NCBI GenBank assembly: GCA_003136595.1
Contig: PLEY01000018.1
Span: 1,918-41,857, forward strand
DNA: 39,940 nt
Reading direction: 5' to 3'
DNA from: Burkholderiales bacterium
Lineage (GTDB): Bacteria; Pseudomonadota; Gammaproteobacteria; Burkholderiales; Burkholderiaceae_D
The notes under the pieces were generated by a model that was given only the letters and a program-made list of their open reading frames with translations, had not been told where the DNA came from and did not search any database. The translations under genes were made by a program, and so were the position numbers. Each line of letters starts with the position of its first letter. The first letter of the stretch is position 1. Below are positions 1 through 39,940 of this stretch, one piece after another.

Positions 1-90
1 ATCTTTGACTATGAAACCATCCGGTTCGGATACGATGCGTCATCCCCTCCCGAGCTCGGCTACAGCCCTTATCCGGTTCTCGAGGCTCAT
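1..90 (-). other. Window edge: tiny ATGA-coupled ORF and possible start of next operon gene
   Basis: The stop of the 7-TM gene (87-89) overlaps an ATG at 90 (ATGA). That ATG opens a 16-codon ORF ending in TGA at 40-42. This stop in turn overlaps another ATG at 43 (ATGA again), preceded by a GGGAGGGG purine run, which stays open to the window edge. Either a gene starts at 43 and continues outside the window, or the 16-codon ORF is the intact head of a gene that is frameshifted here. No product can be named from so few residues. Confidence 0.25.
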
Positions 91-815
91 CGCACGGGCT
101 CGTTCATGACCTCCCCTTCGCCGCTGAGGCTGGTGGAACTGCGAAGCCTGCGGAAGACCAGCAGGTGAAGGATGAGAGCCAGCGGCACCATGAATCCGGG
201 GATATAGCTGAACGGGAACTGGCCGATCGCCAGGTTGGGAACCTCGGCGTGAATCAGGTGCAACGGCCCGGGAGCTGTCAGTACACCGCGCGCGAGAACG
301 TTGACCAGAGACGCCAGCCCGAGGATGTTCCAGACCCATACGAGGCGCAGTCCCCAGGGACCCCGCGTCGTCAGCCATGCGACGGCCGGCGCAGCCAGCG
401 CGATGACTATTTCGACATTGCCGCCCTCCAGAGTCATCAGCCTCGGGACCTGTCCGGCCTGGAACAGCGCCTGCAGGGTCGCTTCGACGCCGACCCGGAA
501 GACCTGAAGACCAACGAGCAGCCACAAGGGCACGGCCAAAGCCAGCAGCCGACCGGTCGACCCTCGCGCAGTGACCAGGAAGATGCACCCAATGACGGGC
601 AGCGCGAGATAGACGATGCCGGGAGGGCGCAGGCCGGCGTTGCGCAGCACACCCGAGGCACCGATGGCCCCCACGTAGATCAACCAGACCAGGAGCGCGA
701 CCGCCCCGATCCTTGCCATCCTGCGTGGCAGGTAGCGTGACATCACCGCGATCAGCGCCGCGGCCAGCGTGCCGGCAAAGGCGCCAAAGCCCAATGCGGG
801 CAGGGTGAAACTCAT
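87..815 (-). CDS. Polytopic membrane protein, about 7 TM segments, function unknown
   Basis: This 242-aa protein is almost wholly hydrophobic. About seven membrane segments can be read, the first near residues 8-26 and the last near 205-222, followed by a short polar C-terminal tail. I recognise no catalytic motif; hydrophobicity and spacing suggest an uncharacterised integral inner-membrane protein. Its ATG overlaps the stop of the upstream NmrA-family gene by four bases (ATGA, 812-815), so it is probably translationally coupled and part of the MarR-headed operon that also contains the MATE exporter. Being last or next to last in that operon, it may modulate the membrane or the export process, but that is inference from position only. 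Confidence 0.75.
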   Translation of the reverse strand: MSFTLPALGFGAFAGTLAAALIAVMSRYLPRRMARIGAVALLVWLIYVGAIGASGVLRNAGLRPPGIVYLALPVIGCIFLVTARGSTGRLLALAVPLWLLVGLQVFRVGVEATLQALFQAGQVPRLMTLEGGNVEIVIALAAPAVAWLTTRGPWGLRLVWVWNILGLASLVNVLARGVLTAPGPLHLIHAEVPNLAIGQFPFSYIPGFMVPLALILHLLVFRRLRSSTSLSGEGEVMNEPVR

Positions 816-1951
816 GGCGTGCTCCCCTGCCGTTTCATCGACGCTCGAGCGGCGCGGGCATCCGGGGCAAGGTCCGGCCGCGCCGGACTGGTTGTAGGCG
901 GCGGCAGACGGCGCTCGCGCCGCCAGGTGTCGGAATGCACCGCAAGCGTAGGATGCAGCGCCCGTGGTTCCTTTAGCGTGCGCGCGTAGCCCTTCAGGCC
1001 GTATCCCGGGGTGAACGGGATCGCCAGGAAAGTGGCCAGTGTGCGCAGGCGGCGCGCCAGCGTAGGCAGTGAAGCAGGCAGCGCGGCGTAGCGGCGGGTG
1101 ATGGTCTCGAAGTCCTCGGCCGGGCGGCCGGTGACCTCCAGCACATCGTCAGTCGGTGCGCCAAGCTCGAAGGCGCCCGCACGGTAGTCCTCAATGTAGG
1201 CGCGGTAGGGCAGCAGCTCGTCGATGGTCGCGCCGTCCAGCCGCGCGGCCCTCTCGAACATCCAGAAGGGCAGCGGCAGCTTCGAGACGCCGTGACCGAG
1301 AACACGCGCGATCGTCTGCACAATCGCGTCCGGCGACAGCAGTTGCGGGCCCGTAGGGCGGTAACTGCGTCCTGTGTGGCGCTCAGGGTCCATCAGCGCG
1401 ATGGCCGCCACAGCGGCGATGTCCTCGTTTGAAGGCGGGGCGTTGCGGCCGTTGCCGTACGGCCATGGCAGCACGCCCAAGTGTGCGGCATAGGGAAGTG
1501 TACGGAGCACGTTGTCGGCGAAGAAGCCGGGATTGACCACGGTGTGGGCGATGCCCGGCAGCGATCCCAGCAGCCGGTCGGCCAGCCAGTGCTGGCGGGT
1601 GGCGAACGCAAGGTGCGAGGGCGCAGCGATCCATTGGCTTAGCGAGACCACCGATTCCGGTTGCACCGTGCGTGCTGCATCGGCAAAGGCCACCGCCATG
1701 TGCGACATGTAAAGGCTGAAGGGGGGAAGGAACAACGCCCGCTGCGCCCCGCGCATGGCGAGCGTCAGTGACTCGGGATCGGTCAGATCACCCAGTGCGA
1801 GTTCGGCGCCAGCTTGGGCCAGAGACTGGCTACGCAGGTCACGCTGGCGAACCAACGCGCGCACCGGCCAGCCGGCGATGAGCAACTGATGGACGATCTC
1901 GCGGCCGATCTTACCGGTGGCGCCGGTGACAAGAATGGTGGGAAGTGTCAT
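812..1951 (-). CDS. NmrA-family / atypical SDR NAD(P)-binding protein
   Basis: The 379-aa product begins with a Rossmann nucleotide-binding motif, ILVTGATGKIGREIV (GxxGxxG), at about residues 5-19, and continues with the NmrA/HSCARG pattern (VRALVRQ, LGDLTDPESL, VVNPGFFADN, EDIAAVAAIAL). The family includes NAD(P)H sensors and quinone or isoflavone reductase-like proteins that lack the classical SDR YxxxK catalysis. I start at ATG 1951 rather than 2014, because GGAG lies 7 nt upstream and the Rossmann fold starts immediately. The last 50 or so residues are basic and proline-rich, unlike the core. It lies downstream of the MATE gene in the MarR-headed operon, which suggests a role in xenobiotic or redox stress. 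The substrate is unknown. Confidence 0.85.
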   Translation of the reverse strand: MTLPTILVTGATGKIGREIVHQLLIAGWPVRALVRQRDLRSQSLAQAGAELALGDLTDPESLTLAMRGAQRALFLPPFSLYMSHMAVAFADAARTVQPESVVSLSQWIAAPSHLAFATRQHWLADRLLGSLPGIAHTVVNPGFFADNVLRTLPYAAHLGVLPWPYGNGRNAPPSNEDIAAVAAIALMDPERHTGRSYRPTGPQLLSPDAIVQTIARVLGHGVSKLPLPFWMFERAARLDGATIDELLPYRAYIEDYRAGAFELGAPTDDVLEVTGRPAEDFETITRRYAALPASLPTLARRLRTLATFLAIPFTPGYGLKGYARTLKEPRALHPTLAVHSDTWRRERRLPPPTTSPARPDLAPDARAARASMKRQGSTP

Positions 1952-2037
1952 GTCAAATCTCCAATGGACAAGGAACGGTTGCGACTGCACATGTGCTGCC
2001 AGCTGCAAAAACACGGGTCAGAGGGTGGCCTTCCAAC

Positions 2038-3435
2038 TCACAACTCCCTCCAGCGAACGTGCGCAAACCCCCACAAGGTGATCGCGGCACCACACACGAC
2101 GCCCGTAGCGACAAGCGCGAAGGCGTTGTTAAGTTCTGCCGCAGCGCTTGCAGCCAGCACGGTCGCGCAGACCGCAAATGCCAGCCGCACTGCCGTGCCG
2201 GCCATCGGCCATCCGATCCGACGTGCGCCTTGACCGGCAAAGTAGAGCTCCATTCCGATCGCGGTCAGTCCGTAGGTCGGACCGAGGATCTGCAGGTACC
2301 GTGCGCCGACCGACAGCACCTCGGGGCTTTGCGTGAACCAGCTGAGCCAGAGCTGTGGCCGAAAGGCGAGCATCAGGCCCAGTACCTCGAGCACGCCGGC
2401 GACGAACAGCGCGTTCACGAACGCCGCGCGTCTGGCGCGCTCGACCTGGCCCGCGCCGAGGTTGGTCGCGACCACCGTCAGCGCTGCCGTGCCGAAGCCA
2501 AACAGGATAGGGACGAGCAAGGCGTCCAGCCGTGATGCAATGCCGTAACCGGCAATCGCGGCGATACCGTAACGCCCAGCCGCTGCGGTCGCGGCAGTCA
2601 GCGCAACGTTCGACATCGCAGCATTCAGGCTCGACGGCACCCCGACCCTGAGGATGGCCCTGAAGTGCTCCGGGCGCAGCGGGTGGGGCCGGAATCGCAA
2701 GCTGCTCGACGTCGAGCCCATGTAGGCGACGATGGCCAGCAGGCCTAGCAAGTTGGTCAGCACCTGCGCGATGCCCGCTCCCGCAACGCCAAGGCGCGGC
2801 AGCCCGTACCAGCCCGATATCAATGCGGGCGAGATCAACAGCCCCGTCAGAACCGAACCCGCGATGACCAGCGCGGGCACCTTCACGTTCCCGGTGCCGC
2901 GCAACGCCGCCTGCAGCAGGGTCAGCGCCCACGACGCCGCCGCGCCGCCAAAGAGGATGTTCGAGTACCGGACTGCCTGCTCGAGCGATGCCCCGCGGCC
3001 GCCCAGGAAACGGTAAAGCCAAGGGCCCGCCGCCCAGAGCGAGATCGTGAAGGCCGCGCCGAATGCGACGCCTAGCAGCAGCGCGTGCCAGACCAGGCTC
3101 TCGGCTTCCTCCATGCGCCCGGCGCCGCGCGCGTGGGCGATGGCCGACGACACGCCGCCGCCTATTCCGCCGTTCGAAACCATGGTCATGAGCAGGATCA
3201 CCGGCACCACCATCGAGGCGGCGGCAATCGCGTCGGTGCCGAGCACGCTGACGAAGTAGGTCTCGGCCACACTCAGCAGCGTGACCATGAACATCACCGC
3301 GACTGTCGGAAGCGCCAGGCGGGCGAGCAACGGCAACAACGGGCCGCTCAGCATGTCTGGAGCAGCGGCCGTAGCCAGCGACCTCGCGTTCGGCGCCAGC
3401 GTCTCGTACCCCATGGCGGAGTCAGCGGCGGCCAT
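2038..3435 (-). CDS. MATE family efflux transporter
   Basis: The 465-aa protein has about 12 hydrophobic segments in two related halves, as in MATE (NorM/DinF) antiporters, which export drugs and organic cations using Na+ or H+ gradients. Characteristic stretches are visible: LALPTVAVMFMVTLLSVAETYFV at the first helix pair, followed by VSSAIAHARGAGR, and the second-half counterpart near VPSSLNAAMSNVAL with VVATNLGAGQ. The ATG at 3435 has GGAGG six bases upstream; the overlapping GTG at 3438 is less likely. The start overlaps the stop of the upstream membrane gene (TGATG), so the two are translationally coupled. A MarR repressor at the head of the operon is the usual arrangement for such pumps. 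The transported substrate cannot be read from sequence. Confidence 0.9.
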   Translation of the reverse strand: MAAADSAMGYETLAPNARSLATAAAPDMLSGPLLPLLARLALPTVAVMFMVTLLSVAETYFVSVLGTDAIAAASMVVPVILLMTMVSNGGIGGGVSSAIAHARGAGRMEEAESLVWHALLLGVAFGAAFTISLWAAGPWLYRFLGGRGASLEQAVRYSNILFGGAAASWALTLLQAALRGTGNVKVPALVIAGSVLTGLLISPALISGWYGLPRLGVAGAGIAQVLTNLLGLLAIVAYMGSTSSSLRFRPHPLRPEHFRAILRVGVPSSLNAAMSNVALTAATAAAGRYGIAAIAGYGIASRLDALLVPILFGFGTAALTVVATNLGAGQVERARRAAFVNALFVAGVLEVLGLMLAFRPQLWLSWFTQSPEVLSVGARYLQILGPTYGLTAIGMELYFAGQGARRIGWPMAGTAVRLAFAVCATVLAASAAAELNNAFALVATGVVCGAAITLWGFAHVRWREL

Positions 3436-4043
3436 CACCGCCCTCCAGCGGCCGTCAGCCGGGTGAGCGCGATGATGTGCGAGGCGCCCGACAGCCCGAC
3501 GCCAAAAAGCGGGATCAGCGCCATCGGCAGCATGGTCAGTGTCGCCATGAGCGGATCATGAAGCAGCGTGAAGGTCAGTCCGGTGCCTACCGCAGAGATG
3601 AAATCCGCGAAGCCGAAGAGGTGGACGCGGCGCAACTGCGAGGGCGTTGCCGCGCGCCCCACCAGTGTTGCGGCACCGAGGCCGGCAAGGATGTCTCCGA
3701 TGCCGGCAACGATCCCGAACAGCAGCGGCAGCCCCCCGGTCGCCGCGTAGTAGAGGAACAACGCGCCGGCCGGGATGCGCCAGATGTGGAAGAGAGTCAG
3801 CCTGCGAAGTCCAATCCCATCGGCTGTCCGACGGACGGAGGGCAGTGCGAAATAAAGGGCCGTCGGGACGGCGATGCCGAGCACGACGAGCATGGCATAG
3901 GCGGGCATGAACTCCTTGGCGAGCGCACTGAGCGCCCCCGAGCTGCTTGCCGCGACAACTGCGGCGCCCCAGGCGGCGATCGCGATCTTGATGCCCGCAG
4001 GGAGCGCAGTCGGAGTCCGTTTGTCTTGGGTGATGCTGGTCAT
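3435..4043 (-). CDS. Small multi-pass membrane protein, first gene after the MarR operator
   Basis: The 202-aa product shows roughly six hydrophobic segments, with an arginine-rich loop (SVRRTADGIGLRRL) and no recognisable catalytic residues. I choose ATG 4043 because AAGGGAAG lies just upstream; an upstream in-frame extension would place coding sequence across the palindromic operator at 4065-4076. The gene is separated from marR by 78 nt containing that operator and is coupled to the MATE gene by TGATG. It may be an accessory of the exporter or an independent stress membrane protein. I do not recognise the family with confidence. Confidence 0.8.
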   Translation of the reverse strand: MTSITQDKRTPTALPAGIKIAIAAWGAAVVAASSSGALSALAKEFMPAYAMLVVLGIAVPTALYFALPSVRRTADGIGLRRLTLFHIWRIPAGALFLYYAATGGLPLLFGIVAGIGDILAGLGAATLVGRAATPSQLRRVHLFGFADFISAVGTGLTFTLLHDPLMATLTMLPMALIPLFGVGLSGASHIIALTRLTAAGGR

Positions 4044-4058
4044 GTCACTTCCCTTCTC

Positions 4059-4088
4059 ATATAGGTTGATATCAACATCAATGGGCAA
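4059..4088 (-). promoter_or_regulatory. MarR-type operator and putative promoter of the efflux operon
   Basis: A perfect 12-bp palindrome GTTGATATCAAC lies at 4065-4076, within the 78-bp gap between marR and the first membrane gene. On the minus strand it sits between a weak -35 (TTGCCC, 4083-4088) and a -10-like CTATAT (4059-4064), spacer 18. The same 12-mer occurs inside the marR promoter. Binding there would block RNA polymerase, so repression by the neighbouring MarR protein is inferred. Confidence 0.7.
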
Positions 4089-4121
4089 AAATGCTTCGCA
4101 CTTTAATGCAGCCCTGTTCGC

Positions 4122-4553
4122 TCAATCGAGCGCTGCGAGCGCCTTGCGCAACGTGGCCGATGCTTCTTCACCGCCGAGTTGATGTGCGACATCCTGCTGC
4201 GACGCTTGCCAGATCGGCATGGCGCGGTCAAGGAGCTTTGCGCCCGCTGGCGTCAGCCGCACCGCACGACTGCGTTGATCATCATCGGCCACCGAAATCA
4301 CCACCAGGCCGCGGCGCTGCAGCGGTTTGAGTGCAGCGGTGACGGTCGTCCGGTCCATGCCAAGCCGCACGCCGATGGCCTGGACGGACGCAGGCTGCTG
4401 CGCGGCGATCGAGGACAGCATGGCAAACTGGCCGTTGTTGAGGTCGAGCAGCCGGAGAGCCTCGTCGTACCGACGGGCGATGCCTCGCGCCGCGCGGCGC
4501 AGCGCAAGACAGTTGCAGGTGGTGCCGACGAGGGCGGGGGAAATGGAGCTCAT
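4122..4553 (-). CDS. MarR family transcriptional regulator
   Basis: The 143-aa protein matches the MarR winged-helix fold: dimerisation helix (RRYDEALRLLDLNNGQFAML), recognition helix region (QAIGVRLGMDRTTVTAALKPLQRRGLV), the wing with the family signature (ISVADDDQRSRAVRLTPAG), and a C-terminal helix. MarR proteins are ligand- or redox-responsive dimeric repressors that bind short palindromes. The start is ATG 4553; longer in-frame starts would read through the palindrome at 4564-4579 and are not conserved in character. The gene is followed by the efflux operon in the same direction, with a copy of its own operator between. Two cysteines near the N-terminus (TTCNCLAL) could be sensory, which is speculative. 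Confidence 0.9.
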   Translation of the reverse strand: MSSISPALVGTTCNCLALRRAARGIARRYDEALRLLDLNNGQFAMLSSIAAQQPASVQAIGVRLGMDRTTVTAALKPLQRRGLVVISVADDDQRSRAVRLTPAGAKLLDRAMPIWQASQQDVAHQLGGEEASATLRKALAALD

Positions 4554-4559
4554 GAGCCT

Positions 4560-4588
4560 ATTTAAGTTGATATCAACTTTTTTGTCAA
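4560..4588 (-). promoter_or_regulatory. marR promoter with operator in the spacer
   Basis: On the minus strand a consensus -35 TTGACA (4583-4588) and a -10 TTAAAT (4560-4565) are separated by exactly 17 nt. The spacer carries the palindrome GTTGATATCAAC (4566-4577); with its flanks it becomes a perfect 16-bp palindrome (4564-4579). This predicts autorepression of marR. The -10 ends only six bases before the ATG, so +1 would fall at or next to the start codon, giving a leaderless or near-leaderless mRNA. Confidence 0.8.
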
Positions 4589-4971
4589 GCCCTGCCCTGC
4601 CCCACCCTGCGGTCGGCTCGGCAGCGCCTACTCGGTCCCGGAAGACTCCTGATTGGAGCCCAGCTTTGCGGCGTTCCAACGCGTTCATATAGCGCAACGG
4701 TGCGCGACCAAGTGGGAGTCGATAGTCGCCAGGCGACTTCACCCGGCGGCGCTTGACCCCCTCTTCGCGCGTCGCGCCCAGGAAGGGGAATACGCGCCGC
4801 TTTGTTCAAAGTCCCTCTTTGACACGTCAAGGCAAACCGATGGAGCGAACGGCATCGAGCAGGCGCGGGCCTGAACCTTCCCGGGATCGCTACCCGAATC
4901 GGGGCAGGACATGGATCACGGCTTCGGCGGTCTTTGCCTGTAACCCCGCCCCTTCAGCCCCCCCTTGGCGC
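4589..4971. other. Intergenic region between marR and creD, no gene recognised
   Basis: About 380 bp. It holds short overlapping open frames on both strands with no recognisable domain, start context or codon pattern. No clear terminator is seen for creD, which ends at its left side. It may contain upstream elements of the marR promoter. Confidence 0.5.
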
Positions 4972-6330
4972 TCAGGCCGATCTTTGCTCTGGCTGTAATC
5001 CGTACCAGTCCAGTTTTCGGGTCAGCACCATTGCGCCGGTGAGCAGGGTGAACAGCAGGAGCGATCCCAGCATCAGCGCGTTATCCTCAGAGTTGAGCAA
5101 AATGTAGAGAGCCCCGAATAGACTGGCGAGCCCCAGTCCGAACCCCAGTCCCCTCGCGACCCCTGCGAGAACCCCAGACAGGTAGATCGTGATGACGAGA
5201 GTAGAAGCTGTGGCCGCTGTTGCGTAGGCAATCCAGAAGACGAGGTGCTCGGAAAGGCTGATCAGCAGCAGGAAGAAAACGGCAATCGCCAGGCCTACGA
5301 GAAAGTATTGGGCCGGGTGGATGCGCAGGTTCCGGACCACCTCGAACAGAAAGAAGGAGCCGAAAATCAGCCACACGAAGAGAAAGCCATACTTGATTGC
5401 GCGGTCCGACAGTGAGTAGATGTTGATAGGCTCAATGAAATGGACCTCCATGGCTTCCTCTTTGTTCAAGCCTTCGCACGCGCCCCCGTAGACGCAGGTC
5501 TCCATGTCCGACTGAGCCGATGACCCGAGGCTGCTCACTTCCCAATTCGCCTCGAAGCCGGAGTTGGAGGATTGTTGCGATTGCGGAGTCGGCAGGAAAG
5601 CACCGGCAAAGCTCGGACTCGGCCACGTCGACTTCAACGTCACCCGGGTTGAGTCCCCATAGGGCACGAAACCAAAGGATTCGGTCCCCCTGAGAGACAC
5701 GCGCATCGACAGCCTGAGGGGCTTGTCGGTCTGCAACCATCCCAATGGGATGGGCGAATGAATACTCTCCTCAAGCCTGACGGTTCCACTACCCGCTTCA
5801 AAGGTCAGTGAATGGCCGTCGAGGGTGGCCTCGGGTCGGCGGACCAGCCCGCGCGGGTCCGTCAACAATATGACCAATGAGGGCGTCCCCAGAATGATTC
5901 TCGAGTCGGCCTTCTCGCGGACGAAGGGAAGCGCAGACGGCACGTTAAAGGTCGCCGCCTCGTCGGCCCGCCACTCGTAAACCAGCGCGCGGAACAGACC
6001 GCGGTGCTTCCAATCCGTGTCCGCGTTGGCCTCGACGCCAAGATCACTGGGGAAATAGACCAGCCGATGCGCAACGCGCTTGGTCTCGATGATTCTCGGC
6101 CGACCCTTGTCGTCGATGTCTTTGTTCTCGAATTCCTCGGTGTACGGAATCACGAGCATTGGGCTTGCCGTGCGTTGCGCGCCCGAATAGTCCCTTGAAA
6201 TTTCCGTCAGGACCTCGAGCTGCCGCTGCTGACGCTCGCTGACGATGCCGCCCACGAGATTGATCAGGGCGATCATGAGCAGGGACAGGGCAAGGACGAT
6301 CCCCACCTTCACGACGAGTGCCTTCTGCAT
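4972..6330 (-). CDS. creD: Inner membrane protein CreD
   Basis: The 452-aa protein has the CreD architecture: one N-terminal membrane helix (residues about 7-28), a long periplasmic beta-rich domain with typical phrases (SPMLVIPYTE, LVYFPSDLGVEA, RGLFRALVYEW, SFGFVPYGDST, KSTWPSPSFAGAFLP), then from about residue 315 a cluster of membrane helices (YGFLFVWLIFGSFFLFEV, HPAQYFLVGLAIAVFFLLLISLSEH) and a short tail ending KLDWYGLQ. CreD is the main target of the CreBC system; it affects colicin E2 tolerance and envelope integrity and, in some bacteria, beta-lactam tolerance. GGGAGG lies 7 nt before the ATG. A cre-tag sits about 55 bp upstream, so it probably has its own CreB-dependent promoter. 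Confidence 0.95.
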   Translation of the reverse strand: MQKALVVKVGIVLALSLLMIALINLVGGIVSERQQRQLEVLTEISRDYSGAQRTASPMLVIPYTEEFENKDIDDKGRPRIIETKRVAHRLVYFPSDLGVEANADTDWKHRGLFRALVYEWRADEAATFNVPSALPFVREKADSRIILGTPSLVILLTDPRGLVRRPEATLDGHSLTFEAGSGTVRLEESIHSPIPLGWLQTDKPLRLSMRVSLRGTESFGFVPYGDSTRVTLKSTWPSPSFAGAFLPTPQSQQSSNSGFEANWEVSSLGSSAQSDMETCVYGGACEGLNKEEAMEVHFIEPINIYSLSDRAIKYGFLFVWLIFGSFFLFEVVRNLRIHPAQYFLVGLAIAVFFLLLISLSEHLVFWIAYATAATASTLVITIYLSGVLAGVARGLGFGLGLASLFGALYILLNSEDNALMLGSLLLFTLLTGAMVLTRKLDWYGLQPEQRSA

Positions 6331-6384
6331 CCGAACCTCCCAAGTTAGCGAGGTTCCATTCTCCGGGGATGGCCGGTGAGACGG

Positions 6385-6410
6385 GTGAAGCCAGTGTGAA
6401 CTCGTGTGAA
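6385..6410 (-). promoter_or_regulatory. cre-tag (CreB binding site) upstream of creD
   Basis: On the minus strand the sequence TTCACACTGGCTTCAC (6385-6400) fits the published CreB motif TTCAC-N6-TTCAC exactly. A third TTCAC half-site follows with 5-nt spacing (6406-6410), making three tandem repeats. It lies 55 bp before the creD start in the creC-creD gap, which is where a CreB-activated promoter is expected. Confidence 0.85.
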
Positions 6411-6438
6411 ATCGACACTTCTCCCGAAAGGAGGCTCC

Positions 6439-7863
6439 CTATCCCCGCGCAATGGACAGATGCGCGACGACACCAATCTCCGCCGCGTTTTCAAGTCGGA
6501 TCTCTCCTCGATGCAGCTTTGCGACTTCTCGGACGAGGGCGAGACCGAGGCCGGTGCTCTTCTTCCCGGAATCCGGCCTGGGGAGCGAGTAAAACCGCTC
6601 GAAAATCCGGTTCATCGCGTAGTCTGGAATGCCAGGGCCACTGTCTCTTACTTCGACCTGACAGTGGTCTGCTGACTCGGAGAGAATCACCCGAATTTCG
6701 CCGCCCTTGGGGGAGAAGTCGATCGCGTTCTCCAGGAGATTTCTGAGCGCCTGCTCGATCAGAAAAGGGTCCCCATGGACCGCGGGCGCCGTGCCTTGAA
6801 TCTCACAACGTAGTTCGCGCGATGCAAGCCGATCGGCGAGTTCGTGAATTTGTTGGCGAACGAGGCCCGCCACATCGACCGCCACATTCGAGCTAAGACT
6901 ATGGAGATGCTCAATCTTCGCCAGTTCAAGAAGTCGGTCCACGATAAGGCGGATGCGATCCGCCTGCTCGAGGATATTGCCAGCAAAACGCTGCCGCTCC
7001 TGGCTGGGTATCTCCTCCGCAAGCAACTCGGCCGCCCCCTGGATCGCAGCGACCGGGCTCTTGATTTCATGCGTGAGCGCGTGGACGTATTCTTCTACGT
7101 ACTCCTTGCCGTCAAGCCTTTCACGCATTCCTTCAAGCGCCTGGCCCAATTCGGCGATTTCCCGATTCATTGTGGCCGGCAGGGGCACGCGCGCACCGCC
7201 GGAGACATCTCTCGCATATCGCCTCAGGCGCTCGATTGACCGGGTCAGGCGCCAGGCAAAGAAGAAGCCGATGGCCGCTGCGGCCAGCAGCAGCGCCGCA
7301 CCCTGTCCGCGAACCGTGGTCTGCGCGCGCTCTATGAAGGGTTCGATGGTCGAATCAGGCTTGGCGACGGTCAGAACACCGATCACTCGACCTTGATCGA
7401 GGACCGGAGCCGCGACATGCATGACGGCGCTCTTCGGGTCTTGGGGATCAGTCGGGGTACTTCGGGCACCATACCGGCCTCGAAGCGAGAGATAAACGTC
7501 GTTCCAGCGGGAGAAATCAGCACCCAGATCCCTGTTCGCGGAATCAAAAACCACGATCCCATGACTGTCCGTCACATAGACGCGATAGTCCAGGCTTGTC
7601 TTGTGCAGACCCCAGATGGATGCATCCACGCTCCGCTTGCCGTAGGCCTCTAGCGCCTGGGCGAATGGACCATCCTTGATCCGCCCGGACTTCAGGTCCG
7701 CAGCAGCGAGTTCGGCGAGGATGTTGGACGTGTCGACCAGGGTTTCCTCAACCGATTGCGTGACCCCTGGTTTGATGTCGTGAATGAAGACAGCGAGGAA
7801 GAAATAAGCAGCAAGCCCGACGATCAGGAAGTAGCTAAGGGCGATCTGGGTCGAAATCTTCAC
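6439..7863 (-). CDS. creC: Sensor histidine kinase CreC
   Basis: With the GTG start at 7863 the protein is 474 aa, the same length as E. coli CreC, and co-linear with it from the first helix (KISTQIALSYFLIVGLAAYF). The order is: TM1, periplasmic sensor with FDSANRDLGADFSRWND and LRGRYGARST, TM2, HAMP-like linker, HisKA with H-box ALTHEIKSPVAAIQG, and HATPase with N-box LENAIDFSP, DSGPGIPDYAMNRIFERFYS and STGLGLALV. It autophosphorylates on His and passes the phosphate to CreB; in E. coli it responds to growth conditions and fermentation products. The GTG overlaps the creB stop (GTGA), with GGAAG eight bases upstream. The ATG at 7878 is an alternative giving 479 aa. Confidence 0.95.
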   Translation of the reverse strand: MKISTQIALSYFLIVGLAAYFFLAVFIHDIKPGVTQSVEETLVDTSNILAELAAADLKSGRIKDGPFAQALEAYGKRSVDASIWGLHKTSLDYRVYVTDSHGIVVFDSANRDLGADFSRWNDVYLSLRGRYGARSTPTDPQDPKSAVMHVAAPVLDQGRVIGVLTVAKPDSTIEPFIERAQTTVRGQGAALLLAAAAIGFFFAWRLTRSIERLRRYARDVSGGARVPLPATMNREIAELGQALEGMRERLDGKEYVEEYVHALTHEIKSPVAAIQGAAELLAEEIPSQERQRFAGNILEQADRIRLIVDRLLELAKIEHLHSLSSNVAVDVAGLVRQQIHELADRLASRELRCEIQGTAPAVHGDPFLIEQALRNLLENAIDFSPKGGEIRVILSESADHCQVEVRDSGPGIPDYAMNRIFERFYSLPRPDSGKKSTGLGLALVREVAKLHRGEIRLENAAEIGVVAHLSIARG

Positions 7864-8645
7864 GAATGCGGCTTCCATGAATAACCCAGGCCACGGTGAG
7901 TCTCGATGGGGTCGATGCCGTCCAATACGCCGCGGACCTTAGCGCGCAGCGTCTTGATGTGAGAGTCGACCGTGCGTTCAAGACTGTGGTCTGGCGCAGT
8001 CCAAATCCGCTGCATGAGCTCATCGCGGCTGAAGATTTGCTCAGGGTGCTCCAGAAAGTTCCGCAGCAGGTGGTACTCGTACCTCGTCAGGTCCAAAGCC
8101 TTGTCGGCGCAATAGATGCGGCGACTTGTCTCGTCGATCCTAAATCGGGCTGGGTGGCCTGTAAGGCCTGGTGCCGCTCCGCCTGCGGCCCGGCCTCCCC
8201 TTCGCAGGATCACGCGCACCCGGGCCGCGAGCTCCCGGGGGCTGAATGGTTTGGTTACGTAGTCGTCAGCCCCGATCTCCAGGCCGACGACCCGGTCGAC
8301 CTCGTCGGCACGAGCTGTCAGAAAAATGACGGGAATCTCCGAAAATCGGCGTAGCTCCCGACACAGATCGAAGCCATTTGCGTCGGGTAGCCCAACATCC
8401 AGGATGACCAGCGAAAACGATTCGGCCCTCAGCCGCTCCAGCGCCGGTCTTCCAAGAACCTCGTGCGTCGCCTGCATCCCTTCTGTTCGTAACGCATAAA
8501 GAATCGTGTCCGCAATCGCGGCTTCGTCCTCGATGACCAGGACGTGGATCTGTCGGGGTTCGGGGCTATCGGTTGCGCTCAAGAAATGGGCCTCTTGCCA
8601 AGGTGGATGGATGCCCGGCCAAGGGCCGGCCATGCGTCGAAACAT
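7860..8645 (-). CDS. creB: Response regulator CreB (OmpR/PhoB type)
   Basis: The product has a receiver domain (VLVIEDEAAIADTILYALR, phospho-acceptor Asp in VILDVGLPDANG, conserved Thr in FLTARAD and Lys in YVTKPFSPREL), then a PhoB-type winged helix ending SLERTVDSHIKTLRAKVRG and GYSWKPHS. It is the DNA-binding partner of CreC and should bind the cre-tag before creD. As written from ATG 8645 it is 261 aa, about 30 longer than E. coli CreB. A TTG at 8582 with GAGG eight bases upstream would give 240 aa and is a plausible true start. The stop overlaps creC, so the kinase is translationally coupled. Confidence 0.93.
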   Translation of the reverse strand: MFRRMAGPWPGIHPPWQEAHFLSATDSPEPRQIHVLVIEDEAAIADTILYALRTEGMQATHEVLGRPALERLRAESFSLVILDVGLPDANGFDLCRELRRFSEIPVIFLTARADEVDRVVGLEIGADDYVTKPFSPRELAARVRVILRRGGRAAGGAAPGLTGHPARFRIDETSRRIYCADKALDLTRYEYHLLRNFLEHPEQIFSRDELMQRIWTAPDHSLERTVDSHIKTLRAKVRGVLDGIDPIETHRGLGYSWKPHS

Positions 8646-9864
8646 CAGTTCCTAACCCCTCGCCTATGCGGAAGCGTCCTGATCGAGGACCGCATTCCAC
8701 TGCAGCAGGTACGACATGGCAGCCACCCCATTGCGGCCGCGCAAACCTGTGCGCCGGGCCGGACTTGCGACACCTCGAGCGCAGCAGCGCCCAGGCCGTC
8801 GGGAAGCGGCCTGCCAAGCCAAACAGGTGAATTCTAGGCCAAGGAAAGCGAGCACCTCGGTCCTTCCCGCACGGGCCGGTCTCGACTGGGGCGCCCCATC
8901 ATCCGAGCATGTCAGTTACTCTCGACTTTCCTGCGGCGCTGCCAACCGCGGGCAACGCCCCTCTTGGAGCTTGAGCCTGAACAGCGACCCCCGGTGAACG
9001 GCCGCAATCTGCGCCCGATCCTGCCCGTTACGCCGCCATCGCCACTAGTGTCCTGGATCGCGCGATCGAACCGGTCTCCTTGCATGCCAGGCGAGCCGAT
9101 GAGAAGGTCTTCATCAGGGTCTCGCGAGGAAGGCTAGCTGATCCCGGCCGGAAGCGCATCATCCGCCGCCCGTGGGTGACGATAAAGGGCAAGCAACTGG
9201 TTTAGCCCGCGGGCGCGACGGGGTTGGACTTTCGCAGAAGATTCCCCCTCAGGGAAGCCGATGAAGTGAGTTGGTGGCCCGAACCTGACCAGGTGGATCT
9301 CGGGGAAGTCAGCACGTCGTCCCGCAAGCATTCGCATGTGATTTTGCGCAAGGTCGAGGCTCGCTCAATCCAGTCATAGGGCGGGTCCTGATGCACAGGG
9401 GTGGGGTCGATGGGGTCGATGGCGCCAATGACCAGCGTCGTTCGCATGTCGGCTCTCTCGCCGCTGGGCATGAAACATCAGGCAGCAAGCTGAGGCAAGG
9501 ATTCTCACCCAGCCCAAAAAACCAGGTCGGCCTTGGCGGCCTTCCAGTGGATGGCACGACCCAAACGCGGGCATCCGATCACAGTAGCTGGGCCCGCGGT
9601 CGGTGACTTTGGGAACGGGCAGCGGTCAGCGCCGTCTGCGTTCCTGCGGTGCGGCGAGGTGGTGGGACGGGGGGTGACGTGCGCGGATCCGGTCTCGGAC
9701 AAGAGTTGAACAAACGGCGGGTGATCGCCGCGCCAGGACTTGCGCCCTTTTGCAAGATCTGCTCAATTCATCCTCGTGGAACCGGCTATGACGTTCACTT
9801 TCTGCGAAGACTGCCGATTAGCCAATAGCGACTCGTTGACGGGCCACCACCAGGAGAGGATTCA
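8646..9864. other. 1.2-kb region without a convincing gene
   Basis: Short frames occur on both strands, but none has a good ribosome binding site, a recognisable domain or sustained coding character. Between about 9020 and 9400 one plus-strand frame reads protein-like stretches (FIRVSRGRLADPGRKRIIRR, then VDLGEVSTSSRKHSHVILRK) interrupted by a stop near 9209, which could be a decayed gene. A 12-bp palindrome GATCGCGCGATC is present near 9057. The left end should hold the creB promoter. Confidence 0.4.
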
Positions 9865-10362
9865 GTGATCAACACCAAACGTGAAGAAGCAAAGACCCAA
9901 GAAATCCGATTCGTGGGACACCTCGCCGGGTCCCTCGAAAAGATGGAGGATGGCAGGTGGCCAATCGTTGCGCGCGACTACCTCGATCTGGCTGTGAAAC
10001 TCGAGAATGCCGTGGCCTGCTTTCACGATCCGCTCGCGATCCTCACGAGCAGCTTTTCGGTGACTCCCCTGGCCGATGTCATCGCCAATCGGCATTTCGA
10101 CCGGTGCGGTTTCCTCTACGAACTGCCCTTCGATGCCGCCATGGAGATCAAGCGCACGGCGAGCGCAGTCCTCGCGCACGCCAGTCGCCGGATCCCGCTG
10201 CTTTCGCGTCCCACCTACGAGAACGAAGCCCAGGCCGCGCTCCGAGGCCTTCTGGAGTCCCGGGCGCAGCTGGAGGCCGCCGATTACGAGAGGGAAACCG
10301 AAGCGCTGATGGCCAAACTGAGGCGCCCGCCCCTGAGGCTACCTGCGCCCCAGGGCCGATAA
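9865..10362 (+). CDS. Hypothetical helical protein
   Basis: The 165-aa protein starts with GTG at 9865, preceded by a strong AGGAGAGG site. It has no signal peptide and no membrane segment. The sequence is mostly amphipathic helix (LAGSLEKMEDGRWPIVARDYLDLAVKLENAVA at about residues 20-50; the Glu/Ala/Arg-rich AQAALRGLLESRAQLEAADYERETEALMAKL at about 120-155). A central segment SFSVTPLADVIANRHFDRCGFLYELP looks globular. I do not recognise the family. It stands alone between a gene-poor region and a convergent EAL-domain gene, so context gives no function. Codon use and the ribosome binding site support it as real. Confidence 0.65.
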   Translation: MINTKREEAKTQEIRFVGHLAGSLEKMEDGRWPIVARDYLDLAVKLENAVACFHDPLAILTSSFSVTPLADVIANRHFDRCGFLYELPFDAAMEIKRTASAVLAHASRRIPLLSRPTYENEAQAALRGLLESRAQLEAADYERETEALMAKLRRPPLRLPAPQGR

Positions 10363-10597
10363 CCCCCGGGCAGGGTCGCACTGCGCCACGGATCCCGTCT
10401 GCCGCGGGGACAAGGGGCCCCCAAGAGTCCGACGTCCAGTGCCCCTGTCCTCACGCACAGGCTCGACCTTGCGCTGCGTTCCGAGGTGGGCTACAGGTCG
10501 GATCAATCCGTGGTCGCGCACGAGGCCGCGGATCATCGGGGCAACGCGCGACAGCGCATGGCAGGGCAGCGCTCCCTAGAAAGCGGTGCCGTGGGGG

Positions 10598-11413
10598 TCA
10601 AGGGCGAGTCGGCCACGCGAGCGTTGTGCTGTCGAGCACGCAACCCTTGAAGATGGGTTTGCTAAACAGATAGCCTTGCATCAGCCGCACCCCAAGGTCT
10701 TGCAGGCACTTGCATTCCAGATCAGTCTCCACCCCCTCGGCGATGACGTCGATGTTCAAGTCCCGACAGATGGAGAGGATGCCCCGGACGATCGATTGGC
10801 GGGGCCAGTTGGCATCGATGCCGCGCACCAAGGCCATGTCCAGCTTGATGATGTCGGGTTGAAAATCCGCAAGGAGAGCAAGACCAGCAAACCCGGCACC
10901 AAAGTCATCGATCGCGGTCTTGAATCCCTGCCGCCGGTACTCCTTGAAGATCTCAGCCAGCCAGACGGCATCATTGATTCGTTCACCCTCGACGGTCTCG
11001 AAGATGATCCGGTCCACCGCAAAGTCAAATTTGGAGGCTGAGGCAAGCGTCGTGCGGATGCACACTTCCGGCTTGTAGATCGCGTTGGGCAGGAAATTGA
11101 TCGACAGCTTCGAGCGCATCTCCAACTCCGCAGCAGTCTTGATCGCCTTGACCCGGCACGCCTGGTCGAACCGGTAACGGTTTTCTTCGGTGACCTGTTC
11201 AAGAATCGTCGAGGCCGGCTCGCCCTCGGCTCCACGGACCAGTGCTTCATGCGCGAAGATCGTCTGGTCAAGAACATCGACAATCGGCTGGAATGCATAG
11301 CTAAATTGGAAGCCTAATCGCCTGGAGTCCCCACAGGCGCCACATTCTTCAAGAATTTCGCTCTCTGCATCCTGCAGGAAGGACGAGGCTCGCAAATTGT
11401 GGGGGATATCCAT
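10598..11413 (-). CDS. Stand-alone EAL-domain cyclic-di-GMP phosphodiesterase
   Basis: The 271-aa protein consists of about 35 N-terminal residues, including a CGAC pair (Cys24, Cys27), followed by one complete EAL domain. The residues needed for metal binding and c-di-GMP hydrolysis are present: HEALVR (Glu56), SINFLPNAI, IIFETVEGER, AIDDFGAGFAGL, IIKLDMALV, VIAEGVET and LMQGYLFSKP. It should therefore linearise c-di-GMP to pGpG in the cytosol. It resembles EAL proteins that follow BLUF or redox modules, but here no sensor domain is fused; the short Cys-containing head might sense something, which is speculative. It is monocistronic, with GGAGG about eight bases upstream of the ATG. Confidence 0.92.
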   Translation of the reverse strand: MDIPHNLRASSFLQDAESEILEECGACGDSRRLGFQFSYAFQPIVDVLDQTIFAHEALVRGAEGEPASTILEQVTEENRYRFDQACRVKAIKTAAELEMRSKLSINFLPNAIYKPEVCIRTTLASASKFDFAVDRIIFETVEGERINDAVWLAEIFKEYRRQGFKTAIDDFGAGFAGLALLADFQPDIIKLDMALVRGIDANWPRQSIVRGILSICRDLNIDVIAEGVETDLECKCLQDLGVRLMQGYLFSKPIFKGCVLDSTTLAWPTRP

Positions 11414-12035
11414 TCCATGCGCCTCCAGATCACCATAGAAGACCGGCCCCAGTCCCAGGCTGAACGCTCTCCCAATCGAAAGCGCAGGTCAGTGCTTGAG
11501 CATTTGTTGCTCCGGCTTCGACCTCTATCCCGCCCTATACCATCGGCCTGGACCGCCTTACTTCACGGACGATCCAGAAAAAGTCACCTACCCTGAGTGT
11601 ACACGTCAGTAGCCGCGCGCCAGCGGGCGCGGCTCACCCGTTTGCTCATCCGTTCGGCATCTTTATCGAGATGGCGAGATCCCTCGCGCGCGCGTGTGCG
11701 CCGTCGCTCCCCGGAGAAGGCGCGTGCGCTGGCTTGCTGAGCACACCGGGTGCGAGGCGGCATAGCCGTCCGTCCCGGATGCCGCGACATCCCCCGCCCT
11801 GCGTGGGAACGGTCCGGGTCCAGACCTCCCCCGCGCGTCATTGGACTTCAACATGGCCCGCGGGTTCAGGTCCGTACTGCCATCGTTGAGGGGAAGCAAG
11901 CCGCTACGGTGGGTTCGGCAGCCAAACATCCGGGGGCTCACCTTGCATCCCGAGAACCTGCTCGGGCGAGCCCAGGCCAAGGCCTTGAGTCGCCGATCGG
12001 CCAGGCGCCCGCGGCGCTCAGGGTTCCCGCCGGCA
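11414..12035. other. 620-bp intergenic region, no gene recognised
   Basis: It lies between the start of the EAL gene and the end of the HxlR gene, both on the minus strand. Open frames here are GC-driven and carry no domain or ribosome binding site. It must contain the EAL-gene promoter at its left side; no consensus hexamers stand out. No terminator hairpin with a T-tract is seen after the HxlR gene. Confidence 0.5.
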
Positions 12036-12443
12036 TCACGTCTCACCCTTGGGGGACTGACGCTCGTCAAAGGCCCGCCGCGCGCTTTCAATGGAAGCAA
12101 TGTGCGCAAAAGCCCAATTTCCAAGGCCTTCGACAGGCTCGCGCAGCGAGTGCCCAAGCGGCGTGAGTTCGTAGTCGACCCGCGGCGGGACCGTTGCAAA
12201 GACGGTCCTGGTCACGAGGCCATCGCGCTCGAGTCCCCGCAGCGTGAAGGTCAGCATGCGTTGCGAGATACCCCCGATCTCGCGCTTGAGTTCGTTAAAC
12301 CGGCGCGGCCCCTTGCGCAGCAGCATGACCGTCAAAACGCTCCATTTGTCGCCGATGCGCGCAAGGACCTCACCGACGCGCCGGCAGTCGGTGTGCAGGT
12401 GGTCGAGACCCGGATCGGCCGGTGCGTTCTTGCTCGGTATCAA
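12036..12443 (-). CDS. HxlR family transcriptional regulator
   Basis: This 135-aa protein is an HxlR-type winged helix: [70 protein letters not shown]. The Cys in the TDCRR segment (about residue 19) corresponds to the redox-sensing N-terminal Cys of HxlR regulators such as B. subtilis YodB, which represses azoreductase genes and responds to quinones and diamide. The start is taken as TTG 12443, since no ATG or GTG lies before the conserved domain; AGAAGG is upstream. It is transcribed divergently from the azoreductase gene, and the 77-bp gap holds GGTAT/ATACC dyads, so it very probably controls azoR and itself. Confidence 0.9.
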
Positions 12444-12455
12444 CGGTGTGCCTTC

Positions 12456-12507
12456 TTGACGATCAAGTTGAAGGTGTCATTTAATTCCTGGGTATCAACT
12501 TTATACC
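12456..12507 (+). promoter_or_regulatory. azoR promoter and HxlR operator region
   Basis: A promoter with -35 TTGACG (12456-12461) and -10 TTTAAT (12480-12485), spacer 18, points at azoR. The dyad GGTAT-N7-ATACC (12491-12507) lies around the predicted +1. The 9-mer GGTATCAAC occurs at 12491-12499 and again at 12436-12444 over the TTG start of the HxlR gene. GGTA/TACC dyads are typical for HxlR regulators; the link is inferred. Confidence 0.65.
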
Positions 12508-12520
12508 GAAGGGAAACTTC

Positions 12521-13138
12521 ATGTCCACAAAACTCCTCCATCTCGACTCGAGCATCCTCGGCGAACACTCGGTGAGCCGCGCGCTTTCCGGCGCCATCGT
12601 CAAGAGACTACAGCAAAGCAACCCAGGCCTCGAGATCACCTACCGTGACCTTGCCGCCGGTCCGATTCCTCACCTGTCAGGCACCTACCTCGCCGCGGCC
12701 CAGTCGCAAGCGGGCAGTCCTGACCCCGACCTGCAGGCCGATCTCGCGTTGGGTCGCGCAGTGCTTGCCGAGTTTCTCGCGGCCGACATCGTCGTGCTCG
12801 GGCTTGGCTTCTACAACTTCAGCATTCCGAGCCAGGTGAAGGCCTGGATTGACCGCGTGGCCGTCGTCGGCCAGACCTTCCGTTACACCGCGAAGGGGCC
12901 AGAGGGCCTTGCGGGCGGCAAGCGCCTCATCCTCGCGATCGCGCGTGGAGGCTTCTACGGACCCGATTCGCCCTCCCACGCGTTCGAACATGCGGAGTCG
13001 TACCTGCGTGGGGTGTTCACGTTTCTGGGCATCACGGACATCGAAGTCGTCGCCGCCGAGGGCATCGCAGTGAGCCCCGCCGTTCGCGAAAGCGGGATCG
13101 CCCAGGCCCAGGAGAAGATCGCGGCGCTCGCAGCCTAG
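12521..13138 (+). CDS. azoR: FMN-dependent NADH-azoreductase
   Basis: The 205-aa product is a flavodoxin-like AzoR/AcpD enzyme. It starts with the phosphate-binding region [19 protein letters not shown], has the flavin-site stretch [27 protein letters not shown], and the helix-strand [12 protein letters not shown] where E. coli AzoR has the second FMN loop. The enzymes are FMN homodimers that reduce azo dyes and quinones with NADH by two electrons and protect from quinone stress. Length agrees with the family (about 200 aa). The ATG at 12521 has GGGAAA upstream. It is divergent from an HxlR gene, and a 13-bp hairpin follows. Confidence 0.95.
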
Positions 13139-13146
13139 GAGCCCGC

Positions 13147-13175
13147 GGCAGTCGCAGGCACAGCCTGCGACTGCC
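13147..13175 (+). terminator. Hairpin downstream of azoR
   Basis: A perfect 13-bp stem (GGCAGTCGCAGGC / GCCTGCGACTGCC) with a 3-nt loop begins 8 bp after the azoR stop. There is no T-tract, so it is either an atypical terminator or an mRNA-stabilising 3' hairpin. Confidence 0.6.
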
Positions 13176-13322
13176 CGCTCCGATGCGCAGACAGGCGGCC
13201 CAAGGGCGAGCGTTTGCCGTACTATCAGCACACTCGTCCCCGGCCCGTTTCAGCATAGCGGCGCGGGCAACCCTCTCCCCTCGTGTCCGACGCCACTGCA
13301 CGGGCAAAGGAGCGCTGGCCAC

Positions 13323-13619
13323 ATGACCCACTACCTCTACGACAAGCATGGTGTCGCGGTTGGTTTCCTACGGGGCCGCTATATCCACGACCTGCATGGC
13401 AACGCTATCGGCCAGGTCCGCGGTACGCATGTCCATCGCCTGGCAGGCTCCTATGTCGGCGAACTGCACCTGGACATGGTGGTCGACAAGCACCTCGGCA
13501 GCCTCGGCAACATCGGACATCCTGGCAACCCGGGAAATCCGGGCAGCCCCGGCAGCCCGCCACGACGGCCTGCAGCAAGTCATGCCTTTCGGGATGTCTT
13601 TCCGGAACTCGTACGCTGA
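13323..13619 (+). CDS. 4-fold beta-flower domain protein with collagen-like tail
   Basis: The 98-aa protein opens with four related beta units, each with a tyrosine/aspartate turn: YLYDKHGVAVGFL, YIHDLHGNAIGQV, VHRLAGSYVGEL, VVDKHLGSLGNI. This matches the small '4-fold beta flower' domain, whose role is unknown. From about residue 66 it switches to a collagen-like run of Gly-X-Pro triplets (HPGNPGNPGSPGSP) and ends with a short polar tail. There is no signal peptide. AAAGGAG lies about 11 nt upstream of the ATG. It is followed by a tiny lipoprotein gene, 107 bp away. I see no clue to a partner. Confidence 0.8.
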   Translation: MTHYLYDKHGVAVGFLRGRYIHDLHGNAIGQVRGTHVHRLAGSYVGELHLDMVVDKHLGSLGNIGHPGNPGNPGSPGSPPRRPAASHAFRDVFPELVR

Positions 13620-13726
13620 CAGCACGCTGAGCCAGCGCTGACGGGGGACGGGTTGTCCAAGCTTCAGCGCAGCCGGGCCGGTGGCCCTAGAATACAAACG
13701 AATCCCGATCCTTTCCGGAGCGAACC

Positions 13727-13873
13727 ATGCTTCATACTCTGCGCCGCCTGCTCCTCGTCTCGCTCGCCTTGGTCACCGTCTGGCTCGCCACCGGCTGTGC
13801 CGACGTTCCACCCGCGAGCGGTCCCTACTACCGCGACAACGACCATGACCGCTACTGGAGCCCGCAGGGGTAG
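13727..13873 (+). CDS. Small lipoprotein, 48 aa
   Basis: ATG at 13727 with GGAG seven bases upstream; stop TAG at 13871-13873. The protein has a basic start (HTLRR), a hydrophobic helix (LLLVSLALVTVWL) and a lipobox LATGC with Cys at about residue 24. The mature part is only about 25 residues and rich in Tyr and Asp (GPYYRDNDHDRYW). Such short YY/DD lipoproteins are common in betaproteobacterial envelopes and mostly uncharacterised. Confidence 0.75.
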   Translation: MLHTLRRLLLVSLALVTVWLATGCADVPPASGPYYRDNDHDRYWSPQG

Positions 13874-14233
13874 GCAGTATGTCGGGGCACGGTGCCGTGC
13901 GTCGCCAGCCGCTCGGCCGGCTGCTGCCCGCTCCCGTGTCCCCGTGTTGATCGAGACACATTCCTAGCTCACTTTAGATCATCGTCCTAAGCGCATCACC
14001 GTGCCCGACCTATGGTCGGCACGGCGCCCCGCGTGGCACGATCTTCGGGTGATCAGTGACCTGCTGGTCCGTGGCACCCGCGGACCCTCCCCCGCCCCCT
14101 CGAGGCCGTGCGCTCGCTCTGCGGCCCCCGCACGCGCGCCGTTCACACCCGCTGCAGCATGTTCGCATCGCGGCACGCCGCACTCGGGCGGCCCGCGTCC
14201 AGCGCACATGAACTTCCCTGAAGGGGTGCGCCC
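13874..14233. other. 360-bp intergenic region before the DUF2844 gene
   Basis: It holds a hairpin at 14001-14022 (GTGCCCGACC-TAT-GGTCGGCAC, one bulged C) without a T-tract, which may end the lipoprotein transcript. No coding frame is convincing. The promoter of the DUF2844/DUF3443 pair must lie here but no consensus boxes are evident. Confidence 0.45.
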
Positions 14234-14683
14234 GTGAAACTATCCACCCTGCTCGTGTCAAGCCTTCTGACCTGGAGCGCATCGCCCTGTGGGGCCGCAC
14301 TGACCGAGACCGGCGCTAGCGTGGCTGAGGACGCCCGCTTTCTCCAGGGCGGCGAGCACGCCGAGCAGCAACTCGGCTATTCGGTCCATCACATCACGCT
14401 TGCCGGCGGCACTGAGGTGCGCGAGTTTGTCGCCAACAACACGGTTTTCGGGGTGGCCTGGTCGGGGCCCTTAAAGCCGGACCTGCGCAAGATCCTGGGA
14501 CCCCACTTCAATACCCTGGTCTTCGAGGCTTCGCGGCACCCCCTCGCGGGCCATTCACAGCTGCACGCCGTGCGCACCGATCTCGTCCTCGACACTACCG
14601 GACACGCAAGATACTACGCGGGCCGCGCCTTTGTGCCGGCACTTGTGCCACCTGGCGTGGCCGCCGCCACGGTCGTCCACTAG
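14234..14683 (+). CDS. DUF2844 family exported protein
   Basis: This 149-aa protein starts with GTG at 14234 (AAGGGG seven bases upstream) and a signal peptide (KLSTLLVSSLLTWSASPCGA, cleavage near ALTE). The mature part matches DUF2844, with LGYSVHHITLAGGTEVREFV, VFGVAWSGPLKPDLRKILG and a C-terminal segment after HSQLHAVRTDLVL. The function of the family is unknown. It lies eight bases ahead of a DUF3443 gene, and the two families are typically found as a pair, so they probably act together at the cell surface or in the periplasm. Confidence 0.88.
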   Translation: MKLSTLLVSSLLTWSASPCGAALTETGASVAEDARFLQGGEHAEQQLGYSVHHITLAGGTEVREFVANNTVFGVAWSGPLKPDLRKILGPHFNTLVFEASRHPLAGHSQLHAVRTDLVLDTTGHARYYAGRAFVPALVPPGVAAATVVH

Positions 14684-14691
14684 GGGCGCCG

Positions 14692-16437
14692 ATGCGATTT
14701 TTCATGCGGGTTCTGGCTTCTGGGCTTCGGAGCGCAACGCTCGTCGTGAGCGTCGGGCTGTGCGCCTGCGGAGGCGGTGGTGGCGGATCGGGTCCATCGA
14801 GCGCGGCTGCAGCAAACGCCGGATCGGCAACGAGCGCAGCTGTGCCGGTGGTCCATCTTGAAGTCAGCGCACCGAGCGTGGCGGTCGGTCAGCCTGAGGC
14901 GCTGCTCTGGTCGACCACCAACGCCAGCAGTTGCATCGCATCCGGGGCCTGGGCGGGCCCGCAGGCGAGCGCCGGTCAGCTAACGCTTAGCACCGCCACC
15001 GTCGGGACCTACACCTATGCATTGACCTGCACGAACGATGCCGGCAGCCAGGCGGCGAGTGCCACTTATGCCGTGACCGCGGCCGTCCCGGGAGTTGCCA
15101 TCGCTGTGACACCCCCCACGGTGACGCTCGGTACCAGCGCGACACTCGCCTGGAGCGCGACCCATGCGAGCGCCTGCGCCGCCTCGGGCTCATGGTCGGG
15201 CAAACAGGCCAGCACCGGATCGACCGTCCTGACCCCGGCTGCGACCGGCGCCTCGACCTATACCCTGACGTGCACCGGCCCCGGCGGCCAGACCACGGCG
15301 AGCACGGTGCTCATGGTGAGCGCGACCGGCGCTGTCCAGAACCAGATCGGCGTCGTCCTCGACAACGGGCCCGCCAATGCCCGCGGCGTCCTTAATGTGC
15401 CCTACGTCTCCGTGACCCTCTGCGTGCCGGGTACGTCGCAGTGCGCGACCATCGACCATGTCTTTCTCGACACCGGATCGTATGGGTTACGGCTGCTCTC
15501 GAGCACCGCGCTGCCAGGCGGCTTTGCCTATATTCCGGGCAGTGCGCCTGGCACCCTGCTCGCCGAATGCGCTCAGTTCGTGAGCGGCTACACCTGGGGA
15601 TCGGTCGCACAGTTCGATGTCAAGATGGCCGGCGAGCTCGCCTCCGCGGTGCCGGTCCAGATCATCGCCGACAGCACGGCCAATTTCTCGCAGGCACCCT
15701 TAGGCTGCTCGTCCTCAGGCACCAACGTCGGCTCGGTCGCAGCGCTGGGCGCCAACGGCATTATCGGCGTGGGACTCGGCACCCAGGACTGCGGCTCGTA
15801 CTGCGTCACGCAATCGGCCCTGAGTCCGTATTACGAGTGCACCGCTGGCAACGCCTGCACCGAGACCACTGCGAGCCTGGCGAATCAGGTTGCCAATCCG
15901 GTTGCTGGTTTCGCCGTCGACAACGACGGCGTCGTGCTTAGCCTGCCTGCGGTCCCGCCAGCAGGTGCGAGCTCGCTCACCGGGACCCTGACGTTCGGCG
16001 TCAACACACAGGGCAACAACCAGCTCACGAGCCAGGCGGTGTATCTCGCGAATCCCTCGACCTACAACTTCACCACCACCTACAACAGCCAGACGCTGAC
16101 CGACAGCTTCATCGACAGCGGCTCGAACGTGCTCTATTTCAACGACCCGAGCATTCCCGCCTGCTCGAGTCCTAACTACTTCGACTGTCCGGCCACGACG
16201 TTGTACCTGACGGCGACCAATGCCTCCTATACCGGTTCGGTGTCCGCAGCCGTTGCCTTCACGGTAGCCAACCTCGATGCACTCCAGAGCGACATCGTCG
16301 TCGCACCGATTGCCGGACCAAATTCACTCAGCCTGTCTTTCGACTGGGGGCTTCCGTTCTTCTTTGGCCGGCCGATCTATGTCGTCATAGACGGCCACAC
16401 CACCGCGTCGGGCAGGGGGCCCTTCTGGGCCTACTAG
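14692..16437 (+). CDS. DUF3443 family lipoprotein with two Ig-like repeats and pepsin-like motifs
   Basis: The 581-aa protein has a signal peptide ending in a probable lipobox (LCAC, Cys26) followed by a Gly run. Two related beta-sandwich repeats of about 85 residues come next (about 50-130 and 135-220; both contain a pair of Cys and phrases like TYTYALTC / TYTLTC). The DUF3443 domain begins near NQIGVVLDNGPANARG. Within it I see VFLDTGSYGLRLL (Asp260), GIIGVGLG (about 357), DSFIDSGSNVLYF (Asp475) and GLPFFFGRPIYVVID near the C-terminus, the set of signatures of a bilobal pepsin-type aspartic peptidase. Activity is inference. It is co-transcribed with the DUF2844 gene, with AGGGG five bases upstream of the ATG. 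Confidence 0.88.
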   Translation: MRFFMRVLASGLRSATLVVSVGLCACGGGGGGSGPSSAAAANAGSATSAAVPVVHLEVSAPSVAVGQPEALLWSTTNASSCIASGAWAGPQASAGQLTLSTATVGTYTYALTCTNDAGSQAASATYAVTAAVPGVAIAVTPPTVTLGTSATLAWSATHASACAASGSWSGKQASTGSTVLTPAATGASTYTLTCTGPGGQTTASTVLMVSATGAVQNQIGVVLDNGPANARGVLNVPYVSVTLCVPGTSQCATIDHVFLDTGSYGLRLLSSTALPGGFAYIPGSAPGTLLAECAQFVSGYTWGSVAQFDVKMAGELASAVPVQIIADSTANFSQAPLGCSSSGTNVGSVAALGANGIIGVGLGTQDCGSYCVTQSALSPYYECTAGNACTETTASLANQVANPVAGFAVDNDGVVLSLPAVPPAGASSLTGTLTFGVNTQGNNQLTSQAVYLANPSTYNFTTTYNSQTLTDSFIDSGSNVLYFNDPSIPACSSPNYFDCPATTLYLTATNASYTGSVSAAVAFTVANLDALQSDIVVAPIAGPNSLSLSFDWGLPFFFGRPIYVVIDGHTTASGRGPFWAY

Positions 16438-16478
16438 GCCCGACCGATCGCAGCGCTCCTCGAGGCGGGCAGGAATGC

Positions 16479-16928
16479 TCAGGGACCCTCCGAGAATTCC
16501 TGGTGGTCCCGGTCGCGGATGTTCTTCTGCACCGACACCGCCGCGAACAGGCTCAGGACGAAGGACATGGCGTAGAAGCCCTTCTCGGAGTGAAGCAGGG
16601 TTGCATTCCAGAGTCCGGTCACGAGCAGCAGGATTGACAGCACGAGTGCAGCCCAGCTGATCCCGTAGTAAATGCCGGTCACGGGTATGCCTTCGAGGCG
16701 ATCGCGCACCGCCTTTTGCAGCGACACCGCGGCATAAAGTCCGAAACTGAGGACCGTGAAGTAATAGCCCTTTTCATTAAGCTGCATGGCGGCGTTCCAC
16801 AGGCCAACGATGTAGGCGATGACTCCGGAGAAGAGCGCGGCCCACGACGCAGCGACGAAGGCTGGTGAGGGTGAACTTCCCCGTGCGGTCGAGTGTGAAT
16901 TCAAGGGCGACAGGGCGTGGTTGGACAT
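16479..16928 (-). CDS. YiaA/YiaB family inner membrane protein
   Basis: The 149-aa product contains two copies of the YiaAB unit, each a pair of membrane helices with the same phrases: [24 protein letters not shown]...[12 protein letters not shown] and [25 protein letters not shown]...[12 protein letters not shown]. The family is of unknown function; E. coli yiaA/yiaB are small inner-membrane proteins. The N-terminal 25 residues are polar and Ser-rich. It is convergent with the DUF3443 gene (41 bp between stops) and stands alone. Confidence 0.92.
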
Positions 16929-17266
16929 GGGGACTCCTTGATTGTTGGATCCCAGTCTAGCAGGCGCAAAAGTGTCCTCCGGCGGTTCCGACCAGCCATG
17001 GCCAGTCCTTGCGCGGTCCGAGCGAAGATCCTCCTATCTCCTTGATCGGAAGGAAATTTCTTGGCGCCATGACAGCACCCCGGGGCGCATCCCGACGGCC
17101 CGGCACCCCGCTTCTGAACGCCCATTTCAGACCATGGATTCAAGCTGACGTGGCACGCGACGGTACCGAAGGTAGCGCCGGCGCGACGGTGGACGGCTAG
17201 TAGCGTGCCGACCGGAGTGTCGGGCTCGGGCGCATCGCGCGTGTCAGGCGCGCTCGCACACCCCTC
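16929..17266. other. 340-bp intergenic region, no gene recognised
   Basis: It lies between the start of the YiaAB gene and the end of the HiPIP gene, both on the minus strand. It should hold the YiaAB promoter. No coding frame, hairpin with T-tract or repeat stands out. Confidence 0.45.
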
Positions 17267-17578
17267 TCACATTGCAGCCCGGTAACCTGAACACCAGCCA
17301 GCCGCGCGTACCAACCGGGCGTCAAACAGGCTGCAGGCGCCCCCCACGGACCCCGGTTGCGGCTCGAAGAGCTGGCAGTTGGCGCAGTTCTGCGCCTCGT
17401 CATACTGGGGAAACTTCGCGCGATCGGTCCGCTTTGCATCGCCGACATAACCCAGGGCGCGGGCCTTGGGATCATCCTCGCTGAGCTCGGGCGGTGCCGC
17501 CCGTCCGCGCGCAGCCAGGACCAGGAGCGCAAGCCCTGGTGCGTGATAGGTAAACACACGACGAGATCGATCCACCAT
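17267..17578 (-). CDS. High-potential iron-sulfur protein (HiPIP)
   Basis: The 103-aa protein has a twin-arginine start (SRRVFTY) with a hydrophobic stretch ending in ARGRAAPPEL, as usual for Tat-exported HiPIPs. The mature domain shows the four cluster cysteines in the family spacing: NCANCQLF, GGACSLF and AAGWCSGY, plus the conserved ALGY near its start. HiPIPs carry one [4Fe-4S] cluster cycling between +3 and +2, and act as periplasmic one-electron carriers, for example to oxidases or photosynthetic reaction centres. GGAG lies just before ATG 17578. No electron-transfer partner gene is adjacent, so the local role is open. Confidence 0.93.
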   Translation of the reverse strand: MVDRSRRVFTYHAPGLALLVLAARGRAAPPELSEDDPKARALGYVGDAKRTDRAKFPQYDEAQNCANCQLFEPQPGSVGGACSLFDARLVRAAGWCSGYRAAM

Positions 17579-17724
17579 GGTCTCCGGTTGTGAAAGGAAC
17601 AGCGCGCGAGAGCCTGCTGCGGGAGGACGCGCGAACCCGCATCATCGGGCAGATTCTAACCAGTATGGGAAATCGCTGCGGATGGATCCGCGGGAACCGC
17701 TCGCTGGCACGGCTTGGACGGAGC

Positions 17725-17793
17725 GGTCACAGGCACCGGTCACAGGCACCGGTCACGAGCGTCTGTAACTCGCGCCTGTCACTCGCGCCTGTC
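17725..17793. repeat. Two adjacent families of 13-bp tandem repeats
   Basis: GGTCACAGGCACC occurs twice in tandem (17725-17750) and is followed by a third partial copy GGTCAC. Twelve bases later ACTCGCGCCTGTC occurs twice in tandem (17768-17793). The two units are imperfect inverted relatives (CAGGC versus GCCTG cores), so the block can fold. It lies beyond the 3' end of the hypothetical gene 17824-18171. Confidence 0.75.
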
Positions 17794-17823
17794 ACAAGCG
17801 CACAGGTCTCGCCCGGGCGCTGC

Positions 17824-18171
17824 CTAAGCCTGGATGGCGGCGCGGTGGCCGAGAGTCGCGTCGATGGGAACACCGCGCGGCAGGCCTGCAGGGGCGGTGG
17901 AGTCCGGGGAGTCCGGGGAGTCCGAGAGCAACTGATCAGCGAGCGCCCGCTCCAAGGGATTGCGCGGCGCGAACTCCATGAGCAGCTTGCGAAACACGTG
18001 ATAAACCAGCACACGCGCGACGACGGCCACATCATGATCCCGGGCCAGCTCCTTCGCCTCGATGAGGCAGGCACGCGTGGCGCGCGCCCCGAGGTGGCGG
18101 GCCTCATCGAGCAGCGCTCCAACGCGGTTAAGAACCTCGTAGTCACGTGCAGATAACAGGCGGTTGATCAT
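17824..18171 (-). CDS. Hypothetical helical protein
   Basis: The 115-aa reading from ATG 18171 begins MINRLLSARDYEVLNRVGALLDE-like helix and continues through KELARDHDVAVVARVLVYHVFRKLLMEF to about residue 80, consistent with a small all-helical cytosolic domain. The tail has a short repeat (DSPDSPDST), coded by repeats of GTCCGGGGA on the plus strand, and becomes Ala/Pro-rich, probably unstructured. An upstream in-frame ATG at 18246 (GGGTGG before it) could add 25 basic residues. I do not recognise the family. Its neighbours, a HiPIP gene and a TnpB relic, give no functional hint. Confidence 0.55.
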   Translation of the reverse strand: MINRLLSARDYEVLNRVGALLDEARHLGARATRACLIEAKELARDHDVAVVARVLVYHVFRKLLMEFAPRNPLERALADQLLSDSPDSPDSTAPAGLPRGVPIDATLGHRAAIQA

Positions 18172-18428
18172 GTGCGCTCGCGGGGGTGGCAGACTAGACA
18201 ATATTCTGGACAGGCGCCGCCGGCCTGTATAGGACTTTTCGCGCATCCATCCACCCTGTTGTTTCCACATGAACGCGGCGATCGCCGATTGACGTTCCTT
18301 AACAATAACCCTAACCCCGCAGATTCAACTTTTGATCCCGGCCGCATGAACGGAACACTGCGAGGACGGCGCTGGGACCTCCCCAGGGCCACGCCGATGT
18401 CAGCACCCGCGGGCACCGCATGCCGGTC

Positions 18429-18790
18429 AAGCACCTGCCCTTCGAGGCTGAAGAGTTCGGCTGGCGTGCGCTGGCGATTTCGCGCGCGGCACCAGCCGCC
18501 GGGCCTGCGGCGGCTCGGACAAGGTGCGGCGCTCGAAGCAGCACACCCAACTGGCGACGTTTGCCACGGGCAAGCAGTACAACGCGGACCTGAACGGGGC
18601 GCTGAATATCGCGGCCCGTGGTCTTACCCTGCGGCTCGGATTGGATCATCCGAGCGACGAACCACAAGCGGGGAAAGTCCAGAATTCCTGCTCCGCAACG
18701 AGAATGCCGTTGGTACTTGCGGATGTCTGCGCTCACGCTCGGGCTTCTCGGGGGTCCTCCAACCGCCCGGACCTGCCGGTGGGCGCCTGA
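18429..18790 (+). pseudogene. Decayed TnpB (IS200/IS605-type OrfB) C-terminal fragment
   Basis: One frame reads VKHLPFEAEEFGWRALAI up to about 18480; after an apparent frameshift, another reads FARGTSRRACGGSDKVRRSK then FATGKQYNADLNGALNIAARGL. This is the end of a TnpB nuclease: the RGTSR-C-CG first zinc knuckle, and the RuvC-III motif YNADLNGALNIAARG. The second knuckle cysteines are lost (FATG where FxCxxCG is expected), and nothing upstream continues the RuvC-I or II regions. There is no TnpA gene. The fragment is therefore a relic, not an active element. Element ends cannot be placed. Confidence 0.65.
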
Positions 18791-19010
18791 GCTAGAGTAT
18801 GGGCTCCAGCTCAGATGCTCCGACTCGAGCGCGCTGCGCTCAGTCGAGGGAGCATTCACCATCATTCACCATCATTGCTCGACAATCCCACGAGGGCGCA
18901 ATACCATCCTCGACGGATGCGGACGGCCGCGCCAGCCTGCCGCCACCCGAGCGGCAAGGCTCGCGAACGGGACACCGACCCGGGCGGATAAGAACAACAG
19001 GAAATTTCAA

Positions 19011-20309
19011 ATGCACGTAGCGAAGTCCTCAATGGCGGATGGGTTCATCGAGATCGAGATGCGGCGGGACCTGCGGACCTGGCTCGCAGTGGGACTGGTC
19101 GTCCTCGCTGCAGCCGTGGGAGCGGCCGACGCACAGGAGGCCGCAAAACCGTCTGCGCCGGGTGCTGAAGCCAAGCCCTCAGCCCCCGATCAACGCGGGC
19201 CTTTCGCGGTGACCTATCGTGTGCGCGGCGACGTCCGCACATTTCGCGGCCAAGACCAGGTCGGCCATCCCCTGCGCCAGGGTGAGATCACCTATGTCGG
19301 AGACGTGATCCGCGCCGGCCCCGATGGCGAGGCGGTCCTGAAAACTGACGATGCCGGCATGATCGGGATACGCTCGAACACCGAGTTCCTGGCCGAACGC
19401 TTCCAGGCCCAGGCCCTCGATTCAGACCGGATGACGCTGCGTATCCTGAAGGGCTCGTTGCGCGTCATCTCGGGCTGGATCGGTCGCCTGCGCAGCGAGA
19501 ACTACGAGATCCGTACGCCCACTGCGACGATCGGAGTACGCGGCACGGATCACGAGCCCTACGTCCTGCCCGGCGAGCGGGCCAGCGGCACACCCTACCA
19601 GGCCGGCTCCTATGACAAGGTGAATTCGGGCGAGACCTACATCCAGGTCGGCAGCGAAAAGACACCGGTCAAGGCGGGCCAGGTGGGCTTTGCGCGGGCC
19701 GCGTCCTCCAATGGGCTGCAGACGCGAGGCCTGTTCACGCTGGTTCTGCCTGTCATCCTCGACCGGGTTCCGGACTTCTATGTCGGTGGCAGCTTCGAGA
19801 ACGATCTTGACGAATACGCCAAGACGGCCAACGCCACGAGCACACAGAGGTTCAAGACCCAGCAGACCGAACCGGCCAGTCCGATTGGGGCTTGCAATCC
19901 GGCCGCGATTGGCAAGGATTGGGTGTCCCGCTTCGATACGGGGGTCGCGCAGCAGGATACCGCGGCGATCCTCAGCCTGTTCGCCGACGATGCGGTGATC
20001 GAGGTGATCGTGCGCGACAAGAGCGGCCAGCTCAGCACCTTCACGCTCAGCCGCCAGGAATTTGCGAGCAGCACCGCTGATGCCATGCGCGACCTCAAGA
20101 ACTACACCCAGCGGCGCCTGAGCCTCGATGCGCACGCCATGCCGGGCGCCAACGACGCGCCTTGCTCAAGGCTCTTTGTGCAGTCGGAGGTGATCGAGCA
20201 GGGGCGGCAGAACGGCAAGGCTTACCGGGCCGAGTCGAAGGAGGAATACACTTTGGAGCTGCACGACGGACAATGGCGTGCCGTGCACGCGATTGTGACC
20301 CAGCACTAG
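19011..20309 (+). CDS. Exported FecR-domain protein with C-terminal NTF2/SnoaL-like domain
   Basis: From ATG 19011 (AGGAAA upstream) the protein is 432 aa. A signal sequence is visible at MRRDLRTWLAVGLVVLAAAVGAADA, cleavage near residue 40; a later ATG at 19059 would give a more typical signal peptide. A FecR domain follows (YRVRGDVRTF, LRQGEITYVGDVIRAGPDGEAVLK, MIGIRSNTEF, LRILKGSLRVISGW, YEIRTPTATIGVRGTDHE). The C-terminal 130 residues fit an NTF2/SnoaL-like fold (WVSRFDTGVAQQDTAAILSLFADDAVIE). It is not an iron-sigma antagonist by context: no sigma factor or TonB receptor is nearby. A role in sensing or in polymer surface assembly is possible. Confidence 0.8.
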   Translation: MHVAKSSMADGFIEIEMRRDLRTWLAVGLVVLAAAVGAADAQEAAKPSAPGAEAKPSAPDQRGPFAVTYRVRGDVRTFRGQDQVGHPLRQGEITYVGDVIRAGPDGEAVLKTDDAGMIGIRSNTEFLAERFQAQALDSDRMTLRILKGSLRVISGWIGRLRSENYEIRTPTATIGVRGTDHEPYVLPGERASGTPYQAGSYDKVNSGETYIQVGSEKTPVKAGQVGFARAASSNGLQTRGLFTLVLPVILDRVPDFYVGGSFENDLDEYAKTANATSTQRFKTQQTEPASPIGACNPAAIGKDWVSRFDTGVAQQDTAAILSLFADDAVIEVIVRDKSGQLSTFTLSRQEFASSTADAMRDLKNYTQRRLSLDAHAMPGANDAPCSRLFVQSEVIEQGRQNGKAYRAESKEEYTLELHDGQWRAVHAIVTQH

Positions 20310-20416
20310 CTCGGCCGCTTGCAGGGGCGCTGCGGCCCGCCACGGCGCGAAGGCCATCAGTGCCGGGCCTGGTCAGCCCACGGCGCGCCGCATCATAAGA
20401 CCAGTGGAGACGTCGC

Positions 20417-22006
20417 ATGAGAGATCCCGCGCTCGCGCGCCAGAATCTTGCCGATCTGCTGCGCCGCACGGCGAGGCGCACCCCGCACAAGCCCGCGATC
20501 CGCTGCGGCGCCGTGCAGTGGACGTACGCAGAATTTGATGCGCTGTGCGCGCGCCTGGCCGCAGGCCTCGCCCAGCATGGGGTTGGCCCGGGCGAGCGTA
20601 TCGCGATCCTCGCCCGCAATTCACACGCCTTCGCTGCGCTGCGCTTTGCCTTGCCACAGCTGGGGGCGGTGCTGGTGCCGGTCAACTTCATGCTCAATGC
20701 TGGCGAGATCGCCTATATCCTGCGCCATGCCGGCGCCACACTGCTGTGCGTCGACCATGAGTTTCTCGAGACCGGGCGCGCCGCCTGCGCCCTGGATACG
20801 GCGGTCAAGGCCCTGATCGGTTTGCCGAGCGAAGCCGATGCGGGCACGCCACCGGGATGCCTGTCCTTCGATGCACTCGCCGCCTGTGATACCCCTGCCG
20901 AACTGACCCCGGCGGGCGCTGATGACCTCGCTCAGATCATCTATACGAGCGGCACCGAGTCGCTGCCCAAGGGGGCCATGCTCACGCATTCGGCCATCAT
21001 CTGGCAGTACGTGAGCTGCATCGTCGATGGCGAGATCAGCGAGCACGATACGCTGCTGCATGCGATGCCGCTCTTCCATTGCGCGCAGCTTGACGTGTTC
21101 CTGGGACCCGGCATCTATGTCGGAGCGAGCCACGTCATCACGAGCCGTCCTGCTCCCGAGCAGGTCCTGCCGCGCCTCGCAGCGCATGCTGTGAATTCCT
21201 TCTTCGCGCCACCTTCGGTCTGGATCGGACTGATGCGCTCGCCGCTGTTCGCGGCGACCGATCTTGCGCATCTGAGAAAAGGTTACTACGGCGCCTCGAT
21301 CATGCCGGTCGAGGTGCTCCTCGAACTGCAGGGGCTGCTGCCCGGTGTCAGGCTGTGGAACTTCTATGGACAGACCGAGATCGCCCCGCTCGCGACGGTT
21401 CTAAAGCCTGAAGACCAGCTCCGCCGCGCGGGCTCCGCCGGCCGCGCCGTCCTCAATGTCGAGACCCGGGTCGTGCGCGACGATGGCACACCGGTTGGCG
21501 TCGGTGAAATCGGTGAGATCGTGCACCGCTCCCCACAGCTTCTGACGGGCTACTTCCACGACGCGGAACGCACCGCCCAGGCGTTCGAAGGCGGCTGGTT
21601 CCACAGCGGCGATCTGGCCACGCTCGATGCAGACGGCTACATCACCGTGGTCGACCGTAAGAAGGACATGATCAAGACCGGCGGCGAGAACGTCGCAAGC
21701 CGCGAAGTGGAAGAAGCCATCTACCGGCTGCCCGGGGTCTCCGAGGTCGCTGTGGTCGGTATCAGCCACCCGCACTGGATCGAGGCCGTGACCGCGATCG
21801 TCGTCAAGAAGAGCGACGCGACGCTGGCGGAGGCACAGGTGCTTGAGTTCTGCCGGGGCGCGCTCGCCCACTTCAAGATTCCCAAGAGGGTGGTGTTCGT
21901 TGACAGTCTGCCCAAGAACCCGAGCGGCAAGCTCCTCAAACGCGAACTGCGCGAGCGCTATCAGACCCTGTATCAGGCGGCAGGCGCGGGCGCCGACCCA
22001 ACTTAG
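20417..22006 (+). CDS. Acyl-CoA synthetase (AMP-forming), FadD-like
   Basis: The 529-aa protein is a full-length ANL-superfamily ligase. The motifs run in order: GERIAILARNSHAF, phosphate loop QIIYTSGTESLPKGAML, LHAMPLFHCAQLD, FYGQTEIAPLA, GWFHSGDLATLDADGYITVVDRKKDMIKTGGENV (core A5-A8), and PKNPSGKLLKRELRE with the catalytic Lys (A10). It activates a carboxylic acid to acyl-AMP and then acyl-CoA in the cytosol. The loop has SGTES where most members have SGTTG; this variant occurs in a subfamily annotated as fatty-acyl-CoA synthetases. The exact acid is unknown. It is preceded by 107 bp after the FecR gene, and its stop overlaps the convergent GGDEF-EAL stop by three bases. Confidence 0.92.
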   Translation: MRDPALARQNLADLLRRTARRTPHKPAIRCGAVQWTYAEFDALCARLAAGLAQHGVGPGERIAILARNSHAFAALRFALPQLGAVLVPVNFMLNAGEIAYILRHAGATLLCVDHEFLETGRAACALDTAVKALIGLPSEADAGTPPGCLSFDALAACDTPAELTPAGADDLAQIIYTSGTESLPKGAMLTHSAIIWQYVSCIVDGEISEHDTLLHAMPLFHCAQLDVFLGPGIYVGASHVITSRPAPEQVLPRLAAHAVNSFFAPPSVWIGLMRSPLFAATDLAHLRKGYYGASIMPVEVLLELQGLLPGVRLWNFYGQTEIAPLATVLKPEDQLRRAGSAGRAVLNVETRVVRDDGTPVGVGEIGEIVHRSPQLLTGYFHDAERTAQAFEGGWFHSGDLATLDADGYITVVDRKKDMIKTGGENVASREVEEAIYRLPGVSEVAVVGISHPHWIEAVTAIVVKKSDATLAEAQVLEFCRGALAHFKIPKRVVFVDSLPKNPSGKLLKRELRERYQTLYQAAGAGADPT

Positions 22007-24777
22007 ATGATTTCAGATGCGGTGCGGCCGTATCCGGCCGGCCGCGCTTCCGGGCGGACGCCCGTGCCGAGCGGTTCGACGGCCTGCCTGGCGAGAAGGT
22101 CGGTCGCAAGGGCCGCGGCCAGCGCTTTGGAAAACAGATATCCCTGGCCGGCCTCGCACTGCAGACGCTTGAGGCACTCGAGCTGCACCGGGGTCTCGAC
22201 GCCTTCGGCGACAACCTTCACGGCCAATGCGTGGGCCATGGAGATGATGGCGCGCACGAACACCTCGCCCTCGGAGGAGTCCTGCATCTTGGAGATGAAG
22301 CTGCGATCGATCTTGATCGCATCCACTCGCAGCTGCTGCAGCTGCGAGAGCGACGAGTAGCCGGTGCCGAAGTCATCGACGGAGATGCGGATGCCCAGGT
22401 GGCGGATGTGCTGCAAGAGTTCGCCGACCTCGGGCCCGATCATCGACGACTCGGTGATCTCCATCTGGAGGAGACCGGCCGGAATGCGGTAGCGCGTCAA
22501 GGCCCGCTCGAACGTCTGGCGGATGTCGGACTGGCGCAGCTGGATGGCCGAGACATTGACCGATACCGGCACGGCCGGCAGCTGCAGCGCGCGCCAGCTG
22601 GCGAGCTGCTGGCAGGCCTTCTCGATGACCTGCTCGCCAAGCCGCGTGATGAGCCCGGCCTCTTCAGCCACAGCCACGAAATCGCCCGGCAGGACGATCC
22701 CAACACCGGGACGCAGCCAGCGCAGGAGTGCCTCGAAGCCGACCAGCGCGCCGGTCTCGATGGCAAATTGTGGCTGGAAATGCAACACGAATTCGTCACG
22801 ATCGAGTGCGTTACGGATCGCGGCCTCCATCTCGAAGCGCTGCTTCACGGCCGAGAACAGCTCCGGCCTGAAGAAGCTGAAGCGGCCCCGGCGCCGTGCC
22901 TTTTCCTCGTACATCGCGATGTCGGCGTTACGCAGCAACTCCTCCGTCGTCTGGCCATGCTGCGGATACAGGCAGATCCCGATGGAGACACCGATCCGGA
23001 TCTCGCCATCGGGCAGATCGAAGGGCACGCCAAAGTCCCGCACGAGCCGGCCCGCGAGCTCAGCAAGGGCCTCCTCGGTGGTTCCCGAGGTGACCAGGAC
23101 CACGAACTCGTCGCCGCCCAGGCGCACCACGGAGTCGCCTTCAGCCAGCGCGTCTCCGAGGCGACGTGCCGCCTCGCGCAGCAGCAGATCGCCAGCCGAA
23201 TGACCCATCGAATCGTTGACCCGCTTAAAGCCGTCGAAGTCCACGAAGAGGAGCGCGAATTCTCGGGACGCGCGCGGTGCTGTGCCGGGCTGGATCAGAC
23301 GCGCCACTTCGGTCTCCAGCCAGTTGCGGTTCGGCAGCCCCGTTAGCCGGTCCTCGTTGGCCATCTGCTCGAGTTGCTCGCGATGCACCACCGCCTCGGT
23401 CACATCGCGCAGCGTGACTGCGAAGCCCAGGCCGGTGCGCACGATGCGGTGCTCGACCCAGAGCATGCCCATGACGAGCGGCCCGAGGGCGCAGCCCGAG
23501 CGTACCGACTCGAGCCGACCTTGGGCGGCCGCCTCCTCGAACAGGCGCAGCGCCGGCTCGAGCTCGGCCGGCGCCAGAAGCTCAGAGCATCGCCGCCCGA
23601 CCAGTTGCGCGCGCGTCATCCCCAGCATGCTGGCCGCAGCCTCGTTGCAGTCGGCAAACGTCAGGTCGATGATCCGCCGCGCGGCGTCGTGGCGCGGCTC
23701 CAGAAAGGACAGGCCATCGCGCGTGCCTTCGGTCGCCACACGATAGGCGGCGCGCACGCGCTCTTCGCGCACGCGCCGCGACACGACCCGCAGGATCATG
23801 ACGCTCGCGGCCCAGCCCAGCCCGAGGAGCACCAGTGTCCAGAACAGGGCCGCCCTGAGGGCAGTCTCGCGCGCCGCTGCCCAGGAAGCGAGGACCCGAT
23901 CTTCGGACAGGCCCACCAGCGCGATCAGCGGATAGTGCTCGAGCGCCTTCCAGGCAACGAGGCTCGCCTCGGGCGAGAGCGACCACTCGCCGCCCGCGAG
24001 GCGGGCTGCACCCGAGGTGCCCGAGACCGCCCGCGGTCCGGCGATCGGGTAAGACCCGGTGCTGATGTCGTTGGCGCCGATGCGCAGGGCCCGGGCGTTG
24101 CCGTCACTGCCGATGAGACCGACGATATCCGGCTCGGCCGGCCGTGATCCCCGGAAGAACTCCGTAAAGTACGGCTCCTCGAGAGGCAGCACGACCACGC
24201 CGTCGAAGCGGCCGCTGGCATCGACCAGCCGGCGGCTCAGGTGGACAAGCGTCCGACGACTCGCCCGTCCATTGACGGCGCCCACAGCCGGCCCCAGGTG
24301 CGCGACGTCTTCGGGATGATCACGGTGAAACCGGAAGTACTCCCGGTATTCGAAGCTCTGGTTCGGCGTGCAGCCCAACGAGGCGGAGACGCAATCGCCG
24401 CTCGCATCGAGGATCGTCGCACCGAGCCCGTCCTGGCCGGCGAAAGCGCCGTTCTCCCGCAGGGCCTCTAGACTGACGCCCCCGTGCGACCAACGGTAGC
24501 GGACCACCTGGAGCAACTGGTCCGAATGCTCGATCGAGCGCTCCAGGTACCCTTGGTAGGCCGCAGCGCTGGTGCGCGCTTCCTGGGTGGCGCGCGCGAT
24601 GGCCTCCATGCGGCCGCCCTCGATATGTTCAAACGTGGCGACCCACAGGACCACGATGGCCACGAGGCAGGCGCCGAGCCACAGGACCGCGAGCAGCCAG
24701 GAGCGTGCCGCCGTCCCCCTCCAGCGCGCCGGCAGCGGCAGGCAGGCCTCGCCTGGGTCCTGCGTGGCGCTAGCCAC
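22003..24777 (-). CDS. Membrane sensor PAS-GGDEF-EAL c-di-GMP enzyme
   Basis: Starting at GTG 24777 the protein has 924 aa. TM1 is at about 27-48. A periplasmic sensor of about 250 residues follows, resembling a dCACHE domain (YLERSIEHSDQLLQVV, GATILDASGDCV, FRFHRDHPEDVAHLGPA, LSRRLVDASGRFDGVVV). TM2 is at about 309-331, a PAS domain at about 343-465, an intact GGDEF (RLGGDEF, 552-558, no RxxD inhibitory site visible) and an intact EAL domain (FEALLRW at 681-687, MEITES, SVDDFGTGYSSL, IKIDRSFI, VVAEGVET, GQGYLFSKA). Both cyclase and phosphodiesterase sites look competent. The start lies inside the end of the upstream TPR-GGDEF gene (GTGGCTAG), so they are co-translated. The longer frame to 25173 only antisense-reads or overlaps that gene. 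Confidence 0.93.
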   Translation of the reverse strand: MASATQDPGEACLPLPARWRGTAARSWLLAVLWLGACLVAIVVLWVATFEHIEGGRMEAIARATQEARTSAAAYQGYLERSIEHSDQLLQVVRYRWSHGGVSLEALRENGAFAGQDGLGATILDASGDCVSASLGCTPNQSFEYREYFRFHRDHPEDVAHLGPAVGAVNGRASRRTLVHLSRRLVDASGRFDGVVVLPLEEPYFTEFFRGSRPAEPDIVGLIGSDGNARALRIGANDISTGSYPIAGPRAVSGTSGAARLAGGEWSLSPEASLVAWKALEHYPLIALVGLSEDRVLASWAAARETALRAALFWTLVLLGLGWAASVMILRVVSRRVREERVRAAYRVATEGTRDGLSFLEPRHDAARRIIDLTFADCNEAAASMLGMTRAQLVGRRCSELLAPAELEPALRLFEEAAAQGRLESVRSGCALGPLVMGMLWVEHRIVRTGLGFAVTLRDVTEAVVHREQLEQMANEDRLTGLPNRNWLETEVARLIQPGTAPRASREFALLFVDFDGFKRVNDSMGHSAGDLLLREAARRLGDALAEGDSVVRLGGDEFVVLVTSGTTEEALAELAGRLVRDFGVPFDLPDGEIRIGVSIGICLYPQHGQTTEELLRNADIAMYEEKARRRGRFSFFRPELFSAVKQRFEMEAAIRNALDRDEFVLHFQPQFAIETGALVGFEALLRWLRPGVGIVLPGDFVAVAEEAGLITRLGEQVIEKACQQLASWRALQLPAVPVSVNVSAIQLRQSDIRQTFERALTRYRIPAGLLQMEITESSMIGPEVGELLQHIRHLGIRISVDDFGTGYSSLSQLQQLRVDAIKIDRSFISKMQDSSEGEVFVRAIISMAHALAVKVVAEGVETPVQLECLKRLQCEAGQGYLFSKALAAALATDLLARQAVEPLGTGVRPEARPAGYGRTASEII

Positions 24778-26407
24778 CGCGTGCCTTGCGCCTGGCCGCC
24801 CGGCTCTGGCGGCGCTTGTGTCGATACATGTCCGCATCGGCCTCGTGGAGCAGCTCAGCGGCGCTCTGGCCCCCTTCCGGAAACATCGCAACGCCCGCCG
24901 AGGCCGAGCATTCGAGCACTGCCGCACCCCACGCCAGCGGCTCCTGGATCGCAACCATGAGTCGTTCCACGCCAGCCCTCGCCGCGACGCTGTCCTTGGC
25001 CTCATACATGAGCACCGCAAATTCGTCACCACCCAGTCTCGCCACCACGTCGCCCGGCTCAAGGCTCGCCTCGAGGCGTCGCCCCACTTCCGCAAGCAGG
25101 GCATCGCCTGCCGGATGCCCGTAGGTGTCATTGACCGATTTGAAGCGGTCCAGGTCCAGGTAGGCGATCGCAAATCGCAGCCCCGACTCGGCGGACTCCT
25201 CGAGTGCCGTTGCGAGCCGCTGCAGGAAATGGCGCCGGTTATAAAGCCCGGTCAGGGCATCGCGGGTCGCCTCGCGCTGGAGGTTTTCCTGGAGCCGGTG
25301 CAACAGGGCGTTGGAGGCCTGCAGGACCTCCATCTTCTGGCGTCCGCGTTCGGCCAGATCGCGCAATTGATCAATTTCGAATTCGACTGCCAGCACTTCA
25401 GTGCGGCGGCTCAGGCGCTCGACGTGCACGTGTTCCTGGAGCTTTAGCACCGTCTGCGCATAGCCGAGCGCCGCTTCGAATTGGCCAAGCGCCTGATGCA
25501 GGACCATGAGCGAGCGACTGGCCCGGGCCTGCAGCGCAAGGGAGCTGGCCTGAGCACAGCGCCGCACCGCCTCCTCGAGCACACCGAGCGCGTCGGCATG
25601 GCGGCCTGCAGCGTGATACGCCTCACCCAGGCTCACGAGCGGCACGCAGATATCGTGGAAATCACCCAGCCGGCGTCCTGCGGCCACCGCCGCCTCGAGA
25701 TCGGCCACGGCCTCGTGTGCCTGGCCAAGTCCAAGCTTTGCCGCACCCGACTGGGCGAGGAGGAGCGCCTCCTGCACGTGCAAACCGTGCCGCCTCGCCT
25801 GGGCACGCCAGGACTCGGAGATGCCGAGGGCAAGTGCAAACGCGCTCCGGCCCAGGTGCGCTTCGGCCACATTGGTCGCTGCGACGACGCACAGGAGCGG
25901 GCGCCCCAGCTGACGGCCGAGTTCGAGCACCTGCTCGGCAATCTCAAGCGAGCGCTCAAGCTCGCCCATCTCCTGGAACAGCAATCCGATATTGCCGAGC
26001 GCCCGTGCCTCGGCCACCTTGTCCCGATACTCGCGGGCGTACAGGAGATAGCTGTGGTAACGGGAGAAGGCCCGGCCGTAGTGGCCGCGCCGGTGGGCGT
26101 TGGCCCCCAGCCCATTGATGGCCCGATACTGCAAATCCGGCTGGCCTGCCTGGGCGGCGAGCTTCTGCGCCTCCTCGAGAAGTGCGTCGCTCTCGTCCAT
26201 CTGCTCGAGCAGGCCGAGCGCAATCCCCTGGACCCAGAGGCTCGTGGCCAGCGGCGCGGTGATGCCCAGGCTCTGCGCCTCTTCGAATGCCGAACGGGCG
26301 AGCGCCAGGGCCTCGCGCGGATTGGCTGCGATCAGCTCCTCGGCGCGCACATTTTGCTGCTCCAAACGCGTCAGCGGATCAGTCGAAGTCGAAGTGGGGC
26401 TGGACAT
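24770..26407 (-). CDS. TPR-repeat diguanylate cyclase (GGDEF)
   Basis: The 545-aa protein from ATG 26407 has a helical N-terminal part of about 340 residues made of tetratricopeptide-like repeats (for example ALGNIGLLFQEMGELERSLEIAEQVLELG, VSLGEAYHAAGRHADALGVLEEAV). A coiled coil follows (VEFEIDQLRDLAERGRQKMEVLQASNALLHRLQENLQREA), then a GGDEF domain with DALTGLYNRRHF, YLDLDRFKSVNDTYGHPAGD and RLGGDEFAVL (about 459-463). It lacks membrane segments and a receiver, so it is a cytosolic diguanylate cyclase regulated through protein contacts. It overlaps the start of the sensor GGDEF-EAL gene. No ribosome binding site stands out before 26407. Confidence 0.92.
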   Translation of the reverse strand: MSSPTSTSTDPLTRLEQQNVRAEELIAANPREALALARSAFEEAQSLGITAPLATSLWVQGIALGLLEQMDESDALLEEAQKLAAQAGQPDLQYRAINGLGANAHRRGHYGRAFSRYHSYLLYAREYRDKVAEARALGNIGLLFQEMGELERSLEIAEQVLELGRQLGRPLLCVVAATNVAEAHLGRSAFALALGISESWRAQARRHGLHVQEALLLAQSGAAKLGLGQAHEAVADLEAAVAAGRRLGDFHDICVPLVSLGEAYHAAGRHADALGVLEEAVRRCAQASSLALQARASRSLMVLHQALGQFEAALGYAQTVLKLQEHVHVERLSRRTEVLAVEFEIDQLRDLAERGRQKMEVLQASNALLHRLQENLQREATRDALTGLYNRRHFLQRLATALEESAESGLRFAIAYLDLDRFKSVNDTYGHPAGDALLAEVGRRLEASLEPGDVVARLGGDEFAVLMYEAKDSVAARAGVERLMVAIQEPLAWGAAVLECSASAGVAMFPEGGQSAAELLHEADADMYRHKRRQSRAARRKARGG

Positions 26408-26674
26408 GGTTCGTTTCTTCGCGCAAAGGCCGCTTAAGGACGCTCGGACCCCGGGACCCCGGAAGGACCCCGGACAGGCCGCGTAGAGCACCATCCATCG
26501 GCTCGGACCCCGAACCGGCCGGCTCGCGCATGGCGCGAGAGTCCGCCAGGCCGACGATCGGAGCGCCCCGGGGTCAGAAGGGGAAGCAGTAGCGTCGCGT
26601 CGCCAAATCTTGGTCCCGCCCGCCGGCCAGGGCGGCCGTTGTGCGGACCACCCGGCCGCGCTCGCTGCGCCGCT

Positions 26675-26968
26675 TTACTCTTTGTGCGTGGTGGCGATGA
26701 CGCGCTCGAGCGCCGTTTGCATCTGCTGGGCGACGATCACATTACGCGACATCATCTGGGAGATATCCTTGGGTGGCGATGTCGGGGACGCGAGCTGCGC
26801 GATCGAGAGCTCAACGGCGGCGTCCATGACGCGCGCAAGACGGATCATCTTGTTGATCGTCGGATCAGCGGTGGTTGGCACGCGCAGGAGGACTGCAGCC
26901 AGCGTGTTGAAGTCGGCCGATGACTTGATGAGTGCTTCCACGGTTGCCTGATCGCGTTCGCCGTACAT
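26675..26968 (-). CDS. Hypothetical small helical protein, 97 aa
   Basis: The start is ATG 26968, with a perfect GGAGG five bases upstream. The protein reads as a few amphipathic helices (ATVEALIKSSADFNTLAAVLLRV, TINKMIRLARVMDAAVELSIAQLAS, SQMMSRNVIVAQQMQTALERVI) with no signal peptide or membrane span. I do not recognise the family. A consensus -35 TTGACA lies at 27103-27108 on the minus strand, with only a poor -10. A GC-rich hairpin sequence (about 26995-27030) would lie in its 5' leader. It stands alone upstream of the c-di-GMP gene pair. Confidence 0.7.
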   Translation of the reverse strand: MYGERDQATVEALIKSSADFNTLAAVLLRVPTTADPTINKMIRLARVMDAAVELSIAQLASPTSPPKDISQMMSRNVIVAQQMQTALERVIATTHKE

Positions 26969-27417
26969 TGAAACCTCCAAGTTGCGCCACAGGCGACCTC
27001 CCCCACCAGCTGGGAGTGGGAGGGGATCGCTTGGGCAGGCGCCCAATCTTGTCGCTTTTGGACGCGTTACGTAAAAAAAATGTCACTTGCAGACGGCGCG
27101 ATTGTCAATTACCAAAATTCACGCGTCAGCCAGTTGCCTGGTGACTCCTTGAGCAAAATCAGGGCCAGTTGAGCAAACCCGAGGCGGAATGATCGAGGCA
27201 GCATGACCGAGCCAGCATTTCTGCGGCTCGTGCGCGCCTCGGTCCGCAGGGCGTGACCGGCTGCAACTCCTTCGCTACACTTCGCAACGGGGACGCCAGA
27301 CGGAATCGTGCAGGTTCGCGCCGGATCGGTCGGGGCGCGACCGAGTTCTAGGAGTCCCGGCAGAGGCACCGGCGGGCTTTGCGCCCTGCCACCCACACCA
27401 TCCAGAAAGGTTGACCG
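26969..27417. other. 450-bp divergent intergenic region
   Basis: It separates the minus-strand 97-aa gene from the plus-strand DUF4124 gene. It contains TTGACA on the minus strand at 27103-27108, an A8 run near 27073, and an imperfect hairpin CCTCCCCCAC / GTGGGAGGGG around 26998-27025. No coding frame is convincing. Confidence 0.45.
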
Positions 27418-27954
27418 ATGGCCCAGCATCCCGACCCCAGCGCCACGCTTCTGGCCTCGAGCCGCCGGCCCCAAGGCGCCGGGGCCCGGGTCCTCCGCGC
27501 GGCCCTCCTCGCCCTGCTGCCCGCGCTCGGTCCGTGCGCCCACGCGCAGGTCTACAAGTGGGTGGACGACCAGGGAGTAACCCACTACTCGCAATCCCCG
27601 CCGCCCGGGGGCCCGGCCAAGGGCGCGGTACTCAACCTCCCGGGGGCAGCGACGAACCCCGATGCCGCAGGGGCCGGCGGCAATGACAACTGGCAGGACC
27701 AGGAACGCGCCTTTCGGGAACGTCAGGCGAAGCAGGCCGATGCCAGGAAAATCGAAGAGGAACGGGCCCAGAAGGAGGCGGCCAGTCGGCGCACGGCCTG
27801 CCTGCGGGCGCGCGAAGCGCTCGATCTGCTCGGCCGCCAGATGCGTCTCTACAACCTCAACGAACGCGGCGAGAAGGTCTACCTGAGCGATGACGAGCGC
27901 GCACGCGAGACCCAGCGGGCCAGTCAGCAGGCTGCGGAGAACTGCCAATCCTAG
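27418..27954 (+). CDS. DUF4124 domain-containing exported protein
   Basis: The 178-aa protein has an N-terminal extension and then a signal-like helix (RVLRAALLALLPALGPCAHA) with cleavage before QVYKW. The start of the mature part, QVYKWVDDQGVTHYSQSPPP, is the DUF4124 signature. A charged coiled-coil helix follows (DQERAFRERQAKQADARKIEEERAQKEAA), and the end contains two Cys (TACLRAR, ENCQS) that may pair. Such proteins are frequent in betaproteobacterial periplasm with no assigned function. GAAAGG precedes ATG 27418. The first 25 residues may be a start-site overcall. Confidence 0.85.
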   Translation: MAQHPDPSATLLASSRRPQGAGARVLRAALLALLPALGPCAHAQVYKWVDDQGVTHYSQSPPPGGPAKGAVLNLPGAATNPDAAGAGGNDNWQDQERAFRERQAKQADARKIEEERAQKEAASRRTACLRAREALDLLGRQMRLYNLNERGEKVYLSDDERARETQRASQQAAENCQS

Positions 27955-28379
27955 CCGCCTGGGCTAGCTCTGGTGGCGGGCCCGATGAGGTGCCCGCTGG
28001 CGACCGGATGGCCGGCCGGGGAACTCCGTGGCGCGCCACCCCCGCCGGGGACGGGCCATGTTTTTCGCACGCCACACGCAGCAGCACCCATGCGCGACGC
28101 CCTGATTCCAGAAAACACTTTAACCATAAAATTTAAGTGATTGACCTGCAAGGAATTTCTTCCATAATTCCGAGACAGCACGCGCCTGGCAGACCAACGC
28201 GGATCGGGCGCGCCTCGAACTATTCGATGAAACGCGACCCAAACCCGACAGAGTGCGGCGCGCGCCGGAATCGAAGGCCCGATGAATTCACCGCGGCCCC
28301 GGGTTGCCTGCACGGCCCACGCGGGGCGGGCGGCCCACCGGACGCTCCCCCGACAATGCAACCCACAAAGGAGAACGAC
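27955..28379. other. 425-bp region: DUF4124 3' end and promoter/leader of the SYLF gene
   Basis: The first part shows only a weak hairpin (GCGGGC / GCCCGC, 27976-27997). An AT-rich patch at 28105-28175 stands out from the GC-rich surroundings and contains the promoter described separately. The rest, about 205 nt up to the SYLF start, would be a long untranslated leader. Confidence 0.5.
28141..28171 (+). promoter_or_regulatory. Sigma-70-like promoter with overlapping dyad, SYLF gene
   Basis: TTGACC (28141-28146) and CATAAT (28163-28168) are each 5/6 matches to the -35 and -10 consensus with a 16-bp spacer. A dyad GGAATT-N8-AATTCC (28152-28171) covers the spacer and -10, which is where a repressor could act. 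The patch is clearly AT-rich relative to its surroundings. Confidence 0.6.
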
Positions 28380-28949
28380 ATGGACAGAAGACTTTTGATG
28401 ACCGGCGCCCTGGCATCCCTCGGCCTCATTTCGAGCGGCTGCACAACCACCACGAGCGGCGCAGTCGAACCCGCCGAAAAACGTCGCCAGCTTGACGTCT
28501 CCTCGACCGAGGCGCTGGCACGGCTCTACGCCAATGCGCGCGGTTCGCGCGAACTCGTCGCCAAGGCGCGCGGCATCCTGGTGTTCCCCTCTGTGATCGC
28601 CGCAGGACTGGGCGTGGGTGGCGAGTTTGGCGAGGGCGAACTGCGTATCGGGGGCGCGCCGCTGTCCTATTACAGCACCACGAGCGCATCTCTCGGGCTG
28701 CAGGTCGGAGCCCAGTCGAAGGCCGTCTTCTTCCTCTTCATGACCCAGGACTCACTGGATCGATTCCGGGCTGGCAACGGCTGGACAGCCGGTGCCGATG
28801 CATCGGTGGCACTCCTGAAGACCGGCGCGAACGGCGACATCGACCTCACCACGGCACAGGCACCGGTGATCGGATTCGTCGTGACCAACTCGGGCCTCAT
28901 GGCCAATGCGACGATCGAGGGCACCAAGGTATCCCGTCTGAACCTTTGA
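28380..28949 (+). CDS. SYLF (YSC84) domain lipoprotein
   Basis: The 189-aa product begins at ATG 28380, with AAGGAGA optimally placed upstream. A lipoprotein signal is seen: MDRRLLMTGALASLGLISSGC with Cys21. The mature part matches the lipid-binding SYLF/YSC84 domain: ALARLYANARGSRELVAKARGILVFPSV, AAGLGVGGEFGEGEL, YYSTTSASLGLQVGAQSKAVFFLFM, and a C-terminal strand pair ending EGTKVSRLNL. In eukaryotes the domain binds phosphoinositides; bacterial members are periplasmic lipoproteins of unclear role. It is monocistronic, with a candidate promoter about 205 bp upstream. Confidence 0.93.
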   Translation: MDRRLLMTGALASLGLISSGCTTTTSGAVEPAEKRRQLDVSSTEALARLYANARGSRELVAKARGILVFPSVIAAGLGVGGEFGEGELRIGGAPLSYYSTTSASLGLQVGAQSKAVFFLFMTQDSLDRFRAGNGWTAGADASVALLKTGANGDIDLTTAQAPVIGFVVTNSGLMANATIEGTKVSRLNL

Positions 28950-29452
28950 GGCGCGCGTTCGGGCATGCCGCCCGTGCACTGTACGTCAGCGCACCTTGCC
29001 TTAGGATCAGGGTGGACCCAGGCCACGCGGATGGCCCGCTTCGGGACGATTCATCCCAACATGGCGGAGCGGCATTTGTAACGGGATCCGGGCCCGACTG
29101 GCCGGGCGGCCGCGGCGCGGTCGACCGCCGCCGCGCGTGGCGCGCGCAGAGTCAGGCTGACCGTGGACTTGCCGACCCAGTGCAAGAGCAGCATAATGCG
29201 GACGGCCTAGAAGCAAGAACCATTCATTGAAGATGGCCCTGCCCTGTCCCTCAGCATCTGGCGCAAGCGTACGCGGCGCGAGCGCTACACTGCGGGGCTG
29301 GCGATAGCAACGTCAACCGCACCGGGAATATAATCGTTATAGGCGTGTGCCTTTGACAAGACCTGTCGATCGCATCTGCTTTGAAGTCTTAGAAGTATCC
29401 GGGCCTGCTCAGAACGAGCTTCGGTTTTGAAACACCATAACGGGAGAAACAC
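28950..29452. other. 500-bp intergenic region before the tandem-repeat protein
   Basis: No convincing gene. It contains a TATAAT at 29329-29334 in a small AT-rich patch, and a TTGACA at 29353-29358 closer to the gene, neither with a good partner box at the right distance. The promoter of the 29453 gene must lie here. Confidence 0.45.
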
Positions 29453-29845
29453 TTGAAAGCCATTTCCATACTGCTGCCTGCAACGATCTTCGCACTTGTG
29501 TCGGTTCAACCGGCGCTCGCGCAAGATGATTCAGCTGCCCCGAAGACCCGCGCCGAAGTCAAGGCCGAAACCAAAGATGCCGTGAAGTCGGGTGCCATCC
29601 CCCGCGGCGATGCCTCGCCCACGATGAATAAGGACTCCACCAAGTCCACGGCAAGCCGTCCTGCCGTCAAGGCTGAGACCAAGGCTGCGGAAAAGTCGGG
29701 TGCTATTCCCCGTGGCGATGCCTCGGACACGATGAACAAGGACACTTCCAAGTCGACCGCGAGCCGGCCTGCTGTCAAGGCGGAGACCAAGGCTGCAGAG
29801 AAGGCCGGCGAGATTCCTCGCGGCGAAGCACAGCCCAAGCCCTAA
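29453..29845 (+). CDS. Exported protein with three tandem 36-residue repeats
   Basis: The 130-aa protein starts with TTG at 29453 after GGGAG. It has a clear signal peptide (KAISILLPATIFALVSVQPALA, cleavage before QDDS). The mature chain is three tandem copies of a 36-residue, Lys/Glu/Ala-rich unit of the form VKAETKAAEKSGAIPRGDAS...TMNKDTSKSTASRP, the last truncated. It is highly charged and likely helical with turns at IPRGD; no enzyme motif is present. Related 'VKAETKAA' proteins occur in Burkholderiales with unknown role. The nucleotide repeats (108 bp) differ at many third positions, so the duplication is not recent. A strong terminator follows at 29864. Confidence 0.8.
   Translation: MKAISILLPATIFALVSVQPALAQDDSAAPKTRAEVKAETKDAVKSGAIPRGDASPTMNKDSTKSTASRPAVKAETKAAEKSGAIPRGDASDTMNKDTSKSTASRPAVKAETKAAEKAGEIPRGEAQPKP
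29560..29830 (+). repeat. 108-bp coding tandem repeat, about 2.5 copies
   Basis: Units start near GTCAAGGC(C/T)GA at about 29558, 29669 and 29776 and encode the 36-residue protein repeat of the surrounding gene. They are diverged mainly at synonymous sites. Confidence 0.75.
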
Positions 29846-29863
29846 GCATCCGTCTGACCCTAG

Positions 29864-29892
29864 ATCGGCCCGCAATGCGGGCCGATTTTTTT
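29864..29892 (+). terminator. Rho-independent terminator
   Basis: A perfect 10-bp stem ATCGGCCCGC / GCGGGCCGAT with an AAT loop is followed by a run of seven T, 18 bp after the stop of the tandem-repeat gene. This is the clearest intrinsic terminator in the window. It has no T-tract in the other direction, so it should not serve cbpM. Confidence 0.95.
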
Positions 29893-29928
29893 GGCGCGGC
29901 GAAAGCGCCGCGAACACCGGACTGCGTC

Positions 29929-30252
29929 TTAGCCCCTGTGCCCCGGGGCGCGCGCCTCGACGAGGCACAATTGGTCCTCAAGGGCCTGGATGCGAGCGAG
30001 CAGCTGGATCGCGACCGCGAGCGCCGAGAGGTCGAGTTCAAAATCCCTGCGCAGACGCTGGGCGCTTTGAACCGCGCGCAGGCTCGCTGCCGAGAAGACC
30101 CAATCGGGCCCGGGCCCCAAGGGCTGCAACACGCCGATGTCCGTCAACTCGCCCAGCTCAGCCTCCGACACACCGCACGAGCGCGCGAGTTCGGGCAGGG
30201 AGTAGTGATGCAGTTCTTCCACGACGGTGGTGTGAATGATCTCGAGATGCAT
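29929..30252 (-). CDS. cbpM: Chaperone modulator CbpM
   Basis: The 107-aa product is MerR-like in its first half (HHYSLPELARSCGVSEAELGELTDIGVLQP) with a helical second half (LRRDFELDLSALAVAIQLLARIQALEDQL), the pattern of CbpM, which binds the J-domain of CbpA and inhibits its co-chaperone and DNA-binding activities. The start at ATG 30252 has AGGAGG four bases upstream. It lies eight bases after cbpA, in the conserved cbpA-cbpM order. One notable change is an otherwise well-conserved fold with no extension. Confidence 0.9.
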   Translation of the reverse strand: MHLEIIHTTVVEELHHYSLPELARSCGVSEAELGELTDIGVLQPLGPGPDWVFSAASLRAVQSAQRLRRDFELDLSALAVAIQLLARIQALEDQLCLVEARAPGHRG

Positions 30253-30260
30253 CGAGCCTC

Positions 30261-31178
30261 CTACGGGAAATGGGCCCGCGGCTTGAAGTCGGAGAGGGCC
30301 TGAAGCTGGCGGTAGAGGTCGCGCTCGGCCTCCGAGGGCGCCTGCGGGACGACGATCTGCACGACGGCAAACAGATTGCCCGCACCGCCCGCATGCGGCA
30401 TGCCCTTGCCCGTCAAGCGCAGACTCTGCCCGGCGCGCGTCCCGGCTCGCACCTTCAGCTCGACCGACCCCGACAGCGTCGGTACTTCCACATCGGCTCC
30501 CAGCACGGCCTCGGACGGCGTGAGCGGCAAATCCAGGTACAGATCCTTGCCCGACACCCGGAACAGCGGATGCGGCTTGAGCACGAGATTCACATACAGG
30601 TCGCCTGCACGACCCCCGTGCTGGCCGGGGGCGCCCTTGCCGGCAAGGCGCAATCGCTGTCCGTCGACAGCACCTTTCGGAACGCGGATCCGAAAGCGCC
30701 GCGACACACGCTGCGTCATGCCTTGATCATCGACTTCCGGCATGACGAGATCAAGGTCAATCTCGTTGCCCTGGAACGCGTCGAGCAGCGAGATCTCGGT
30801 CTTCGTCTCGTAGTCCGCGCCCGGCCGGGCCGCGGGCGCGCGTCGCGCGCGTCCCTGCCCGCGGTTAAGACCCGCAAGGATGTCGCCCAGATCAAAGTTC
30901 TCGAATCCGCCGGCACCGAATTGCTCGCCCCAATCGGGGGGCGGCTGAAAATCCTGGCCCGCCGGATGACGCCCCAACTCGTCGTACGCGGCACGCTTTT
31001 CGGGATCCTTCAGGGTCTCGTAGGCCTCGCCGACCTCCTTGAATTTCTCTTCGGCACCGGCGAGCTTTGAGACATCCGGATGATAGCGATGCGCGAGCTT
31101 GCGATAGGCCTTCTTGATCTCCGCGGCGGTTGCGGTCCTCTCGACCCCGAGCACAGCGTAGTAGTCTTTGAATTTCAT
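30261..31178 (-). CDS. cbpA: DnaJ-class co-chaperone CbpA (curved DNA-binding protein)
   Basis: From ATG 31178 the protein is 305 aa, the usual CbpA length. It has an N-terminal J-domain (FKDYYAVLGVERTATAAEIKKAYRKLAHRYHPDVSKL, HPD at about 33-35), a Gly/Phe-poor linker, and the two C-terminal beta domains of DnaJ (LDLVMPEVDDQGMTQRVSRRFRIRVPKGAVDGQRLRLAGKG; LYLDLPLTPSEAVLGADVEVPTL; LRLTGKGMPH). The zinc finger is absent, as in CbpA. It stimulates DnaK ATPase and binds curved DNA under stress or starvation. It is followed by cbpM. The extension to 31214 lacks a ribosome binding site. Confidence 0.94.
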   Translation of the reverse strand: MKFKDYYAVLGVERTATAAEIKKAYRKLAHRYHPDVSKLAGAEEKFKEVGEAYETLKDPEKRAAYDELGRHPAGQDFQPPPDWGEQFGAGGFENFDLGDILAGLNRGQGRARRAPAARPGADYETKTEISLLDAFQGNEIDLDLVMPEVDDQGMTQRVSRRFRIRVPKGAVDGQRLRLAGKGAPGQHGGRAGDLYVNLVLKPHPLFRVSGKDLYLDLPLTPSEAVLGADVEVPTLSGSVELKVRAGTRAGQSLRLTGKGMPHAGGAGNLFAVVQIVVPQAPSEAERDLYRQLQALSDFKPRAHFP

Positions 31179-31345
31179 GAATACCCGTTTCCGTTCGGCC
31201 AAGCGCCAGGTCATCTTGCGCGAGACGCGGCCCTGATCGGGCTCGGGGCCTGGCGCCGGCCCGGCCGCGGATTTGAGGCCTTCCTGCCGCTACGTGGCGA
31301 CGATCAGCGGGAAATCAAGCCACCTGAGGAAGGCCGATCGGCGCC

Positions 31346-32077
31346 CTAGGACTTCAGGAATCGCAGGGCAAACTTGTCTGAGGGGGTCTTCATGTCGAAG
31401 AACGCAACGCTGCGCGGATCTTCAGGATGGCGCAGGTAATCGCTCTGGCCCTCGAGCCGAAACCCGGCCCGGGTGAACTCCTCGATCACCAGCGCCTCAT
31501 CGATGCGATGCAGCCTCGGGCTGTCGCTCGTGCCGCTGCCCGCTCGTGCCGCATGGTCAATCACCACCAGGTGACCGCCGTGCTTGAGCGCGGCATAGAG
31601 CCTTGCATCGAGTTGCCCGCGATCGACGGGTAGCGCTGCGATGTCGTGATAGGACATGACGATGGTGACCAGATCAAGCGGCGGCAGGCCCGGGGGAACC
31701 GGATTGTCGTAGGCCTCGATCACCGGCTCGAGATTGGCCTGCGGGGCCGTCAGCAGCCGCTCGGCGAGCCGCTTGGAGGGCTTGTCGTTCTGGGACCAGA
31801 CGTGGCCGGTGGCGCCCACCTCAAGGGCGAGCAACTCGGAGGTGTAGCCGCCCCCTGACCAGATATCGAGCACCTGCATGCCCGGACGCGCCCGGGCAAA
31901 GCGCAGGAATTCGACAGGCAGGCGTTGCGCATCTTCGGCCCTGTCCTGTGCGCGCAGGGGACTTGCGACCACCGCCTCGTAGGCGCTTTGCTCCTCGGGC
32001 GCAGGTACCATGGCACAGGCGGCGAGAATCAGGGCGAGCGCAGTGGGGAGGAGGGATGGGACCAGGCGAGAGCGCAT
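31346..32077 (-). CDS. Predicted methyltransferase-fold lipoprotein (COG4798-like)
   Basis: From ATG 32077 (GAGG upstream) the protein has 243 aa. The start, MRSRLVPSLLPTALALILAAC, is a lipoprotein signal with lipobox ILAAC. The rest is a class I SAM-dependent methyltransferase fold: motif I VLDIWSGGGYTSELLA, an acidic residue in the next strand region, LVTIVMSYHDIA, GGHLVVIDHAA and a C-terminal RLEGQSDYLRH. The family is known as 'predicted methyltransferase' with frequent signal peptides. A periplasmic location is odd, since SAM is cytosolic. It follows cbpA at 167 bp, upstream on the same strand. Confidence 0.85.
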   Translation of the reverse strand: MRSRLVPSLLPTALALILAACAMVPAPEEQSAYEAVVASPLRAQDRAEDAQRLPVEFLRFARARPGMQVLDIWSGGGYTSELLALEVGATGHVWSQNDKPSKRLAERLLTAPQANLEPVIEAYDNPVPPGLPPLDLVTIVMSYHDIAALPVDRGQLDARLYAALKHGGHLVVIDHAARAGSGTSDSPRLHRIDEALVIEEFTRAGFRLEGQSDYLRHPEDPRSVAFFDMKTPSDKFALRFLKS

Positions 32078-32348
32078 ACGGGAAACCTCGGAAGCAGCAT
32101 TGCGCAGGTGCGGCCAGACCGACGACGGCAAAACCGGCCAAACCAAGACAAGGCCCGCCGGGATGACGCATGACCGCAGCGGGCCGGGGCGCGGGCGGGA
32201 CCCGCCCACGGCGTTAACCCACGATGCTACTGCTAAACGCACCCCTGCGCCCTGCCCCCCCCCCGCGAACCTGCCCTGAAGCCCCCGGCCCGGGGTTGTA
32301 TCCCGGCTTGCGGACCCTACTCCGCCAGGGCGCAAGTCTTTGCGCCGG

Positions 32349-32774
32349 CTAGACGAGGGTCAGCGTCACGTTGACGTTGCCGCGCGTCGCGTTCGAGTAG
32401 GGGCAGACCTGGTGCGCCTTGTGCACCAGATCCTCGGCGACCGCCTTGTCAAGCCCGGGCAGGCTGATCTTGAGCTCGACCTCGATCCCGAAACCATGCG
32501 GGATGGGTCCGATGCCGACGGTCCCGGTGATCGCGGTTTCAGCGGGCAAGGCCACCTTGGACTGGCCGGCGACGACCTTCAGGGCGCCGATGAAGCAGGC
32601 CGAGTAACCGGCTGCGAACAGCTGCTCGGGGTTGGTCCCGACCGCCCCGGCTCCCCCCAACTCCTTCGGCGTGGTGAGCTTGACGTCGAGCACGCCGTCC
32701 GAGGAAATGGCGCGACCCTCACGGCCACCCGTGGCGGTAGCCTGCGCCCGGTACAGAGTTTTTTCAAGATTCAT
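32349..32774 (-). CDS. ohr: Organic hydroperoxide resistance protein Ohr
   Basis: The 141-aa protein is a typical Ohr of the OsmC superfamily. The two redox cysteines are in the usual places (Cys60 in [12 protein letters not shown], Cys124 in [13 protein letters not shown]), and the catalytic Arg18 (GGREGR) and Glu50 (NPEQLF) are present. Ohr reduces fatty-acid and other organic hydroperoxides using lipoylated proteins as electron donors, in the cytosol. The ATG at 32774 has AAAGG upstream. It follows ohrR by 94 bp on the same strand; no second copy of the ohrR operator is visible in this gap, so expression from the ohrR promoter is likely. Confidence 0.96.
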
Positions 32775-32868
32775 GAGAGACCTTTCAAAGTGTGATGAGT
32801 GATCGAGAACTGCTCCAACAGGGGACCCTGTGCGCGGTGCGTACCGCGCCGGCCGTCCCGGGCCGATA

Positions 32869-33345
32869 TCAACCGACGGCGTCGACCGGACTGCCGATGA
32901 GATGCTCGCGCAGCGTCTCAAGACGCGCCTTGATGAGCGCGATCTCCTCGGGCGAACAACCGGTCGCGCAGAACACCTGGTAGGGAAGGGCCTGGGCACG
33001 ACGCCTCAGGCTTCGTCCTGTGCCGGTCAGGGACACGATCACCTGCCTCTCGTCGTCCTCGGAGCGTGCCCGGGCCACGAATCCCTGCGCCTCTAGGCGC
33101 TTTAACATGGGCGTGAGCGTTGCGGAATCGAGATACAGGCGCGCGCCGATCTCCGAGACGGTCTGGCGATCGGCCTGCCAGAGCACCAGCATGACGAGGT
33201 ATTGCGGATAGGTGAGGCCCAGCGGCTCGAGCAGCGGGCGATACGCCTGGGTCATCTTCAGCGCCGTCGAGTGCAGCGCGAAGCAGAGCTGGTCCTCGAG
33301 TCGCAGCGAGAGCGGCGCGTTGGCTTCCGGGGCTGCGGTTTTCAT
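32869..33345 (-). CDS. ohrR: Organic peroxide-sensing MarR-family repressor OhrR
   Basis: The 158-aa protein has the OhrR hallmark [22 protein letters not shown] with peroxidatic Cys21, and the winged helix ([44 protein letters not shown]). Further cysteines at 126 and 130 ([11 protein letters not shown]) match the position of the resolving Cys of two-Cys OhrR such as that of Xanthomonas (22/127; spacing 105 here too). Oxidation by organic peroxides releases it from DNA and induces ohr. It sits directly upstream of ohr, with a dyad operator 22 bp before its own start. Confidence 0.95.
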
Positions 33346-33366
33346 GTACCCAGTTTATATCGTACC

Positions 33367-33392
33367 CAATTCAATAGCAAGCTACTTAATTG
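33367..33392 (-). promoter_or_regulatory. OhrR operator and ohrR promoter region
   Basis: A 26-bp dyad of the form CAATT-N3-TAGC-AA-GCTA-N3-AATTG is centred between 33379 and 33380, 35 bp before the ohrR start. Towards the gene, a TATAAA-like -10 (around 33353-33358, minus strand) lies about 17 nt from a GCTTGC that overlaps the dyad. This arrangement fits autorepression by OhrR; its known sites are AT-rich dyads with AATTG-type arms. Confidence 0.7.
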
Positions 33393-33429
33393 TCTGAATT
33401 TGCGGACGGCGCGCGCGCCGGCCACACAC

Positions 33430-34374
33430 CTAGACCTCCAGGAGATCGCGCCCGACGATGATCTCGCCGGCGAAATAGGGACGGACCGCGTCGAGCCAGA
33501 CCGCATCCTCAAGATACGGGTAGCCTCCAGGGACGAAATGCGAGAGCACCAGCGTTCTGACGCCCGCCGCGGTCGCGATGCGGCCGACGTCCTCGCAGGA
33601 CGTATGCGCTGCCAGGAGGTGCTCCTTCAGGCGCACGGCATTGGGCTCAGAGGCGATCAGCTTCTCGAGAGACGGCAGATGCATGACCTCGTGCACCAGC
33701 ACGTCCGCGCCCTTGGCGAGCGCCACCAGGTTATCCGAGGGCGCGGTGTCGCCCGAGATCACGATCGAGCGCTCGGCCGTGTCGAAGCGCAAGGCGAAGG
33801 CCGGCACCACGGGCGGATGCTGAACCAGCGCCGCGGTGACCTTGACGCGCTCGTCTTGCATGACCACTCCAGGCGCGCTGATCTCGTGCGGCACGATGAG
33901 GGGCGCAAAGGGCACCCGCCCCTCATCTGCCGTGCGGATCCGGATGTCGTAGTCATTCAACTCCAGGAAGGCTTTTGTCATCTTCGCCAGGGGCGGCGGG
34001 CCCCAGGTGTCGACGGGATGGGTGAGATCCGACTCCCAGGCCAGGAGGAGGAGATTGCCGTAGTCGGCATTGTGGTCTGAATGCTGGTGGGTGATGAAGA
34101 CATCGCGGATGGCAGAGAACTTGACTCCCGCCAGCGCGAGCTGCCGGCCGACGCCGTTGCCACAATCGACGACGTAGGCGACCCCGTCGACCAGGATCAC
34201 CTGGGCCGGTGCCGAGCGGTTCTTCTTCGGGGTGGGACCGCCACCGGTGCCAAGGAGGATGAGCCGCGTATGGCGCGAGGGCAGCTGCGCGCGCGCGCGA
34301 TTCCAGGTTGCCGACAAGGCCAGAGAACTGAGGGCCGAACCCAGGACGAGCCGGCGGCGCATGCTATCGATCAT
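33430..34374 (-). CDS. Tat-exported metallo-beta-lactamase-fold hydrolase
   Basis: The 314-aa protein begins with a twin-arginine-type signal (MIDSMRRRLVLGSALSSLALS, Ala-X-Ala cleavage at ARAQ). The fold is a metallo-beta-lactamase of the RNase Z/arylsulfatase-like group: LILLGTGGGPTPKKNRS, metal motif FITHQHSDHNADYGN (HxHxDH), VISGDTAPSDNL (Asp ligand), LVHEVMHLP, and a late His in LVLSHFVPGG. All metal ligands are present. It is the last gene of the cupin/PheC-like/GNAT operon, 63 bp after the GNAT stop. The physiological substrate is unknown; a lactone or cyclic ester is possible. Confidence 0.88.
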   Translation of the reverse strand: MIDSMRRRLVLGSALSSLALSATWNRARAQLPSRHTRLILLGTGGGPTPKKNRSAPAQVILVDGVAYVVDCGNGVGRQLALAGVKFSAIRDVFITHQHSDHNADYGNLLLLAWESDLTHPVDTWGPPPLAKMTKAFLELNDYDIRIRTADEGRVPFAPLIVPHEISAPGVVMQDERVKVTAALVQHPPVVPAFALRFDTAERSIVISGDTAPSDNLVALAKGADVLVHEVMHLPSLEKLIASEPNAVRLKEHLLAAHTSCEDVGRIATAAGVRTLVLSHFVPGGYPYLEDAVWLDAVRPYFAGEIIVGRDLLEV

Positions 34375-34437
34375 CGGTCTTCTCTTTCTCGCCCAGGACT
34401 ACGGGCAGATGGACGGCGCCCCGTCGGACGCACGCGG

Positions 34438-34887
34438 TCACTGCGGTACGGGGAGCGTGGTCCGGTGGGCGAGCATGCTCAGCTCGACGCCGGCACGCCG
34501 GAACGTCTGGCGCGAGTCGGGCTCGGCAGCCATGCCCAGGCGCGCGTAGAAACCACCCACGCGCCGGTGCTCGCACAACAGCCGGGGCATGACGCACGCA
34601 AAGCCGCCGGCCTGAAGCCCGGCGTTAGCCCCTTCCCCAAGGAGGCGCCCAACCTCCCGGCCCCAGCAAGCTGCCAGGACATGGAGTGCCGGGATCTCGG
34701 GGCTGCCACGCTCGCACGCTGGCGCCCACATCCTCGCCCAGATCCGGGCGCACATCCCGGCCCGCTCGCAGACCAAGAGCAATGCGCGATACGCCACCGG
34801 GAGCGGGCTTGCATCCGCGCCCTGTCCGGACGCCACATGGACTTCGGCCAGCGCCATGGCATCGGCGTCCTGCGCTAGCGCAGCCAT
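34438..34887 (-). CDS. Probable GNAT-family acetyltransferase
   Basis: The 149-aa frame overlaps the end of the PheC-like gene by 13 bases. The pattern fits GNAT: a strand with VAYRALLLVCERAGMCARIW, then IPALHVLAACWGREVGRLLGEG where the acetyl-CoA loop (V..xxR/QxxGxG/A) is expected, and a terminal GGFYARLGMAAEPDSRQTFRRAGVELSMLA resembling the GNAT FYxxxGF region. The acetyl-CoA loop is weak (GREVGR), so the enzyme may be divergent or inactive. It has no signal peptide, unlike its neighbours. Alternative: a non-coding frame. Stop-start overlap and codon use make it likely real. Confidence 0.55.
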   Translation of the reverse strand: MAALAQDADAMALAEVHVASGQGADASPLPVAYRALLLVCERAGMCARIWARMWAPACERGSPEIPALHVLAACWGREVGRLLGEGANAGLQAGGFACVMPRLLCEHRRVGGFYARLGMAAEPDSRQTFRRAGVELSMLAHRTTLPVPQ

Positions 34888-35681
34888 GCACCCTCGGTCG
34901 CATCAAGGGTGCCGTTACTTTGCTCCAGATGCAGCCATTGATCGACGTAGTCCTTGAAGGCCGCATCGCCCTGTGGCACGAGGTAGGCCTTCTCCCCGTA
35001 CTGCAGCGGCCGGTCCAGATGCACCGGACAAAGTTCGGCATGGAGCTTGTGCTGCAGGAGCGTTTCCGAGTGGTCGGTGATCATGACGTCGGCGCGCCCG
35101 GCGATGATCTCAGCAAACACCGACAGGTTGTCGGTATGCACGTGCAGCTGGGCATTCTTCAGATGCGTGCGCGCGAAGCGCTCGTTGGTCCCGCCCGGGT
35201 TCTCGATGACCCGCACCCCGGGCTCATCGATGGCGGAAAGCGAATCGAAACGGGCTGCATCGGTACAGCGGGCGATCGCCCACTTGCCATCGACCAGATA
35301 TGGGCTCGAGAACGCTGCCTGCTTTTGGCGCTCGAGGGACACCGAGATGCCCCCGGCGGCCAGCTCGCATTTGCCCGCCTGGAAATCCTGGATCAGGTGC
35401 GGCCAGCTGGTCGCGACGTACTGAACCTGGGCGCCCAGCGCCTGGGCAAGGCGCCCGACGAGCTCGATGTCCAGGCCTTCATACGAGCCGTCGTCCCGCA
35501 AGAACGAGAAGGGGCGGTAGTCCCCGGTGGTGCAGACCCTAAGGGTGTGGCTCGTCAACACCCTGTCGAGGACGGACTCGGCACCTGCAGCCCATCCCGG
35601 TGCCGTGCCGAAGGCACACGCGAGCATCAGGACCGATGCGCTTAGCGCGGAGCACAGGGTCCGGACGCACCGGGCCCTCAT
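34875..35681 (-). CDS. pheC: Cyclohexadienyl dehydratase-like periplasmic protein (PheC type)
   Basis: The 268-aa protein has a signal peptide (CSALSASVLMLACAFGTAPGWA) and a periplasmic binding-protein fold. It follows the Pseudomonas PheC pattern closely: LRVCTTGDYRPFSFLRDDGSYEGLDIELVGRLA, TSWPHLIQDFQAGKCELAAGGISVSLERQK, ENPGGTNERFAR, VMITDHSETLLQHKLHAELCPVH, YLVPQGDAAFKDYVDQWL. The Glu in TDHSET matches the catalytic Glu of PheC. PheC makes phenylpyruvate from prephenate, or phenylalanine from arogenate, in the periplasm. Without a permease or ATPase gene nearby it is unlikely to be a transporter component. Its ATG overlaps the cupin stop (ATGA). Confidence 0.82.
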   Translation of the reverse strand: MRARCVRTLCSALSASVLMLACAFGTAPGWAAGAESVLDRVLTSHTLRVCTTGDYRPFSFLRDDGSYEGLDIELVGRLAQALGAQVQYVATSWPHLIQDFQAGKCELAAGGISVSLERQKQAAFSSPYLVDGKWAIARCTDAARFDSLSAIDEPGVRVIENPGGTNERFARTHLKNAQLHVHTDNLSVFAEIIAGRADVMITDHSETLLQHKLHAELCPVHLDRPLQYGEKAYLVPQGDAAFKDYVDQWLHLEQSNGTLDATEGAWLR

Positions 35682-36124
35682 GGTGCCGGCGTTGCGAGCG
35701 GCTGTCCCTTCTCGACGACGTAGACGCCGACCAGTTTCATCGGCTGCGAGCCGGTATTGCGTGCATCGTGTTTGACGCCTGCAGGCACGACGAAGGCATC
35801 GCCGGCCTTGACCACCTGCGGAGGCTTGCCCTCTACGAGCAGTTCACCCTCGCCCTCCAGGACGTAGCTGACCTCGTCACCCGGATGGGTGTGGCGCCCG
35901 GCGATCACGCCCGGCCCGATCTCGACGCGCGCGACCACGGCCTCCCGTCCTGGCACCGAAACATCGGCGCGCTGCACGATGGTGCGCTGCAACCCCGGAT
36001 TCTGCGCATACAGGATGCCAGCGGAGAACGCGCCGGCGACGACGGCTGCATGCAATCCCCGTCGTCCCCACCGCCCCCACGCTCCTGGTCCTCCCCACTG
36101 CGCCCATTTCTCGATTGGTTTCAT
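35678..36124 (-). CDS. Exported cupin-domain protein
   Basis: The 148-aa protein starts with a Trp/Gly-rich polar stretch, then a hydrophobic helix (LHAAVVAGAFSAGILYA) that is a signal peptide or anchor. The cupin barrel follows, with the two motifs: GVIAGRHTHPGDEVSYVLEGEGELLVEG (metal ligands His, His, Glu) and GDAFVVPAGVKHDARNTG (His). It can bind a metal and act as a dioxygenase, isomerase or sensor, probably in the periplasm. It is the first gene of the operon with the PheC-like, GNAT and MBL genes, coupled by ATGA to pheC. The upstream 297 bp are divergent to an SDR gene. Confidence 0.88.
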   Translation of the reverse strand: MKPIEKWAQWGGPGAWGRWGRRGLHAAVVAGAFSAGILYAQNPGLQRTIVQRADVSVPGREAVVARVEIGPGVIAGRHTHPGDEVSYVLEGEGELLVEGKPPQVVKAGDAFVVPAGVKHDARNTGSQPMKLVGVYVVEKGQPLATPAP

Positions 36125-36421
36125 GATTCCGGTCTCCTCTTCAGGTTCGTCTTCTGTACGTGCTGCAGCGCGGTCAGCCGCGCGCCACGCTGTTCAGGCC
36201 GGGCTACACCCTTCGGCCGAGTGCGAGCTTAGCACTGCGCGCCGCCCCTGAGGAAACGGGGTGCACGAGTCACCCAGGCTCGGGGGTGGCAGAGGCGCAC
36301 CGGTATGCCCTTCGACACTGGGTGCTGGGCGATGATAACCTCATGCCGTGGACTTCATGAATTGAACCTGACGGAGAAGCGGTGCCGGCGGCGCTCGGTC
36401 CGAACAGGCGGGGGCAGACAG

Positions 36422-37150
36422 ATGACCGATGACAAGGCGGTGTTGGTGGTCGGCGCGGGCGACGCCACCGGCGGCGCGATCGCAAGGCGCTTTGCGCGTG
36501 CCGGCTATATCGCCTGCGTGACGCGCCGTGATGCAGCACGGCTTGGCGATCTGGTGGCGAGCATCGAGGCCGAGGGAGGTGCGGCCCACCCGTTTGGCTC
36601 GGACGCGCGCGAGGAACAGCAGGTCGTCGAACTGTTCGAGAAGATCGAGACCGACATCGCGCCCCTTGAGGTGGTGGTGTTCAACATCGGCGCGAACGTG
36701 CGTTTTCCGATCCGCGAGACCACGGCGCGCGTGTATCGCAAGGTCTGGGAGATGGCGGCCTTTGCCGGTTTTCTTGTCGGTCGCGAGGCGGCGCGCGTGA
36801 TGGTGCCGCGTGGGCACGGCTCGATCTTCTTCACCGGGGCGACCGCGAGCCTGCGGGGTCGCGAGGGCTTTGCCGCCTTCGCCGGCGCCAAGCATGCCCT
36901 GCGGGCGCTTGCGCAGAGCATGGCGCGCGAACTCGGTCCGCAGGGGATCCACGTGGTCCACCCGGTGATCGACGGCGCGATCGACACCGCCTGGATCAAG
37001 GAGAATTTCCCGGAACGCTATGCCCTCAAGGACCAGGACGGCATTCTCGAGCCCGACGCCATCGCCGAGGCCTACTGGCAGCTGCACGCCCAGGCCCGCT
37101 GCGCCTGGACGCACGAACTGGATCTGCGCCCCTGGAGCGAGAACTGGTAG
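36422..37150 (+). CDS. SDR-family oxidoreductase lacking the catalytic Tyr
   Basis: The 242-aa protein has the Rossmann nucleotide loop VVGAGDATGGAIARRFARAG, the NIGAN segment (NxG) near 88-92, and FFTGATASL where the catalytic Ser region lies. The YxxxK motif is changed to FAGAK (Phe153, Lys157), followed by HALRALAQSMARELGPQGIHVVHP. An FAGAK motif occurs in a subfamily of SDRs, so the enzyme may use another acid or have another reaction. The start is ATG 36422; GGGGG is upstream. It is followed by the kappa-GST-like isomerase gene at 51 bp. A weak promoter TTCGAC-16-TGATAA lies at 36311-36338. Confidence 0.88.
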   Translation: MTDDKAVLVVGAGDATGGAIARRFARAGYIACVTRRDAARLGDLVASIEAEGGAAHPFGSDAREEQQVVELFEKIETDIAPLEVVVFNIGANVRFPIRETTARVYRKVWEMAAFAGFLVGREAARVMVPRGHGSIFFTGATASLRGREGFAAFAGAKHALRALAQSMARELGPQGIHVVHPVIDGAIDTAWIKENFPERYALKDQDGILEPDAIAEAYWQLHAQARCAWTHELDLRPWSENW

Positions 37151-37201
37151 CAAGAGGGCCTGGCCCCGAACCGACCACCCGTCCTGAACGCGGAGACCGC
37201 C

Positions 37202-37795
37202 ATGCAGAAAACCGTCGAATTCCTCTTCGATTTCGGCAGCCCGTATACCTATCTCGCCTACCATGAGGTCAGACGCATCGCCCAGGCGCAGGATGCCTTG
37301 CTGGTGTGGACCCCGATGCTCTTGGGCGGAGTGTTCCAGGCAACCGGCAACCACAGCCCCGCGCAGGTGCCTGCCAAGGGTGCCTGGATGCAGGGTGACT
37401 TAAGGCGCTGGGCGGCGCGCTTTGGCGTGGTGTTCCGGGACAATCCCCACTTCCCGATCAACACCCTCACCCTCATGCGTGGCGCGGTCGGCTACCAGGC
37501 GCTGGGCGGGCGCTTTCTCGATTACGTCGAACTGGCGTTCCGGGGGATGTGGGTGGATGCCGAAAACCTGGGCGATCCGGCAGTCCTCGCCGCAGTGCTG
37601 GCACGCGCGGGCTTTGCGCCCGAGGAGTTTCAGGCCATGGTCGCCGACCCGGCCGTCAAGGCGCGCTTGAAGGAGAACACCGACGCCGCGATTGCGCGGG
37701 GCGTGTTCGGCGCACCCAGCTTCATTGTCGACGGGCAACTCTACTGGGGCCAGGACCGGCTCAGCTTCGTCGAGGAGGCGTTGGCCAGCGCCTAG
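37202..37795 (+). CDS. 2-hydroxychromene-2-carboxylate isomerase family protein (DsbA-like, kappa GST)
   Basis: The 197-aa protein has the thioredoxin-like DsbA/kappa-GST fold without CxxC: VEFLFDFGSPYTYLAY with the active Ser, VWTPMLLGGVFQATGN, PAKGAWMQGDLRRWAARFGV, and RGVFGAPSFIVDGQLYWGQDRLSFVEEAL. The family includes the glutathione-dependent NahD isomerase of naphthalene degradation; most members are generic. It lies immediately downstream of the SDR and convergent with paaK. Together they suggest an aromatic or xenobiotic catabolic setting. GGAGAC lies just before the ATG. Confidence 0.92.
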   Translation: MQKTVEFLFDFGSPYTYLAYHEVRRIAQAQDALLVWTPMLLGGVFQATGNHSPAQVPAKGAWMQGDLRRWAARFGVVFRDNPHFPINTLTLMRGAVGYQALGGRFLDYVELAFRGMWVDAENLGDPAVLAAVLARAGFAPEEFQAMVADPAVKARLKENTDAAIARGVFGAPSFIVDGQLYWGQDRLSFVEEALASA

Positions 37796-37819
37796 GCAGG
37801 GTACGCGGCGGCCACGACC

Positions 37820-39142
37820 CTACCGGCGGGTGCGCCGGTCGAGCACGCGGCGCGCCTTGCCCACCGCGGTGCGCTCGATGCCGCCGGGCGCGACCGGCGT
37901 CACCGTGGCGCTCACGCCGATGTACGATTTCACGTGATGCTGCAGTTCCCGCGCGAGCGCCACGCGCTCGGACTCCGCCAGCCCGCTCCAGGCCTCAGGG
38001 CGCACCTCGACCACGATCTCCAGCGCATCCAGCAGACCCTCCCGGGTGACGATCAGCTGATAGTGCGGTGCGAGCCTTGGCGTGCGCAGGATCAGGTCCT
38101 CGACCTGGGTGGGAAAGAGGTTGACCCCGCGGATGATGAGCATGTCATCCGAGCGCCCGGTGATCTTGTCCATGCGCCGCATCGAGCGGGCCGTGGGCGG
38201 CAGCAGCCGTGTCAGGTCGCGCGTGCGATAACGGATCACGGGCAGGGCCTCCTTGGTCAGGGAGGTGAAAACCAGCTCGCCCTCTGCGCCATCGGGCAGT
38301 ACGCGACCGGTGTCGGGATCGATGATCTCAGGATAGAAGTGGTCCTCCCAGATGACAGGACCATCCTTGGTCTCCACGCACTCGCTGGCAACGCCTGGAC
38401 CCATCACCTCCGAGAGGCCATAGATGTCGACCGCATCCATGCCGCTGGCCTGCTCGATCTCAGAGCGCATCGCATTGGTCCAGGGCTCCGCCCCGAAGAT
38501 GCCGATGCGCAGCGAGCTCGCGCGGGGATCCAGACCCTGCCGCACCATCTCCTCGAGCAGCACCAGCATGTACGAGGGTGTGACCATGATGATGCTGGGC
38601 TTGAAGTCGGCGATCAGCTGCACCTGCTTCTCGGTCTGGCCCCCTGACATCGGGATGACCGTGCAGCCGAGGCGCTCGGCACCGTAGTGGGCGCCGAGGC
38701 CGCCGGTGAACAGTCCGTAACCATAGGCGATGTGGATCATGTCCCCGGCGCGCCCGCCCGCCGCACGGATCGAGCGCGCGACGAGCCCCGCCCATACATC
38801 AAGATCGGCCGCGGTGTAGCCGACCACGGTCGGCTTGCCGGTCGTGCCGCTCGAGGCATGGATGCGCAGCACCTGCTCGCGCGGCACGGCGAACAGGCCA
38901 AACGGATAGTTGTCGCGCAGATCGCTCTTCGTGAGCAGCGGAAAGTGCGCGAGGTCCGAGAGCTCCTTGAGCGCGTCCGGATGGACACCGGCCGCATCGA
39001 AGCTGCGCCGGTAGTGGGGCACGTTCTCATAGGCGCGCTTAAGCGAGGTGCGCAGCCGCTCAAGTTGCAGCGCTGCCAGTTCGTCGCGGCTGGCCGTCTC
39101 GATCGGCTCGAGTCGCGCAGGGGTGCCGGTGGGATTGAGCAT
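37820..39142 (-). CDS. paaK: Phenylacetate-CoA ligase PaaK
   Basis: The 440-aa protein is a full PaaK. Motifs in order: HFPLLTKSDLRDNYPFGLFAV, P-loop IHASSGTTGKPTVVGYT, IHIAYGYGLFTGGLGAHYG, FGAEPW, DIYGLSEVMGPGVASE, RTRDLTRLL, GRSDDMLIIRGVNLFPTQVED and a C-terminal GKARRV carrying the catalytic Lys. It activates phenylacetate with ATP and CoA in the cytosol, the entry reaction of the aerobic hybrid pathway. GGAG lies nine bases upstream of ATG 39142. It follows paaI by 50 bp on the same strand and is the last gene of the visible operon. Confidence 0.97.
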   Translation of the reverse strand: MLNPTGTPARLEPIETASRDELAALQLERLRTSLKRAYENVPHYRRSFDAAGVHPDALKELSDLAHFPLLTKSDLRDNYPFGLFAVPREQVLRIHASSGTTGKPTVVGYTAADLDVWAGLVARSIRAAGGRAGDMIHIAYGYGLFTGGLGAHYGAERLGCTVIPMSGGQTEKQVQLIADFKPSIIMVTPSYMLVLLEEMVRQGLDPRASSLRIGIFGAEPWTNAMRSEIEQASGMDAVDIYGLSEVMGPGVASECVETKDGPVIWEDHFYPEIIDPDTGRVLPDGAEGELVFTSLTKEALPVIRYRTRDLTRLLPPTARSMRRMDKITGRSDDMLIIRGVNLFPTQVEDLILRTPRLAPHYQLIVTREGLLDALEIVVEVRPEAWSGLAESERVALARELQHHVKSYIGVSATVTPVAPGGIERTAVGKARRVLDRRTRR

Positions 39143-39192
39143 GGGGGTTGTCTCCTTCTGTCCTCGATGGTGCACAGCGCAGCGGGCCCCGG

Positions 39193-39669
39193 CTAGGCGG
39201 CAAGCCCCGTGCTGCCGGGATCGATCACGGTACCCGCGATGCGGTGCGACTTGCCCCTGAAGAGGGCGATCCGCTGTCCGTCCGCGCGCGTCACGACGAT
39301 GTCATACACGCCGGTGCGCCCGGCCAGGGCCTGTTCGGTAGCCAGCGCGGTCAAAACGTCCCCTTCGGCGGCCGGCGCGAGAAAGTCAATCATGCAGGCA
39401 GCCGCCACGGTGTTCTGGTTGTGGCTGTTGCAGGCGAAGGCAAAGCAGCTGTCGGCGAGGGTGAAGATGAAGCCGCCGTGACAGATGGCATGGCCGTTGA
39501 GCATGTCGCCACGCACCCGCATCGACAGCCGCGCGCTGCCGGGTCCGATGGCCTCGATCTGGATCCCCAGCATCTGCGTGGCGCGGTCACGGGCGTACAT
39601 CGCCGCGCCCACCGCCCGGGCCAGCGCACCCGGATCGCCTGACGGATCCACCACCTCATCCTTAGCCAA
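39193..39669 (-). CDS. paaI: Hydroxyphenylacetyl-CoA thioesterase PaaI
   Basis: The protein is a hotdog-fold thioesterase with the PaaI signature NGHAICHGGFIFTLADSCFAFACNS (catalytic Asp in LAD), followed by IDFLAPAAEGDVLTA and VYDIVVTRADGQRIALFRG. PaaI hydrolyses dead-end CoA esters from the phenylacetate pathway and so rescues free CoA. The TTG at 39669 is preferred, because AGGAG lies six bases before it, giving 158 aa; the frame opens further to 39708. It sits between paaE and paaK on the same strand. Confidence 0.93.
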   Translation of the reverse strand: MAKDEVVDPSGDPGALARAVGAAMYARDRATQMLGIQIEAIGPGSARLSMRVRGDMLNGHAICHGGFIFTLADSCFAFACNSHNQNTVAAACMIDFLAPAAEGDVLTALATEQALAGRTGVYDIVVTRADGQRIALFRGKSHRIAGTVIDPGSTGLAA

Positions 39670-39735
39670 TGCACTCTCCTCTCGAGGCGCAGGGCGCCCG
39701 TGGCCCACAGCAACGCCGGTTCTGCGCTCGCGCGC

Positions 39736-39940
39736 CTAGGTCTCGCAATCGAAATCGAGGACCAGCTGGTCGGAGACCGGATAACTCTGGCAGGCCAGCA
39801 CGAACCCCCGCTCGAGTTCATAGTCCTCGAGCGCGAAATTCGCGTCCATGTCGAGTTCGCCTGCGAGTCGCTTGCAGCGGCAGGTCGAGCACACGCCGGC
39901 CTTGCAGGAATAGGGCAGCTCGATGCCCTGGGCGAGCGCC
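39736..39940 (-). CDS. paaE: PaaE, C-terminal part (phenylacetyl-CoA epoxidase reductase), truncated by window
   Basis: Only the last 67 residues are in the window. They form a plant-type [2Fe-2S] ferredoxin end: LPYSCKAGVCSTCRCKRL with cysteines in the C-x4-C-x2-C spacing, and the distal Cys in GFVLACQSYPVS, ending LDFDCET. The position ahead of paaI and paaK identifies it as PaaE, the NADPH reductase that feeds electrons to the PaaABC(D) epoxidase. The flavin and NADPH domains, and presumably paaABCD, lie beyond the right edge. Confidence 0.9.
   Translation of the reverse strand, partial: ALAQGIELPYSCKAGVCSTCRCKRLAGELDMDANFALEDYELERGFVLACQSYPVSDQLVLDFDCET

Follow-up and report, generated by a model that had tools for sequence, protein, structure and literature searches.

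The pheC gene of this DNA encodes what is, judging from its sequence, an exported cyclohexadienyl dehydratase (CDT), and it lies on the 3' side of a phenylacetate (paa) operon, a catabolic setting that is unusual and weakly conserved. The reading that we prefer, at a probability of roughly 0.4, is that PheC is attached to phenylacetate catabolism and would salvage stray prephenate or arogenate. The window, by which we mean the whole stretch of 39,940 nucleotides analysed, corresponds to positions 1918-41857 of contig C91 in genome G000, an assembly of 4.86 Mb in 196 contigs that is 94.36% complete. We compared it with a survey of 392 genomes of its family, sampled from a larger group; the only congener of G000 in our samples is the sister species G001.

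The preliminary description had recognised four consecutive genes, for a cupin, a PheC-like enzyme, a GNAT acetyltransferase and an MBL-fold hydrolase, joined by overlaps. All four same-strand ORFs are real (Table 1), and profiles confirmed the cupin, PheC and MBL families, whereas the ORF called GNAT matched none. Overlap coupling holds at two junctions, with 4 bp (ATGA) between cupin and pheC and 13 bp between pheC and the "GNAT" ORF, but a gap of 63 bp separates the latter from the MBL gene, and the same-strand run goes on past the MBL gene to ohrR and, 94 bp further, to ohr. In the sister species (locus L006, contig C117 of G001) pheC and GNAT overlap by 4 bp, and the gap between cupin and pheC is 40 bp if PheC begins at our chosen start, longer and shorter starts being possible. 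Our ad hoc gene caller may misplace starts, and it misread the PheC frame at locus L068. A scan of positions 32200-36500 found no promoter-like site, and its 2 terminator-like sites are about as many as shuffled sequence would yield (2.1). As for the export signals proposed earlier, by eye the N-termini of the cupin and PheC appear Sec-like and that of the MBL protein Tat-like.

Table 1. Features of the window around pheC and the adjoining end of the paa operon.
Feature	Coordinates	Strand	Evidence or remark
ohr, organic hydroperoxide reductase	32349..32774	-	TIGR03561, 3.8e-56; start from ad hoc gene caller
ohrR-like MarR regulator	32869..33345	-	84 bp past the MBL gene
MBL-fold metallo-hydrolase, Tat-like export predicted	33430..34374	-	PF12706; RNase Z/arylsulfatase-like branch
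Apparent degenerate GNAT remnant, 149 aa	34438..34887	-	slot filled in the sister species by an intact GNAT of 180 aa
pheC, predicted exported cyclohexadienyl (prephenate/arogenate) dehydratase	34875..35681	-	PF00497; PDB 6wup, 3kbr; active-site residues
Cupin, predicted exported	35678..36124	-	PF07883 (Cupin_2, 7.5e-21); hydrophobic N-terminal export signal or anchor
SDR oxidoreductase	36422..37150	+	divergent from cupin; between paaK and cupin
DsbA-fold protein	37202..37795	+	PF01323; convergent with paaK
paaK, phenylacetate-CoA ligase	37820..39175	-	TIGR02155, 737.3 bits (cut-off 646.3)
paaI, thioesterase	39193..39669	-	then paaE (from 39736)

The closest PDB matches of the window PheC are ancestral and extant CDTs (6wup, 2.6e-86; 3kbr, 1.4e-80). 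The top nine PDB sequences, all at 2.1e-42 or better, are CDTs, CDT/chorismate mutase fusions or reconstructed ancestors of the CDT lineage, whereas the first plain binding protein appears only at 2.7e-21. All nine active-site residues of PaCDT, the Pseudomonas aeruginosa enzyme whose dehydratase turnover is reportedly near 1e6 per M per s, are kept (positions 55, 93, 133, 161, 165, 166, 185, 202 and 206), with Glu206 as the general acid. The complete set also occurs in 56 of 61 other PheC loci examined; Thr169 is replaced by alanine in two of the 61 (L008, L009), and three (L036-L038) were covered only partly in this count. A hydrophobic N-terminus was seen by eye in four homologues. These residues back the earlier proposal that the PheC-like protein would act as a prephenate/arogenate dehydratase. 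PheC does share the fold of solute-binding proteins (PF00497), and for one enzyme, TaCMCDT, passages of PMC10520331 report that no CDT activity was seen in vivo, a result ascribed there to low solubility; nevertheless, with every catalytic-site residue including the general acid retained and no ABC transporter gene among the annotated neighbours in the window, we consider it very improbable that PheC is a mere binding protein or sensor.

The window genome has paaABCDE, paaI, paaK and paaX, all scoring above curated cut-offs except PaaE (358.7 bits against 420.8), whose sequence in this genome contains ambiguous bases; past paaE come paaDCBA and then a divergent paaX, mostly outside the window (stretch L086). 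This operon, a more informative neighbour of pheC, had been missed in the preliminary description. The survey used E-value cut-offs of 1e-40 for PheC, 1e-20 for the cupin, 1e-30 for the MBL protein and 1e-150 for PaaK, and scored 4 to 10 candidates per genome, at which depth extra paralogues may be missed. PheC was detected in 83 genomes and PaaK in 238, with both in 47 (an overlap counted by hand), and pheC neighbours paaK in four of these 47 (G000, G001, G020 and G035, the last checked on fetched stretch L073), which represent three genera. Their common order is a divergent paaX, paaABCDEIK and then (cupin)-pheC, with the cupin present in three of the four; outside G000 the paa genes were identified through their similarity to the G000 genes, with profiles used in addition for PaaE of G020 and PaaI of G035. 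Spacing in G020 is 64 bp from paaK to cupin and 6 bp from cupin to pheC, and in G035, where the cupin is missing from this place, paaK and pheC are 26 bp apart and ohr comes two genes after pheC. In the window's genus a divergent SDR/DsbA pair sits between paaK and the cupin gene, so co-transcription of the two in the window is unlikely. In the other 43 genomes no linkage was seen within the lists and the stretches fetched (29 judged by listed coordinates, G040 by stretch L074 and 13 by fetched stretches), and on split contigs adjacency could still exist across contig ends.

How often this arrangement arose bears on what it means. The paa-linked PheCs form no supported clade in the PheC tree, a single clade is not rejected (p-AU 0.192), and parsimony requires 3 changes, so that one origin and several origins both fit. 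A single rearrangement, inherited and kept by chance, would place an ordinary exported CDT beside paa in a local gene string that constitutes no pathway, and this accords with the 43 of 47 genomes without visible linkage, with the single clade that the tree allows and with the variety of annotated PheC neighbours elsewhere (URO-D, PPK2, GntR-aminotransferase, GDSL, AsnC-type and GNA1162-like). However, the PheCs of the linked genera are only 50-58% identical to that of the window, a distance over which neutral adjacency would often be lost, and operon-tight spacing is kept in G020 and G035. We regard such a chance placement as a serious possibility, though one short of probable.

The linkage of pheC to paa suggests catabolic salvage. 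In this lineage pheC, mostly together with an exported metal cupin, became joined to the 3' side of paaABCDEIK. Prephenate or arogenate leaked from the cell or from lysed neighbours would lose water in the periplasm through PheC, yielding phenylpyruvate or phenylalanine. The products would then be taken up and converted by transamination and decarboxylation to phenylacetate, which could pass through phenylacetyl-CoA to be burned by the Paa enzymes; the uptake and phenylpyruvate-to-phenylacetate steps are established chemistry. Speculatively, the cupin may assist by acting on the aromatic product in its enol or keto form. Catabolic salvage is favoured by the intact active site (9/9 residues), by the recurrent paa-(cupin)-pheC order with its tight gaps in G020 and G035, by signs of purifying selection when the two congeners are compared (pN/pS 0.35 for PheC, 0.20 for the cupin and 0.20 for PaaK), by a cytosolic PheA, present in G000, that makes PheC spare for phenylalanine synthesis, and by a likely exported chorismate mutase in G020. 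Against it stand the rarity of the linkage (4/47 genomes), the fit of one ancestral event (p-AU 0.192), the SDR/DsbA pair that parts paaK from the cupin gene in the window, and the failure to find in G000 an exported chorismate mutase as a source of prephenate. The stronger proposal, that the exported dehydratase and the exported metal cupin together serve phenylacetate catabolism as its dedicated front end, by converting outside the cytoplasm the shikimate intermediates that the cell or lysed neighbours release to phenylpyruvate or phenylalanine for use by Paa, is for the moment doubtful.

The PheA of G000 is a fused cytosolic chorismate mutase-prephenate dehydratase (CM-PDT) at C139, and its presence means that PheC is not needed for phenylalanine synthesis. 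A CM_2 search of this 94.36% complete genome at E 0.001 returned only the CM domain of PheA, and an exported chorismate mutase was not found. Among the four paa-linked genomes a second CM_2 match was likewise absent from G001 and G035, and G020 has one (1.4e-8) in a 192-aa frame that starts, by eye, with an export signal; G020 thus likely has an exported chorismate mutase, which would supply prephenate outside the cytoplasm. These data bear on the hidden overflow model for phenylalanine described for P. aeruginosa in passages of PMC10520331, in which an exported chorismate mutase, PheC and an aminotransferase make phenylalanine outside the cytoplasm. A PheC with a complete set of active-site residues is what such a route needs, and two of its three parts (PheC and the likely exported chorismate mutase) occur together in the related G020, but the sole CM_2 match in G000 belongs to a cytosolic enzyme, which weakens the model for G000 and makes it quite unlikely as an explanation of the window.

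The preliminary description had itself read the cupin, PheC, GNAT and MBL genes as pointing to a periplasmic aromatic or signal-molecule pathway, taken here as four enzymes acting in series, an interpretation that would fall if the set were not conserved together in other genomes. This is largely what we found. The cupin was detected in 81 and the MBL protein in 35 of the 392 genomes. Sixteen genomes have both PheC and MBL, which lie next to each other in two, both of the window's genus, and outside that genus none of the 14 genomes with both shows the linkage; PheC and cupin are found together in 21 genomes and as neighbours in three (G000, G001 and G020), both overlaps being counted by script. 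PheC, cupin and MBL are all present in G000, G001 and G009, on three separate contigs in G009, and all four loci, that of GNAT included, stand side by side only in the window genome and the sampled congener G001. A PheC scan of named genomes (33 loci, some of them short) found relatives of both MBL and PaaK in L006 alone. In that scan we also observed a weak cupin match at L030 and a weak SDR match at L032. With PheC-MBL linkage confined to the window's genus, the four-gene set is a two-species arrangement.

The state of the third gene tells further against such a pathway. Searches with the window "GNAT" ORF drew nothing from Pfam (E 0.1), NCBIfam (0.01) or PHROGs (1), and its best PDB hits were a pilus protein (E 0.1) and the acetyltransferase 1wk4 (E 0.65), whereas the 180-aa protein in the matching slot of the sister species matches PF00583 (2.6e-15) and 1wk4 (3e-20). 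The two are 32% (tblastn) or 37% (global) identical, and the window version is 31 residues shorter, with about 30 missing from the middle of the protein. Used as a query at 1e-5 against 119 relatives, it retrieved nothing except itself. Its pN/pS between the two congeners is 0.68, against 0.05-0.35 in eight neighbours, the values not given above being 0.30 for DsbA, 0.20 for SDR, 0.23 for MBL, 0.34 for OhrR and 0.05 for Ohr. We therefore read it as what looks like decay or extreme divergence of a GNAT, short of a proven pseudogene, since its reading frame remains open. The gene order shared by two species of the genus and the purifying selection on cupin, PheC and MBL speak for a four-enzyme pathway, but a degenerate GNAT, the separation of MBL from PheC in all 14 other genomes that have both, and MBL surroundings that vary among five other genomes make it scarcely credible. 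We rejected it on its conservation in one genus only together with the decayed GNAT. The preliminary description was thus partly right in its observations and mostly mistaken in its four-enzyme interpretation.

The cupin and the MBL protein each retain the residues expected of metal enzymes. The cupin ligands (His78, His80, Glu84 and His119) are kept as a His-His-Glu-His set in 21 of 21 relatives examined, and the genes around 19 cupin relatives, known from gene calling only, vary in size and orientation. Six of the cupin loci have, directly upstream of the cupin gene, a small gene of 105-117 aa resembling a membrane protein, which is absent at the window. In the MBL protein an HxHxDH motif and three further ligands (H96, H98, D100, H101, H186, D209 and H279) form a seven-ligand set found in 6/6 relatives, and its N-terminus carries RRR; by eye, RRR or RR precedes a hydrophobic stretch in six of seven MBL N-termini, the start of the seventh (L083) having possibly been called too late. 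Its nearest PDB entry is the MBL-fold arylsulfatase 8gyg (5.9e-30), PNGM-1 also being matched. Assignment as RNase Z was rejected (158.3 bits, below the equivalog cut-off of 363). In five other genomes where the genes around MBL were annotated, each genome shows a different set. One of the five, G009, has a MarR-type regulator gene directly beside the MBL gene, as ohrR is in the window, but this regulator and OhrR are not closely related. For the MBL protein, ohrR and ohr we find no shown part in the PheC-paa salvage.

Among known systems, PaCDT of P. aeruginosa (PDB 3kbr, 5hpq) shares with the window PheC its fold family, the nine active-site residues and, by eye, a putative export signal, but the window pheC differs in adjoining a paa operon and an exported cupin, in a genome where an exported chorismate mutase was not found. 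The MBL protein has the fold, by sequence, and the full metal-ligand set of the branch containing 8gyg, PNGM-1 and RNase Z, and, unlike that branch, it would be exported by its Tat-like signal. The exported CDT-CM and CM-CDT fusions treated in PMC10520331 contain, in the passages describing them, a CDT domain like the window PheC, which itself lacks a CM domain. CDT-CM fusions are also present in the window's family (L074, L079) and order (L080), and the domain order seen in the family is the one that passages of PMC10520331 report from beta-proteobacteria. In the same passages the export of these fusions is called an enigma and signalling is favoured as its explanation. We found in the open-access literature no evidently related paper joining CDT, PheC or prephenate with phenylacetate or paa and, judged by title, nothing related on CDT with a cupin. 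If the front-end proposal were true, exported CDTs, long a puzzle, would acquire a role in catabolism, and the paa-(cupin)-pheC order offers catabolic salvage as a testable alternative to signalling. The paa genes upstream of the window pheC form the complete paaABCDEIK set with a divergent paaX, as known from other paa operons; unlike the known operon, they carry (cupin)-pheC on their 3' side, here and in two other genera.

At 6 of the 19 cupin loci (stretches L131, L132, L135, L137, L140 and L147), the exported cupin is immediately preceded by a small gene of 105-117 aa that runs in the same direction. As judged from its sequence, this gene apparently encodes a membrane protein, and it may be a recurrent partner of the exported cupin. 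One cupin relative in G009, a sampled genome of the window's family, is short, with an 88-aa open frame, and a TAA stop interrupts it. Translation of the window-genome paaE gave ambiguous residues in mid-gene, where there is probably an assembly gap.

In one genus (g28), pheC lies downstream of a MocR-type regulator gene, possibly another regulatory setting for the exported cyclohexadienyl dehydratase (CDT). G020, one of the genomes with pheC beside the paa operon, likely also has an exported chorismate mutase (CM), since the frame of its second CM match carries an export signal as judged by eye.

Coordinates of the features in the window genome and its relatives
Feature	Location	Basis
CDT-CM fusion	L074:6055-7305	CM_2 match
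CDT-CM fusion	L079:5571-6848	CM_2 match
CDT-CM fusion	L080:1872-3134	CM_2 match
Second CM match, G020	G020:C120:27113-27322 (stretch L129)	192-aa frame
MocR-type (GntR-aminotransferase) regulator gene, then pheC, same strand	L072:4507-6006	family matches
MocR-type regulator gene, then pheC, same strand	L078:4406-5950	assigned by position and size
Cupin relative, G009	G009:C44:26125-26361
paaE, window genome	L086:654-1604 (window 39736 onward, in part past window end)	profile score under cut-off

Both the family (L074, L079) and the order (L080) of the window contain CDT-CM fusions, whose profile matches to CM_2 have E-values of 5.9e-10 to 8.1e-12. In the family genome search, a manual count gave an open frame of at least 416 aa around 27 of the 85 PheC matches, the CM domain being checked in L074, L079 and L080, and one of these frames (G263, 771 aa) may be merely an overlapping frame. 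Fusions are given for nine species in PMC10520331, as against the 27 long PheC frames counted here.
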